A stretch of DNA of 64,000 nt. Origin: Kordiimonadales bacterium IMCC3096. GTDB lineage: Bacteria; Pseudomonadota; Alphaproteobacteria; Minwuiales; Minwuiaceae. The position numbers were made by a program, and so were the translations under genes. The notes under the pieces are model-generated. The model was not told where the DNA came from. It saw only the letters and a list, made by a program, of their open reading frames with translations, and did not search any database. The stretch is taken from positions 3,816,115-3,880,114 of the forward strand of contig CP018227.1 in assembly GCA_016865035.1 (NCBI GenBank), given 5' to 3'. Shown piece after piece: positions 1-64,000 of this stretch (the first letter of the stretch is position 1; each line of letters opens with the position of its first letter).

Positions 1-617
1 TGTACGAGAAGATCAAGGACCGCGACCCCTACATCACGACGGAGGTCGGTCAGCATCAGATGTGGGCGGCACAGCTCTTCAAGTTCGAAAGCCCGAACCG
101 CTGGATGACCTCCGGCGGGCTCGGCACCATGGGCTACGGCCTGCCGGCGGCGATGGGCGCGCAGATCGCGCACCCTGACAAGCTGGTGGTCGATATCGCC
201 GGTGAAGCCTCGATCATGATGAACATTCAGGAAATGTCGACGCTGGCGCAGTACAAGCTGCCTGTGAAGATCTTCATCCTGAACAACCAGTGGATGGGCA
301 TGGTCCGCCAGTGGCAGGAACTGATGCACGGCAAGCGCTATTCGGAGAGCTACGTGGAGAGCCTGCCGGACTTCGTGAAGCTGGCCGAGAGCTTCGGTGC
401 GGTGGGCCTGAAGGCGGAAACGCCGGACGAGATGGACAGCCTGATCGACGAGATGATTGCCGTGGACCGGCCCGTCATCGCCGATGTTCGCGTTGATCCG
501 GCCGAGAACGTGTACCCGATGGTGCCGTCCGGGGCCGCACACAACGAAATGATCCTGGGGAACGAAGCGGGCGCGGAGTCACCCCAGGCCACCGATCAGG
601 GACTGGCACTCGTCTGA
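1..617 (+). CDS. ilvB: Acetolactate synthase large subunit, C-terminal part
   Basis: This is the 3' end of a gene that starts before the window; the frame is open from base 3. The product condenses two pyruvates, or pyruvate and 2-oxobutyrate, in the first committed step of branched-chain amino acid synthesis, using thiamine diphosphate (ThDP). The visible part is the C-terminal ThDP-binding domain: TSGGLGTMGYGLPAAMGA, then the GEASIMMNIQEM stretch in place of the usual GDGSF motif, then NNQWMGMVRQWQE. The regulatory subunit gene ilvN follows 93 bases downstream and ilvC after that, so this is an ilvBNC operon. The isozyme class cannot be judged without the N-terminus. Confidence 0.95.
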   Translation, partial: YEKIKDRDPYITTEVGQHQMWAAQLFKFESPNRWMTSGGLGTMGYGLPAAMGAQIAHPDKLVVDIAGEASIMMNIQEMSTLAQYKLPVKIFILNNQWMGMVRQWQELMHGKRYSESYVESLPDFVKLAESFGAVGLKAETPDEMDSLIDEMIAVDRPVIADVRVDPAENVYPMVPSGAAHNEMILGNEAGAESPQATDQGLALV

Positions 618-710
618 GCCGGAACCGCAACGAACTCTATCTCTCAGGAGGGACGGTCGCGCGAAGGGGATGCCGGACAGGTAATCGCCTTCGCCACACC
701 GTGAAGCGAC

Positions 711-1217
711 ATGCAAGACACCATAGAACGTCACACGATATCCGCCGTGGTCGACAATGAGTCCGGCGTCCTGGCCCGGGTCATCGGCCTGTTTTCCGGT
801 CGTGGCTACAACATCGACAGCCTGACGGTGTCGGAGGTCGATCGCGACAACGGGATTTCCCGCATCAACATCGTCACCACCGGCACGCCGATGATCATCG
901 AGCAGATCAAGGCACAGCTCGACCGGCTGGTGCCGGTGCACCGGGTTGCCGACCTGACCGTGCAGGGACCGCATATCGAGCGGGAGCTGGCGCTGCTGAA
1001 GGTGCGCAACTCCGGTGAGAAGCGGGTGGAGGCCCTGCGAATCGCCGACATCTTCCGCGCCCGTGCCGTCGATGCGACCGACCGCAGCTTCGTCTTCGAG
1101 ATCACCGGCTCCGCCTCCAAGATCGACGCCTTTGCCGACCTGATGCGGCCTCTGGGACTGGTGGACATGAGCCGCACCGGCGTCGCCGCCATCAGCCGTG
1201 GCCCGGACGAAATCTGA
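711..1217 (+). CDS. ilvN: Acetolactate synthase small (regulatory) subunit
   Basis: The 168-residue protein is the regulatory partner of IlvB and is expected to carry valine feedback sensitivity. The N-terminal ACT domain is clear (residues about 5-80: HTISAVVDNESGVLARVIGLF, then GYNIDSLTVSEVD), followed by the usual C-terminal ALS_ss domain. Length is typical. The 711 ATG is the first start in frame, but the strong purine tract AGGAGGGA lies about 60 bases upstream, so initiation signals right at this start are weak. It sits between ilvB and ilvC in the same orientation. Confidence 0.95.
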   Translation: MQDTIERHTISAVVDNESGVLARVIGLFSGRGYNIDSLTVSEVDRDNGISRINIVTTGTPMIIEQIKAQLDRLVPVHRVADLTVQGPHIERELALLKVRNSGEKRVEALRIADIFRARAVDATDRSFVFEITGSASKIDAFADLMRPLGLVDMSRTGVAAISRGPDEI

Positions 1218-1323
1218 GGAATCAACCGCGCGCGCTGGCGCGCCCCGCGAAATACGGCGTTGCGCCAGGGCCGCACTTGCGGCACAGCAGCGCCCATGAA
1301 CCGAGACCCTGAGGAGGACCTGA

Positions 1324-2346
<1,023 letters not shown>

Positions 2347-2364
2347 TCCGCGCGATCGGTTGTG

Positions 2365-2387
2365 CCTGACCCGGCAGCCGGGTCAGG
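2365..2387 (+). terminator. Perfect 10-bp hairpin after ilvC
   Basis: Arms CCTGACCCGG (2365-2374) and CCGGGTCAGG (2378-2387) are exactly complementary around a 3-base loop. There is no T run after it, so it may be an RNA-stabilising or pausing structure upstream of the T-tailed hairpin that follows. Confidence 0.5.
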
Positions 2388-2403
2388 ACCGGGACGAGAG
2401 AGG

Positions 2404-2434
2404 GGCCGTCCGCAGGAAACTGCGGGCGGCCTTT
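2404..2434 (+). terminator. Rho-independent terminator of the ilvBNC operon
   Basis: Arms GGCCGTCCGCAG (2404-2415) and CTGCGGGCGGCC (2420-2431) pair with one G:U around a GAAA-type loop and are followed by TTTCTC. The position, about 60 bases after the ilvC stop, fits operon termination. Confidence 0.8.
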
Positions 2435-2539
2435 CTCATGTGGGAGGAAATCCTGCGGAGATGCTTCTGCTGCCTTGATGAATGCCAGTTGCATGGGAGG
2501 ATTGCAGGGCCGGAAAGGCTGCGGTGGCGAGCTTTGCAT

Positions 2540-2853
2540 CTTGCTTGAACAGTAGAAAATTGTGAAATCCGTCTGATTGTGCGGAGAATTTTTCTTTATG
2601 AAATATTGCTGAATTAATATTGCAAATTATCAAGAAACAATAATGAAAAATAAACATCAATAAAATAATATTTGTAATGAATTGTCTTGAATAAATGGAC
2701 CTGTTGAAATGAATTGTGGTAGTATCAATCAAAAGTATTGATGTTTGCCGAACGATTCCCGTTATCCGGGTTTTTCTATCATCTGGCGTATGTTGCACTG
2801 CAAACCAATCTGACTATGCTGTTCGCACCAGCAAAATCAGTAGGAGTTCGGAC
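2540..2853. other. AT-rich intergenic stretch upstream of the methyltransferase
   Basis: Roughly bases 2550-2750 are strongly AT-rich, with runs such as AATAAAATAATATTTG, in a window that is otherwise clearly GC-rich. I see no convincing gene here: the reading frames that cross it have no recognisable protein pattern. It probably holds the promoter and leader of the methyltransferase gene. I cannot fix a -35/-10 pair with confidence because many near-matches occur by composition alone. A second AT-rich stretch at 4660-4860 brackets the other end of the two-gene islet. Confidence 0.6.
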
Positions 2854-3906
2854 ATGACCGTGCATGCGAGCGATGTGGCAGCGGAGAGCGCACAATGTGT
2901 GGAAACCGCCGAAGAACTTTCGACCATCGCTTTCAGCTTCATGGCGTCCAAGGCTCTCTTCGCAGGGCTGCACATCGACCTCTTCACGGAGTTGACGGGG
3001 GAACCCAGGACGCCGGAGGAGCTCGCCAGGGCCACTGGCGTACCCGTGAACAGGATCGTCATGCTGACCACGGCGCTAGCGAGCATCGGCATCCTGACCT
3101 GGGCTGACGACCGGCGTCTGCAGAACTCCCCGGCGGCGGAAAATTTCCTGTCGAAACATTCGAAGTACGATTTCGGTGACTACCTGCGCTACCAGATCGA
3201 CCAGCAGATGTACCCGTTCCTGCTGCAGTTGAACGCGGTGATGAAGGACGACCTGTCGGACGATGCCATCGCGTCCTACCGTCACTGGATGGCGGATGAG
3301 GAGCAGGCGTCGGTCTATTCCGAGAGCCAGCATGCCGGCTCGCTCGGTCCGGGGCGCACGCTGGCGCGACTGGTGGATCTGTCCGGCGCGACCAGCCTGC
3401 TGGACGTCGGCGGCGGCACCGGGGCCATGACGATCAGCCTGTGCAAGGCCTACACGGACCTGCACTCGACCATCATCGACTTCCCGAACGTGGCGGAGAT
3501 CGGCTGGCGCTTCATTGCGGAGGCCGATCTGGTTGACCGCGTCCGCTACATCCCGGGCAATGCGGTGGAGGTCGCCTGGCCGGGCGATCAGGATGCCATC
3601 CTGATGTCCTACCTGTTGAGTGGTGTTCCGGGTGACGCGGTCGCGACCCTGCTGGAGAAGGCCTATGCCGCGCTGGCACCCGGTGGCAAGCTGCTGATCC
3701 ATGATTTCATGGTGGAGGAAGACCGCTCCGGCCCGGCCCTGGCGGCGCTCTGGCAGCTCCAGCACATGGCATTCACGCCGGAGGCGCGCTCACTGTCCGT
3801 GGGCTGGCTGATCGCGAAGGGCCGCGAGATCGGCTTCGGGACCGACGGCGGGCAAAGCCTCATTCCCGCCATGACCAAGCTGGTCGTCCTCGAGAAGCCT
3901 GCATGA
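2854..3906 (+). CDS. Family-2 (COMT-like) SAM-dependent O-methyltransferase
   Basis: The protein (350 residues from the chosen start) has the two-part layout of plant-COMT-like bacterial methyltransferases. It has an N-terminal winged-helix dimerisation domain (about 20-100, with SKALFAGLHIDLFTEL) and a C-terminal Rossmann SAM domain with motif I DVGGGTG at 184-190 and the later FPNVAE acidic loop. The family includes hydroxyneurosporene and various phenolic or antibiotic O-methyltransferases; the substrate here cannot be told. I chose the ATG at 2854 because TAGGAG precedes it by 8 bases. The frame is open back to 2716, but that extension lies in AT-rich sequence and has no family pattern. 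The next gene encodes a SnoaL-like protein, a common partner in small-molecule tailoring. Confidence 0.85.
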   Translation: MTVHASDVAAESAQCVETAEELSTIAFSFMASKALFAGLHIDLFTELTGEPRTPEELARATGVPVNRIVMLTTALASIGILTWADDRRLQNSPAAENFLSKHSKYDFGDYLRYQIDQQMYPFLLQLNAVMKDDLSDDAIASYRHWMADEEQASVYSESQHAGSLGPGRTLARLVDLSGATSLLDVGGGTGAMTISLCKAYTDLHSTIIDFPNVAEIGWRFIAEADLVDRVRYIPGNAVEVAWPGDQDAILMSYLLSGVPGDAVATLLEKAYAALAPGGKLLIHDFMVEEDRSGPALAALWQLQHMAFTPEARSLSVGWLIAKGREIGFGTDGGQSLIPAMTKLVVLEKPA

Positions 3907-3969
3907 GCCGCAACATGGTGAAGTTCTGTCCCGAACCATCAGGGGGATCCCGCGCCATGAAATGGCTGT

Positions 3970-3985
3970 AGTCTGTACGGACTAT
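3970..3985. promoter_or_regulatory. Near-palindrome upstream of the SnoaL-like gene
   Basis: TAGTCTGTACGGACTA matches its own reverse complement at 14 of 16 positions and sits 14 bases before the ATG at 3999. It could be an operator or a leader hairpin; no regulator gene is adjacent, so this is only a candidate. Confidence 0.25.
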
Positions 3986-3998
3986 TGGGGAGGACACC

Positions 3999-4472
3999 AT
4001 GACAGACACTGAACTCAGGACCATCGCTGACCGTTTCGCGATCAGCGATGTGATGCATCGCTATGCGACGGCGATCGACATGAAGGATCTGGGGCTGCTG
4101 GAGCAGGTCTTCGACGAGACTGTGGAAAGCGACTTCACGACCCTTGGCGGCAAGCCATGGTCGGGCGCGCGGGCGGACTGGATCGAGATCATGCGCGGGA
4201 CAGTCGGGGGGCTGACCTCGACGCAGCATCTGACCGGCAACCATGTCCACCGCATCGATGGGGACCGGGCGCATCTGACGGCCTACCTGCAGGCGATGCA
4301 CCATCTGTCCGGCGCGCGGGGGGAACCGGACTATCTGATCGGCGGCTATTACGACGTCGACCTGATTCGCCGTGCAGAGGGCTGGCGGATCAGCCGCTAC
4401 AGCCTGACGGTGACCTGGCAGCGTGGCGACCGGGACGTGCTGCGGCAGGCGGCGCGACGCTTGAAGGGCTGA
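3999..4472 (+). CDS. SnoaL-like (NTF2-fold) protein
   Basis: The 157-residue protein has the NTF2/SnoaL_4 pattern: an N-terminal helix with the family stretch ADRFAISDVMHRYATAID, then LEQVFDETVESDF, a central HLTGNHVHRIDGDRA segment, and a C-terminal DLIRRAEGWRISRY strand. Relatives act as dehydratases, cyclases or isomerases on small hydrophobic molecules, with the pocket inside a cone-shaped barrel. GGGGAGG lies 5-11 bases before the ATG. It follows the O-methyltransferase by 92 bases on the same strand, suggesting a shared small-molecule role. I cannot name a substrate. Confidence 0.8.
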   Translation: MTDTELRTIADRFAISDVMHRYATAIDMKDLGLLEQVFDETVESDFTTLGGKPWSGARADWIEIMRGTVGGLTSTQHLTGNHVHRIDGDRAHLTAYLQAMHHLSGARGEPDYLIGGYYDVDLIRRAEGWRISRYSLTVTWQRGDRDVLRQAARRLKG

Positions 4473-5104
4473 CCGCCGGGAGAATGCGGCGGTATTGCGC
4501 TCCGGACGCAGCCGTGAACTGACTTGTGCGGTGAGGGGGAGGCAAACCGGTTCCGGTCTGCCGATCCCTGATCGTGGTCAGGTAGGGTAGGAACCTGGCA
4601 TCGCGACAGATTCAACGGGTGTGAATGTCGCCCGGTTCCCGGAATCAGAGTGAGACCCTGGCACTTCCTGTTTCAATCCGGAAAATGGAAAAGAAAATAA
4701 TGCTGAATTCCGTCGAAAAATATTGCCTGCCGGACCGATAATAAAAACATAGTGAAAAATCACTGACTTCCGCTTCTGCGAAATATCTGATGACATTTCA
4801 ATGAATATCAAGTAGAAGAAGCATCTGCCGTGCAGTTGTTCGTGTGAAATCAAGCAATCTACATTGGCTGAATGGCGGGGCCATCGCTCACAGGTGATCG
4901 GGAATCCCGCCGGACGAAAATCTGCGAAATCGACCGTGTGACTGCAGGTACCGAGGCGGAATCCATGCCGTGTCGGGGCCGGTTCAGGCCGGGACTGTGC
5001 CCTGCGGGCCGGTCCGACCCTGATGAGGATGGACGCGGGCGCAGGTGAATTCGAACAGGATCAATCATAGCGCAGGCGGCGCTTCCCCCGCCGGAGGAAC
5101 GACA
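4473..5104. other. Intergenic region with second AT-rich stretch
   Basis: This 632-base gap contains no gene I can support. Bases about 4660-4860 are AT-rich, like 2550-2750. They share AAATA(A/T)TGCTGAATT with the first stretch (4695-4709 against 2601-2615, one mismatch), which may be chance in AT-rich sequence. The rest is ordinary GC-rich sequence leading to the ribosome site of the gene at 5105. Confidence 0.55.
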
Positions 5105-5458
5105 GTGAATTTTCCCGTATGGACGAAACCCGGCATCTACGGCGCAATCGTGGGCGGTGTCATCGTCTCCATCGTGGGCTTTTCCGCGGGCGGCTGGATG
5201 ACCGGCAGCAAGGCGAACGAGATGGCGCATTCGATGGCCGCTGACCAGGTCGTCGCCGCTCTGGTGCCGGTCTGTCACAATACGGCTGCTGCCGATCCGG
5301 ATCGGGAAGCCAAGGTGCTGACCATCAGCCAGTCGGTCGGCTACAGCCGGTACAAGGCAGTGATGGAAGCTGGTTGGGCCACGCCTCCGGGAAGCGACTC
5401 ACCTGATGTCAATCTGGCGCGTGCCTGCGTCGAAGGCCTGAATCTCGACGCGTCCTGA
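5105..5458 (+). CDS. Membrane-anchored hypothetical protein
   Basis: The 117-residue protein has one N-terminal membrane helix (about residues 10-32, GIYGAIVGGVIVSIVGFSAGG) followed by WMTGSKANEMA and a small soluble domain with two cysteines, at VCHN and RACVEG. Small alphaproteobacterial proteins of this layout are common and uncharacterised. GTG at 5105 is preferred because GGAGG lies 7 bases upstream; a GTG at 5045 in the same frame would add 20 low-complexity residues and lacks such a site. The C-terminal domain probably faces the periplasm. Function unknown. Confidence 0.75.
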   Translation: MNFPVWTKPGIYGAIVGGVIVSIVGFSAGGWMTGSKANEMAHSMAADQVVAALVPVCHNTAAADPDREAKVLTISQSVGYSRYKAVMEAGWATPPGSDSPDVNLARACVEGLNLDAS

Positions 5459-5476
5459 GATAGCGATGACCGATCA

Positions 5477-5507
5477 GCGTCGGGCGTGTGCAAGGCACGT
5501 CCGACGC
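5477..5507 (+). terminator. Strong hairpin after the hypothetical gene
   Basis: A 13-bp stem (5477-5489 with 5495-5507, two G:U pairs) closes a 5-base loop GCAAG, 18 bases after the stop codon at 5458. There is no T run, so it may stabilise the 3' end or act with Rho rather than as a classical terminator. Confidence 0.45.
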
Positions 5508-5809
5508 CGGTCCTGCCGATCTCGGGGACACCAGTAGGCACAATTACGGCACCTGCCGTCGGGAGAACGAGACGCTTGTCGCGAAACGCGCAGGTCCGCA
5601 CGTGAGCGTCGGACGTTGAGCGCGCACGCCGCGCCCGATGACCGCTGTCGGGCAGGAGTATTCGTGATTCTGAAGCCACGTCCCGATGTATCGGCGCGGG
5701 TGCACTTCCCCTCATCCTCCAGACCGCAGGATCCCAGGTGCGAGGGGTCCATCAGGGTCACCAAAAGTTTCGGTGGACCATCCCATTATGTTATCCAGAA
5801 GGACCACTC
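5508..5809. other. Leader/promoter region of the DgcN-like operon
   Basis: About 300 bases without a supportable gene. It must contain the promoter of the operon starting at 5810. I saw no clear -35/-10 pair, riboswitch or palindrome. Frames crossing it are continuations of the downstream gene's frame or of shadows. Confidence 0.4.
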
Positions 5810-6949
5810 ATGCAGACCCAACGCCCAGTCGATCTCGGACAAGCAAGCGACGTTCCGGCAGGATCAGCACCCACGGCAATCGTCTACTGCGAAGGAAATT
5901 TCGGGAAGATCGACGGCAAGACCGCCAATGGCCTTGTCCGGCATTCGGAAAAGTATCGCATTGTCTCGGTGATCGACAGTGATAACGACGGGCGTGACAG
6001 TGGTCAGATCCTTGGGCATCTCGCCAACCAGATCCCGGTCCACCGCGACCTCGGGTCGGCGCTGGGCGAGGAGGTACTGGTTCCCGACACCTTCATTTAC
6101 GGCATGGCACCGGCCAACGGAAAGCTGTCGCCGAAGGATCGCGCCGTGGTGCTTGCGGCAATCACGCGGGGCATGAACATCGTCAGCGGTCTGCACGAGT
6201 ATCTGGGCGACGATGACGAGATCGCCACCGCAGCACGTTCTCATGGCGTGGCCATCCGGGACGTCCGCAGGCCGCGCCCGGTCAAGGACATGCGTCTGTT
6301 CGACGGCAGCGTTGGCGACGTTGAGGCTATTCGCATTGCCGTGCTGGGCACGGATTGCGCAATCGGAAAGCGGACAACAGCGACCGTCCTCTCCGATGCC
6401 CTGAACGACCACGGCATCCGCACCGTGGTGGTGGGAACGGGCCAGACGGGTCTGATGCAGGGCGCGCGCTACGGCGTCGCGCTGGACGCCGTGCCGCCAC
6501 AATATTGTTGCGGAGAACTGGAGCGGGCAGTTGTCGCCGCCTCGGTCAACGAGCGGCCGGACGTTATCCTGATCGAGGGCCAGGGCGCGTTGAGCCACCC
6601 GGCCTTCTGCACATCCGCGTTCATCCTTCGCGGCAGCCAGCCGCAGGCGGTCATCCTGCAGCATGCTCCCCGACGCGCCCATCGCTGTGACTTTCCGACG
6701 ATGCCGATGCCCGACCCACGTGACGAGATCGCCCTGATCGAGGCGTTCTCCGATACCAGAGTGATCGGCATGACGATCAATCACGAGGATATGACCGACA
6801 GCGATATCGGGTCAGCCATCATCAGCTACCAGAGTGAACTGTGCATTCCCGTGACCGATGCGTTGAGCCGCCCCGCGATGGAACTCGCGGAGATGGTGCT
6901 GTCGGCATTTCCGGAACTGCGCACTGCGCCCGCCATGGCCATGGCATGA
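5810..6949 (+). CDS. DUF1611 family protein, DgcN-like
   Basis: The 379-residue protein belongs to the DUF1611 family by overall pattern. The N-terminal domain has TAIVYCEGNFGKIDGKTANG and ends near PDTFIYGMAPANGKL. The C-terminal P-loop-like domain carries GTDCAIGKRTT at 180-190, GTGQTGLMQGARYG, and EGQGALSHP. A family member, DgcN, has been reported as a D-glutamate N-acetyltransferase acting with the enolase-superfamily enzyme DgcA. Here the partner is instead a PLP racemase whose start overlaps this stop by ATGA. I chose the ATG at 5810 because AGAAGGA precedes it; the frame is open back to 5738. The substrate is inferred only. Confidence 0.8.
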   Translation: MQTQRPVDLGQASDVPAGSAPTAIVYCEGNFGKIDGKTANGLVRHSEKYRIVSVIDSDNDGRDSGQILGHLANQIPVHRDLGSALGEEVLVPDTFIYGMAPANGKLSPKDRAVVLAAITRGMNIVSGLHEYLGDDDEIATAARSHGVAIRDVRRPRPVKDMRLFDGSVGDVEAIRIAVLGTDCAIGKRTTATVLSDALNDHGIRTVVVGTGQTGLMQGARYGVALDAVPPQYCCGELERAVVAASVNERPDVILIEGQGALSHPAFCTSAFILRGSQPQAVILQHAPRRAHRCDFPTMPMPDPRDEIALIEAFSDTRVIGMTINHEDMTDSDIGSAIISYQSELCIPVTDALSRPAMELAEMVLSAFPELRTAPAMAMA

Positions 6950-8067
6950 CGGCACCGCGCATCGAGATCGAATTGGGAAAGATCCAGTACAACACACGTC
7001 ACATCGTCACACAGTTGCGTGCACACGGCATCGGGGTGACAGGCGTGACCAAGGCTGTCTGCGGTCACCCTGCCGTTGCCAGGGCCATGCTGGACGGGGG
7101 CGCCACCGGATTGGCTGAGTCACGGATCACCAATGTCGTGCGGTTGCTCGGCGCGGGCATGACGTGTCCCATTGCGATGATCCGGACACCGATGAAGAGT
7201 CAGGCCGAGCTGGTCAGCCAAGATTGTGTCACCAGCTACAACACCGAAATCGAGGTCGTCATGTGCCTTGCTGCGGCTGCGCGCAAGACGGGAAAGATTC
7301 ACGGTATCGTACTGATGGTCGAGATGGGCGACATGCGCGAGGGGATCATGTCGGCCGACCTGACAGCGTTCGCCCGGGATGTGCTTGCCACGACCGGTGT
7401 TTCCCTAAAGGGCATTGGCGCGAACTTCGCCTGCCTCGGTGGTGTCGCGCCTGACGCCGTCACGATGGCGCGTTTCTCGGCCATCGCAACGGACATCGAA
7501 GGCGCGACGGGATGCAAGCTGGACACTGTTTCCGGCGGCAATTCGGCCAACCTGCCGTGGGCCCTTGCAAGTCGCGAACTGTCACGGGTCAATGATCTGC
7601 GGTTGGGCGAAGCAATCCTTCTTGGCGTTGACCCCCTTTCAGGTATCCGTATCGATGGACTCCACACCGACGCCTTCACGCTGATTGCGGAGGTGATCGA
7701 GTCCAAGGTCAAGGCGACTTCGGGATCGCTTGCCGTTGCGGATCCTGCTTGGCGGGGACTTCGTCTGGTGCCGGACAATGACCATTGTCCCCGATCACTG
7801 CTTGCGATCGGGCAGCAGGATACCGATGTGACAGGACTCGAAATGCCGGAGGGAGTGGCGTTTGTCGGGGCCACCAGTGACCACTTGGTCATCCGGGCAG
7901 TGAATTCCGCTTTGAGCGTCGGCAGCGAAGTGAGTTTCCAGATGAACTACGGTGCCCTGATGCGCGCGATGAATTCACCCGACATCACCAAGGTCGTTCG
8001 ACACGACTGGCCCTTCACGTCCGCCCCTTCCTCAAGTTATCGAAACCAGTGTCTGGAGACTGCATGA
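6946..8067 (+). CDS. Fold-type III PLP amino acid racemase, Orr/YhfX-like
   Basis: The 373-residue protein resembles alanine-racemase N-terminal-domain enzymes of the ornithine racemase type. The PLP lysine is expected at K36 in GVTGVTKAVCGHP, followed by barrel strands such as VLMVEMGDMREGI, GIGANFACLGG and VSGGNSANLPWA, and a C-terminal beta domain. The likely reaction is racemisation of a free amino acid in the cytosol. It overlaps the upstream DUF1611 gene by ATGA (6946-6949) and the downstream zinc-ribbon gene by ATGA (8064-8067). The three are therefore probably translated together. The frame extends upstream to 6841, inside the previous gene. Substrate (Glu, Orn or other) unknown. Confidence 0.85.
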   Translation: MTAPRIEIELGKIQYNTRHIVTQLRAHGIGVTGVTKAVCGHPAVARAMLDGGATGLAESRITNVVRLLGAGMTCPIAMIRTPMKSQAELVSQDCVTSYNTEIEVVMCLAAAARKTGKIHGIVLMVEMGDMREGIMSADLTAFARDVLATTGVSLKGIGANFACLGGVAPDAVTMARFSAIATDIEGATGCKLDTVSGGNSANLPWALASRELSRVNDLRLGEAILLGVDPLSGIRIDGLHTDAFTLIAEVIESKVKATSGSLAVADPAWRGLRLVPDNDHCPRSLLAIGQQDTDVTGLEMPEGVAFVGATSDHLVIRAVNSALSVGSEVSFQMNYGALMRAMNSPDITKVVRHDWPFTSAPSSSYRNQCLETA

Positions 8068-8270
8068 TACGCCATACCGGCAAAGAACCTGAAGTTTTCG
8101 GGGGCCACGCGCCCCTGCCACGCGCCAATGCCGACGTCGCGAAGACACGATCCTGCCTGCGCTGTCAGGAGAAGTTCGACAGTTCGGGCTTCGGAGAACG
8201 CATCTGTCGTCGCTGCAAGTCGACTTCGAGCTGGCGCGACGGCAATCCGGGGCCGTCCGGCAGGCGCTAG
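8064..8270 (+). CDS. Small zinc-ribbon protein
   Basis: The 68-residue basic protein has two CxxC pairs (C31-C34 in SCLRCQE, C48-C51 in ICRRCKS) spaced as a treble-clef or ribbon zinc site, with disordered ends rich in Arg, Gly and Pro. The ATG at 8064 overlaps the racemase stop as ATGA, which argues for a real, co-translated gene; a GTG at 8049 in the same frame would start inside the racemase. Similar short zinc-ribbon proteins occur in proteobacteria without known function. A nucleic-acid-binding or assembly role is only a guess. Confidence 0.7.
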   Translation: MIRHTGKEPEVFGGHAPLPRANADVAKTRSCLRCQEKFDSSGFGERICRRCKSTSSWRDGNPGPSGRR

Positions 8271-8294
8271 CTTCGTCCCGTCCTGACGACGTGT

Positions 8295-8332
8295 CCCGCG
8301 CGCGCCACACCATGCCGCATGGGCCGCGCGGG
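8295..8332. terminator. GC-rich hairpin after the DgcN-like operon
   Basis: Arms CCCGCGCG (8295-8302) and CGCGCGGG (8325-8332) enclose a 22-base loop, 24 bases after the zinc-ribbon stop. A TTTT run occurs 18 bases further on, too far for a standard terminator. Confidence 0.3.
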
Positions 8333-8418
8333 TCGTCGGGGCAGGGGCAATTTTCTGCTTACCCGTCCGCCCGGCCCCGCTAGCATGTGGTCCCCAGACA
8401 CGTGGCCGGCCCGCAGAC

Positions 8419-9336
8419 ATGCACGAACCTCCATCCGCCGACCGCAATGACCTCATGCTGAGGTTCGCGCCTGCACTGTTCGTGCTGCTCTGGAGCAGTG
8501 GCTTCATTGCCGCCAAGGCCGGACTCGCGGATGCGGAACCCCTGACATACCTCAGCCTGCGCTACTGGATCGTTGCGATCCTGATGGCGGGGCTGGCGCT
8601 GGCCATGCGGGCGCCCTGGCCACGGTCCCGGCGTGAGCTGGGGCACGTCATGATCGCCGGGGTGATGTTGCAGGCGATCTACTTCGCCGGATCCTGGCTG
8701 GCCCTCGGGCGAGGGGTCGGGGCTGGTACCGCGGCACTGATTGTCTGCCTGCAACCGGTCATCACCGCCGTACTCGCCGGACCTCTGCTGGGGGAGCGGG
8801 TTTCGCCGCGACAATGGCTGGGGCTCGCGCTGGGCCTGACCGGTGTCGGGCTGGTGGTCTCCCACAAGCTGGGGGCAGGCCTTGGCAGTGCCGAGGGTGT
8901 GGCCTGGGCGTTCCTGGGGCTGCTGGGCATTACCTTCGGCACGCTCTACCAGAAGAAGTTCTGCCGGACGATGGATCCGCGCAGCGGCACCGCTATCCAG
9001 TTCCTGGTCGCGGCGGTGCTGCTTACACCCATCGGTTGGCTGTTCGAGGATGGGACCATCAACTGGACGCCAACCTTCATCGCTTCCCTGGGCTATATCG
9101 TCGTCGTCATGTCGCTGTTCACCATGATCCTGCTCACCATGATGATCCAGCGCGGGGAAGCGTCGCGGGTGACCGGCTGGTTCTTTCTGGTGCCGCCCAG
9201 TGCGGCGCTTCTGGCCTGGATCATTCTCGACGAGCCCTTTGGCCCGGTTGCACTGGCAGGGATGGCAGTGGCGGCGGTGGGCGTCGCACTGGTCATGACA
9301 TCGGGCCGTGCCACCGTCGGCAAGCTGGCCAACTGA
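8419..9336 (+). CDS. EamA-family (DMT) transporter
   Basis: The 305-residue protein is hydrophobic throughout, with about ten membrane helices arranged as two EamA repeats. The first repeat starts at FAPALFVLLWSSGFIAAKAGLADAEPLTYLSLRYW, with the typical LQPVITAVLAGPLLGERVSPRQWLGL end. The second ends at LDEPFGPVALAGMAVAAVGVALV. Relatives export amino acids or other small metabolites; the direction and substrate are not visible. No clear ribosome site precedes the 8419 ATG, and an in-frame ATG at 8455 is an alternative. It is a single gene between two unrelated neighbours. Confidence 0.88.
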   Translation: MHEPPSADRNDLMLRFAPALFVLLWSSGFIAAKAGLADAEPLTYLSLRYWIVAILMAGLALAMRAPWPRSRRELGHVMIAGVMLQAIYFAGSWLALGRGVGAGTAALIVCLQPVITAVLAGPLLGERVSPRQWLGLALGLTGVGLVVSHKLGAGLGSAEGVAWAFLGLLGITFGTLYQKKFCRTMDPRSGTAIQFLVAAVLLTPIGWLFEDGTINWTPTFIASLGYIVVVMSLFTMILLTMMIQRGEASRVTGWFFLVPPSAALLAWIILDEPFGPVALAGMAVAAVGVALVMTSGRATVGKLAN

Positions 9337-9459
9337 TCGTGTGCGGTCGGGGCCACCCTGCTGCGATCTTGCCAGCAACCGGACGATCCGACGATATTGC
9401 GGCTCCGGACAAACGCCCCCGCCGGGCAGCCTGAACGAAGAGACCGAGGAGGATCGGAC

Positions 9460-10188
9460 ATGCCCTTTCTGGAACGCGACGATGCCCGAATCTACTATGA
9501 GGTGCATGGGGTGGGGTTTCCCGTGCTGCTGCTGGCATCGGGCGGCATGCGCTCGTCCATACCCTATTGGGGCAAGGCGCCATGGGATGCGATCACGCGC
9601 CTGTCGCCGCACTATCAGGTCATTGCCATGGACCAGCGCCACGCCGGACAGTCGACCGCTCCGATCACGGCGGCGGATGGCTGGCAGACCTACACCGCGG
9701 ATCAGGTGGCGCTGCTCGACCACCTGGGTGTGGACCGGTTCCATGCCGTCGGCATGTGCATCGGTGGCTCCTACATCATGGCGCTGGCGGATGCGGTGCC
9801 GCAGCGTCTGGCCTCCGGCGTGATGCTGCAACCCATCGGCTGCGCCGACAACCACCAGACCTTCCTCGACATGTTCGGTGACTGGGCGGAGGAGAAGCGG
9901 ACGGAACAGCCTGATGTGAGTGACGTGGTCTGGACGGGGTTTCGCGACGCGATGTTCGGCAGTACGGATCTGCTGTTCAACAAGACGGAGGCGGACGTCG
10001 CGCGGTGCCGCATACCGCTGCTGGTGCTGATGGGGAAAGATGTCTACCACCCGGAATTCACCTCCCGGCGGATTGCCGAAATTGCCCCGAATGCGACGCT
10101 GATCGAGCAGTGGAAGGAACCGGAGCACATCGGTGCCGCTGATACGGCCATCCAGGCCTTTCTGGCTCGGAACAGCGGACAACATTGA
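9460..10188 (+). CDS. Alpha/beta hydrolase with Cys nucleophile
   Basis: The 242-residue protein has the alpha/beta-hydrolase order: VLLLASGGM (oxyanion loop), MDQRHAGQS, the nucleophile elbow GMCIGG with Cys100 where most relatives have Ser, an acidic residue in VLMGKDVYHPE, and a late His in EPEHIGAAD. A GxCxGG elbow recalls dienelactone hydrolases, but the remainder looks like the general fold-family. GAGGAGG lies 7 bases before the ATG at 9460; the frame is open back to 9397 without a site. Substrate unknown; probably cytosolic since no signal peptide is seen. Confidence 0.82.
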   Translation: MPFLERDDARIYYEVHGVGFPVLLLASGGMRSSIPYWGKAPWDAITRLSPHYQVIAMDQRHAGQSTAPITAADGWQTYTADQVALLDHLGVDRFHAVGMCIGGSYIMALADAVPQRLASGVMLQPIGCADNHQTFLDMFGDWAEEKRTEQPDVSDVVWTGFRDAMFGSTDLLFNKTEADVARCRIPLLVLMGKDVYHPEFTSRRIAEIAPNATLIEQWKEPEHIGAADTAIQAFLARNSGQH

Positions 10189-10285
10189 ATTTGCTGGTTT
10201 TTCGCCTTGCAGATCGCCTGGCATGCCCCATATCCGGGCCAGTCAGCGATACCCCCTTACGATACGCCATCAAACGGATAGCCAG

Positions 10286-11125
10286 ATGACCAGACGAACC
10301 ACACCGGTGGTATTGGCGCTTGCGCTCGCCGTTGCCGTTCCACAGATCGTGCGGGCGCAGGAGCAGGGCAATCCGGGTGAGGGGGAAAGCGACTGGCAGA
10401 TCTCCGTTGGTGCGGGGGTGATCACCGGTCCCCTGTATCTCGGCGACGACGCCTATGCTGCCAGTGCGGTTCCGAATGTGAGGGTGACCTACAAGGATCT
10501 GTTCTTTGCCTCGCTGGGGGAGGGCGTTGGATACAATCTGATCAAATCCGGCGGGTGGCGCGTTGGTCCGGTTGCGAAGTACGACTTCGGACGTGAAGAG
10601 GATGGCGACCAGCCGCTGAGAATCGCGGGCGGCAGGACCAACGACCTTGTCGGGCTGGGCGATGTCGACGGGACGGTGGAACTCGGCGGCTTCGTCGAAT
10701 ATTCGGTCGGCAATGTCTCCGGCAAGCTGGAGCTGCGCCAGGGCATTGGCGGTCATGAAGGTCTGGTCGGAAATCTGGAGCTCCGCTACAGCAAGCCCTT
10801 CAGGCTGGGCCGCAGTGCGGTCTTCGTGTCCTTCGGGCCGCAGATGGCCTTCGCCGACTCGAATTACATGAGCACATATTTCGACGTGAATGCCGCCCAG
10901 TCGGCCGCCTCCGGCCTGACGCCATTCGATGCGGAAGGCGGTCTGCTTTCGTATGGTCTCGGGGGTGCTGTCATGTATCCGGTGACCCGGGATCTCTCCG
11001 TCACATGGTTTGCCGGGTATGATCGACTGGCAGGGGACGCCGCCGGTTCATCGCTCGTGCAGCAGCGCGGGTCTGCCGATCAGTTTGCTGGCGGCCTGTT
11101 CCTCACCTACACGTTCGGGATGTGA
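10286..11125 (+). CDS. MipA/OmpV-family outer membrane protein
   Basis: The 279-residue protein starts with a signal peptide (TRRTTPVVLALALAVAVP, cleavage likely after VRA) and continues with amphipathic beta strands: WQISVGAGVITGPLYLGDDAY, VRVTYKDLFFASLGEGVGYNL, and a C-terminal LFLTYTFGM ending in a hydrophobic residue typical of outer membrane barrels. The pattern of the first strands fits the MipA/OmpV family, which includes a murein-synthesis scaffold in E. coli and porin-like proteins elsewhere. The ATG at 10286 gives a proper signal peptide; the frame runs back to 10133 into the hydrolase gene without sense. Confidence 0.85.
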   Translation: MTRRTTPVVLALALAVAVPQIVRAQEQGNPGEGESDWQISVGAGVITGPLYLGDDAYAASAVPNVRVTYKDLFFASLGEGVGYNLIKSGGWRVGPVAKYDFGREEDGDQPLRIAGGRTNDLVGLGDVDGTVELGGFVEYSVGNVSGKLELRQGIGGHEGLVGNLELRYSKPFRLGRSAVFVSFGPQMAFADSNYMSTYFDVNAAQSAASGLTPFDAEGGLLSYGLGGAVMYPVTRDLSVTWFAGYDRLAGDAAGSSLVQQRGSADQFAGGLFLTYTFGM

Positions 11126-11201
11126 CCACAGGCCGAACGTTGGAGACACGTTCCCGGGGCAGGCGAATTTGCACGGTGCGCGAATTTTTTCACCAAATCC
11201 G

Positions 11202-11230
11202 TTGACAGGAATGCCCGGGCTTCTTAAGTC
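11202..11230 (+). promoter_or_regulatory. Sigma-70-type promoter of groESL
   Basis: TTGACA at 11202-11207 is a perfect -35 box, and TTAAGT or TAAGTC at 11224-11230 is a fair -10 box with 16-17 bases between them. It lies just upstream of the CIRCE operator, which places the operator over the expected transcription start. Confidence 0.65.
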
Positions 11231-11240
11231 CGCACTGCTG

Positions 11241-11267
11241 TTAGCACTCAATCGATGTGAGTGCTAA
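11241..11267. promoter_or_regulatory. CIRCE operator (HrcA binding site)
   Basis: Arms TTAGCACTC (11241-11249) and GAGTGCTAA (11259-11267) flank a 9-base spacer, an exact match to the CIRCE consensus. HrcA binds this element and represses groESL in the absence of heat stress. It lies 46 bases before the groES start. Confidence 0.95.
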
Positions 11268-11313
11268 CGACACTCAGGACACACAGTATCCAATCCGAGG
11301 GAGGGTACAGACG

Positions 11314-11604
11314 ATGGGCTTCAGGCCTCTGCACGACCGCGTGGTGGTTCGCCGCCTCGAATCAGAAGAGAAGACCGCTGGTGGGATCATCATCCCCGAC
11401 ACCGCCAAGGAAAAGCCGATGGAAGGCGAAGTCGTCTCCGTGGGCAATGGCGCGCGCAACGACAAGGGCGAAGTCGTTGCCCTGGACCTGAAGGCAGGCG
11501 ATCGCGTCCTGTTCGGCAAGTGGTCCGGCACTGAGGTCAAGATCGACGGCGAAGAGCTGCTGATCATGAAGGAATCCGACATCATGGGTGTCATCGAGGG
11601 CTGA
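11314..11604 (+). CDS. groES: Co-chaperonin GroES
   Basis: The 96-residue protein is the heptameric lid of the GroEL folding chamber. It starts with [29 protein letters not shown], and the GroEL-contacting mobile loop falls in [17 protein letters not shown]. Length is normal. GAGGGAGG lies shortly before the ATG at 11314; an in-frame GTG at 11257 lies inside the CIRCE element and is not credible. It is first in the groES-groEL operon under a CIRCE element. Confidence 0.98.
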
Positions 11605-11677
11605 TCCGGCTTCTCGCCGCTCTCCCCCGACACACAGGATGATCGCCGGCGCACCTACGGGTGAGCCGGCAACTTGA

Positions 11678-13348
<1,671 letters not shown>

Positions 13349-13385
13349 TCATCCGTCCGGGACCATTCAGTCTCGACATGAAGGG

Positions 13386-13420
13386 GCCGCGTCCGGGAAA
13401 CCGGGCGCGGCTCTTTTCTT
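13386..13420 (+). terminator. Rho-independent terminator of groESL
   Basis: Arms GCCGCGTCCGG (13386-13396) and CCGGGCGCGGC (13401-13411) pair with one G:U and are followed by TCTTTTCTTT. It lies 37 bases after the groEL stop. Confidence 0.85.
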
Positions 13421-13460
13421 TGGGGGTCACAAGGCGAAGATCCTGCCAGACTCATGACCG

Positions 13461-13547
13461 AGTCTTGTTCTCGGGTTCGATCCGGTTATCCAGGTGTGCC
13501 GCTCGGGCGTGGGCAACTGGGCTCGCGGATCGAGTCCGCGAGCGACG
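13461..13547. repeat. Diverged palindromic repeat, copy 1
   Basis: About 87 bases that align along their length with copy 2 at 13598-13683 (shared order GTCTTG, GATCCGG, ATCCAG, GTGCC, CTC, GCGAGCGAC). It contains a perfect 9-bp hairpin (GCTCGCGGA at 13521-13529 and TCCGCGAGC at 13535-13543). It has no coding pattern. Confidence 0.6.
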
Positions 13548-13597
13548 TCAATGAGTGTATGGGTACAGGTGAACTAACTGCCACCCCGCACCACCAA

Positions 13598-13683
13598 CGT
13601 CTTGCCCGGACTTGATCCGGGCATCCAGAAGTGCCACTCAGGGGTGCGCGAACTGGCTTGAGAATCGGTACTGCGAGCGACAT
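13598..13683. repeat. Diverged palindromic repeat, copy 2
   Basis: Second copy, offset about 137 bases from copy 1. Its first half holds a perfect palindrome (TGCCCGGA at 13603-13610 and TCCGGGCA at 13616-13623 around CTTGA), of the kind found in extragenic palindromes scattered in many alphaproteobacterial genomes. In copy 1 the same palindrome has decayed, while the other hairpin survives there and has decayed here. Confidence 0.6.
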
Positions 13684-13747
13684 AGAGAAACAGAAGTAGC
13701 GGAGAGGAACGACCGGGCGTCCCTCCGCCTCAGGACCCTTTCCGACC

Positions 13748-14749
13748 CTACTCCCCGTCGCCGAAATGCTCTTCCGTTGCCGTTCCCGCATTGCGGATCT
13801 GTTCCGCCGCGCCCGAGAACAGGGCTGCGAGTTGCTCGAACCTCGCCGCCTCGCTGCCCCGGTCATCAGCGAAAGCGGGGTTGTCGATGCGGTGGGTCAG
13901 CATCTCCCGTCCCATCCAGGCCACGTGACGGGCATATTCCTCGGTCACCACATGGTGCGGGTCGGCGAGATAGAGCTGGTCGTAGCGGGTGAAGTCGGGA
14001 AAGCCGATCTCCGCCGGGACATATCCGTTCACCATGGTGATGCGCTCCGCCGCCTCCCGCAGCCCCTTGGCCCGGTGCACCACCATATTGCCCTGCTGCA
14101 GCACGGCATAGCCGGGGCCGGGCAGGGCGGGGGAGACGATCCGGCCGGCCGGGATCGGTTTCCCGGCCTCCGCCAGCGCCTTCATCTCGTGCTTCGTGCC
14201 GTTGAAATACTGGAACTCCCCGCCCTGGACGGCGCGCGGGTCGGTCACGAACATCACATAGTCGATGCGCAACGTGTCGGTGTGCCACTTGTCCACGTTC
14301 CGCCCGACCTGGGTCGGGTTGAAGTTCAGGTGGCCAAGCTGGTGCGGGATGGTGTGCGGCAGCAGCGGCGCACCGAAGACCTTCGACAGGAAGGCGTTCA
14401 CATCCGGCGACTGGCAGAGGTCGCGCAGGAAGCGCGAGCGGTAGGTGCCGCCCCGGACCATCCGCTCGATCCGTTGCACCGAGGTGGCGAAGGGCGCCAG
14501 TTGCCGCGCCACCTCCAGCAGGCAAGCCGCGCCCTCGTCGCTCAGCACCCGGAACGGCGATGTGATGGCGAGGTCGGACGGGCAGGTGGCGATCTCTGCC
14601 TCCTCGTAGCCAAGATCCGCAAGGCCGATCCGGGACTCGGGCCGTTCCAGCGCCAGATGACGGGCCGCATCGAACTGCGGTTCGCTGGGCAGGTGGTCAT
14701 ATCCTGCGGGCATGAGTGCCGGGAAGGTGAGAGCGTTGGCGATGGGCAT
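13748..14749 (-). CDS. 2OG-Fe(II) oxygenase, phytanoyl-CoA dioxygenase-like
   Basis: The 333-residue protein shows the facial triad of 2-oxoglutarate iron oxygenases: HxD in KWHTDTLRID, and a distal His in GNMVVHRAKG followed by Arg in AERITMVNGY that would bind the cosubstrate. HLNFNPTQVGRNVD just before the HxD is also visible. The substrate is unknown. The start at 14749 (MPIANAL) is chosen because the 27 codons upstream have no family pattern. It is divergent from the luciferase-like gene, with 79 bases between them that must hold both promoters. GroEL's terminator and the repeats lie beyond its 3' end. Confidence 0.8.
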   Translation of the reverse strand: MPIANALTFPALMPAGYDHLPSEPQFDAARHLALERPESRIGLADLGYEEAEIATCPSDLAITSPFRVLSDEGAACLLEVARQLAPFATSVQRIERMVRGGTYRSRFLRDLCQSPDVNAFLSKVFGAPLLPHTIPHQLGHLNFNPTQVGRNVDKWHTDTLRIDYVMFVTDPRAVQGGEFQYFNGTKHEMKALAEAGKPIPAGRIVSPALPGPGYAVLQQGNMVVHRAKGLREAAERITMVNGYVPAEIGFPDFTRYDQLYLADPHHVVTEEYARHVAWMGREMLTHRIDNPAFADDRGSEAARFEQLAALFSGAAEQIRNAGTATEEHFGDGE

Positions 14750-14828
14750 GGCTGAATTCTCTTGCTGACGATTGCCAGACACTAGCGCCCCGTCGCAGAG
14801 TCGGGGAAGGGAGCGAGGGAGGAAAAAC

Positions 14829-15908
14829 ATGAAGATCGGCGGAATGGTCGCGACGAAGATCGACGACTGGCAGATATTTCCGGAGATGGAGAACCTCGGG
14901 TTCGATCATGGCTGGGCACCGGACAGCCAGATGATCTGGTCGGATGCCTATGCCACGCTGGCGCTGGCGGCGCATCACACTAGCCGGATCAGGCTGGGGA
15001 CCGGAGTTGCCATCGCGGGTACGCGCCTGGCCCCCGTCACGGCCCACTCCATCGCCTCCATCAACAGGCTCGCACCGGGGCGGACGTTCCTCGGCATCGG
15101 CACGGGGCACACCGCCATGCGGGTCATGGGCGCGCGTCCCGTGAAGGCGAAGGCATTCCGCGACTACCTGCGGGTCGTGCGCGGCCTGCTGCAGGGGGAA
15201 GAGGTCGAGCACGAACTGAACGGCGAGACCCGGCCGATCCGCTTTCTCGACCGGGAACTGGAATGCCTGAACCTGGATGATCCGGTGCCGATCTATGTCG
15301 GAGCCAACGGCCCGAAGGCGCTGAAGGCCGCCGGGGCCTATGGCGATGGCCGCATCTGTGCGGGCAATGAACCGCTGGGGGTTCTGGCACGCAATCTCGA
15401 TACCATCCGGGAAGGTGCGGCGGAAGCCGGACGTGAGGTCACGGACGACTTCCACGTGGCGGCGCTGACATTCGCCTGCGTCCTGAAGCCGGGCGAGACG
15501 CTGGAGAGCGAGCGGGTGATCGACCATGTAGACTCAGCCGTCGTCTCGACCCTGCACTACTGGTACGAGCTCTATCAGGAATGGGGCCGGGACGATTTCG
15601 TCTCCTCGCGGGTACGCGGCGTCTGGGAGGATTATCGCACCTATGTCGAGACCAGCATGCCCGCCGAACGCCGCCACCAGATGCTGCACCGTGGCCACTG
15701 TGCCTTCTGCCCGCCGGAGGAACGGCGTTTCATCACGCCGGACATGATCCGCATTGCCGGTGGTCTGGTCGGGGAGCCGGATGAGATCGTGGAGCGGATC
15801 GGACAGTTGCAGGCAGCCGGACTGAAGGAAGTCACGCTGTTGCCGCCGCGTGCCTTCATGCGGGAGAACTTTCGCGAGTTCGCCGAGCAGATTATGCCCC
15901 GGCTCTGA
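14829..15908 (+). CDS. Luciferase-like (LLM) flavin monooxygenase
   Basis: The 359-residue TIM-barrel protein has LLM-family landmarks: GFDHGWAPDSQMIWSD, RIRLGTGVAIAGTRLAPVTAHSIASINRLAPGR, FLGIGTGHTAMRVMG, and VPIYVGANGPKALKAAG. Such enzymes use reduced FMN or F420; which one is used here cannot be seen. GGGAGG precedes the ATG at 14829. It faces the 2OG oxygenase gene divergently, so the two may belong to one oxidative pathway. Its 3' end stops 7 bases before that of the M32 peptidase on the other strand. Confidence 0.85.
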   Translation: MKIGGMVATKIDDWQIFPEMENLGFDHGWAPDSQMIWSDAYATLALAAHHTSRIRLGTGVAIAGTRLAPVTAHSIASINRLAPGRTFLGIGTGHTAMRVMGARPVKAKAFRDYLRVVRGLLQGEEVEHELNGETRPIRFLDRELECLNLDDPVPIYVGANGPKALKAAGAYGDGRICAGNEPLGVLARNLDTIREGAAEAGREVTDDFHVAALTFACVLKPGETLESERVIDHVDSAVVSTLHYWYELYQEWGRDDFVSSRVRGVWEDYRTYVETSMPAERRHQMLHRGHCAFCPPEERRFITPDMIRIAGGLVGEPDEIVERIGQLQAAGLKEVTLLPPRAFMRENFREFAEQIMPRL

Positions 15909-15915
15909 ACCGCGA

Positions 15916-17418
15916 TCAGTTCAGGTAACGGGCCTGCAGGTGCGTCCGGAAGGCATCGGTGGCCAGTGGACCGCCCGTGGCGTCGCTGATGATCTCTCCG
16001 GTCGTGGCGTCCAGGCCGCGTGTGTGGACATGCGCGCGGAGCCAGCCCAGCAACTGCGAGAAGTCGCCTGCGCGCACCTGACTGTCGAGATCGGGCAGGG
16101 CGGTACGCATGGCCGCCATCAGTTGCGCCGCGGCCAGTGCCCCCAGCGTGTAGGTCGGGAAGTAGCCGATGGCCCCGTCCATCCAGTGGATGTCCTGCAG
16201 ACAGCCATTGCGGTCGTCGGCGGGCCTGATCCCCACGATGCAGGCCATGCCGTCATTCCAGGCGCCGGGCAGGTCGGCAATCGCGAGATCGCCCGAAAGC
16301 AGCGCCTTCTCGATGCCGTGTCGCAGGATGATGTGCAGCGGATAGGTTGTCTCATCCGCATCGACCCGGATCAGACCGCGCTCGACCCGGGTGGTCAGCC
16401 GGTTGAAGTTCGCGGTCTCCAGCGCGGGCTGGTCACCGAACGTCTGACGGATCAGGGGCAGGGCGTGGTCGAGGAACGCAGGTCCCCGGCAGAGCTGCAT
16501 CTCGATGATCAGGGACTGGCTCTCGTGCAGCGCCATGCCGCCTGAACGGCCCACCATGCGATGGCGGTGCGCGACCGGCAGGCCCTGTTCGTAGAGCGCA
16601 TGTCCGGTCTCGTGCAGGATGCCCATCATGGCCTCCGCGAAACCGTCGGTCGAATAGCGCGTGGTCAGACGGCTGTCGTCGGGAATGCCGCCGGTGAAGG
16701 GGTGCAGGCTCTCGTCCAGACGGCCGCGCGTGAAGTCGAATCCCAGTGCGCGCATGAAGCTCTCTCCCAGTTCCTTCTGCATGGCGACGGGGAAGGGGCC
16801 TTTCGGCTGCATCGGCTCCGGAGCCTGTGCCTGACGGTCAAGGATCTGCTGCACCATGTCCGGCAGCCAGCTCTTCAGGTCAGCGAAGACCGGCGCGACG
16901 TCCGCGTCGCGCAGACCGGGCTCGAACAGTTCCAGTTGTGCGTCGTAGGGGGCGAGCCCCATGGCCGCGCCACGCACCTTTGCCGTTTCCTGCGTCAGGC
17001 GGATGACTTCCTGCAGGAACGGCTGCTGCGCGGCAAAGTCATTGGCGGCACGGTTCTGCCGCCAGGCCATTTCAGAGCGCGCGCCGGCACGCTGGGCGGC
17101 TTCCACAAGATCGGCCGGAACAGCGGTCTCCAGCAGGAAGGCCCGTCGCATCAGATGCAGATCGCGCGCATCCAGGGGGGCCAGGCTTGCCGATACCTGT
17201 TCTGCCTGATCCAGCAGGTCCGAGGTCTCGGTGGCGACCAGGATCTCGCGGGCCATGCGGGTCAGTTCGGCGATCTGGTCGGTGCGGGCGTCCGCGGCAC
17301 CGTCCGGCATCAGGGTGGAGCGGTCCCAGTAGAGCATGGCCAGCGCATCCTCGATCAGGCTGCGGCGGCGGAAGCGGTCCTTCAGGCTGGCCAGGGCGTC
17401 TGTCTGCATGGTGGTCAT
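15916..17418 (-). CDS. M32 family metallocarboxypeptidase (Taq-type)
   Basis: The 500-residue protein is a zinc carboxypeptidase of family M32, which removes C-terminal residues from peptides in the cytosol. The HEXXH zinc motif appears as LHETGHALYEQG, the third ligand lies in the following ALHESQS segment, and IRVDADETTYPLHIILR and GIRPADDRNGCLQDIHW are family hallmarks. Length is standard. Its ATG overlaps the SURF1 stop as ATGA (17415-17418), so it is translationally coupled to the oxidase assembly cluster, an unusual neighbour for this enzyme. Confidence 0.93.
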   Translation of the reverse strand: MTTMQTDALASLKDRFRRRSLIEDALAMLYWDRSTLMPDGAADARTDQIAELTRMAREILVATETSDLLDQAEQVSASLAPLDARDLHLMRRAFLLETAVPADLVEAAQRAGARSEMAWRQNRAANDFAAQQPFLQEVIRLTQETAKVRGAAMGLAPYDAQLELFEPGLRDADVAPVFADLKSWLPDMVQQILDRQAQAPEPMQPKGPFPVAMQKELGESFMRALGFDFTRGRLDESLHPFTGGIPDDSRLTTRYSTDGFAEAMMGILHETGHALYEQGLPVAHRHRMVGRSGGMALHESQSLIIEMQLCRGPAFLDHALPLIRQTFGDQPALETANFNRLTTRVERGLIRVDADETTYPLHIILRHGIEKALLSGDLAIADLPGAWNDGMACIVGIRPADDRNGCLQDIHWMDGAIGYFPTYTLGALAAAQLMAAMRTALPDLDSQVRAGDFSQLLGWLRAHVHTRGLDATTGEIISDATGGPLATDAFRTHLQARYLN

Positions 17419-18185
17419 TCCGATCTTCTCTCCCGCCCGCGCGCGAAGCCCATCATCGCGTAGATGACGGTCATGATCACGGCCATGCTGTACCAGGTGA
17501 AGGCATATTCCAGATGGTTGTTGCGCAGGCTGAACGACGGCGGTGCCGCGTCAGGCCAGGCCAGTTCGCTGCTGCTCTGGACCAGATAGACCTGTTGCAG
17601 CGGCACACCGGCACGGGCCTGCATGGCCTCTAGGTCGACGAAGAACCAGATGTTGGTCTCCAGATCATTGTCAGGCACGAACATGGTCTGCTCGCCCTTC
17701 AGGCGGACAATGCCGGTCAGCGTCACCTCCCCCTCCACCTGTCCGGCGGGGCGTGACGCAGGATCCTTCAGGTCCTTCGGGATCCAGCCACGGTCCACCA
17801 CGACGGCGGTGCCATTTTCGCGCAGCAGCGGTGTGAGGACCTGGTAGCCGTTGGTGCCCTGTCGCGGCTGGGCGACGCGATGCGCCTCCGCCTCATGCAG
17901 GAAGCGGCCACTGACGCTGACCGACCTGAAACGCCAGGCGGACGGGTCCTGGATGGTCTCGGGCAGGGGCACGGGGGCGTCGTGCATCCGGGCGTCGATG
18001 TCGTGTATCAGGTCCAGCTTCCACGCGCGCCGTTCCATCTGCCAGGTGCCGAGCCCCAGCAGGATGATCAGGGACGGGAACCAGGCCAGGGTCAGCCAGA
18101 TGGAGGGGCGGAAGGATCGCAATTGTCGGGTTCCGTGACAGGTGGTCGGTGTGGCGGTGTCGGAGTCAGGCGGACTGCAGGTCAC
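17415..18185 (-). CDS. surf1: SURF1-family cytochrome oxidase assembly protein
   Basis: The protein (256 residues from the first possible start) helps insert heme a into subunit I of cytochrome oxidase. It has the two-helix hairpin layout: an N-terminal helix in WLTLAWFPSLIILLGLGTWQMERRAWK, a periplasmic domain with FRSVSVSGRF, VVVDRGWIPKD and NNHLEYAFTWYSMA, and the C-terminal helix. The start is uncertain: the GTG at 18185 lies inside the previous gene and lacks a good ribosome site, and the first 25 residues are not conserved in type, so a later start is possible. It ends with ATGA into the M32 gene. Confidence 0.9.
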   Translation of the reverse strand: MTCSPPDSDTATPTTCHGTRQLRSFRPSIWLTLAWFPSLIILLGLGTWQMERRAWKLDLIHDIDARMHDAPVPLPETIQDPSAWRFRSVSVSGRFLHEAEAHRVAQPRQGTNGYQVLTPLLRENGTAVVVDRGWIPKDLKDPASRPAGQVEGEVTLTGIVRLKGEQTMFVPDNDLETNIWFFVDLEAMQARAGVPLQQVYLVQSSSELAWPDAAPPSFSLRNNHLEYAFTWYSMAVIMTVIYAMMGFARGRERRSE

Positions 18186-18735
18186 GCCAGGAAAGCAGCA
18201 CGGCCAGCCAGAGCATGGTGAGAAACAGCCAGTAGCACGTCAGCACCCAGGCGGCGATGCGGCTACCGGGCGCGGCAGCGAACCGCGGCACGCCAAGCAG
18301 GGATGTCAGGATACCCAGGGGCAGCGCCAGCAGGACACCCAGGCCGTGCCAGCCCTCCGCCTGAAAGACAAGCTGTGTCGCGATACCGGAGTGGACGAAC
18401 ATGCTCTCCCCGTGGCGCACCAGTTGCAGCCCGGTGAACAGGACCGACAGCACGGATGTACTGACACAGGCATAGAGCCATCGGTCGACCTCCGTACCGG
18501 TCAGCAGCACGAAGGACAGCAATCCGACCGCCATGACCGGGACGAGTGTCAGCAGCCCGAGGCGCGGCCAGTCGAGCACCAGTGCCTGCACGGGCGAACC
18601 GGCATGGCTCAGACTGACCCAGTAATCGATCAGCGGCGGCAGGGTGAACAGGGATGTGGCAAGGATCGCGGCGATGGTCAGGATCACGCTGACGAGCGGC
18701 AGTCCGCCGAGGCGGCGGCTAATCGACATCGACAT
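18166..18735 (-). CDS. Five-helix subunit III-like protein in the oxidase cluster
   Basis: The 189-residue protein has five predicted helices and no match I know by name. Set beside CtaE of this window, it follows the same pattern: GTEVDRW against SGDRKG, then SVLSVLFTGLQLVRHGE against [15 protein letters not shown], then EGWHGLGVLLALPLGIL against [17 protein letters not shown], then AAWVLTCYWLFLTMLWL against [17 protein letters not shown]. It therefore looks like a diverged heme-copper oxidase subunit III lacking the first two helices, like CyoC or NorE proteins. It overlaps DUF983 by 17 bases and SURF1 by 20, which argues for tight co-expression. Homology is my reading by eye. Confidence 0.7.
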   Translation of the reverse strand: MSMSISRRLGGLPLVSVILTIAAILATSLFTLPPLIDYWVSLSHAGSPVQALVLDWPRLGLLTLVPVMAVGLLSFVLLTGTEVDRWLYACVSTSVLSVLFTGLQLVRHGESMFVHSGIATQLVFQAEGWHGLGVLLALPLGILTSLLGVPRFAAAPGSRIAAWVLTCYWLFLTMLWLAVLLSWRDLQSA

Positions 18736-19084
18736 CCTGCGATGCCGCGTACTTGAACTGCAGCGCGATCATTGTTGCCTTGAAGGGACGCAGCAGTGCC
18801 AGTGACCCACCAAGGATGAATGGCCCCCAAAGTACCACATGAAGCCAGAGCGGCGGCGTGAACCAGACCTCCACCAGCAGGGCGAGGGTGACGGTGACCG
18901 CGCCCATGATCAGGATGATGAAGACGGCGGGGCCATCACCGGAGTTCACGTGGGAATAGTCCAGTTCGCAGACGTCGCAGGCGTCGGCAACCTCCAGGTA
19001 ACCGCTGAACAGCTTTCCTTCGCCGCATCGCGGGCAACGGGCGGTCAGTCCTGCGCGAAAGGGGGAGACATAGGATTCATTCAT
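18719..19084 (-). CDS. DUF983 zinc-ribbon membrane protein
   Basis: The 121-residue protein begins with a zinc ribbon (C17-C20 in CPRCGEGKLF, C36-C39 in CDVCELDYS) and continues with two membrane helices (FIILIMGAVTVTLALLVEVWF and LHVVLWGPFILGGSLALLRPF). DUF983 genes sit next to ctaE and surf1 in most alphaproteobacterial oxidase clusters, and a role in oxidase assembly is suspected but not proven. A hairpin with a weak T tract lies between ctaE and this gene. Confidence 0.9.
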   Translation of the reverse strand: MNESYVSPFRAGLTARCPRCGEGKLFSGYLEVADACDVCELDYSHVNSGDGPAVFIILIMGAVTVTLALLVEVWFTPPLWLHVVLWGPFILGGSLALLRPFKATMIALQFKYAASQDVDVD

Positions 19085-19150
19085 GGCCGGACCTGTTCGG
19101 ATTGCTGGACTGGGTTTGGGGTGGGCGTCTGGAAAGGCTCAGAAAGGCAA

Positions 19151-19184
19151 GGGGCCGCGCCGACGGTTTCGTCGACGCGGCCCC
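19151..19184 (-). terminator. Hairpin between ctaE and DUF983
   Basis: A 15-bp stem (19151-19165 with 19170-19184, one G:U) closes an AAAC loop and, read on the minus strand, is followed by TTGCCTTTCT. It lies 24 bases after the ctaE stop and 66 before the DUF983 start, so it probably reduces rather than abolishes transcription of the assembly genes. Confidence 0.65.
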
Positions 19185-19208
19185 CTTGATCGTCAGAAGA
19201 ATGACGGA

Positions 19209-20045
19209 TCAGCCGTGGTAGACCACGCCACCTGAACCGCCCCACCAGTAGATGGCGAAGAACAGGAACAGCCAGACCGCATCAACGAAATGCCAGTACC
19301 AGGCCGCCGCCTCGAAACCGAAGTGGTGGTCGGTCTTGAAGTGCCCGCGCATGGCCCGGATCAGGCAGATCAGCAGGAAGATCGTCCCGACAAGCACGTG
19401 GAAACCGTGGAAACCGGTCGCCATGTAGAAGGTCGAGCCATAGATGCCGCCGGTGAAGCTGAACGGCGCATGCGCATATTCGTAGGCCTGCACGCAGCTG
19501 AAGAGGGCACCCAGGATCACGGTGCAGATCAGGCCGTTCACCAGCCCCTTGCGGTCGCCGGAGACAAGGGCGTGATGCGCCCAGGTCACGGTGGTGCCGG
19601 ACAGCAGCAGGATGACCGTGTTCAGGAACGGCAGGTGCCAGGGATCAAAGACCTCGATCCCCTCCGGCGGCCAGTGACCGCCCATGGCGTCTGTCGGAAA
19701 CAGGCTGGCGTTGAAGAAGGCCCAGAACCAGGCGACGAAGAACATGACCTCCGACGCGATGAACAGCACCATGCCGTAGCGGTGATGCAGCTGCACGACC
19801 GGCGTGTGATCGCCCTTGTGTTCCGCCTCCGAAATCACGTCCTTCCACCACGCGAACATGGTGTAGAGCACGCCGAGCAGGCCGACCCAGAAGACGATCC
19901 CCTCGACCATCCCCTCGCCCTCTGCCGCGTGCATGGACGTGACGGCACCGACGGCCATGATGAAGGCCGAGATCGACCCCACAACCGGCCACGGACTTGG
20001 ATCTACCAGATGGTAGTCATGATTCTTGGCGTGTGCGTCTGCCAT
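19209..20045 (-). CDS. ctaE: Cytochrome c oxidase subunit III
   Basis: The 278-residue, seven-helix subunit III of the aa3 oxidase carries the usual [13 protein letters not shown]-terminus, [52 protein letters not shown] and [17 protein letters not shown]. It lies in the inner membrane beside subunit I and supports sustained proton pumping. The start at 20045 ([10 protein letters not shown]) has AGGGAG upstream on the minus strand; the frame extends to 20087, overlapping ctaG, without family sequence. It follows ctaG by 25 bases. Confidence 0.97.
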
Positions 20046-20070
20046 TTTCCAGCTCCCTAACCCTCGCCAT

Positions 20071-20661
20071 TCATTCCTGAACGGCACTCACCTGGATCGT
20101 TGACGATTCGGCCTGCTCAGGCGGCCGCTCGAAGAATGTGTAGGACAGGGTGATCAGTTTCACCTCATCCGCGTTGCTGTCGTCTTCCATTTCCGGATCC
20201 ACGAAGAACTGGACCGGCATGTCGACGGACTGCCCCGGTGCCAGCACCTGTTCGGTGAAGCAGAAGCAGTCGATCTTGTTGAAATAGTACCCGACCTTCA
20301 GCGGTGTCACGTTGAAAGTCGCCGTGCCGATCACGGTGCGGTCCGTGTTGTTGGTCGCACGGTAATAGGCGATGGCGGTCTCGCCGGTGCGCAGCTTCAG
20401 CTCGCGCTGAACGGGCCTGAAGTCCCAGGGCATGCCGCGCGCCACATTGGCATCGAACTGCACGGTGACCATGCGCTTGCCCAGGTGGTCCGCACCGACA
20501 TCCGCTTCCTGCGTGGTACCGCCATATCCGGTCACGCGGCAGAACAGGTCATACAGGGGGACCGACGCATAGGATGCGCCGAGCATCAGGCCGGCCATGC
20601 CGGCGCAGGCGAGCAGCAGCTTGCAATTGTTCCGGCCGTTGCGCGTGACCTGCTCGCTCAT
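20071..20661 (-). CDS. ctaG: Cytochrome oxidase copper chaperone Cox11/CtaG
   Basis: The 196-residue protein delivers copper to the CuB site of subunit I. It has one N-terminal helix ([25 protein letters not shown], with [14 protein letters not shown] after it) and a periplasmic immunoglobulin-like domain. The copper-binding motif [13 protein letters not shown] contains both cysteines, and the conserved [13 protein letters not shown] follows. Its start overlaps the upstream CoxF-like stop as ATGA. Confidence 0.97.
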
Positions 20662-20813
20662 CGACCGATCTCCACGTTCAACTGCGGGATGACGCCGTTG
20701 GTCATCTTCACGACGGAACCGACAAAGATGAGAATGACGAATGCGGCCAGTGCCAGGGCAATGGCGCGATTGCGACCATGGCGGCGCTTCTCGTCTTCAG
20801 GGGTCAGGGCCAT
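20658..20813 (-). CDS. CoxF-like small membrane protein
   Basis: This 51-residue gene is easily missed. The product starts MALTPEDEKRRHGRNRAIAL, has a single membrane helix (ALALAAFVILIFVGSVVKM) and ends NVEIGR. The layout (charged RRRxN head, one helix, short tail) and the position between ctaB and ctaG match the CoxF/CtaG-adjacent small proteins of alphaproteobacteria. Its TGA overlaps the ctaG ATG (20658-20661), and it begins 5 bases after the ctaB stop, so coupling with both neighbours is tight. Its function in oxidase assembly is presumed from location. Confidence 0.85.
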   Translation of the reverse strand: MALTPEDEKRRHGRNRAIALALAAFVILIFVGSVVKMTNGVIPQLNVEIGR

Positions 20814-20818
20814 GCCGC

Positions 20819-21745
20819 TCATCCCGCCTGCATCAGGACAGGGCCGAACGGCAGCAGTGAGAACAGCGCGAACAGGTAGAAGATGGAGAAGCCGAACAGG
20901 CGTCCCGCCCAGCGATAGGTTCCCTCCTGCTCCCGCAGCAGCATGAAGGCAATGAACAGGAACGCGGCGCCCAGAAGGGCGGCGCCGACCAGATAGGCCA
21001 TGCCGCCGACACCCAGGAACAGCGGCGCGAAGGAGGCGGCGAGCATCAGGAAGCTGTAGCCGACGATCTGGCGACGGGTGGATTTCTCCCCCCGGACGAC
21101 CGGCAGCATGGGCACCCCGGCCTTGGCATAGTCACCGCTGCGGAACAGGGCCAGCGCCCAGAAGTGCGGCGGCGTCCACAGGAAGATCAGCAGGAACATG
21201 GTCCATGCGGGCAGTTCGAGGCCGCCGGTGACAGCCGCCCAGCCGATGACCGGCGGAAATGCGCCGGCGGCACCACCGATCACTATGTTCTGCACCGTCA
21301 GCCGCTTCAGCCACATGGTGTATATGACGACATAGAAGAAGATCGTGAAGGCAAGCAGGCCCGCAGCGGCCAGATTGACCAGCAGACCCATCGTGAAGAC
21401 GGAGGCCGCGGACAGGAACAGGCCGAACGTCAGTGCCTCCTGCGGCATGATGCGGCCTTCAGGGATCGGGCGCTGCTGCGTCCGCTCCATGACGGCGTCG
21501 ATGTCCGCATCGAACCACATGTTCATGGCACCCGACGCGCCCGCACCGACAGCGATGCAGATCAGCGCGATGACCGCCATTGCCGGATGGATGTCGCCCG
21601 GCGCCACCACCACACCGATCAGGCCGGTGAAGAGCACGAGCGACATCACCCGCGGCTTCAGCAGGGCGAAATAGTCGCCCGCACTGGCCTGCCGCGAGGC
21701 AGCGAGGCTGCCTTCATCGGATGAATAGGTGATGTCGCTCATCAT
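20819..21745 (-). CDS. ctaB: Protoheme IX farnesyltransferase (heme O synthase)
   Basis: The 308-residue UbiA-family membrane enzyme attaches a farnesyl group to heme b to give heme O, the precursor of heme a for the oxidase. The first aspartate-rich motif is [19 protein letters not shown] and the second lies in [30 protein letters not shown]. About nine helices are visible. The start may be at 21745 or one codon later (MMSDIT). It sits between subunit I and the CoxF-like gene. Confidence 0.97.
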
Positions 21746-21780
21746 GCTCTACCAATAGCTGGTCGGTTGGTGGGGTTCGA

Positions 21781-23415
<1,635 letters not shown>

Positions 23416-23441
23416 CTAACTAGGTATCCGTTCGCGGCGGA

Positions 23442-24263
23442 TCAGTCTGTGGTGACATGAGCGACATCAACGGACTTGTCCGTGATGCCCATGCTCGCCT
23501 GCTGGGTCTGCACCCAGGCGTCGAATTCTTCCTTGGTCACGGCCTTGACCATGATCGGCATGAAGCCGTGGTTGCGACCGCAGAGTTCGGAGCACTGGCC
23601 GTAGTACATCCCCGGCTCCTCGATATAAAGGGGCAGGTGGTTGATGCGGCCAGGCCATGCGTCGGTCTTGTGACCGTTGGCGGGAAGCGCCCATGAATGA
23701 CCGACATCGGCAGAGGTCACGAGGACCTGGATGTTGGTCTTCACCGGAATCACGACCGCCGTATCGGTTGTCAGCAGGCGCGGCTCACCGGGCAGCAGTT
23801 CGTCGTCGGCCTTCATGTAGGCCTCGAAGCTGATGTCGCCATGGTCGGGATATTCGTACCCCCAGTACCACTGGTACCCGGTCACCTTCAGCGTCATTTC
23901 CGACTCGGCCACATCATCGGACTGGTAGAGCAGCTGGAACGACGGGATGGCGATGATCACCAGGATCAGCACCGGCACGACGGTCCAGACGACTTCGATC
24001 AGCGTGTTGTGCGACGTCTTCGACGGCACCGGGTTCGCCTTCTCGTTGAAGCGCACCATCACCCAGATCAGCAACGCCAGCACGAACAGGGTGATCAGCG
24101 TGATCACCACCAGCAGGATGTCGTGGAAATCATGCACGCTGTGCATCAGCGGCGATGCGGCTTCCTGCAGGTTCAGCTGCCACGGCGCTGCCTTGCCCAT
24201 CTCGGCCATGGCCTGTCCCGTCATCGCGAACAGACCCACCATCGTCAGAAAGAAACGTTTCAC
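23442..24263 (-). CDS. ctaC: Cytochrome c oxidase subunit II
   Basis: The 273-residue subunit accepts electrons from cytochrome c through its CuA centre. It has a signal sequence (KRFFLTMVGLFAMTGQAMA), two membrane helices, GYQWYWGYEYPDHGD for the cytochrome c docking aromatic patch, and CuA ligands in DVGHSWALP and CSELCGRNHGFMPIM. I chose the GTG at 24263 because GAGGGAG lies upstream and it gives a clean signal peptide; the longer frame to 24368 does not. It is first in the oxidase cluster, so the promoter should lie in 24264-24473. Confidence 0.97.
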   Translation of the reverse strand: MKRFFLTMVGLFAMTGQAMAEMGKAAPWQLNLQEAASPLMHSVHDFHDILLVVITLITLFVLALLIWVMVRFNEKANPVPSKTSHNTLIEVVWTVVPVLILVIIAIPSFQLLYQSDDVAESEMTLKVTGYQWYWGYEYPDHGDISFEAYMKADDELLPGEPRLLTTDTAVVIPVKTNIQVLVTSADVGHSWALPANGHKTDAWPGRINHLPLYIEEPGMYYGQCSELCGRNHGFMPIMVKAVTKEEFDAWVQTQQASMGITDKSVDVAHVTTD

Positions 24264-24473
24264 GCGTTTCGCTCCCTCAATCCATTTGGCATTGGGACCC
24301 CGACCCTTCCGGTATCCCAGACCGGCTGCGCACCACCCCAAGCGGTTCGACAGCCAGCAAAAAAGCACGGCAAACTATAGCCGGGCCGGACCTTAGTCCC
24401 GAGTCACGCGGCACCACAGGGGCGATATGTCGCATAATCCGGAAGGGGCCTCAAGCCCGCGGAAACCCTCGCT

Positions 24474-25394
24474 TCACGCCCTGTTTCCGACCCCTGTTTC
24501 GGGGGGTGTCGCGCCTCTCAGATAGGCCCTGAATTCCCGGTCCAGATGGGCCGCCATCAGCCTCACCGGCAGGCTGTCACGCATGTCCCCATGCATCGCC
24601 CGCCAGACCTCCAGCCGGAAGTTCAGCACGTCGGGCAACACCCGTACCAGACCCGGGTCCTGCGCGGCCAGCGGGACCTGGCAGCCGCCAATGCCGAATC
24701 CCGAGCGTATCAGCGCGACCTGTACGGATTCGGTGTCCACGCGAATCGCGAAGTCGTCGCGCTCCACCTCCAGGCCCATGTGGCGCATGGCGCGTTCCAG
24801 GTAAGGCGTGGTGTCATACCCGATCACCCGGTGCTGTTTCAGCGCCCCGAAGCTGGTCGGCGTGCCGAACCTGTCGAGGTAGTCCCGATGGGCGAACAGG
24901 CCGACCTCGACCGATCCGAGCATGCGCGCCACCAGACCCGTCTGGCTTGGCCGTGCCATGCGGATTGCGATATCCGCTTCCCGCGTCAGCAGGTTCAGGG
25001 GCGAATCGGACAGCACCAGTTCGATATCGATCTCCGGGTGACTGTCCCTGAAGCGGGCAAGCATCGGCGGCATGACTTCCGACCCGACGAACTGGCTCAC
25101 CGTCAGGCGTACCGTGCCCCTGGCTTCACCGGCCGCGCCACTGCTGGCGCGGATCATGGCCGCCGCCGCGGCTTCCATGGCCTCGGCATGGGCCCGCAGC
25201 GCCAGTGCGGTCGCTGTCGGCGTCAGCCCGTTCCGCGCCCGGGTGAACAGTGCGGCACCGGTGGCCTGCTCCAACTGGTCAACATGGCGTCCGATCGTCG
25301 GCTGGGTCAGGCCAAGCTGCCGTGCCGCAGCAGACAGGGATCCCGTGCGCAGGACGGCGAGAAAGCTGCGGCATGTGTCCCAGGTGAATTCCAT
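24474..25394 (-). CDS. LysR-family transcriptional regulator
   Basis: The 306-residue regulator has the N-terminal winged helix (TWDTCRSFLAVLRTGSLSAAARQLGLTQPTIGRHVDQLE) and the substrate-binding domain beginning at GEARGTVRLTVSQFVGSEVMPPML. It is divergent from the NAD-dependent epimerase-like gene at 25498, the usual LysR-target arrangement. A perfect 20-bp palindrome covers its own start codon, suggesting autoregulation. The inducer is unknown. Confidence 0.93.
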   Translation of the reverse strand: MEFTWDTCRSFLAVLRTGSLSAAARQLGLTQPTIGRHVDQLEQATGAALFTRARNGLTPTATALALRAHAEAMEAAAAAMIRASSGAAGEARGTVRLTVSQFVGSEVMPPMLARFRDSHPEIDIELVLSDSPLNLLTREADIAIRMARPSQTGLVARMLGSVEVGLFAHRDYLDRFGTPTSFGALKQHRVIGYDTTPYLERAMRHMGLEVERDDFAIRVDTESVQVALIRSGFGIGGCQVPLAAQDPGLVRVLPDVLNFRLEVWRAMHGDMRDSLPVRLMAAHLDREFRAYLRGATPPETGVGNRA

Positions 25395-25409
25395 ACAATA
25401 TTGTATGGA
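25390..25409. promoter_or_regulatory. 20-bp perfect palindrome over the LysR gene start
   Basis: TCCATACAATATTGTATGGA is fully self-complementary and includes the regulator's ATG (25392-25394 on the minus strand). It contains ATAC-N6-GTAT, a LysR-box-like dyad. Binding here would block the regulator's own translation start region or transcription, and could act on the divergent gene about 90 bases away. Confidence 0.6.
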
Positions 25410-25497
25410 TAAGATGTGTTTTTAGGCAATTATCTTATGGAGCGTGATGCGCCATCTCTCATGCATCGGTTGAAGCGAAGAGAGGGAAACCAGACTC

Positions 25498-26496
25498 ATG
25501 ACCCGACACATACTCATCATCGGTGCCACGGGTGGCTCGGGCGCGGCGGTGGCTGCAGCCTGCATAGGTCAGGGATGGCAGGTCACCGGACTGACCCGCA
25601 GACATGTCGATGACCGCCCGGCCACTTCTGCGATCCGCTGGGTTCAGGGCGATGCGATGCAGGCTGCAGATGTCCTGCGGGCCGCGCAGGGTGTTCACGT
25701 GATCTTCCACGGTGCCAATCCCCCCGGTTACCGCAACTGGGCGAAGACGGCGCCGCAGATGCTGCAGAACAGCATTGCCGCCGCCCAGGCAGTCGGTGCG
25801 CGCCTGATCCTGCCGGGCAACATCTACAACTTCGGACCGGATGCATTTCCCGTGCTGCGGGAAGACGCGCCGCAGAACCCGGTCAGCGTGAAAGGCGCGG
25901 TGCGCAGGCAGATGGAGCAGATGCTCGACGATGCCTGCCACCAGGGTATGCGGGCACTGGTGCTGCGTGCCGGTGACTTCTTCGGGCCACATGCCCCGGC
26001 ATCCTGGCTGTCGAACGGCATGGTCCGGCCGGGCAAGCCCCCCAGGGTCGTCCGCGATCCCGGTACTGCCGGTGCCGGTCACGCCTGGGCCTATCTGCCC
26101 GACTTCGCGGAGACCGTTCTGCGTCTGCTGCAGGCAGAGGAACGGTTGCGGGACATGGAGGTGGTCCACATGGCCGGACACTGGTTCGACGATGGGAGCG
26201 ACTTTGCACGCGCCGTGGCCGAGGCGGGCAGCGTTCCCGGCGCGAAGGTGAAACCGCTGCCCTGGTGGCTCATTTCCGCGCTTGCTCCGGTGGTGCCACT
26301 GTGTCTTGAACTGCGGGAGATGCGCTATCTCTGGCAGAATTCCATTGCGCTGGACAACACGCGGCTGCGCGAACTGATCGGCGCGGAGCCCCATACCCCG
26401 CTGGAAGATGCCCTGCGGGATACCATGAACGGACTGGGGTGCCGTGCGGAGCAGGATCAGTCGCGCAGCACCGCCTCCACCCCCGCAGCGATCTGA
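25498..26496 (+). CDS. NAD-dependent epimerase/dehydratase-like protein
   Basis: The 332-residue extended-SDR protein starts with the Rossmann motif ILIIGATGGSGAAVAAACIGQGW and has a GNIYNFGPDAFPVL segment around the expected active-site Tyr, followed by RRQMEQMLDDA in place of the usual YxxxK Lys. It may be a non-catalytic NAD(P)-binding relative or use a shifted site. It is divergent from the LysR gene and probably its target. Its last 40 bases overlap the amidase 3' end on the other strand. Confidence 0.82.
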   Translation: MTRHILIIGATGGSGAAVAAACIGQGWQVTGLTRRHVDDRPATSAIRWVQGDAMQAADVLRAAQGVHVIFHGANPPGYRNWAKTAPQMLQNSIAAAQAVGARLILPGNIYNFGPDAFPVLREDAPQNPVSVKGAVRRQMEQMLDDACHQGMRALVLRAGDFFGPHAPASWLSNGMVRPGKPPRVVRDPGTAGAGHAWAYLPDFAETVLRLLQAEERLRDMEVVHMAGHWFDDGSDFARAVAEAGSVPGAKVKPLPWWLISALAPVVPLCLELREMRYLWQNSIALDNTRLRELIGAEPHTPLEDALRDTMNGLGCRAEQDQSRSTASTPAAI

Positions 26497-27800
26497 AACA
26501 GGACCCGGTCGTGATTGTGCATGCCTGTCAGCATGAGACCGACCGGAGCCTCCCCCTCCCGGTGGCAGGGCAGGCTGATTGAAGGGCAGTTCAGGAAGTT
26601 GCCGACACTCGGGTTTCGCAGGCAAAGCAGGTTCAGCGTCGTATAGGCATCATCGTCCCCGTCGAACGTGCTCAGGGGCGGGGCGATGATCGGTACCGTG
26701 GGTGTCAGGATGGCATCGCAGCCGCGCATGGCCAGCGCCACGGACTGCATCATCGCCTGCCGCGCATGCATCAGGTCGATGTAGTCGGCGGCACTGATCG
26801 CGGCACCGCGCTGGATGCGTCCGATGACCCTCGGGTCATAGGTTTCGCCACGCCGTTCGATCAGACTCCGGTGCCAGGCGAAGGAGTCAGCCGCCGCGAA
26901 TCCGCCGGCGGCGTTGAGTCCGGGCAGTTCATCGAGTTCCGGCAGGTGCATGTCGATGATGCGCGCGCCAGCTTCGGTCAGCCGTCGCCGCGCGCCATCC
27001 ATCGCCGCGGCCACGGTATCGTCCATGCCGTCGAGCACGTAGTTGGTGGGGGCCAGGAACGTCATGCTGCGCGGGTCGCGTGCCAGTTCCGGCTTGCCAG
27101 CGCCTCCGGCCAGGATGTCGTCCAGCGTCGCGCAACAATTGACGTTCCGCGCCAGCGGACCAATGGAGTCCAGGGAGTGCGAAAGCGGTGTGGCGCCGGT
27201 CAGCGGCACCCGTGCCTGCGTCGGCTTGAAACCGGTCACTCCGCAGAAGGCAGCGGGGATGCGGCAGGAACCGCCGGTATCCGTGCCCAGCGTCGCCGCA
27301 GCCATGCCGTCCGCGACACTGACCGCGCCACCGGATGTGGAGCCGCCGGGAATCCGGCCTGTCTGCCGGTCCCAGGGCGACAGGGGCGTTCCATAGTGCG
27401 GGTTCAGGCCCAGGCCTGAATAGGCGAACTCCGTCATCACGGTCCGACCGATGATCACCAGTCCGGCGCGCCGCAGTCGGGCGACCGTCGGCGCATCGGC
27501 AGCGGCAGGGGCGGTGTCGCTCAGCGCCCTGGAGCCTGCGGTGGTGACATGTCCCTCTTCGTTGAACAGATCCTTGATGGTGAAGGGAATACCCGCGAGG
27601 GGACGCACCTCCCGACCCGCCTTGCGCATCGCGTCGATGGCCGCCGCCTCTGCCTGCGCACGCTCCGCATGCAGGGTCATGATGGCGGTCGGACCCTGAT
27701 CGCGGCGGGCCGCATCGAGGCCGGTTTCCACCAGTTCGGCCGACGTCGTCTCCCCCGCAGCCAGTGCTGCCGCAATTGCTGCCAGTCCCTGCTCAAGCAT
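26457..27800 (-). CDS. Amidase signature family hydrolase
   Basis: The 447-residue protein has the Ser-cisSer-Lys triad of amidase signature enzymes: Lys in PFTIKDLFNEEG, the Gly/Ser-rich GGSTSGGAVSVADG, and GTDTGGSCRIPAAFCGVTGFKPT. It hydrolyses a carboxamide, but the substrate is not visible and no gatCB genes are adjacent, so it is not evidently GatA. The start at 27800 (MLEQGLAA) has GGGGGAA and AAGGGA upstream; the frame is open to 27860. Its 3' end overlaps the SDR gene by 40 bases. Confidence 0.88.
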   Translation of the reverse strand: MLEQGLAAIAAALAAGETTSAELVETGLDAARRDQGPTAIMTLHAERAQAEAAAIDAMRKAGREVRPLAGIPFTIKDLFNEEGHVTTAGSRALSDTAPAAADAPTVARLRRAGLVIIGRTVMTEFAYSGLGLNPHYGTPLSPWDRQTGRIPGGSTSGGAVSVADGMAAATLGTDTGGSCRIPAAFCGVTGFKPTQARVPLTGATPLSHSLDSIGPLARNVNCCATLDDILAGGAGKPELARDPRSMTFLAPTNYVLDGMDDTVAAAMDGARRRLTEAGARIIDMHLPELDELPGLNAAGGFAAADSFAWHRSLIERRGETYDPRVIGRIQRGAAISAADYIDLMHARQAMMQSVALAMRGCDAILTPTVPIIAPPLSTFDGDDDAYTTLNLLCLRNPSVGNFLNCPSISLPCHREGEAPVGLMLTGMHNHDRVLFQIAAGVEAVLRD

Positions 27801-27906
27801 TCCCTTGTTCCCCCGGTCGTGCACGCCACCGTGCCTGGTGTCGTGTCCGGCCATGATCATGCATGGCCTTAACCGCTTCTCAACTGCTCTGTGTCAGGCT
27901 GCTGCC

Positions 27907-29058
27907 ATGTCCAGTTCCTCAGAGCTTCAGGTCCTGATCGCCCGCACTGCGGAAGAAGTCCGGGACATTCAGGAATTGCGCTACCGCGTGCTGGTCGATG
28001 GCATGGGGCGCAACGTTGCCTTTGCCGACCGGGGGGCGAAGCGGGTGGATGACCCCAACGACCGGGGGGCGCTGCACATCTATCTGACCCACTCCGGGCG
28101 CACTGCCGCCGCCGTTCGGGTCATCGCCGGACCGCTGGCCGACATGCCGTCCCTGGCGCGAGAACGTCTGCCGATGGGGGAATTCTCGGCACTCGTCAAT
28201 CCGACGGTCTCCCTGACCGAACATCTGGTCGTCGATCCGGAGGTTCCCGACAGCCGCATGACGCGTCTGCTGATGTCCGCCGCCTACAAGATCGCCACGG
28301 CGAAGAAGAGCGTCTTCGATTTCACCCATGCCAGTGCCTCCGAAATCGCATTGCTGGAGCGCCTTGGCTATCGCCGCCTGGGCAGCAGTTTCGAGGATGA
28401 ATCGGGCGGCATGCGGACACCCATGGTGCTGCCCACAGGCGACCTGAGCCACATGGCACAGGTCAGGTCGCCCTATCAGTCCATCGCCCGGACCCTTGAC
28501 CATGATGCCGACGCGGTGAGCTGGTTCCGTCGCAGGTTCCCGGAGGCTGTCGACAGCGCCCATCCGGCGGCGATGGACGAGGAAGCGTTCTGGGCCATGC
28601 TGACACGGAAGCTCAACCAGGTGCCGCATCATGGCGTGCCGCTGCTGGTCGGGCTGGAATATCGTGATGCCTGCAGCTTCCTGAAGCTGGCGACGGTCGT
28701 GGGCTGTGCCGAGGACCAGAAGATCGTTGCCAAGGGCGATGTCGGCAACGAACTCTATGTGCTGCTCTCGGGCGCGGTCGAGGTGCGCGACGGCACACGT
28801 CGTCTGGCCTCCTTCGGTCGCGGCGCGATCTTCGGCGAGATGGCCTATCTGAACGCGGCCCCCCGGACCGCCGATGTCATCGCGACCGAACCGTCGGAAC
28901 TGCTGATCCTGACACAGGACACCATGCAGAAGGCGATGGACAGGATGCCCGCCGTCGCAGCGCGCATCCTGCACAACCTTTCCCTGATTCTGGTGGAGAG
29001 GCTGCACGAGACCACGACACGCTACGTGAACAACCGCAACCGGCAGGCCGCCGCCTGA
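27907..29058 (+). CDS. Acyltransferase-like (GNAT/AHL-synthase fold) and cNMP-binding fusion
   Basis: The 383-residue protein has two parts. Residues about 5-175 look like an N-acyltransferase of the GNAT/autoinducer-synthase superfamily (EEVRDIQELRYRVLVDGMGR, TAAAVRVIAGPL, LTEHLVVDPEVPDSRMTRLLMSA, ASEIALLERLGYRRLG). Residues about 245-365 form a cyclic-nucleotide-binding domain with the phosphate cassette FGEMAYLNAAPRTADV at 309-324, where the Glu and Arg that hold the nucleotide are kept. The order is opposite to that of the mycobacterial cAMP-regulated acetyltransferases. Cyclic-nucleotide control of acylation is a fair inference; substrate unknown. No HTH domain is seen. Divergent from the amidase gene. 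Confidence 0.8.
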   Translation: MSSSSELQVLIARTAEEVRDIQELRYRVLVDGMGRNVAFADRGAKRVDDPNDRGALHIYLTHSGRTAAAVRVIAGPLADMPSLARERLPMGEFSALVNPTVSLTEHLVVDPEVPDSRMTRLLMSAAYKIATAKKSVFDFTHASASEIALLERLGYRRLGSSFEDESGGMRTPMVLPTGDLSHMAQVRSPYQSIARTLDHDADAVSWFRRRFPEAVDSAHPAAMDEEAFWAMLTRKLNQVPHHGVPLLVGLEYRDACSFLKLATVVGCAEDQKIVAKGDVGNELYVLLSGAVEVRDGTRRLASFGRGAIFGEMAYLNAAPRTADVIATEPSELLILTQDTMQKAMDRMPAVAARILHNLSLILVERLHETTTRYVNNRNRQAAA

Positions 29059-29165
29059 TCTGCATCGGGCTTGACCCTGCACCCCGCCCGAAACGCTTGG
29101 GCGCCTGACGCTTTCCTGCCTATGATTCCGCCCAGGATGCGCTTGCGCCTTTGGGGAGGGACAGA

Positions 29166-30047
29166 ATGAGCAACTGGCGAGACACCGCGCCGGACTGGTT
29201 TCGTGCGGCCGTGGATAGCCCATGGGAGCAGCGGTTCGTCGAAAGCGGCGGCGCGAATATCCATTACAGGCTGCGCGGCGCGGCAGGGGCACCGGGCATT
29301 GTCCTCTGCCACGGCAATGCGGCGCATTCCGGCTGGTGGGACTTCATCGCCCCGGCCCTCGCGGAGACCCATCGCGTTGCCGCCATGGATTTCGCCGGAA
29401 TGGGAGATTCGGAGGAGCGGCGCAACGCAACGCCGGAAGGCTTTGCCCAGGACATCGCAAGTGTCATTGCCGACGCCGGTTTCGATGCCCCGCCACTGCT
29501 GATCGGTCACAGCTTCGGTGGCGGCATGTCCATGTTCCTGGCTGAGACCCGGCCGGAGCTGATCCGGGCCCTGGTGATGATGGATTCACCGATCTATCCG
29601 CCGCCGGAGATCGCCGGGGCACGTCCGGCGCCGCCGAAGATCGCCCCGCGCCGCTATCCGAAGCGGGAGATCGCGCTGGAACGGTTCCGCCTGATCCCGG
29701 AACAGCCTGTGGTGAACGCCTGGGCGGTGAACTACATCGCCGACACCGGCATCATGGAGACCGCGCGCGGCTGGATATGGAAGGCCCGGACCAACATTTT
29801 CGGGCATCCGGCCTTCGGTGACAGCTACTGGCAGGACCAGCGCGACCGCTTTCCGCGCCTGACCGTGCCGCTGCATGTCGTCTGGGGCACGCTCAGCGCG
29901 CTGTGCACGCCGGACACCATGTCCTACATGCGCTCCGTCGCGCCCGCAGGTACCAGCTTCATCGAGATGCCCGACGCCTATCACCACGTCCTGCTCGACC
30001 AACCGGAGGAGACCATCCGCATCATCCAGGAGATCGCGGCGGCATGA
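29166..30047 (+). CDS. Alpha/beta hydrolase
   Basis: The 293-residue protein has IHYRLRGAAGAPGIVLCHGNAAH for the oxyanion loop, AMDFAGMGDSEER, the nucleophile elbow LIGHSFGGGMS, an acidic residue region near VVWGTLSALCTPD, and the catalytic His in DAYHHVLLDQPEET. It has no signal peptide. The start at 29166 follows GGGGAGGG; an in-frame ATG at 29151 adds five residues. It stands alone upstream of the FMN riboswitch. Substrate unknown. Confidence 0.85.
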   Translation: MSNWRDTAPDWFRAAVDSPWEQRFVESGGANIHYRLRGAAGAPGIVLCHGNAAHSGWWDFIAPALAETHRVAAMDFAGMGDSEERRNATPEGFAQDIASVIADAGFDAPPLLIGHSFGGGMSMFLAETRPELIRALVMMDSPIYPPPEIAGARPAPPKIAPRRYPKREIALERFRLIPEQPVVNAWAVNYIADTGIMETARGWIWKARTNIFGHPAFGDSYWQDQRDRFPRLTVPLHVVWGTLSALCTPDTMSYMRSVAPAGTSFIEMPDAYHHVLLDQPEETIRIIQEIAAA

Positions 30048-30067
30048 CAGGCTTGCATGGTGCCCTA

Positions 30068-30095
30068 TTGACCGGGCTGCGGTGCCTGATAGCGT
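30068..30095 (+). promoter_or_regulatory. Possible promoter of ribB
   Basis: TTGACC (30068-30073) and TAGCGT (30090-30095) with a 16-base spacer lie about 47 bases before the riboswitch. The -10 match is poor, so this is only a candidate. Confidence 0.35.
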
Positions 30096-30141
30096 TCGGG
30101 TGTTCTCCTTCGGGGGAGCAGTGAGTCGAAAATTTGGCTTG

Positions 30142-30314
30142 ATCTCAGGGCAGGGTGAAAATCCCGACCGGCGGTAAGTGCCGGGTCCAGCGATGGACCG
30201 GTGCAAAGCCCGCGAGCGCCCGGACAGGGACCGCAGTCTTCTGCGGTCGGGGTCCGGGGTCAGCAGACCCGGTGTGATTCCGGGGCCGACGGTAACAGTC
30301 CGGATGGGAGAGAT
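30142..30314 (+). ncRNA. FMN riboswitch (RFN element)
   Basis: All conserved blocks of the FMN aptamer are present in order: AGGGCAGGGTGAAAATCCCG (30147-30166), ACCGGCGGTAAG (30167-30178), AAAGCCCGCGAGC (30205-30217), GACCCGGTGTGATTCCGGGGCCGACGGTAACAGTC (30266-30300, in two blocks) and CGGATGGGAGAG (30301-30312). ATCTC (30142-30146) and GAGAT (30310-30314) close the P1 stem. One variable stem is long (around 30220-30260). Binding FMN is expected to switch off the downstream ribB; the 148 bases between the aptamer and the gene hold the expression platform, whose switch hairpin I could not define. Confidence 0.95.
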
Positions 30315-30462
30315 GCAGCCAGCATGTGTCGGAGGGATAGGCGCGCCCGCGTGCCTGACCATCGACCGTGCGTCGCCGGGTGGTGTGCGTGTCCCGTTGT
30401 GGGTGCGGCATCCGCGCGACCTGTTGCCCTGAGTCCGGCCGTCACGCCTGGAGGAGGGCAAC

Positions 30463-31131
30463 GTGCAGACACTGGGTTATCAATCATTGCTGGATCAGTT
30501 CGGGACCGCCGTCGCGCGCGTCGATGCGGCCATTGCGGCGCTGGGGCAGGGGCGCGGCATCCTGATCGTCGACGACGAGGATCGGGAGAACGAGGGCGAC
30601 CTGGTCTTCGTGGCGGAGACGGTCAGCGAACGCCAGATGGCCATGCTGATCCGCGAATGCAGCGGCATCGTCTGCCTGCCGATGCGCGGGCATCTGATCG
30701 ACCATCTGGGGCTGGCCCCCATGGTGACGCGCAACACCTCCCGCATGGGGACGGCCTTCACGGTCTCCATCGAGGCGAAGGAGGGGGTGACGACCGGTGT
30801 CTCGGCGGCCGACCGTGTCACCACCGTGCGGGCTGCGATTGCCCCGCAGGCGCGGGCGGCCGACCTTGCCAGCCCGGGCCATGTCTTTCCGCTGCGTGCC
30901 GCCGACGGGGGCGTCCGCGTCCGGCGTGGTCACACGGAAGCCTCCGTCGATCTGGCGGAACTGGCAGGGTTCAAGCCCGCCGCGGTGCTGTGCGAACTGG
31001 CCAATCCGGACGGCAGCATGGCGCGCCTGCCGGAGATCACCGAGTTCGCCCGTCGCCACGACATGCCGGTTGTTGCCATCGAGGACATGATCCAGTGGAT
31101 GGATCAGCAGGAGGTCCGGACGAAGGCGTGA
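30463..31131 (+). CDS. ribB: 3,4-dihydroxy-2-butanone 4-phosphate synthase
   Basis: The 222-residue enzyme makes the four-carbon precursor of riboflavin from ribulose 5-phosphate. The acidic active-site loop [17 protein letters not shown], the [11 protein letters not shown] segment, [22 protein letters not shown] and [14 protein letters not shown] are diagnostic. It is the monofunctional form, without the GTP cyclohydrolase II domain. The start is a GTG at 30463 with GAGGAGGG 4 bases upstream. It is controlled by the FMN riboswitch just before it, and no other rib genes are near. Confidence 0.95.
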
Positions 31132-31167
31132 CAGGTGGTTGAGCCGACGGACTCCGGGGCCTTCTCC

Positions 31168-32385
31168 TCAGCCTGTCGGCGCGCGCCGTCGACCCTCGAC
31201 GACGAACACGAAGGTGGCGGCGAGGGTCATGGCCAGCATAACCACCGGATAGGTCAGGATCGGCGCCTGCTCCTGATACAGGCCCACCAGCGCGCTGCCC
31301 GCGGCGGCGCCTGCCATCTGCAGGAAACCCATCATCGCGGATGCCGTACCGGCGCGTTCGGGGAAGGACTGCAGGGCATTGGCCATGGCGGTTGGCAGGA
31401 AGATGCCGAGACCGGAAACGAAGATCACGATGGCAAGGTTGAAGCCATGCTTGTGAACGATCCCGGCCAGGGGCAGCACGACGCTGATCGCAGTGCCGAT
31501 GATCAGGACCGCAAGTCCCAGATTGCAGATCGTGACACTGCTGACGCGCCCGGTCAGCTTGCTGACCGTGATGCCTCCGATGACGAATCCGACGGAGGCC
31601 AGCGGCGGATAGAAGCCGAACTCCTTCGGTGTCACGCCCAGGATCTCGATATACAGCTTCGGGGAGCCACCGAAGAAGGCGAACATGGCCCCGAAGATGA
31701 AGGCATTGGCAAGGGCGTAGCGCCGGAAATGGGCGGAACGCAGCACCACGCCGTAGCCCACGAACACGGACGCCAGATCGAGGCGCGGCATGGGCGTCTT
31801 CAGGGTCTCGGGGATGCGGCGCATCATCCATACGAGCACGATGCCCCCGGCGATGCCGGTCAGGACGAATATCCAGCGCCAGCCGGCATATTCCTCGATC
31901 AGGCCACCGATGAAGGGCGACATGCCGGGGACCAGGGCGAAGAACATGCTGACCAGCGCCATGACACGCTGCAACTGGTCGCCGTCGAAACTGTCACGCA
32001 CAACCGCTCGCGCCACCACCAGGCTGGCGGCAGCGCCAACCGCCTGCGTCACCCGCCCGGCGATCAGGATCTCCATGCTGGGTGCGAGCACGCAGACCAG
32101 GCAGCCCAGCGTGAAGACGACGGTGCCGTAGATCAGCAGCGGGCGACGGCCAAACCGATCTGAAACTGGCCCGTAGAAAAGCTGCATGACCGCAAACCCG
32201 ATCAGGTACGCGGTCAGGGTGAGCTGGGCCATGGTGTCGTTGGAGGCGAACTGGTCCCGGATTGTCGGCAGGGAAGGCAGGTAGACATTGGTCGCGAACT
32301 GACCGAGTGCCATCAGCGCCGCGAGCAGGGCGATCATCATCGCCGTTGCCTCGATCTTGCCCGGTCGGGCGGCAATATCGGTCAT
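31168..32385 (-). CDS. MFS multidrug transporter, Bcr/CflA type
   Basis: The 405-residue protein has twelve hydrophobic helices with the drug:H+ antiporter layout: LAALMALGQFATNVYLPSLPTI at helix 1, the MFS loop motif GPVSDRFGRRPLLIYG between helices 2 and 3, RAVVRDSFDGDQLQRVMA typical of the Bcr/CflA subfamily, and SPFIGGLIEEYAGWRWIF. It exports drugs or metabolites across the inner membrane. AAGGAAG precedes the ATG. Its 3' end converges with ribB. Confidence 0.92.
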   Translation of the reverse strand: MTDIAARPGKIEATAMMIALLAALMALGQFATNVYLPSLPTIRDQFASNDTMAQLTLTAYLIGFAVMQLFYGPVSDRFGRRPLLIYGTVVFTLGCLVCVLAPSMEILIAGRVTQAVGAAASLVVARAVVRDSFDGDQLQRVMALVSMFFALVPGMSPFIGGLIEEYAGWRWIFVLTGIAGGIVLVWMMRRIPETLKTPMPRLDLASVFVGYGVVLRSAHFRRYALANAFIFGAMFAFFGGSPKLYIEILGVTPKEFGFYPPLASVGFVIGGITVSKLTGRVSSVTICNLGLAVLIIGTAISVVLPLAGIVHKHGFNLAIVIFVSGLGIFLPTAMANALQSFPERAGTASAMMGFLQMAGAAAGSALVGLYQEQAPILTYPVVMLAMTLAATFVFVVEGRRRAPTG

Positions 32386-32529
32386 GGAGCTTCCTTCCGG
32401 GGGCGGGCGGGCAGGAGGGATGGCACCAGCCAGCAGGACGACTGAGCCAGCGCCTCACATGTGGCGCGTGGCCAGTCCGGTCAAGCACATGGCTGCCGTG
32501 CGGATCAGCCCGGAAGCAGGCCTGCGTGA

Positions 32530-34008
32530 CTATTCGCGGATGATCTTGATCCGCTGACCCGCCTGCAGCCCTTCATCGGGGCCGAGCGCATTGATGGCGC
32601 GGAAGCGTTCCTCGTCGAAGCGGTCGATGTTCATGCGCGACGCCAGTTCCGAAACCGTGTCTCCGCGCCGCACGGTATAGGCATAGACGCGGAGCGGCCT
32701 GTACTCGGCGGCCTGCTTCGGGCTCAGGGAGCGGAAGCTCTGGATCGCATCGTCGAAAGCCCTGGCGTAGCGCCCGGCAACCCGTGTCGGGGCTGCCATC
32801 AGAAAGCGGAAGATCTGGCTGTCGGAGAAGCGGATCGCGGCGATCTTCGCCTCGAACTGCTGGCCGTTCTGCGCGGTCATGAAGACCGTCGCAGTGGCGG
32901 CCGGGAACCCGCCGATCCGTGTGCTGCGCAGATCACGTCCCCGCGCACCGCGCGCCCACTTGCGGCTGATGTAGTCGGCCATGTCCCGATACTGGGCGAC
33001 GGCGTTGCGATCGGTCTCCCGGTCAAAGGCGATCCGGGTGCCGTCAGGACCGGCAGCCAGGACGGCGTTGGGCAGATTGTCCAGCTTGAAACCGTCGGGC
33101 ACGTCGAAGGCGAACCGCATGTTGGGATGCACGAAACGGGTGCCGCGTGCAAAGCCCTGCGCGGGGCTGTCCCCGTAGATCATGCCGGAAATGGCGTTCA
33201 GATACTGGTCGCGTCCGGTAACGGGATTCTGGACCGTCGGGCCGACCTTCGCAAGCTGCACGGTGTTGGCGACGCGTTCCGGCGTCTGCGGGTGGGTCTG
33301 GAAGAAGTTGAAACCCTGCGCCTCGGCTCCGCTGACCTTCGCCAGCAGGTCACTGTGGCGACCGATCGCCTCCAGCGAATGCGCCATGCCGAGGGTGTTG
33401 TAGCCGGTGCGGCCGAGATAGCGGACACCAAGCTGGTCTGCCTCCCGCTCGTTGTCGCGGCTTTAGCTGGCCATGAAGCCCTGCGCGGCCACCTGCCCAA
33501 GCTGCGCCACCTGCCGGTTTCCGGTCAGGATGCCGACGCCGGCGGCCAGGATATTGGCAATGGTTCCCCGGGTCTGGCGCCGGGCACCATGCCGGGCCGT
33601 GACATGTCCGATTTCGTGCCCCATGACACCGGCGAGTTCCGATTCATCACTCAGCAGGGTCAGCAGGCCACGGGTGACATAGACATAGCCACCCGGCAGC
33701 GCGAATGCGTTCACGACAGGTGAATCAAGCAGGGTGAAGGTGAATGTGTCAGCAGGAAGTTCAGCATTCTTCGCAAGACGTTGTCCGATTGAATTGACGT
33801 ATTCCTTCAACTGGGCATCGCCATATTCACCGCCGAATTCGGCGACGACCTTGGGGTGTTCCTGCGCCCCGATCGCACGCTCCTGCGCGGGCGAGACGGT
33901 TGTCAGTTCGCTTTCGCCGGTGGCGGGATTGGTGACTGTAGTGCAGGCGGCGGTGAGGACCATGACCGCCATCGGCAGCCATGTCGCAAGGGGCTTCCAG
34001 ATACGCAT
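32530..34008 (-). pseudogene. M48 metalloprotease gene with one in-frame stop codon
   Basis: One frame encodes a putative lipoprotein M48 peptidase with a C-terminal LysM-like domain, interrupted by a single TAA at 33463-33465. Residues 1-181 contain a signal peptide with LTAAC and the HEIGHVTARH zinc motif at 131-140. After the stop the same frame continues at once with SRDNEREADQLGVRYLG, which supplies the third zinc ligand (Glu189), and ends with VRRGDTVSELASRMNI. Family members usually read SYSRDxEREAD here, so a Tyr codon has become TAA. The truncated product would lack the third ligand. Recent nonsense mutation, sequencing error, or readthrough are all possible. It starts 11 bases after the nuclease gene stop. 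Confidence 0.85.
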
Positions 34009-34018
34009 TCTCACGCAA

Positions 34019-34915
34019 CTACTCTCGTTCGGTTTCAACTGCTTCATCCAGCAGCTCGATCTGCTGCGGATGTGTTGCCTCTATCATAGGTCCGTTGCGG
34101 GACCGGAGCCAGCCACGCACACGCACCTTTGTTCCGGACCAGGTTGCCGGGTCCAGACCGGCGGCGCGGAACGCCTTCATGGACCGGCGGTCAATCATGG
34201 TCGTGTAGTCGGTGCGCCAGTCCTTTCCATGGTTCAGATAGACAGTGCCGCGCACCTCCGCCGCGTCCAGGACGCGTCCCTCTACAAGCTGAAAGGTGCC
34301 GACGAGGCCGGAAAGCTGCGCCGGATCGGCCTCGCGCAAGGCATAGAAGGGATGGCTCCAGATGCCGAAGCGGGCGGCGCGGGCGGACTGTTCCAGCGCC
34401 AGCATCTCCTCCACCAGAGCCGTGTTGTCAGGGAAGGAGTAGACCCTTGCAAAGCCGAGCCGCAGCATCTCTCCCTGCAGCCAGATGCCACCCTCCGAGA
34501 CCAGATGCGCCAGGGCGCGGCCGTGGCGGTCCATCTGCCGACCACCGAAATGCGGTGTGAAACGTCGGTTCGCCACCAGCGATTCCAGCGTGACCTTCGC
34601 GTCCTCGGCCAGCGGCCAGCTCTGGAAGCCCCTGCGGCCAAGCGGCAGCTTTGGCGCCTGGATGCCGACCATGCGGACCTCCACCCCCGTGTCGAGCACG
34701 ACCGTGTCGCCATCGACGACCTCCACCACCATACCGGGTTCGCCTGCCGGCAGGGACTGCGGTGATGCGGCGAGAGCGGCAGGCGGGACAATCAGTCCGG
34801 CAATCAGCGTTGCCATCATCACGGCCACCGGACCCGGGCACCGTCGCCAGGATTGCGCGAACCATCCTTTGCCCTTACGACTTGCAGCGGACGCGTTGTG
34901 GACGAGGGGAATCAT
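34019..34915 (-). CDS. Thermonuclease-like (SNase) exported protein
   Basis: The protein (298 residues from this start) contains a staphylococcal-nuclease-like domain: VVEVVDGDTVVLDTGVEVRMVGIQAP has the metal-binding Asp residues, DRHGRALAHLV follows, and GEMLRLGFARVYSFPDN closes the barrel. The C-terminal 100 residues form an added domain (VEGRVLDAAEVRGTVYLNHGKDW, TKVRVRGWL) seen in periplasmic SNase relatives. A hydrophobic stretch at about residues 32-50 (VMMATLIAGLIVPPAALAA) is probably the signal peptide, so the true start may be 34819 or the long N-region may be real. Its 5' end abuts the divergent PagL-like gene. Confidence 0.8.
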   Translation of the reverse strand: MIPLVHNASAASRKGKGWFAQSWRRCPGPVAVMMATLIAGLIVPPAALAASPQSLPAGEPGMVVEVVDGDTVVLDTGVEVRMVGIQAPKLPLGRRGFQSWPLAEDAKVTLESLVANRRFTPHFGGRQMDRHGRALAHLVSEGGIWLQGEMLRLGFARVYSFPDNTALVEEMLALEQSARAARFGIWSHPFYALREADPAQLSGLVGTFQLVEGRVLDAAEVRGTVYLNHGKDWRTDYTTMIDRRSMKAFRAAGLDPATWSGTKVRVRGWLRSRNGPMIEATHPQQIELLDEAVETERE

Positions 34916-34916
34916 C

Positions 34917-35435
34917 ATGTCTGGCATTCAACTGCTTCGGTCGGTTGCATTCGCGCTGATTGTCGCGCTTTTCGCCGGTCCTGCAAATGCAGCTGATCCA
35001 TCCGAGGATGGACCTCTCTACAGCCTCTCCATCGGTTTCTTCGATGCGATCCAGCGCGAGGACGAGGGGCTGGAGGCCCGGATGGAGTATCGCCATGACA
35101 AGGGATTGAGCATTCTCAAGCCTTTCGGCGGCTTCATGGTCAATGACCGTTCCGCAGCGCACGTCTATGCCGGTGTGCTGATCGACTGGTTCCCGTCCGA
35201 CAACTTCGTCATCACGCCGAGCTTCGCGCCGGGCATCTACATGAAGGGCGACAGCAAGGACCTCGGTTACCTGCTGCAGTTCCGTTCCCAGATCGAGTTC
35301 GCCTGGCGTTTTGACGGCGGCACGCGGCTCGGGCTGAGCCTGAACCACATCTCCAATGCCGGGCTCGGCACACAGAATCCGGGTTCGGAGACGATTGCCC
35401 TCAGCCTGATCATGCCCGTCGGGAACTGGTGGTGA
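34917..35435 (+). CDS. PagL-type lipid A 3-O-deacylase
   Basis: The 172-residue outer membrane protein has a signal peptide (IQLLRSVAFALIVALFAGPANA) and an eight-strand barrel pattern ending in NWW. The catalytic triad of PagL is present with the right spacing: His144 and Ser146 in NHISNAGLG and Glu158 in NPGSE, that is His+2 Ser and His+14 Glu as in PagL. It would remove the 3-linked acyl chain from lipid A. GAGGGGA precedes the ATG. It starts beside the divergent SNase gene and converges with the rhomboid gene. Confidence 0.9.
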   Translation: MSGIQLLRSVAFALIVALFAGPANAADPSEDGPLYSLSIGFFDAIQREDEGLEARMEYRHDKGLSILKPFGGFMVNDRSAAHVYAGVLIDWFPSDNFVITPSFAPGIYMKGDSKDLGYLLQFRSQIEFAWRFDGGTRLGLSLNHISNAGLGTQNPGSETIALSLIMPVGNWW

Positions 35436-35462
35436 TGCTGGTCTGACCGGTGGTGCGGAGAC

Positions 35463-36080
35463 TCAGCGCCTGATGATGCCCTTCGGCGCGCGGTTCTGCA
35501 CCGCGTAGCCATAGAGCAGCCCGCAGAACAAACCGCCCAGATGAGCCTCCCACGCCACGCCGGTTCCGCCGGAGAAGGCCATCAGCAGGTTCATGACCAC
35601 AACGATGCAGACCATGACCATCATCATCCGCGCCCGCGGATCGACGTCCCGGTTCCGGTAGAGCAGCACGGCGGCGGTCCCCATCAGACCATCGACACCA
35701 CCTGATGCGCCCAGCATCACGCCATTGCCGTTCAGCACCCAGAACGCGAGCGCGCCACCAATGGCACAGAGGCTGAAGATCAGCAGGAACAGTGCGCCGC
35801 CCACCGCGCGCTCCACGTAGCTGCCCAGCGCCAGCAGCAGGGCGGCATTGAATCCGACGTGAATCACATCCGCATGGATGAGCGCGTAGGTCAGCAGGGT
35901 CCAGTAATAGGGCGCGCCGGCATCCAGGAACGAGGGCACGAAGACCAGCAGGGAGCCGACATCGTTCGCCATGTCATCCGGCATCAGGAAGAAGGCGAGG
36001 TGGATCAGCAGCAACAGCCCCGCCAGTCGCAGTGACCATGGCGGCGCATTGAACATCGGTTGGCGTGTGGAGCTTGTCAT
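35463..36080 (-). CDS. Rhomboid-family intramembrane serine protease
   Basis: The 205-residue protein has about six membrane helices and the rhomboid catalytic set: Asn78 in HVGFNAAL, Ser126 in LGASGGVDGLMG, and His180 in WEAHLGGLFCGLLYG. It cleaves membrane proteins within the bilayer. The start at 36080 follows from the first helix beginning at WSLRLAGLLLLIHLAFF; the frame is open to 36356 but overlaps the divergent dehydrogenase gene and has no family pattern. Substrate unknown. Confidence 0.9.
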   Translation of the reverse strand: MTSSTRQPMFNAPPWSLRLAGLLLLIHLAFFLMPDDMANDVGSLLVFVPSFLDAGAPYYWTLLTYALIHADVIHVGFNAALLLALGSYVERAVGGALFLLIFSLCAIGGALAFWVLNGNGVMLGASGGVDGLMGTAAVLLYRNRDVDPRARMMMVMVCIVVVMNLLMAFSGGTGVAWEAHLGGLFCGLLYGYAVQNRAPKGIIRR

Positions 36081-36216
36081 GGCCCCGATATGGCGGTGAT
36101 TGCCCTGGATGAGAAGGGAAATGTTCCCTGCCGCCGTCCGGTAGGGGCTGGCTGTTGCGCTGTTCCCTGTGCAAACTGCCGCCCAGATTGAAACATGGAC
36201 CCGGGGAGGGGTGCAG

Positions 36217-37392
36217 ATGCGCGGTGGTGTGATCCGGTTTTCGGAAATGGAACAGGTCATCTTCGGCCAGGCAGCAGCGGATGCGGTGAAGGCGGAGGCG
36301 CTGCGGCTGGACAAGAAGAAGGTCTTCCTGCTGGTCGGCAAGACCATGAACGACACGACCGATGAGGTGGACCGGGTCGCCGCTGCACTCGGTGATCGCT
36401 ACGCCGGACGCTTTGCCGGTATTCCACCCCATACGCCGCGCGACAAGGTGGTGGAAGCCGCGAATGCCGCGCGCGACGCCGGTGCCGACCTGCTGGTGAC
36501 CTTCGGCGGTGGCTCCGTCACCGATGCGGGCAAGGTGATGCAGGTCTGCCTGGAACATGGCGTCACCGACATGGCCGAACTGGACGACTACTGCATCGGC
36601 ACGACCGACGACGGCAAGGTGACGATGCCGGACCTGCGCCCCGCGACAGTCCGCCAGATCACGGTGCCGACGACACTTTCCGGTGGCGAGTTCAACCCGC
36701 TGGGCGGCTGCACGGACCCGCGCATCAAGGTGAAGCAGGGATACCGCCATCCCTCGCTTGTGCCGTTGTCCGTCATCCTGGACCCGGCGCCGACCGTCCA
36801 CACGCCCGAATGGGTCTGGCTCTCCACGGGCATCCGCGCGGTCGATCATGCGGTGGAGGCCATCTGCAGCCCGCAGACCAATGCCTTTTGCGACGGCGCG
36901 TCGCTGCATGCCCTGCGGCTGCTGTCTTCCGGGCTGGCGCGCGTGAAGGCCGATCCGTCGGACATGGAGGGGCGGCTGGATTGCCTGCAGGGGGCCTGGC
37001 TTTCGATGACGGCCGTGACGGCGGGCGTGCCCATGGGGGCCAGCCATGCAATCGGCCATATCCTGGGCGGCACCTGCGACGTGCCGCACGGCTATACCAG
37101 CTGCATCATGCTGCCCACGGTCCTGCGCTGGAACGCGGAGGAGGACACCAACCGGGAACGCCAGAAGATCATCGCCGAAGCACTTGGGCAGCCCGGCGCG
37201 GAGGCGGGTGATGTGCTGCATGAACTGATCGACGGACTGGGCCTGCCACGCAGCCTGTCGGCGGTCGGCGTCGGGCCGGACCAGTTCGATGTCGTGGCGA
37301 AGAACAGCCTGCATGACCGGTGGCTGCATACCAACCCGCGCAAGGTGAACGGGCTGGATGATGTCATGACCCTGCTCAACATGGCGGCGTGA
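36217..37392 (+). CDS. Iron-containing alcohol dehydrogenase / maleylacetate reductase-like
   Basis: The 391-residue protein is a group III alcohol dehydrogenase. The NAD(P) motif VTFGGGSVTDAGKVM lies near residue 90, the metal-site residues are expected in STGIRAVDHAVEAI and GASHAIGHILGGTCDVPHGYTSCIM, and VPTTLSGGEFNP is a family landmark. Whether the substrate is an alcohol or maleylacetate is not visible. GGGGAGGGG precedes the ATG at 36217; an in-frame ATG at 36169 lacks such a site. It may share regulation with the MarR gene 81 bases downstream. Confidence 0.9.
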   Translation: MRGGVIRFSEMEQVIFGQAAADAVKAEALRLDKKKVFLLVGKTMNDTTDEVDRVAAALGDRYAGRFAGIPPHTPRDKVVEAANAARDAGADLLVTFGGGSVTDAGKVMQVCLEHGVTDMAELDDYCIGTTDDGKVTMPDLRPATVRQITVPTTLSGGEFNPLGGCTDPRIKVKQGYRHPSLVPLSVILDPAPTVHTPEWVWLSTGIRAVDHAVEAICSPQTNAFCDGASLHALRLLSSGLARVKADPSDMEGRLDCLQGAWLSMTAVTAGVPMGASHAIGHILGGTCDVPHGYTSCIMLPTVLRWNAEEDTNRERQKIIAEALGQPGAEAGDVLHELIDGLGLPRSLSAVGVGPDQFDVVAKNSLHDRWLHTNPRKVNGLDDVMTLLNMAA

Positions 37393-37423
37393 GGTCGCGG
37401 CGACAGGACCTGAACTGATCTGT

Positions 37424-37442
37424 ATTGCGTATTGTCAGCAAT
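37424..37442. promoter_or_regulatory. Inverted repeat upstream of the MarR gene
   Basis: ATTGC (37424-37428) and GCAAT (37438-37442) flank 9 bases, within TGTATTGCGTATTG and a matching AATGCATAC. Situated 32-50 bases before the MarR start, it is a candidate autoregulatory operator. Confidence 0.3.
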
Positions 37443-37473
37443 GCATACTTTTCAGAATCGGACCTGATCGCTC

Positions 37474-37914
37474 ATGGCGGATGAGCCCCCACTCGGCCGG
37501 AACCTGGAGTTCCTGATCAGCGATGTCGCGCGCCTGATGACGCGCGAGTACGACCGCAAGGTACGGGACCTGAACCTCACCCGCTCGCAGTGGTGGGTAC
37601 TGGTCTTCCTGATCCGCTACGACGGACACAATCAGACCGAGCTGGCGGATGTGCTGGATATCGGCAAGGTGGCGCTGGGCGGTCTGCTGGACCGTCTGGA
37701 GGCCAAGGGCTGGGTGGAGCGCCGTCCCGACGCGACCGACCGCCGTGCGAAGCGCGTCTATCTGACGGAGCATGTGAAACCGCTGATCCGGGAGATGCAG
37801 GAACGCGGCAAGGAGGTGCATCGCCAGCTGACCAGCGGCATGGCCAAGGATGATCAGGATCGCCTGGTTGCCCTGCTGCAGGACGCGAAGGCGAACCTGG
37901 CGTCCGCCAGCTGA
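37474..37914 (+). CDS. MarR-family transcriptional regulator
   Basis: The 146-residue winged-helix protein has the MarR pattern: LIRYDGHNQTELADVLDIGKVALGGLLDRLEAKGWVERRPDATDRRAKRVYLTE, with the DR wing motif (TDRRAKRV). It probably binds DNA as a dimer and responds to a small phenolic or lipid ligand. It follows the iron alcohol dehydrogenase gene on the same strand and has an inverted repeat upstream. Confidence 0.93.
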   Translation: MADEPPLGRNLEFLISDVARLMTREYDRKVRDLNLTRSQWWVLVFLIRYDGHNQTELADVLDIGKVALGGLLDRLEAKGWVERRPDATDRRAKRVYLTEHVKPLIREMQERGKEVHRQLTSGMAKDDQDRLVALLQDAKANLASAS

Positions 37915-38004
37915 TCCCTGCGCCGCGACCGGTCAGCCCGGAAAATGTGATCCGCCCTTCGCCCCTGAACGTCTATCATTCAGGGCTTCGTGGAGGAGGA
38001 TGAC

Positions 38005-38421
38005 ATGCGCGCTCTGGCTCTATCGATCGTGATGCTGCTGGCCACGGTGCTTCCCATGCAGGCACATGCCGACGCCGATGCGGAGTCCATCCGCGACGTG
38101 ATCAACCAGCAGATCGAGGCGTTTCGGGCTGATGACGGGGAGCGTGCCTTCTCCTTCGCCGCGCCGGTCATCCGTTCCAAGTTCGGCACGGCCGACAATT
38201 TCATGACCATGGTTCGAACCGGCTACCCCGATGTCTACCGGCCAAGGGCCGTGGAATTCAGGGAACTGAAACGCGATGGCGAGCGGCTGGTACAGGAGGT
38301 CTGGTTTCTCGGCACCGGGGGCGATTCGACCATCGGCACCTACATCATGGAACGCCAGGAAGACGGCGTCTGGAAGATCGCGGGGGTCTACATGCGTCGC
38401 GCGCCCTCGCTGGGCGCCTGA
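38005..38421 (+). CDS. DUF4864 exported protein
   Basis: The 138-residue protein has a signal peptide (RALALSIVMLLATVLPMQAHA) and a DUF4864 domain: IRDVINQQIEAFRADDGERAFSFAAPVIRSKFG, FMTMVRTGYPDVYRP and GVWKIAGVYM, an NTF2-like fold. Its function is unknown. GGAGGAGG precedes the ATG at 38005. It lies alone between the MarR gene and the carboxymuconolactone decarboxylase-like gene. Confidence 0.85.
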   Translation: MRALALSIVMLLATVLPMQAHADADAESIRDVINQQIEAFRADDGERAFSFAAPVIRSKFGTADNFMTMVRTGYPDVYRPRAVEFRELKRDGERLVQEVWFLGTGGDSTIGTYIMERQEDGVWKIAGVYMRRAPSLGA

Positions 38422-38512
38422 TTTCGGCCCCGAATGATCCCCATGCCGAAGCTGGCACTGGACCGCTCGCCTTTGCCCTGCTGTCATGCGGTGAACATTG
38501 GGGGAGAGAGCC

Positions 38513-39076
38513 ATGAGACTTCAGAAGCCGCGTTTCGCACCGCTGCAGGACAATGAATTCACCGAGGAACAGCGCGATGCGCTGGACTACTTCATCCGCG
38601 AAGGCTGGGTGCTCAACATCTTCCGCACGCTCGCGCGGGCACCGAAGGCGCTGAAGCGTTTCAACCTCTGGGGCGGATATGTGCTCTCGTCACGCAACGA
38701 CCTTTCCCCGCGTGACCGGGAACTGGTGATCCTGCGCACGGGCTTCATGTGCAAGTCCGGCTACGAGTGGGCGCAGCATGTCGTCATCGGGAAGGATTGC
38801 GGACTGACGGACGCCGAGATTGCCCGCATCAAGCGGGGTCCGGAAGATCCGGAATGGAGCGATCTCGACCGTGCCATGCTGCAGGCGACCGACGAACTGG
38901 TGACCGACCACTTCATCAGCGAAGCCACATGGAACGCGCTGTCGGGCCTGACCGACAAGCAGCGCATGGATATTGTCTTCAGCGTTGGTCAGTACACGCA
39001 GGTTTCCATGATTCTCAATACGTTCGGGGTTCAGCTTGATGAAGGACTCGAACTGGATCCGGACCTGAAACGATGA
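38513..39076 (+). CDS. Carboxymuconolactone decarboxylase-family protein
   Basis: The 187-residue protein has the AhpD/CMD helical pattern, with LSPRDRELVILRTGFMCKSGYEWAQHVVIGKDCGLTDAEIARI. The redox motif of AhpD is CxxC, but here only the first Cys is present (CKSG), so a thiol peroxidase role is unlikely; Glu and His of the site remain in YEWAQH. It may act as a lactonase or decarboxylase. The ATG at 38513 follows GGGGGAGAG. Its stop overlaps the SDR start as ATGA, pointing to one catabolic pathway. Confidence 0.85.
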   Translation: MRLQKPRFAPLQDNEFTEEQRDALDYFIREGWVLNIFRTLARAPKALKRFNLWGGYVLSSRNDLSPRDRELVILRTGFMCKSGYEWAQHVVIGKDCGLTDAEIARIKRGPEDPEWSDLDRAMLQATDELVTDHFISEATWNALSGLTDKQRMDIVFSVGQYTQVSMILNTFGVQLDEGLELDPDLKR

Positions 39077-39882
39077 GTGTAGCGGGGCGGCTGGAGGGCA
39101 AGGTTGCCCTGATCTGCGGTGCCGGTCAGACGCCCGGGGAGACCACGGGCAATGGACGCGCCATGGCACTGCTGTTCGCGCGTGCCGGCGCGCGCGTGGT
39201 TGCAGCCGACCGTGATCCGGAAAGGGCAGAGGAAACCGTCGCCATGATCGGAGCCGAGGGTGGACATGCCTCAGCCGTGCGCTGTGATGTCACCCAGACC
39301 TTCGACTGTGTCGGTCTGGTGCAGCAGACCATGGGCGCGGAGGGCCGTATCGACATTCTGGTCAACAATGTCGGCATTGGCGGTGGCGGTGACGGCCCGG
39401 CCCACCGGGCGTCGGAGGAGGCGGTGGAACGCATCTTCGACGTGAACACGAAGGGGGCCTGGCGCATGATCCGCGCCACCATTCCGGAGATGCGCAACCA
39501 GGGCAGCGGCTGCATCATCAACATCTCCTCGCTCGCCTCCTTCGGCGGCAGCAACATGGTCGCCTACGAGATGTCGAAGGCCGCAATGAACCGGCTGACA
39601 ACCTCGGTCGCCATCGGAAATGCCAAGTATGGCGTGCGCTGCAACGCCATTGCCCCCGGCCTGATGGATACGCCAATGGCGGTCAGTGGCGGTGCCGCGG
39701 CCCGTGGACTGGATACCGAGACCGTACGGCAGGAGAGGAACCGGCAGGTTCCCCTGCTGGGTCAGATGGGCACCGCGTGGGACACTGCCCACGCGGTGCT
39801 GTTTCTGGCCTCAGACGAGGCCCGGTTCATCACTGGCGCGATCCTGCCCGTCGATGGCGGGGCAGGGGTCCGGGTCGGCTGA
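39073..39882 (+). CDS. Short-chain dehydrogenase/reductase
   Basis: The 269-residue classical SDR has an extended glycine loop (CGAGQTPGETTGNGRAMA), NNVGIGGGGD, INISSLASFGG with the catalytic Ser, YEMSKAAMN with Tyr and Lys, and APGLMDTPM. It reduces or oxidises a carbonyl or alcohol with NAD(P). It is coupled by ATGA to the CMD-family gene upstream, which is the best clue to its role. Substrate unknown. Confidence 0.92.
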   Translation: MSVAGRLEGKVALICGAGQTPGETTGNGRAMALLFARAGARVVAADRDPERAEETVAMIGAEGGHASAVRCDVTQTFDCVGLVQQTMGAEGRIDILVNNVGIGGGGDGPAHRASEEAVERIFDVNTKGAWRMIRATIPEMRNQGSGCIINISSLASFGGSNMVAYEMSKAAMNRLTTSVAIGNAKYGVRCNAIAPGLMDTPMAVSGGAAARGLDTETVRQERNRQVPLLGQMGTAWDTAHAVLFLASDEARFITGAILPVDGGAGVRVG

Positions 39883-39887
39883 TCCAC

Positions 39888-40346
39888 TCAGAATGACCCC
39901 TCAAGGCCAATCCGCATGTGCGGTGTCCCGTCGGAGCGTTTCTGGGGGGAGACCCCGTCCGGCCCGATCTGGCTCGTGACCCGCTTCCGCCAGGACGAGA
40001 AGCTCTCGAAGGACACGACATCGACGGCTTCGTCGAATTCGACGCTGATCCGGGTCAGGCGGTCCTTCGAGATCACGTTCACGGAACGCACTTCGCCCCG
40101 GAACGGCTGGCCCAGGTACTCGCCCGTGACGCGATCCCCCGGCATCAGACGCAGGATGTTCGGACGCGGGGCGCGCGTCGGCACATGGGCCGCCGCCGTG
40201 TTCCAGTCACGGAAACCGTGCTGCTTCGCGACGGCCTCCAGCGCCTGGGCATGGCTGATGGCCTGACCGGAACCGGCCAGTGTGGTGCGCAGGCGTCTGG
40301 CCTGCTGTTTCAGATTGTCGGCGTGGGTCTGAAGCTTCTCAGACAT
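39888..40346 (-). CDS. Glyoxalase-superfamily (Glyoxalase_8-like) protein
   Basis: The 152-residue protein begins with a conserved helical module (LKQQARRLRTTLAGSGQAISHAQALEAVAKQHGFRDWNTAAAH) that I associate with proteins annotated as glyoxalase superfamily, and continues with a small beta domain (LMPGDRVTGEYLGQPFRGEVRSVN). No metal-binding residues for glyoxalase activity are evident. The start at 40346 is the natural N-terminus; the frame is open to 40538 over sequence without pattern. Function unknown. Confidence 0.7.
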   Translation of the reverse strand: MSEKLQTHADNLKQQARRLRTTLAGSGQAISHAQALEAVAKQHGFRDWNTAAAHVPTRAPRPNILRLMPGDRVTGEYLGQPFRGEVRSVNVISKDRLTRISVEFDEAVDVVSFESFSSWRKRVTSQIGPDGVSPQKRSDGTPHMRIGLEGSF

Positions 40347-40521
40347 GGTTCGTCTCCGATCACGCACACCTGTTCTATCGAAGGAGTGGGAGCCCGTATT
40401 GCCACCGTTCAGGGTGTGCTGAATGGCAGACGTTCCAATGTCCGGCTTCACCAATGCTTTCGCAAACGGGCGGCAGGTGCCGGAGACCTGAGCCGCTATA
40501 TGTTGGCAACCGGCCGCCGCG

Positions 40522-41712
40522 TCAAGTCCGCCAGTCATCGGCGTAGCGGACGGAGCCAGCCTTCACGAAGCGACGGATACGTTCCAGTTCCGCCTCCAGC
40601 CGTGCGTCACGCTGGGCGGAGGCACGGACGCCCGGTTCCCACCAGAGCTTGCGGACCACCAGAGCGTCCGCGTCGGCCTGCCGCTTCATGTCGATCCGGC
40701 CGACCAGCCGGTCTCCCTCCAGCAGCGGGAAGACGTAATATCCGTACTGACGCTTCTCGGCCGGTGTGAAGATCTCGATGCGGTAGTCGAATCCGAACAG
40801 CCGCTGGCACCGCTTCCGGTCGCGGATCAGAGGGTCGAACGGGCTCAGCACCCGCAGGCGCGGTGGCAGGGCAATGTCATCGGGCTTCTGGTCAAGCACG
40901 GCGGGATCGGCCAGCGCCGTTCGGGGGCGCTGATCCAGCACGCTGCCCACTGTCACCCGGGGAAATTCGGCACCCGTCGCACTTTCGCTCCAGCGCCTGG
41001 CCTCCGCCGGGGAAATGATGCCCCAGAACCCGGCGATCTCGCCCGTGGTGGCGATCCCGAGCCTGCGCAGCGCCGAGCGGCAGGCCCAGTCGATGAAGGC
41101 CTCCTCCTCCGGCGGGTCGGAGAGGTGTTCTGCCTGCATGACCCGTTCGGTCAGGTCATAGACCTTCTCGAAACCCTCCCTGTGGCAGACCGACAGGGCA
41201 CCCGTGCGCCAATGGAACTCCAGCGCGGTCTTTGACGGGTGCCAGTCCCACCAGCCACCGGCGGGGCGGCCCCCGGGAGCCATGTCGCGTGCCTTCACCG
41301 GGCCGTTGTCCCGCACATGACGCAGCACATCGTCAAACTGCTGCTCGAAACCCTCCTCCCGCCACTTGCGCCAGCGGCCCAGGATGGCAGGCCCGTCCCG
41401 CAGGAACCGCCGCCGCCAGTAGGGGAAGAAACGTGAGGGAATGACGGAAGCGTCATGCGTCCAGTTCTCGAACAGGCTGCGATCACGCTCCAGCATCCGC
41501 TGCAGCATTTCCGGGCGATAGGTATTGTTGCGCGCGAACAGGATCATGTGGTGCGCGCGTTCGACCGTGGAGATGCTGTCGACCTGTACGAACCCCAGTC
41601 GTTCGATCAGGCCGAGCAGCCCATCCCGGTCAATCGCTGTCCTCGGGTTGTCGGCAAGTTGCTGTCGTTGCAGCAGAATTCTGCGCGCCATGGGCGCGTC
41701 GACATGGTTCAT
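40522..41712 (-). CDS. YcaQ/AlkX-like winged-helix DNA glycosylase
   Basis: The protein (about 396 residues) belongs to the HTH_42 family, which includes E. coli YcaQ, a glycosylase that unhooks interstrand crosslinks. The catalytic QxD motif is visible in LGFVQVDSISTVERAHHMILFARN. FENWTHDASVIP, RRFGFDYRIEIF-like (here LFGFDYRIEIFTPAEKRQYGYYVFPLLEGDRLVGR) and DALVVRKLWWEPG are family segments. The start is uncertain; 41712 and 41691 both give plausible N-termini and neither has a strong ribosome site. Confidence 0.85.
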   Translation of the reverse strand: MNHVDAPMARRILLQRQQLADNPRTAIDRDGLLGLIERLGFVQVDSISTVERAHHMILFARNNTYRPEMLQRMLERDRSLFENWTHDASVIPSRFFPYWRRRFLRDGPAILGRWRKWREEGFEQQFDDVLRHVRDNGPVKARDMAPGGRPAGGWWDWHPSKTALEFHWRTGALSVCHREGFEKVYDLTERVMQAEHLSDPPEEEAFIDWACRSALRRLGIATTGEIAGFWGIISPAEARRWSESATGAEFPRVTVGSVLDQRPRTALADPAVLDQKPDDIALPPRLRVLSPFDPLIRDRKRCQRLFGFDYRIEIFTPAEKRQYGYYVFPLLEGDRLVGRIDMKRQADADALVVRKLWWEPGVRASAQRDARLEAELERIRRFVKAGSVRYADDWRT

Positions 41713-41929
41713 GGCAAAGCAGTCCCGCATCAGACCGCCCGCGACTCGACGGCCAGTCACCTCACTCGTGTCCCCGAGTTAGTGACAGTCGGGCATCCTG
41801 ATGCAAGTCCAGAATGGGAACATAAGCAAAACTTTCCGGCCTTTCGCTGATGCGTGGCGGATGGATCATCTCACCCGCGTCCGCGATCTCCGAACGGGAA
41901 CCTCCGAATCCTGCACAGATGGCCGGGTG

Positions 41930-42667
41930 TCAGACGTGCTGGCCGCCATTGATGTGCACTTCGGCACCGGTCACGTAGCTCGCCTGGGCGGAGCAGAGGA
42001 AATAGATCGTCGAGGCCACCTCTTCCGGTGTGCCGAGGCGATGCAGGGGGATATCCTCCAGCATCATCTCGGTTCCGGGTGACAGGATCGGGGTATCGAT
42101 CTCACCGGGGGCAATGGCGTTCACACGGACACCGTGCGGCCCGAGGTCGGCCGCCATCTCCCGCGTCAGCGCGGCGAGGGCTGCCTTCGAACTGGCGTAG
42201 GCCGAACCGGCGAAGGGGTGAACCCGGCTGCCGGCGATGGAGGTGACATTGACGATGCAGCCCTTCGCCGCCTTCAGCTCGTGAAACAGGCCGCGTGCCA
42301 GCAGCACCGGCGCGAACAGGTTGACGTTGAAGACGTGATGCCAGTCATCAGCTTCCGTGTTCAGCGTGCTGAGGCGCCCGCCGTCTTCGGCCTTCGGCGA
42401 GATACCGGCATTGTTGATCAGCGCGTCGAGGCGTCCATTGTCCAGCTTCGACCGCAGCAGCTCGATGCCCTGACGGATGCCGTCCACGTTGGAGAGGTCG
42501 AGCTGGACATGGTTTTCCAGACCGCCGTCCCACGGACAATCCTCCGAGAACGCGTGGCGGGAAACCGTGATGATGCGCCACCCCGCTGCGCCGAAACGCT
42601 TCACGGTTGCATGGCCGATGCCGCGACTGGCGCCGGTCAGGATGAGTGTCTTGCCACGTTCTGTCAT
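41930..42667 (-). CDS. Short-chain dehydrogenase/reductase
   Basis: The 245-residue classical SDR has LTGASRGIGHATVKRFG, NNAGISPKAED, VNVTSIAGSRVHP with the catalytic Ser, AYASSKAALAALTREMA with Tyr and Lys, and APGEIDTPIL. Its ATG overlaps the stop of the cation efflux gene (42664-42667), so the two are co-translated, although the functional link is not obvious. Substrate unknown. Confidence 0.92.
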   Translation of the reverse strand: MTERGKTLILTGASRGIGHATVKRFGAAGWRIITVSRHAFSEDCPWDGGLENHVQLDLSNVDGIRQGIELLRSKLDNGRLDALINNAGISPKAEDGGRLSTLNTEADDWHHVFNVNLFAPVLLARGLFHELKAAKGCIVNVTSIAGSRVHPFAGSAYASSKAALAALTREMAADLGPHGVRVNAIAPGEIDTPILSPGTEMMLEDIPLHRLGTPEEVASTIYFLCSAQASYVTGAEVHINGGQHV

Positions 42668-43665
42668 GATCGCATCGTACCCTGTTGTCCGGCATCGGGG
42701 GAGGGCGGATTGCTGTCCCCCTGCGTATTGCTGCTACCCGCCAGCTCGCTGGAGGTCACGCGTTCCATCGTGTCGGCGAAATCCTCGACACCGGCGGGAT
42801 CCAGATGAACGAAGACCTCGGTCCCCGGGTGGATCAACTGAACCTCGGCCTCGACCAGATCGGCGATCACATGGGCGTGGAACAGGCGCATGCCGCCATC
42901 CAGCTCCACGTGGATCTGCACGAATGTGTCGATGCCCGACTGCCGCGTGCGCAGGTCATGCACCGCGCGAACGCCGTCCACGGCCACGGCGGCGGCATGG
43001 ATCCGCTCCCGCTCATCCACCGGCAGTTCCCGGTCCATGAGCTGGTCGAATGCGCTCATCGCGATCCGCCACGCGCCCCGCAGCAGCCAGGCCGCGATCA
43101 GCAGACCGATGATCGGGTCCGCGACATGCCAGCCCAGGACACCGGAAAGCACCAGTGCCACGATGACTCCGGCGTTCATCGCCAGGTCGCCTGCATAGTG
43201 CAGCAGGTCCGCGCTGATCGCCACGGATCCGGAACGGTTCACAACGAAACGCTGAAAGCTGACGAGGGCAAAGGTGAGGGCGATGGAGACCAGCATGACG
43301 ATGATGCCGATATTGCCCGCGGTCACCGGCTCGGGATTGGCTATGTTGGCAATGCTCTCCCAGGCCAGGAAGACGGCGGAACCCGCGATCAGTGCGCCCT
43401 GACCCAGTGCGCCGAGGGACTCGGCCTTGCCGTGCCCGAAACGGTGCTCCGCGTCGGCGGCCTGCAGGCTGTAGCGCACCGCAAAGAGGTTGATCAGGGA
43501 GGCAGCGAGGTCGAGCGCGGAATCCAGCAGGGAACCCAGCATTGCCGTTGACCCGGTCATCGCGAAGGCGAAGACCTTGATCACGATCAGCACGCCCGCC
43601 GTTGAGGCGGAGGCGTATGTCGCCAGACGCATCAGTCGTCCGGGATTGCTGGCTTGGCTTGTCAT
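42664..43665 (-). CDS. Cation diffusion facilitator (FieF-like) transporter
   Basis: The 333-residue protein has six helices and the CDF metal site: LLDSALDLAASL in helix 2 (DxxxD) and, in helix 5, HYAGDLAMNAGV in place of HxxxD. HRFGHGKAESLGALGQ follows helix 2. The C-terminal ferredoxin-like cytosolic domain (VRAVHDLRTRQSGIDTFVQIHVELDG) is typical. It exports Zn2+, Fe2+ or related ions by proton exchange. About 40 C-terminal residues are extra. The SDR gene follows with an ATGA overlap. Confidence 0.92.
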   Translation of the reverse strand: MTSQASNPGRLMRLATYASASTAGVLIVIKVFAFAMTGSTAMLGSLLDSALDLAASLINLFAVRYSLQAADAEHRFGHGKAESLGALGQGALIAGSAVFLAWESIANIANPEPVTAGNIGIIVMLVSIALTFALVSFQRFVVNRSGSVAISADLLHYAGDLAMNAGVIVALVLSGVLGWHVADPIIGLLIAAWLLRGAWRIAMSAFDQLMDRELPVDERERIHAAAVAVDGVRAVHDLRTRQSGIDTFVQIHVELDGGMRLFHAHVIADLVEAEVQLIHPGTEVFVHLDPAGVEDFADTMERVTSSELAGSSNTQGDSNPPSPDAGQQGTMRS

Positions 43666-43698
43666 GGCTTCCTGCTGTGTGAGCTTCCTGGTCGACCG

Positions 43699-44286
43699 TC
43701 AGGGGTAGAGGATTTCCCTGGTCCAGTCCTCGGTGCCGATGCGGCGGTAGATATTGCGTTCATGCAGGCGGAACGGCTTGTCCCGCCAGAACTCGAAACG
43801 GGTCGGCACGACGCGGAACCCGGACCAGTGCGGCGGGCGGGGAACCTCGCCAATGGCATGTTTCGCCGCGAATTTCGCGATCCTCTTCTCGAATTCGAAG
43901 CGCCCTTCCATCGGGCGGCTCTGTTCCGACGCCCAGGCACCGATGCGGCTGTCACGGGGCCGGGACGCGAAATAGGCATCCGCCTCCGCGTCATCCACCA
44001 CTTCGACAGGCCCCTGGACGCGTATCTGACGGCGCAGTGACTTCCAGTGGAAACACAGCGCGGCCTTGCGCGCGAACAGGATCTCCTTGCCCTTCTGGCT
44101 CTCGAAGTTCGTGTAGAACGTGAAGCCCCGGTGATCCGCGCCTTTCAGCAGCACCATGCGGACATTGGGCATGCCGGACTCATCGACCGTGGCCACGGAC
44201 ATGGCGTTCGGGTCGTTCGGCTCACTTTCGCTCGCTTCCTTCAACCAGGTCTGAAACAGGTCGAAGGGATCTTCGGTATCCGTCAT
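43699..44286 (-). CDS. pdxH: Pyridoxamine 5'-phosphate oxidase
   Basis: The 195-residue FMN enzyme makes pyridoxal 5'-phosphate from the pyridoxamine or pyridoxine form. Landmarks are [57 protein letters not shown] and the C-terminal [10 protein letters not shown] followed by the ILYP end. The start at 44286 ([14 protein letters not shown]) is where the family begins; the same frame is open for nearly 400 codons upstream, but those lie antisense to the helicase gene and are not part of it. Confidence 0.95.
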
Positions 44287-44649
44287 AGCGCTCGCCTCGA
44301 CATCGGGATGTGTGGACGCGAACATAGTGCAATTCACGGCATTCTGTACCCCCGGCAGAGTGCTGAGCGGCATTTCGTTTGCGCATGCGAAAGGAATATG
44401 CTCTAAGCGTTCGCAGATGCACTGTGCGTAGAGGGCGATTCTGTTCGCTTGCAGTGTGTGATTGCACGATTTTCTTCGTGAGATCGTTGCCTTGAAGCGG
44501 CGCCAGGTGCGCCAGACATCGGCGGCTGATCTACGCAAGCTCTTCCGAACAATGTGTACCGGGTCGTTCCGGGGCAAATGGCCCCCGACGTGTGATTCCC
44601 GGTTGATATGTGCCTGACCTGAGGGTCGGGTCACAGGAAAGTACTGAAC
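44287..44649. other. Divergent intergenic region between pdxH and the helicase
   Basis: This 363-base gap holds the promoters for both genes and probably a long 5' leader for the helicase. I found no gene, palindrome or clear promoter pair. Its last 17 bases contain ACAGGAAAGTACTG (44633-44646), which provides the ribosome site of the TTG start and recurs exactly before kdsA. Confidence 0.4.
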
Positions 44650-46005
44650 TTGACAAAATTTGATGAACTCGGCCTCGCCGAACCCCTGCTGCGCGCGCTC
44701 AACGGGGAAGGCTATACCAGCCCGACCCCGATCCAGCAGAAGGTCATTCCGGTCATGCTGGATGATCGCGATGTGCTGGGCACGGCCCAGACCGGCACCG
44801 GCAAGACTGCCGCCTTCGTGCTGCCGCTGCTGCAGCGTCTGATCACCCATCCCGTTCCGCGCACGCAGCGCCATTGCGGTGCGCTGATCCTGGCGCCGAC
44901 GCGCGAACTGGCGGCCCAGATCCGCGACAGCATCCGTGTCTACGGTCGCCATATCCGCCCCTCCGTCGCGCTTGTCGTCGGTGGCGTTAAGCCGTTCCCG
45001 CAGATCAAGGCGCTGAAGCCCGGTGTCGACATTGTCGTCGCCACGCCGGGGCGGCTGCTCGACCACATGAATACCGGCGCGATCAAGCTGGACATGGTCG
45101 AGACCGTGATCCTGGACGAAGCCGACCACATGCTGGATCTCGGTTTCATCCCGGCGATCCGCCGCATCATGCAGGCCGTGCCGAAGGAGCGTCAGACCGC
45201 GCTGCTGTCCGCGACCATGCCGACGCCGATCCGTGCCCTTGCCAAGGATTTCCTCGACCGTCCGGTCGAGATCGCCGTGGCCCCGGTGGCGCAGCCGATC
45301 GAGCTGATTTCGCAGAGGGTGATGATGATCCCCGCGGGCGACAAGAAGCGTGTCCTGGTCGATGTGCTGAAGTCGGAGCAGGCCGAGCGCACCATCGTCT
45401 TCAGCCGCACCAAGCACGGTGCTGACAAGATCACGAAGCATCTGGAACGCGAAGGCATCAATGCCGTGGCGATCCATGGCAACAAGAACCAGTCACAGCG
45501 TGACCGTGCCCTGGGCCAGTTCAAGGACGGGCGTGTGAGCGTCATGGTGGCGACGGATGTTGCGGCCCGTGGCATCGACATCGATGGGGTGACCCACGTC
45601 ATCAACTTCGAACTGCCGAACGTGCCGGAGTCCTATGTCCATCGCATCGGGCGGACGGCCCGCGCGGGCAAGAGCGGTGTCGCCATCGCCTTCTGTGACA
45701 GCGAGGAACGCGGACTGCTGCGTGATATCGAGCGGCTGATCGCCATGGATCTGAAGAAGACGGATGAAGATGGTGAGCCCGTGATCCTGCCGGCCCATGC
45801 GCCGCAGAAGAAGGGTGGCGGCGGTCGTGGCCGCAAGCCTGGCGGCAACAGCAGTTCCACACGGCCGTGGAAGCGCAATGCCGAAGGCGGTCGCAACGAG
45901 CGCGGGCGCAATGGCGCCCCGGCCGGCAATCGGGATGGTGGCCGTCCGGCGGCAAAGCCTGACAGCCGCAAGCCGCGCCGTCAGCCGCAGCGCGCTGCAA
46001 GCTGA
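44650..46005 (+). CDS. rhlE: DEAD-box RNA helicase, RhlE type
   Basis: The 451-residue ATP-dependent RNA helicase has every core motif: Q motif [80 protein letters not shown] and [11 protein letters not shown] basic Gly/Arg/Asn-rich tail (about 375-451) would bind RNA, as in RhlE/CsdA proteins. The start appears to be TTG at 44650, with AGGAAAG 8 bases upstream. Likely roles are ribosome assembly and mRNA turnover, often cold-induced. A hairpin follows the stop. Confidence 0.95.
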
Positions 46006-46013
46006 TACCGGTT

Positions 46014-46045
46014 CGACCCTGCCTCCGGACCCGGGGGCAGGGTCG
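46014..46045. terminator. Hairpin between convergent rhlE and Rieske genes
   Basis: CGACCCTGCC (46014-46023) pairs exactly with GGCAGGGTCG (46036-46045), with further pairing inside the loop. It lies between the stop codons of two convergent genes and could serve both; no T run follows on the plus strand. Confidence 0.55.
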
Positions 46046-46062
46046 GCCTGTCTGTCTGACCC

Positions 46063-47364
46063 TCAGTCCGCCGCGTCGGAGATGACCCCGCGCGGGTCGC
46101 CGAAGCGGTCACGCATCACTTCCGCGAGGCCGGTGCCCTCCGGCGCGATCGCCCCGCCACTGCGCGTCCGGTAGGCACCAGGTGTGCTGGCGGCGGCAGG
46201 CCGTTCGCCGATCTCCAGCTTCCTGGCCAGTCCCATGATCAGCTTCCGGAAACGCACGACGCCTTCGTCGGAGGGTGTCAGCGTCTCGCGCGTCCTGTCG
46301 GCAATACGCCCCTGGCTGTCCTGCACGCAGGCATCCTGCTCCGAAAGTCCGGTGATTCCCGTGAAGGACACGGTCTTCTGTGCTTCCCGATCGATCATGT
46401 AGTCATTGGCCCGACGGCGCAGCGGCACGTAGTTCTCGTCCACTTCGGCATGCACGCTGCGGCCTGAGTTGTAGCGGAACAGCTCTTCCTCATTCAGCGG
46501 ACGGTCGGGGTTCCAGGCCGTGGTGAAGATCCAGCAGTTCTCGTCATCCACCGGCACCCAGGTCTGGGCGGTGTAGGTCTCCCCCGGCATGGCGTTGGGG
46601 GCGGTTGCATGGTTCGGCACCATGTACTGGCTGATCCGCCAGTAGGTCTCCCCCGGATCACCGCGGCGGGCGCCGCCGAGCACCAGACCCGCATCATGCT
46701 CCAGCACCTCGTAGTAGGGTGCGCCGTCGGCATCGATCCAGGCCGCCCGCTTGTCGGCATATACCGACAGGTGTGCCGGGGGCGGGGTCAGGTTGCGATG
46801 GACGAAGGTGAAGTGCGCGGTATCGATGGCGCCCTCCAGCGCCTGCGCCCAGTTGCATTCCTGCAGCTTCTTCGAGACATAGCGGTGTGAATCCGGGACC
46901 AACGCCCATTCGACACGGGGCAGATCGACCGCCTGCGCCGGATCACCCATCCATGCCCAGACCATGCCGCCCCATTCCCTGATCGGATAGCTGTGGATGT
47001 GCACCATCTTCAGGAAATTGTCGCGCAACTTGCCGGGCACCATGTTGGGGATGTCAACGCACTTGCCGTCCACATCGAACTTCCAGCCATGATAGATGCA
47101 GCGCAGGCCGCATTCCTCGTTCCGGCCCCAGAACAGGTCGGCACCGCGATGGGGACAGCGCGGCTCCACGAGGCCCAGGCGACCGTCGCTCTGGCGGAAC
47201 AGCAGCATGTCCACGCCCAGGATCTTCAGTCGCTTCGGGGCGGCGTCCACTTCCTCGACTTCCGCAAGCAGCGCCACCGGATGCCAGAACTCGCGGAACA
47301 GGTTGCCCATCGCCGTTCCGGGTCCGGTCAGGGTCAGCAGATCATTGTCAGCCTTGCTCAGCAT
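46063..47364 (-). CDS. Rieske non-heme iron ring-hydroxylating oxygenase, alpha subunit-like
   Basis: The 433-residue protein has a Rieske [2Fe-2S] domain (CPHRG near residue 70 and CIYHGW about 20 residues later) and a mononuclear iron site in [14 protein letters not shown]. The pattern resembles phthalate 4,5-dioxygenase-type oxygenases that work as homotrimers. A reductase partner gene is not adjacent, so electrons must come from elsewhere. The start at 47364 is chosen over 47421 by family pattern. It occupies the place just upstream of ruvA where ruvC is often found. Substrate unknown. Confidence 0.9.
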
Positions 47365-47498
47365 TTCCAGTCCTCCCCTGTCATGCCGACAACAGCATAT
47401 CGGAGCGCCGGGCTGCGGCAAATCTGCTATTCAGCGAGGGTGCGCAGGTGACGATTCGTCGGCACCCGCGCCCAGGCGAAACAATGGGCGGAGCGGAC

Positions 47499-48104
47499 AT
47501 GATCGCGCGGCTGAAGGGCAGGGTGGACCGACTGGGGGAGGAACACGCCATCATCGACGTTGGTGGTGTCGGCTATCTCGTCTTCTGTTCGGGGCGGACG
47601 CTGCAGCAACTCGGTCAGGTCGGCGACGCCGCGGCGCTGGAGATCGAGACCCACGTGCGGGAAGATCACATCCACCTCTATGGCTTTGCCGAACTGGCGG
47701 AGCGGGACCTGTTCCTGGTCCTGCAGACCGTGCAGGGCGTCGGCGCGAAGGTGGCACTGGCGATCCTGTCGGCCCTGACCGTCACGGACGTGCAGAACGC
47801 GATCAGTTCAGGCGACGTGGCTCTGCTGACCCGCGCGCAGGGGGTCGGCAAGCGTCTGGCGCAGAGGCTGACAAGCGAACTGAAGGAGAAGATGGGCGGT
47901 ATCGCGCCTGCTGCGGATGGCGCAGTGCTGACAGCGCCCGCCGGACCGGTGGGTGCTGCGGCTGACGCGGTCTCGGCGCTGGTCAACCTGGGCTACCGCA
48001 AGGCGGAGGCAGAGGTGGCCGTGCGCCGTGCCAAAGCGGCCGTCGGTGAGGATGCGGACGTATCAGCCCTCATCACTGCCGGACTGAAGGCGCTGGCGAC
48101 ATGA
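47499..48104 (+). CDS. ruvA: Holliday junction DNA helicase subunit RuvA
   Basis: The 201-residue protein binds the four-way junction as a tetramer and loads RuvB. It has the OB fold ([26 protein letters not shown]), the two helix-hairpin-helix motifs ([17 protein letters not shown] and [19 protein letters not shown]) and the C-terminal RuvB-binding domain ([21 protein letters not shown]). The start at 47499 is the family N-terminus. Its stop overlaps ruvB as ATGA. ruvC is not in the usual upstream position. Confidence 0.97.
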
Positions 48105-49159
48105 GCGAGGAACGGCTGATCACCGGGGAGCGGCGTGATGAGGACATGGGGGAGGCGACCATGCGCCCCCAGGTCCTGGATGACTTCATCGGCCAGCAGA
48201 AGGTCCGCGAGAACCTGGACGTGTTCATCTCCGCCGCCCGGGGCCGGTCGGAGGCGATGGACCATGTGCTGTTCTTTGGCCCGCCGGGGCTGGGCAAGAC
48301 CACGCTGGCGCAGATCGTGGCGCGGGAACTGGGGGTCAACTTTCGGGCGACGTCCGGACCGGTCATCGCACGGGCAGGGGATCTCGCCGCGATCCTGACC
48401 AATCTGGAAGAGCGCGATGTGCTGTTCATCGACGAGATTCATCGCCTTAATCCTGCCGTAGAAGAGATTCTATATCCGGCCATGGAAGACTTTCAGCTGG
48501 ACCTGATCATCGGGGAGGGACCGGCGGCACGATCCGTGAAGATCGACCTGCCGCCGTTCACGCTTGTCGCCGCCACCACACGGTCGGGTCTGCTGACCAC
48601 GCCGCTGCGGGACCGGTTCGGCATTCCCTGCCGGCTGGAGTTCTACAAGCCGGCGGAGCTTGAACGCATTGTCCGCCGGGGTGCGGAGGTGCTGGGGCTG
48701 AGCCTGACCGAAGACGGTTGCGCCGAGATCGCCAAGCGCGCGCGGGGCACACCGCGCGTGGCGGGCCGCCTGCTGCGCCGGGTGCGGGACTTCGCGTCCG
48801 TGGCGGGGGCAGAAACGGTGGACCGGGTGAAGGCGGATGCGGCCCTGACACGGCTGGAGGTCGATGGTCTGGGTCTGGACGGCATGGACCGGCGCTATCT
48901 CACCTGCATGGCCCAGTCCTATGGCGGGGGGCCGGTGGGGGTCGACAATCTGGCGGCGGCCCTGTCGGAGCCGCGCGACGCGATCGAGGACATCATCGAA
49001 CCCTATCTGATGCAGCTTGCCCTGATCGTCCGCACACCACGCGGGCGCATGATGACGGCGGCAGCCTGGCAGCACCTGGGACTGACCGCCCCGTCACCGG
49101 CCGCCGGCCACGATGGCGGTCAGTCCTCCCTCGACCTGCCGGATGGTGCCGATGACTGA
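48101..49159 (+). CDS. ruvB: Holliday junction DNA helicase motor RuvB
   Basis: The 352-residue AAA+ motor drives branch migration. It has [14 protein letters not shown], Walker [16 protein letters not shown], Walker [12 protein letters not shown], the sensor 1 region [21 protein letters not shown] and the C-terminal winged helix ([13 protein letters not shown]). It overlaps ruvA by ATGA and the thioesterase gene ybgC by 8 bases, so it belongs to the long ruvA-to-tolB transcription unit. Confidence 0.98.
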
Positions 49160-49631
49160 TTCAACCCAGTCTGATCCGTCCGGGGCAAGGGGGCGTATCC
49201 AGGGCGATGCACACCTGATGCCCGTGCGGGTCTATTGGGAAGATACCGATGCGGGTGCCATCGTCTATTACGCGAACTACCTGAAGTTCACCGAGCGGGC
49301 GCGGTCGGACATGCTGCGTTTGCTGGGGATCGACCAGCGGGCAATGATGGAGCAGGACTCTGGCGCAATGTTTGCTGTCAGGGATGTCACGGCCAGCTAT
49401 CTGGCTCCGGCGCGGCTTGACGACGATCTCGTGGTCGAGACGCGATTGACTGAAATGAAGGGGGCAACACTGTCCCTGTCGCAGAACGTGATGCGGCAGG
49501 ACGAGATGCTGGTGCAAACGCAGGTGCGCGCCGCATTCATCGGGCTGGACGGGCGACCGAGGCGGATTCCCGCCCTGGTGCGCGACCGGCTGACAGCGCT
49601 GACAACACGAGGCGGAGAAGAGAAACAATGA
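49152..49631 (+). CDS. ybgC: Tol-Pal-associated acyl-CoA thioesterase YbgC
   Basis: The 159-residue hot-dog-fold thioesterase has the active-site region [31 protein letters not shown] with the catalytic Asp, and the typical [21 protein letters not shown] strand. It hydrolyses acyl-CoA or acyl-ACP and is always found with tol genes. The ATG at 49152 overlaps the end of ruvB; its own stop overlaps tolQ as ATGA. Confidence 0.94.
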
Positions 49632-50359
49632 ATCAGGAAGTTGTGGCAGCCGGTATCGAGGGGCTCAATGCCGCTGACCTGTCCATGTGGGCGCTGTTCC
49701 TGCGTTCGGACATCGTGGTGCAACTTGTGATGCTGGTGCTGCTTGGTGCCTCGATCTGGTGCTGGTCGATCATTTTCGAAAAGTGGGTGCGCTATCGCCG
49801 TGTCTGGCGTCAGGCGGACAGCTTCGAGAAGGAGTTCTGGTCCGGCGGCAGCCTGGAGGCGCTGTATGACGAGATCGGCGCCAAGGCCAATCATCCCATG
49901 GCGGTGCTGTTTGCCGGAGCCATGCGTGAATGGCGGCGCACGGCGGAGCGGGGCCTGACCGGCAAGGATCACCTGCGTGCCGGTCTGCAGGACCGCATCG
50001 GGCAGGTCATGCGCATCAGCATCGATCGGGAGGTTGAGCGGCTGGAGCGTTACCTGGGGGTCCTGGCAACGGTCGGATCGACGGCACCCTTCGTTGGCCT
50101 GTTCGGCACGGTCTGGGGCATCATGGGCAGTTTCCAGTCCATCGCCGCCACCAAGAACACGTCCCTTGCCGTCGTGGCACCGGGCATCGCGGAGGCGCTG
50201 TTCGCCACGGCGCTGGGTCTTGTCGCCGCCATTCCGGCGACCATCGCATACAACAAGTTCTCCAATGATCTCGGGCGCTACGCCACACGGCTGGAAGGCT
50301 TTGCGGGCGAGTTCTCCGCCATCATGTCGCGGCAACTGGATGAGGGGGACAGCAACTGA
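49628..50359 (+). CDS. tolQ: Tol-Pal proton channel subunit TolQ
   Basis: The 243-residue inner membrane protein, related to ExbB and MotA, has three helices: IVVQLVMLVLLGASIWCWSIIF, LGVLATVGSTAPFVGLFGTVWGIMGSF and SLAVVAPGIAEALFATALGLVAAIPATIAYNKF. With TolR it converts the proton gradient into movement of TolA during outer membrane constriction. It overlaps ybgC by ATGA and tolR by one base (TGATG). Confidence 0.97.
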   Translation: MNQEVVAAGIEGLNAADLSMWALFLRSDIVVQLVMLVLLGASIWCWSIIFEKWVRYRRVWRQADSFEKEFWSGGSLEALYDEIGAKANHPMAVLFAGAMREWRRTAERGLTGKDHLRAGLQDRIGQVMRISIDREVERLERYLGVLATVGSTAPFVGLFGTVWGIMGSFQSIAATKNTSLAVVAPGIAEALFATALGLVAAIPATIAYNKFSNDLGRYATRLEGFAGEFSAIMSRQLDEGDSN

Positions 50360-50799
50360 TGGGCGCTCAGATGCAGGGCGGGCGGTTCCGTCGCAAGCGC
50401 TATGAACCAATGTCCCAGATCAACGTGACACCATTCGTCGATGTCATGCTGGTCCTGCTTGTGGTCTTCATGATCGCGGCGCCGTTGCTTTCCGTCGGTG
50501 TGCCGGTCGAACTGCCGAAGGCTGTGGCCCCCACACTTCAGGGTCTGGATGAACCTCTTGCGATAACCATCGACAAGGACGGTCGGATCTTTCTGCAGGA
50601 AAAGGAAGTACAGCTTGGTGATCTGGTGCCGAAGCTCACCGCGATCACCGACGCTGCGCAGGATCGGAGGATCTTCGTGCGTGGCGACCGGACAATCGAC
50701 TACGGACGCGTGATGGAGGTCATGGGCACCATCAATGCCGCGGGCTTCACCCGTGTCGCACTGGTGGCGCAGGCACCCGGCCGCGTCGACGCCCAATAG
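50359..50799 (+). CDS. tolR: Tol-Pal proton channel subunit TolR
   Basis: The 146-residue protein has one membrane helix containing the proton-carrying Asp (INVTPFVDVMLVLLVVFMIAAPLL) and a periplasmic domain (VELPKAVAPTL, IFVRGDRTIDYGRVMEVMGTINAAGF). It pairs with TolQ. Its ATG shares a base with the tolQ stop. Confidence 0.97.
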   Translation: MGAQMQGGRFRRKRYEPMSQINVTPFVDVMLVLLVVFMIAAPLLSVGVPVELPKAVAPTLQGLDEPLAITIDKDGRIFLQEKEVQLGDLVPKLTAITDAAQDRRIFVRGDRTIDYGRVMEVMGTINAAGFTRVALVAQAPGRVDAQ

Positions 50800-50853
50800 T
50801 CTCACCGGGTCCAGGGCAGGCCCGCAACCGGACAAGGACAGGTACCCAGAGCT

Positions 50854-51903
50854 GTGATCCGCTCCGCCACCATATCGGTTGTCTTTCATCTGGTTGTTGC
50901 CGGGGCGCTGGCGCTTGACCTGCCGTCGTTCAGTGACAGTGAACCCGTGAATGCGGAGACCATCGTGACGGTGTCCTACGAGACCGTCGGACCGGAAACC
51001 AATCTGAAGACCGCGGGTGAGCCCGACGAGCCCGCGCCCGACGTGCCGATCAGCGCCCCGGACCAGGAGCGTCAGCCGCCACCGGAGACCGCGCCGCCGC
51101 CACCGCCGCCACCTGTGGAGACCGAAACGGCCGAGGTCGCCCCGGCCCCGGAACCTGTTCCTGCCCCCCTGCCGGAGCCGGAGGCTGAGGCACCGCCGCC
51201 GCCGCCGACCCCGCGGCCGGTGGTGGAACTGGATCCCGACGGAACCCTGGCCCCGCGCAAGCAGATCGAGGAGAAGGTCGAGAAACTGGCGAAGCTGGAG
51301 CCGCTGCCGATCCCGGAACCGAAACCCGTGGAGAAGACACCGCCGCCACCCCTGCCGGAAGTACCGAAGCCCCGGCCCGAGCAGGTCGCCAAGGCAACCA
51401 CGCCGGTGCCCGAGGCACGACCGCAGAAGGCTCCGGACGAGCAGGAGGCCCTGTTCGACCGGCTGTCGGCCAAGCTGGACCGGCTGAACAAGGAAAAGCC
51501 CACGCCGCCGGTGGAGAAGAACGAGACCCGGATCGCCAACATCCGGATCGGGGAGGGGGGGACCGCACGCAATCGCATCAATGCCGTGCTGACCGTATCC
51601 GAACGCGATCTGCTGCGCAGCCACATGGCGCGCAACTGGAGCCCGAACCATGGCGCGCCGGGGATTCACGAGATGCGGGTCGACGTTCACCTGTTCCTGA
51701 ACAAGGACGGCACGCTGGCGCGGGAACCCGAACTGGTTGACGTGGATGATGCCGGTCAGGCCAGCCGTGTCGTGCGGGCCTTTACCGACAGCGCGGTGCG
51801 GGCGGTCTACAAGGCACAGCCTCTGCCCATGCCGCCCGACAAGTTCGAGCAGTGGCGGGAGATGGTGTTCACCTTCTCGCTCAGGGAAGTCTACGGTCAG
51901 TGA
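50854..51903 (+). CDS. tolA: Tol-Pal energy transducer TolA
   Basis: The 349-residue protein has one N-terminal helix (TISVVFHLVVAGALALDLPSF), a long Pro/Glu-rich periplasmic linker (about 60-190) in place of the Ala/Lys-rich helix of E. coli, and a C-terminal TonB/TolA-type domain (about 245-349: LRSHMARNWSPNHGAP, VDVHLFLNKDGTLAREPEL, FTFSLREVYGQ). It spans the periplasm from TolQR to TolB-Pal. It starts with GTG at 50854. The next gene encodes a second copy of the C-terminal domain alone. Confidence 0.93.
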   Translation: MIRSATISVVFHLVVAGALALDLPSFSDSEPVNAETIVTVSYETVGPETNLKTAGEPDEPAPDVPISAPDQERQPPPETAPPPPPPPVETETAEVAPAPEPVPAPLPEPEAEAPPPPPTPRPVVELDPDGTLAPRKQIEEKVEKLAKLEPLPIPEPKPVEKTPPPPLPEVPKPRPEQVAKATTPVPEARPQKAPDEQEALFDRLSAKLDRLNKEKPTPPVEKNETRIANIRIGEGGTARNRINAVLTVSERDLLRSHMARNWSPNHGAPGIHEMRVDVHLFLNKDGTLAREPELVDVDDAGQASRVVRAFTDSAVRAVYKAQPLPMPPDKFEQWREMVFTFSLREVYGQ

Positions 51904-51920
51904 CGGGGGAGAATGGAACC

Positions 51921-52304
51921 ATGAGCAGGTTGACTGCGTTTCTGGCTGTGTCGCTGGTTGCTGTCCTTACGAGCGTTGCCGCGCTGGCGGAGCCGGCGGA
52001 CCTTGCCAGGTCACTGAAGAGCCATGTGACCGATAACTGGGTCGTCCCGGACGTCTTCGGCGATGCCGAACTGATCCAGGTCACGGCCGTGCTGCAGATG
52101 AACCCGGACGGCACGCTAAACGGCACGCCGGAGGTGACTGTCACGGATGACGGCGGTCAAAGTGACGCCACAGTTCAGGCATATGTCGACAGCGTGCGTG
52201 CAGCGATTGACAGGAGCCAGCCCTTTTCGCTGCCTGCTGACCAGTTTGACGTCTGGCGCACCATCGAGATCAGTTTCAACCTGAAGGAAGAATCCGGTAA
52301 ATGA
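51921..52304 (+). CDS. Secreted stand-alone TolA C-terminal-domain-like protein
   Basis: The 127-residue protein has a signal peptide ([22 protein letters not shown], cut likely after ALA) and then one domain that follows the TolA C-terminal domain of this window step by step: [17 protein letters not shown] against [38 protein letters not shown] against LNKDGTLAREPELVDVDDAGQAS, and [16 protein letters not shown] against KFEQWREMVFTFSLRE. It lacks the helix that would connect it to TolQR. Its stop overlaps tolB as ATGA, so it is made with TolB. A competitor, spacer or partner for TolA on TolB-Pal is possible; function unknown. Confidence 0.85.
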
Positions 52305-53644
52305 AGCTTCTGAATGCAGCGACCCTGGTCATGCTGTGCCTTGGTGCCCTGGGTGCCACGCTGAGCCCGGCGACAGCGCAGTTGAGGATCGACATCACGA
52401 GTGCCTCCGTCGATCCATTGCCGGTGGCGGTCACCGATCTGCACGGGGAAACCGCGACGACCCGTGAACTCGGCCGCGAGATCGCGGAGGTCGTCCGGGG
52501 GAACCTTTCCCGCACCAGCATCTTCCGCCTCATCAATCCGGCCGCCTATCTGGAATCGCCGGAGGATGTGCTGGTCCGCCCGAACTTCACCAACTGGCGA
52601 CCGCTGGATGCGCAGGCGCTGGCCACCGGCAGTGTCCGGATCGAGAGTGACGGGCAGCTGCGGACAGAGTTCCGCCTGTGGGATGTCTTCGGTGCCAGCC
52701 AGCTCACCGGTCTCGTCTTCCGCACCACACCGGAGAACGCCCGGCGCATCGGCCACATCATCTCCGACGCCATCTACAAGCGTCTGACGGGGGAGGAAGG
52801 CTACTTCGACACGCGCATCGTCTATGTCGCCGAATCCGGCCCGCCGGACCGGCGGGTGAAGCGCCTGGCCATCATGGATCAGGACTCCGCCAATCACAGG
52901 TACCTGACGGATGGCGCCAACCTTGTCCTGACGCCCCGTTTCTCCCCGACGCAGCAGGTCGTCACCTACATGTCCTATGTCGGCAACCAGCCGCGGGTCT
53001 ATCTGTATGACATCGATACGGGACAGCAGGAGATCCTGGGCGAATTTCCCGGCATGACCTATGCGCCGCGCTTCTCTCCGGACGGGGAGAAGGTGGTGAT
53101 CTCCATGGCCCGCAACGGCAACTCCGATGTCTATGTCATGGACCTGCGGACCCGTGTGACGGCGCGGCTGACACGGCATCTGGCGATCGACACATCCCCC
53201 AGCTTTGCGCCGGACGGTGACCGGCTGACGTTCAATTCCGACCGGTCGGGGACGCAGCAGATCTACACCATGAATGCAGACGGGTCCGATGTGCAGCGCA
53301 TCAGCTTTGGGGAAGGACGTTATGCAACACCGGTCTGGTCGCCACGCGGCGATCTGATCGCCTTCACCAAGCTGCTCAAGGGGCGATTCTATATCGGTGT
53401 CATCCGTCCTGACGGTACGGGAGAGCGGATCCTGACGGAAAGCTTCCTGGATGAAGGTCCCACATGGTCGCCCAATGGCCGTGTGCTGATGTTCTTCCGC
53501 CAGATACCGGGGGACGACAATGGGCGCGGCGGCAGCGTGCGGCTCTGGTCGGTCGACCTGACGGGGCAGAACCTGCGGGAGGTGGCAACACCGATCGATG
53601 CTTCCGATCCTGCATGGTCGCCACTGACCCCGCTGGAGGAGTGA
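52301..53644 (+). CDS. tolB: Tol-Pal periplasmic beta-propeller TolB
   Basis: The 447-residue periplasmic protein has a signal peptide ending near [13 protein letters not shown], an N-terminal alpha/beta domain ([16 protein letters not shown]), and a six-blade propeller with repeated [24 protein letters not shown]-type segments. It bridges TolA and Pal. It overlaps the preceding small gene by 4 bases. A 207-base gap separates it from pal, which may have its own promoter. Confidence 0.97.
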
Positions 53645-53851
53645 AAGAGGCGTATCGGGGGAGCGACATCTTGACAAACAGGTCGCGAGGTCACGCCGAT
53701 GACACAGAGTCCGGTTCCGATTCACCGTACTTGATGGTAATAGCGGGTTAATGGTTGTCGGGGGGCACCTGCCTGTGACATCCGCGTACATCGTGATTCG
53801 ATCATCGTTGGGACCGGGATGGTCCTGACGCAGCAGGGAGCTTAATTCATC

Positions 53852-54400
53852 ATGCCTCATGGTTTTCTGGTCAAGGCGGGCAGCATGGTTGCCGCACTGG
53901 TTATTCTCGCAGCCTGCTCCGACGAGCCGCCGGCTACGGACGCCTCCGATGCTGGTTCGGGCGGCGCGACGCAGACTGCGGCCCCCGCACCGGCACCTGC
54001 GGCCACACCCAGGGTCGTGACCCAGCCCGCCGGACCGAAGGAAGGTTCGCAGGAGCATTTCGTGCTGAACGTCGGCGACCGTGTCTTCTTCGCGTTCGAC
54101 AGCCATGAACTGAACCGCGACGCGCAGGATGTGCTCCGCCGTCAGGCTGCCTACCTGGCCCGGTTCCCGGCCAAGCGGATCGTTCTGGAGGGTCATGCCG
54201 ATGAGCGCGGCACCCGCGAGTACAACCTTGGTCTTGGTGAGCGTCGTGCCAATGCGGCGAAGGAATATCTCGCCAGCCTGGGCATCGCGCCGTCCCGCGT
54301 GACGACGATTTCCTATGGCAAGGAGCGCCCGGTCGCCCTGGGTCATAACGAGAGCGCCTGGGCCCAGAACCGCCGCTCGGTCACGGTCATCTCCAACTGA
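53852..54400 (+). CDS. pal: Peptidoglycan-associated lipoprotein Pal
   Basis: The 182-residue outer membrane lipoprotein has a lipobox (VILAACSDE), a Thr/Ala/Pro linker, and an OmpA-like peptidoglycan-binding domain (FFAFDSHELNRDAQDVLRRQAAYL, EGHADERGTREYNLGLGERRANAAKEYL). It anchors the outer membrane to the wall and binds TolB. A T-containing hairpin follows the stop. The 207 bases upstream include TTGACA at 53671 but no good -10 match at the right distance. Confidence 0.97.
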   Translation: MPHGFLVKAGSMVAALVILAACSDEPPATDASDAGSGGATQTAAPAPAPAATPRVVTQPAGPKEGSQEHFVLNVGDRVFFAFDSHELNRDAQDVLRRQAAYLARFPAKRIVLEGHADERGTREYNLGLGERRANAAKEYLASLGIAPSRVTTISYGKERPVALGHNESAWAQNRRSVTVISN

Positions 54401-54439
54401 TGTCGTGAAGTGCCACCTCCGGGTGGCAGCAAGTGTTTC

Positions 54440-54478
54440 TCGCCCGCCGTTGCCGCGTGCAACGGCGGGCGATTTGCG
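54440..54478 (+). terminator. Terminator-like hairpin after pal
   Basis: TCGCCCGCCGTTG (54440-54452) pairs exactly with CAACGGCGGGCGA (54460-54472) around a 7-base loop, followed by TTTGCG. A smaller hairpin (TGCCACC/GGTGGCA) precedes it. Pal transcripts probably end or are protected here before cpoB. Confidence 0.65.
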
Positions 54479-54577
54479 TCTCGGGACCGCGTTTCGCATT
54501 TTCGTCGCATTTCTGCGCCATTGAAGATGCATTCACGTCAATGACGGGTCATTCTTGTCCGTGAAGAGGAGAATCCG

Positions 54578-55624
54578 ATGATGATGGTGTCTGGTCGCGG
54601 GGGACTCATGTCCCTTGTTCTCGTGCTTGGCCTGGCGGCACCCCTGGCGACGACTTCTGTCGCGCAGGATCTTGCCCCCCTGAATGATCGGGTCCAGCGG
54701 CTGGAACGCTCCGTCACGGACCTGAAGGCGCATGTGCTGGGCGGGCGGCCCCTGCCTGCCGCCCCGACGACGGATAGCGGCGGTGCGGGCCCGGCGACTG
54801 TCGCCGAACGGGCTGACGCTGCAGGTCTGATCCTGAAGATCAATGCGCTGGAAGAGGAGATGCAGAACCTCACCAACCGCATCGAGGAAGTGGACTTCAA
54901 GCTGCGGCGGATCGACAGCCGCATGACCAAGCTGGTGGAGGACGTGGATTTCCGGCTGACCGCCATCGAGCGGAACATGGCCGCGGCACCCGCACCGGCA
55001 GCCACGACGAATCTGGCGGCGGGTGGCAATGCCCAGCCCGTCGAGGGGGCGGCCCAGGGTACACAGGTACTGGGGCAGGTGACGCCAGAGGAAGTGGCCC
55101 GCCTGCCGCAAGGCAACGCACCCGCTGGCACCGGCGTGCAGGTGGAGGCTGAACCGTCAGGGAACCGGCTGGCTGCGGCACCCGCCGTCGGCACCGCGCC
55201 GACAGGCGGGACACCGATCAATCAGGCTCTGCCGGATGGTGAGCCGAGGGATCAGTACATCCATGCCTTCGGCCTGTTGCAGGCCAAGCGGTTTGCCGAA
55301 TCCGAACAGGCCTTCAAGGCCTTCCTGGAACTGCATCCGGAGCATGAGCTGGCGGGCAACGCCCAGTACTGGCTGGGGGAAAGCCACTATGTGCGTCAGG
55401 ACTACGAGGCTGCGGCCTCCGCCTTCCTGACCGGCTATCAGAAGTACCGCACCAGCACCAAGGCACCGGACAACCTGCTGAAGCTGGGCATCACGCTGGT
55501 CGTGCTGGATCAGAAGCAGGATGCCTGTGCCGTCTTCAACGAACTCACCGACCGCTATCCCACCGCTTCGAGCAGCATCAAGCGCAGGATGCAGCGGGAG
55601 AAGCAGAAGGCCGGTTGCGCCTGA
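54578..55624 (+). CDS. cpoB: Cell division coordinator CpoB/YbgF
   Basis: The 348-residue periplasmic protein has a signal peptide (LMSLVLVLGLAAPLATTSVAQ), an N-terminal coiled-coil region (LNDRVQRLERSVTDLK and INALEEEMQNLTNRIEEVDFKLRRIDSRMTKL), a Pro/Ala linker and C-terminal TPR-type repeats (DQYIHAFGLLQAKRFAESEQAFKAFLELHPEHELAGNAQYWLGE). It links peptidoglycan synthesis with Tol-Pal constriction. GAGGAGA precedes the ATG. tilS follows within 5 bases. Confidence 0.94.
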   Translation: MMMVSGRGGLMSLVLVLGLAAPLATTSVAQDLAPLNDRVQRLERSVTDLKAHVLGGRPLPAAPTTDSGGAGPATVAERADAAGLILKINALEEEMQNLTNRIEEVDFKLRRIDSRMTKLVEDVDFRLTAIERNMAAAPAPAATTNLAAGGNAQPVEGAAQGTQVLGQVTPEEVARLPQGNAPAGTGVQVEAEPSGNRLAAAPAVGTAPTGGTPINQALPDGEPRDQYIHAFGLLQAKRFAESEQAFKAFLELHPEHELAGNAQYWLGESHYVRQDYEAAASAFLTGYQKYRTSTKAPDNLLKLGITLVVLDQKQDACAVFNELTDRYPTASSSIKRRMQREKQKAGCA

Positions 55625-55628
55625 TCCG

Positions 55629-56840
55629 ATGACCGAAGCCGAGCTGCGCTTTCAGGAGGCGATGGCAGGACTGCCCGATCCGGGCCGCTCGGTTGCCGCT
55701 GCCGTTTCCGGCGGCCCTGACAGCATGGCGCTGGCCATTCTGCTGCGTGACTGGGCGCATGCCCAAGGGCGGCATGTCACGGCGCTGATCGTCGATCATG
55801 GCATCAGGGCCGGGTCGGACGCCGAGGCAGGGCTGGTTTCTGAACGGCTCTCTGCCGCGTCTGTCCCGAATGTGGTGCTGCGCTGGGACGGTCCCAAGCC
55901 CGCCGCCGGGCTTCAGGCGCGGGCACGGGACGCCCGCTATGGGCTGATGCTCGACTGGTGCCGGGGGCAGGGTATCGACAGCCTGTTCGTCGGTCACCAT
56001 GCCGACGATCAGGCAGCAACCGTGACCATGCGGATCGCGCGTGGCAGTGGCATCGACGGACTTGGCGCCATGCGGCCCATGGTGGTGCGGGACGGGGTCC
56101 GCATCTGCCGCCCGGTGCTCTCCGTGGCCAAGTCGGAACTGATCGCACTGCTTGCTGCCAGGGGCCTTGCCTGGGTCGATGATCCGACCAACGACGATCC
56201 CCGGCATGAACGCAACAGGATCGACGAGGAACTGGCCGCGCACCCGGCTTCGGACCAGCAGCGGGCGCGGCTGAACCGGCTGGCCGACCGCGCGGCACGT
56301 GCCTCCGACGCATTGCAGGCCTGGACGGACAGGGTCTGGAAGGAATCCGCCATCATCGGCGCGGCTGGCGATGTCACCCTCGATCTGTCCGTGTTTCAGG
56401 CCTTGCCGGAGGAGATCAGGCTGCGGCTGTTGCTCAGGGCGGCGGCTCAGGCCGGAGGAATCCAGCCGGGACTGGAGAAGGCGGAGCGTGCTGTCGCGCG
56501 CCTGCAACAGGGCGATTCCCTGCTGACGCTGACGCTTGGCCATGCGCTCGTTCGCCAGTCCCGCAAGCGCGTGCGGGTGGTGCGGGAGCACCGGAATCTG
56601 CCGTTTCATGACTGGCTGCCGGGCGCGGCCCGGAGCCTGCTCTGGGATGGCCGGTTCCGCCTCGAAGCATCAGCCCCCCTGAACGATCCGATCTCCATCG
56701 GGCCCGGCGTTGCGGATACGTCGCTGTTGCCCTGTGTCTACCGCCAGCGCGAAGCCCTCGGCTGTCCGCTCGGGGAGGCCGTCAGGCTGCCGGGCAATGT
56801 GCTGGTGCGTGCCACGCCCCTTTTTGTGGCCCCGCGCTGA
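55629..56840 (+). CDS. tilS: tRNA(Ile)-lysidine synthase
   Basis: The 403-residue enzyme converts the wobble cytidine of the CAU-anticodon isoleucine tRNA to lysidine, using ATP and lysine. The PP-loop motif VSGGPDSMALAILL lies near residue 28, with VDHGIRAGSDAEA, VGHHADDQAATVTMRIARGSGIDGLGAMRP and VDDPTNDDPRHERNRI as further hallmarks. The start at 55629 is the family N-terminus. It follows cpoB with almost no gap and precedes ftsH, an order conserved in alphaproteobacteria. Confidence 0.94.
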   Translation: MTEAELRFQEAMAGLPDPGRSVAAAVSGGPDSMALAILLRDWAHAQGRHVTALIVDHGIRAGSDAEAGLVSERLSAASVPNVVLRWDGPKPAAGLQARARDARYGLMLDWCRGQGIDSLFVGHHADDQAATVTMRIARGSGIDGLGAMRPMVVRDGVRICRPVLSVAKSELIALLAARGLAWVDDPTNDDPRHERNRIDEELAAHPASDQQRARLNRLADRAARASDALQAWTDRVWKESAIIGAAGDVTLDLSVFQALPEEIRLRLLLRAAAQAGGIQPGLEKAERAVARLQQGDSLLTLTLGHALVRQSRKRVRVVREHRNLPFHDWLPGAARSLLWDGRFRLEASAPLNDPISIGPGVADTSLLPCVYRQREALGCPLGEAVRLPGNVLVRATPLFVAPR

Positions 56841-57002
56841 AACATGTTTCGCTTCCCCGGCTTGTGCACCGCAGAATCCGGACTATCTGAAACGTGTACG
56901 AAGTCCTGATTGCAGTGGAGGTCGCCTGCCGCTAGGGGTATCGTATTCGCATGTTTCGTATCTGCTAAAGCAGGTCACCCTGAGTTCAAGGACATCTGAC
57001 AG

Positions 57003-58940
<1,938 letters not shown>

Positions 58941-59004
58941 CTGTACCCAGCACCCAAAGCCCGGCGGGCGCATGTGTCCCCGGGAGAGGAAGACCGAGGG
59001 CGGC

Positions 59005-59709
59005 GTGAAACGCGATCTGCAGAAGGACACAGGTGACGCGGGCGACATTGATGCCTTTCTGGCTCAGGTCGCGGCCACGCCTGCGCCTCGGACAGGCGGC
59101 ACGCGGCGGGGGCGTCTGCTGTTCGGCATGGATGCGACGGCGAGCCGCCAGCGAAGCTGGGACCAGGCGCTGCACATCCAGTCGGAGATGTTCGAGACGA
59201 CGCGTGGTCTGGGTGGCCTGGATGTGCAGCTGGTGTTCTACCGCGGCTTCGGCGAATGCAAGGCCAGCAAATGGTTCGGCGATGCAACGGCACTGCGCAA
59301 TGCCATGCTGAAGGTGCAATGTCTTGGCGGGCGTACCCAGATCGGCCGGGTGCTGTCCCGGGCGCTGAAGGAAACCCGGGACAAGCCGGTGCAGGCGGTC
59401 GTCTTCGTCGGCGACAGTATGGAGGAGGATGCCGATGCACTCTGCCATCAGGCAGGGCAGCTCGGCCTGCTGAAGGTGCCGTTGTTCCTGTTTCAGGAAG
59501 GTCACGACCCGGATGCGACCGGTGTCTTCCGGCAGATGGCACGGCTGTCCGGCGGGGCCTGGTGTCCCTTCGATGCCTCCAGTGCGGATCGGCTGAAGGA
59601 ACTGCTGGCGGCAGTCGCCGTCTATGCCGCAGGCGGGCGCAAGGCGCTTGCCGATCACGGACGGGGCAGGGGCGGCGAGATCGCCGGTCTGCTGGAGCAG
59701 ATCAGGTAG
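59005..59709 (+). CDS. VWA-like domain protein
   Basis: The protein (234 residues from a GTG at 59005) looks like a von Willebrand A-type domain: RRGRLLFGMDATASRQRSW gives a DxTxS metal-site motif, GGRTQIGRVLSRAL the second ligand Thr, and VQAVVFVGDSMEEDADAL the third region. Relatives of this type in alphaproteobacteria are uncharacterised. GAGGG precedes the GTG; an ATG at 58972 in frame is an alternative. It lies between ftsH and secG, where other genomes often have tpiA. Confidence 0.78.
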   Translation: MKRDLQKDTGDAGDIDAFLAQVAATPAPRTGGTRRGRLLFGMDATASRQRSWDQALHIQSEMFETTRGLGGLDVQLVFYRGFGECKASKWFGDATALRNAMLKVQCLGGRTQIGRVLSRALKETRDKPVQAVVFVGDSMEEDADALCHQAGQLGLLKVPLFLFQEGHDPDATGVFRQMARLSGGAWCPFDASSADRLKELLAAVAVYAAGGRKALADHGRGRGGEIAGLLEQIR

Positions 59710-59808
59710 GCGCCTGCGGAATTCGACTGTAGCCGCCACAGGGCTTTCGTTCTGGCGATGGCTCGTGTAAGAGACGGCGACACTCAGAAGGGCTGAACGG
59801 CAACACCC

Positions 59809-60111
59809 ATGATCATCATCGTACTTGTCATCCACGTATTGATCGCAATCGCGCTGACCGGCGTGATCCTGATGCAGCGTTCCGAAGGCGGCGCGCTCGG
59901 CATTGGCGGCGGCGGCGGCGTGATGTCCACCCGTGGGGCCGGCAACCTGCTCAGCCGTTCGACGGCGATGCTGGCGGTGGCCTTCTTCGCGACCTCGATC
60001 CTGCTGGCGATTCTGACCGGCAATCATGGCGAGCCCGAATCGATCATTACCGCTCCGGCGACGGAAGCACCCGCTGAACCGAGTGGACCGGTCGTTCCTC
60101 TGGCGGATTGA
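59809..60111 (+). CDS. secG: Preprotein translocase subunit SecG
   Basis: The 100-residue protein has two membrane helices (IIIVLVIHVLIAIALTGVILMQRSEGGALGIGGG and LSRSTAMLAVAFFATSILLAIL) with the conserved QRSEGGALG loop between them. It assists SecYE in protein export. It begins a secG-pyrG-kdsA-eno series, and a T-tailed hairpin follows it. Confidence 0.95.
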   Translation: MIIIVLVIHVLIAIALTGVILMQRSEGGALGIGGGGGVMSTRGAGNLLSRSTAMLAVAFFATSILLAILTGNHGEPESIITAPATEAPAEPSGPVVPLAD

Positions 60112-61830
<1,719 letters not shown>

Positions 61831-61882
61831 TTGCCTTCACGGACCGTCTCCGACGGTCGAACCCGACAGGAAAGTACTGCAC

Positions 61883-62743
61883 ATGGCCGATACCGCGAGA
61901 GGCGCTGCACCGGGCGTCATGACCGTCGGCGACATTCGCATCGGCAATGACCTGCCGTTGGTGCTGATTGCCGGACCCTGCCAGATGGAAAGCCGGGAAC
62001 ACGCGCTGGAGATGGCGGGCGCGATCCGGGAGATCGCGGACCGCGTCGGCATCCGGGCAATCTACAAGTCCAGCTTCGACAAGGCCAATCGCACCAGCGT
62101 TGGCGGCAAGCGTGGCCTGGGGCTGGAGAAGTCCCTCGCGGTCTTTGCCGAGGTGCGGGAAAAGACCGGTCTGCCGGTGCTGACCGACGTGCATACGGCG
62201 GAACAGTGCCCCATCGTCGCCGAGGCCGTGGATGTGATGCAGATACCGGCATTTCTCTGCCGCCAGACCGATCTGCTGCTGGCGGCGGGGGAGACAGGCT
62301 GTGCCATCAACGTGAAGAAGGGGCAGTTCCTCGCCCCCTGGGACATGAAGAACGTGGTCGACAAGCTGCGCAGCACCGGCAACAACAACATCTCCGTCTG
62401 CGAACGCGGCGCCAGTTTTGGCTACAACACGCTGGTCACCGACTTCCGGGGCCTGCCGATCATGGCGGAACAGACCGGCTGCCCGGTGGTCTTCGATGCC
62501 ACCCATTCAGTGCAGCAGCCGGGCGGGCAGGGCGGCAGCAGCGGGGGACAGCGCGAATTCGTGCCTGTGCTGGCGCGGGCCGCCGTCGCCGTCGGTGTCG
62601 CCGCTGTCTTCATGGAGACCCACGAAGACCCGGACAATGCCCCTTCCGATGGCCCCAACATGGTACCGGTGAACGAGCTTGAGGCGCTGCTGCGTCGCCT
62701 GATGGCGTTCGATGCCGTTGCGAAGGACGTTGCGGCGGTCTGA
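61883..62743 (+). CDS. kdsA: 3-deoxy-D-manno-octulosonate 8-phosphate synthase
   Basis: The 286-residue enzyme condenses arabinose 5-phosphate and phosphoenolpyruvate to KDO 8-phosphate for LPS core. Landmarks are [52 protein letters not shown] and [13 protein letters not shown]. The Cys in IAGPC marks the metal-dependent class; the metal-independent type has Asn there. The start at 61883 follows ACAGGAAAGTACTG, a leader shared exactly with rhlE. It lies between pyrG and eno. Confidence 0.96.
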
Positions 62744-62836
62744 GCCGGTCAAATTCTTGCGCGAAAGTGGCGCGGCGGGGGAATCACCTTTGAGATTTGT
62801 CCGTTTGTGGTCTACCTGTTGCCAGCAGCAGACTGA

Positions 62837-64000
<1,164 letters not shown>

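Follow-up and report, generated by a model that had tools for sequence, protein, structure and literature searches.

A gene for a DUF1611 protein and a gene for a PLP-dependent racemase form a conserved two-gene unit, which is also plasmid-borne, in the window analysed here, a 64,000-nucleotide stretch of the genome of Kordiimonadales bacterium IMCC3096. The pair is a variant of a known theme: as in DgcN-DgcA, a DUF1611 protein with a P-loop, TGQTG and EGQG core adjoins an amino-acid racemase, but the partner in DgcN-DgcA belongs to the enolase superfamily, whereas that in the window is a PLP racemase of fold type III, an unrelated fold. Within the one family DUF1611, one clade is thus paired with racemases of one fold and another clade with racemases of an unrelated fold. 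The near-constant pairing of the two genes, the distinct clades formed by their products, the retention of active-site residues and the presence of the pair on plasmids are all directly observed. No description of a module of DUF1611 and a PLP racemase was found in the one open-licence paper library searched, and searches of it for DUF1611 linked to D-amino acids (judged by title and the start of the abstract), for YhfX with racemase and for N-acetyl-D-basic amino acids gave no match.

The locus

The three reading frames of the locus are open over the coordinates in Table 1, and the two ATGA overlaps named in the original prediction are both present and join them. When compared with a contig of a Minwuia metagenome-assembled genome (MAG) from the same genus as the source of the window (L011), the DUF1611, racemase and zinc-ribbon genes show dN/dS values of about 0.11, 0.11 and 0.18, respectively; thus, all three are under purifying selection and are real genes. 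A scan of positions 4800-8500, covering sigma-70-type sites as far as promoters are concerned, gave no consensus promoter or terminator, and RNA structure 3' of the operon is not in excess over shuffled sequences (z -0.56). Among the genes that often flank the pair elsewhere, c6 lies upstream and the zinc-ribbon gene downstream in the window, and c7 and c40 are both missing.

Table 1. Features of the locus, in positions of the window
Feature	Position	Strand	Remark
c6, small protein, one hydrophobic segment (by eye)	5045..5458	+	c6 in 58/80 relatives and the window
DUF1611 protein gene, 379 aa	5810..6949	+	PF17396 and PF07755; core partner of the pair
Walker A / P-loop GTDCAIGKRTTA, DUF1611 residues 180-191	6347..6382	+	conserved residues G180, A184, G186, K187
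EGQG motif, DUF1611 core, residues 256-259	6575..6586	+	kept in both DUF1611 types
ATGA stop/start overlap, DUF1611/racemase	6946..6949	+	4-bp overlap in 77/80 relatives
PLP fold-III racemase gene, 373 aa, alanine/ornithine racemase family	6946..8067	+	PF01168; core partner of the pair
Racemase Lys36, expected PLP Schiff-base lysine	7051..7053	+	Lys in all 31 module and 9 other rows
ATGA stop/start overlap, racemase/zinc ribbon	8064..8067	+	same 4-bp overlap in L011, L005 and the Aliiroseovarius plasmid (L190)
Zinc-ribbon protein gene, 68 aa	8064..8270	+	CX2C-X13-CX2C; optional neighbour, outside the core

A conserved pair, also on plasmids

Relatives of the pair were collected by scanning species genomes with the DUF1611 protein and keeping the best 80 of 99, so that remoter ones were left out. 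A racemase gene lies 3' of the DUF1611 relative in all 80 loci, two of which (L069 and L077) are cut by contig ends, and in 77 the two genes share a 4-bp stop/start overlap (40 ATGA, 28 TTGA and 9 GTGA, with start codons set mechanically as those nearest to the alignment start). The original prediction that DUF1611 and a PLP racemase, in place of DgcA, constitute a module is therefore borne out. By record title, the carriers among these best 80 of 99, which belong to several phyla, include Rhodobacterales, Minwuia, Kiloniella, Roseibium/Labrenzia, Ahrensia, Filomicrobium, Thiotrichaceae, Vibrio, Burkholderiales, a deltaproteobacterial MAG and actinobacterial MAGs; a MAG titled Blastopirellula, possibly mis-binned, carries a relative of 72% identity. 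The genera so titled are largely marine. In three actinobacterial loci (L083, L085 and L087) an aldehyde dehydrogenase gene lies 5' of the pair.

The same pairing is seen when whole genomes are sampled. Across 198 Rhodobacteraceae-like genomes, a sample that takes in the seed G127 as well as G139 and G143, both known beforehand to carry the pair, the racemase subfamily (at least 53% identity) and the DUF1611 subfamily (at least 55%) occur in the same 20 genomes and are adjacent on one strand in every one of them, with the copy in G287 broken. Thus, few genomes have the pair, but its two members keep together. One more racemase from this sample, the twenty-first, lies in G232, is 37% identical and has no pair-type DUF1611 partner. 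Distances among DUF1611 proteins and among their racemases are correlated in a mirror-tree comparison of 30 pairs (r = 0.94), a value reached in none of 2000 permutations. Within the window's own genus the racemase is patchy, since only three of seven genomes, its own included, have one. Moreover, ten plasmid records hold a DUF1611 protein at an E value of 1e-60 or better, and a racemase gene adjoins it in seven; the remaining three, which lack the racemase, are one from V. coralliilyticus, whose C-terminal end fails to align, and two from V. nigripulchritudo.

A partner swap within the DUF1611 family

The DUF1611 protein of the window passes both Pfam cut-offs of its family (PF07755, 218.5 vs 25 bits; PF17396, 84.2 vs 22.6 bits) and consists of an N-terminal Rossmann-like domain and a P-loop domain. 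Its predicted model, of good confidence (pLDDT 84.4), is closest to 2OBN, 2G0T and DgcN (7XRJ); the overall fold is shared with 2OBN and 2G0T (TM 0.82 and 0.78), although the titles of these two entries assign no function. Describing the protein as DgcN-like is correct at the level of the family but not as DgcN proper: it is about 30% identical to DgcN, scores 157.3 bits on the DgcN profile (NF041892), far under the cut-off of 480, and falls in a separate clade, which together rule out orthology. The source genome has a true DgcN elsewhere (521.6 bits), directly beside DgcA (486 bits), both above cut-off, so that both systems are present in one genome. In the window, what adjoins the DUF1611 gene is the gene of a PLP racemase (PF01168), not of an enolase-superfamily DgcA.

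In 100 sampled genomes of Actinomycetota, 14 have DUF1611, and 12 of these genes adjoin a DgcA-like enolase-superfamily gene (one of them partial, at a contig end), while two, one being the seed, adjoin a PLP racemase; another sample gave DUF1611 in two of 99 genomes, one again the seed. Eleven other DUF1611 loci of Rhodobacteraceae-like genomes, hand-picked from a longer list and not a random sample, have an enolase-type gene as neighbour without exception. For the very divergent DUF1611 of L186, a locus of 3.5 kb showed no partner of either kind. Hence, the DUF1611 genes examined adjoin a DgcA-like enolase-superfamily racemase, with the exception of this clade, whose partner is the PLP racemase, and of the divergent L186. 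The family tree sets the window protein apart from the DgcN type, with 24 enolase-paired proteins split from the PLP-paired clade at a support of 99/99. Both this tree and that of the racemases are midpoint-rooted, with few outgroup rows and long-branch warnings, and in the alignments some DUF1611 rows have over-long N termini owing to the mechanical choice of start.

Both types of DUF1611 nevertheless keep a common core of 52 positions, which includes the P-loop, TGQTG and EGQG, and residues G180, A184, G186 and K187 are conserved at 90% or more across 30 pair-type and 13 enolase-paired proteins. One of the racemase-less V. nigripulchritudo proteins was examined: 21 of the 52 core residues are changed in it, among them the lysine of its degenerate P-loop, as if loss of the partner and loss of function had gone together.

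The racemase and its likely substrate

The racemase scores 78.8 bits on PF01168, above the cut-off, and its model (pLDDT 88.6) has a predicted alanine-racemase fold (Foldseek E 2e-20, TM about 0.7). The alanine racemase model TIGR00492 gives 31.7 bits against a cut-off of 168. A profile match to YhfX (4KBX), the other type named in the original prediction, spans residues 8-164 only, at 37.5 bits. With Orr (NF040742) the protein shares the PLP family over nearly its full length, with active-site residues kept, but its 270.7 bits lie below the cut-off of 480, as do the scores of its relatives in L083 (309.7) and L082 (360.1), and it differs from Orr in belonging to a separate clade and in having a DUF1611 neighbour in all 80 loci. 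K36, R60, N63, C163, R219 and Y335 are found in all 31 module rows and in all nine other rows of arginine or Orr type, and K36 presumably forms the Schiff base, as in the alanine racemase family. Outside the module, R80 is present in eight and H119 in seven of the nine racemases. Glu126 is invariant in the module, whereas eight of the nine other racemases have Asp, so that the substrate preference may have shifted; as a module-only residue it is weakened by the Glu of the Persicobacter racemase.

In the racemase tree, from which the alanine-racemase rows L007-L010 were dropped as they gave no match and in which the partial L006 falls inside the module, the module racemases form one clade (support 100/99). 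Nearest to it is the G232 racemase (99/89), whose apparent operon encodes arginase-family and ornithine-cyclodeaminase-family proteins and an ABC transporter with a family-3 binding protein, followed by racemases of Roseateles, Shinella and Sinorhizobium; the Orr-type group comes next and lies outside (98/92). Genes next to the Roseateles and Shinella racemases code for agmatinase, 5-guanidino-2-oxopentanoate decarboxylase, D-amino-acid dehydrogenase and RidA. D-arginine dehydrogenase yields iminoarginine, which can be hydrolysed by Rid proteins (PMC5619798). The racemases of Roseateles, Shinella and G232 are 37-39% identical to that of the window, but they have Asp in place of the module Glu126 and no DUF1611 partner was seen beside them; the Roseateles enzyme differs further in being fused to an arginase-family domain and in adjoining the dehydrogenase. 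Since these nearest relatives stand in operons of arginine/ornithine type, the likeliest substrate of the racemase would be a basic amino acid (arginine, ornithine or lysine).

Proposed chemistry and alternative readings

Binding to a PLP racemase requires that the amino group of the substrate be free, and an N-acylated amino acid is no substrate for such an enzyme. DgcA, by contrast, is named an N-acetyl-D-Glu racemase (NF042940). We therefore infer that racemisation precedes N-acylation of the alpha-amine in the pair, the reverse of DgcN-DgcA; the chemistry of the two racemase folds would force opposite reaction orders beside DUF1611. The reading that we prefer, tentatively and at somewhat less than even probability, is that the unit racemises a free basic amino acid and then N-acylates or otherwise activates one enantiomer. 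The racemase, with PLP on Lys36, would equilibrate the L and D forms of the free, likely basic, amino acid, the P-loop domain of the DUF1611 protein would modify one of them, and this capping would pull racemisation one way. The logic would be like that of DgcN-DgcA, in which acetylation makes the D-to-L conversion irreversible. DgcN uses acetyl-CoA, and acyl transfer by the DUF1611 protein of the window is assumed by analogy with it.

This last step is uncertain because the protein resembles P-loop enzymes that use ATP or GTP. It could instead be an ATP-dependent enzyme of ligase or kinase type, like BioD or MurD, activating a carboxylate or amine with no transfer from acyl-CoA; the conserved Walker A motif is consistent with this, and the weak Foldseek matches outside the family are largely to ATP/GTP enzymes (BioD, MeaB, cyclic 2,3-diphosphoglycerate synthetase and MurD). 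However, DgcN has the same P-loop core and is named an N-acetyltransferase (7XRJ title, NF041892), which leaves such a ligase rather unlikely, if the strongest of the alternatives. Catabolic salvage, in which the racemase would convert environmental D-amino acids to the L form and the DUF1611 protein would acylate the L product or an amide, is less probable still. It would suit the largely marine carriers, and DgcN has a role in irreversible racemisation of D-acidic amino acids (PMC12363236), but the 80 pair loci showed no recurrent dedicated transporter or catabolic enzyme, and likewise no recurrent dehydrogenase or deacylase.

A role of the pair in stress or envelope biology, with a D-amino acid product as solute or signal, seems improbable to us. 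Several observations point that way: GroEL genes occur on two plasmids, in the window and in the fetched flanks of four of the 80 relatives; HflKC is present on plasmids as well as in two of the 80 relatives; one plasmid has Hsp20; c7 is Cys-rich; and Vibrio has a GspS-beta pilotin. The GroEL of the window, however, is the sole copy of its genome, so its proximity may be due to chance and is a weak functional link, and the remaining links are few and partly orthologous. An origin in a defence system or phage was discarded, as six proteins gave no PADLOC match and five gave only one weak PHROGs match, of unknown function, to the zinc ribbon; one phage racemase is distantly related (28% identity).

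The zinc-ribbon gene and its regional neighbours

The original prediction had made the 68-aa zinc-ribbon protein the third member of the module, though with no evident place in its chemistry, and the distribution of the gene does not agree with such membership. The protein matches no Pfam family above cut-off (the best, PF11682 or Zn_ribbon_11, gives 12.3 vs 24 bits) and has one strong copy in its own genome. Its gene is found in 34 of the 198 Rhodobacteraceae-like genomes: nine of the 20 pair carriers have it, as against 25 of the 178 genomes that lack the pair, an enrichment with a Fisher p of 0.002 that is uncorrected for relatedness. Of 48 genomes to which pair loci led, 13 have the gene. 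Among the 80 pair loci it occurs in 14, lying directly 3' of the racemase in L011 and L015 and after c40, whose product has about 210 residues, in the other 12. The enrichment and the second ATGA overlap, with the tandem repeated in the related loci L011 and L005 and on an Aliiroseovarius plasmid (L190), speak for a subunit or regulator of the pathway. Against such a role, most pair genomes (11 of 20) lack the gene, which was the adjacency check that the original prediction proposed, and a frame with an internal stop stands next to an intact pair in G198. Together with its other usual neighbours, this leads us to reject the idea that the zinc ribbon is dedicated to the pair, and a three-gene pathway in any form appears very improbable.

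Those other neighbours can be seen in 12 zinc-ribbon loci without an intact pair, hand-picked from a longer list and not random. Ten have c40, and in 11 a transglutaminase-like gene, whole or partial, lies just downstream of the zinc-ribbon gene (an assignment checked against Pfam on L206 alone). Five loci (L199, L200, L202, L206 and L209) show the order Crp/Fnr, c26, c6, c7, c40 and zinc ribbon with the pair missing. With the pair present, the order c6, c7, DUF1611 and racemase is found in 55 of the 80 relatives, and in Rhodobacterales the pair often sits between c6/c7 and c40/zinc ribbon, genes that occur without it too. Most simply, the pair can be read as cargo beside a regional flock of genes, made up of c6, c7, c40, the zinc ribbon and the other neighbours, which would lie outside the reaction.

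It is possible, although we consider it doubtful as a whole, that the pair represents a second DUF1611 pathway for D-amino acids, with the order of steps reversed, which would travel as mobile two-gene cargo in marine bacteria of several phyla and would lie, in many Rhodobacterales, between the c6-c7 and c40-zinc ribbon halves of a cassette also found without it. Among the loci without an intact pair, four (L202, L206, L208 and L209) have a further transglutaminase-like gene between c7 and c40, and in L210 the pair is reduced to fragments.

Neighbours of the DUF1611-racemase pair

In seven of the eight Vibrio loci that carry the DUF1611-racemase pair, a gene for a GspS-beta type II secretion pilotin lies directly 3' of the racemase gene (loci L082, L089, L090, L167, L169, L192 and L193; the exception is L086). 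A tyrosine recombinase gene falls inside the fetched flanks of 25 of the best 80 of 99 DUF1611 relatives, and at many of these 25 loci BLUF and 2OG-Fe(II) oxygenase genes separate it from the pair. Three actinobacterial loci (L083, L085 and L087) have an aldehyde dehydrogenase gene upstream of the pair on the same strand.

HflK-HflC genes are close to the pair, to a racemase-less DUF1611 gene or to the cassette that ends in the zinc ribbon (below) at six loci (L167, L170, L191, L019, L042 and L208), whose replicons include Vibrio and Ruegeria plasmids. The GroEL encoded in the window is the only one of its genome, and GroEL also lies close to the pair on one Phaeobacter and one Vibrio europaeus plasmid.

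Genes outside the pair

Features in the window and at compared loci
Feature	Location	Remark
Racemase fused to arginase-family domain	L187, 8001-9788	Pfam check on L187
Further alanine-racemase-fold gene	G000:C1:1089312-1089992	DgcN-DgcA of the same genome lie ~6 kb away
DUF1611, degenerate P-loop, without racemase	L168, 8893-10062	V. nigripulchritudo plasmid
GroES-GroEL	window 11257-13348	3 kb downstream of operon

The racemase-arginase fusion has a counterpart of equal length with the same neighbours in L188; both genes apparently sit in a D-arginine degradation operon, and the fusion is possibly an arginine racemase. Genes annotated as Wadjet-type defence lie a few kb from the racemase-less DUF1611 gene of L168.

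In Rhodobacteraceae-like genomes (L199, L200, L202, L206 and L209), the cassette occurs without the pair, in the order Crp/Fnr, c26, c6, c7, c40 and zinc ribbon (c-numbers denote recurring neighbour families), with transglutaminase-like genes downstream of the zinc ribbon and often also in the c7/c40 interval. No function assigned to this cassette came to light in the analysis. Family c7 is a Cys-rich repeat protein with weak EGF-like Pfam matches, and looks secreted when its sequence is judged by eye.
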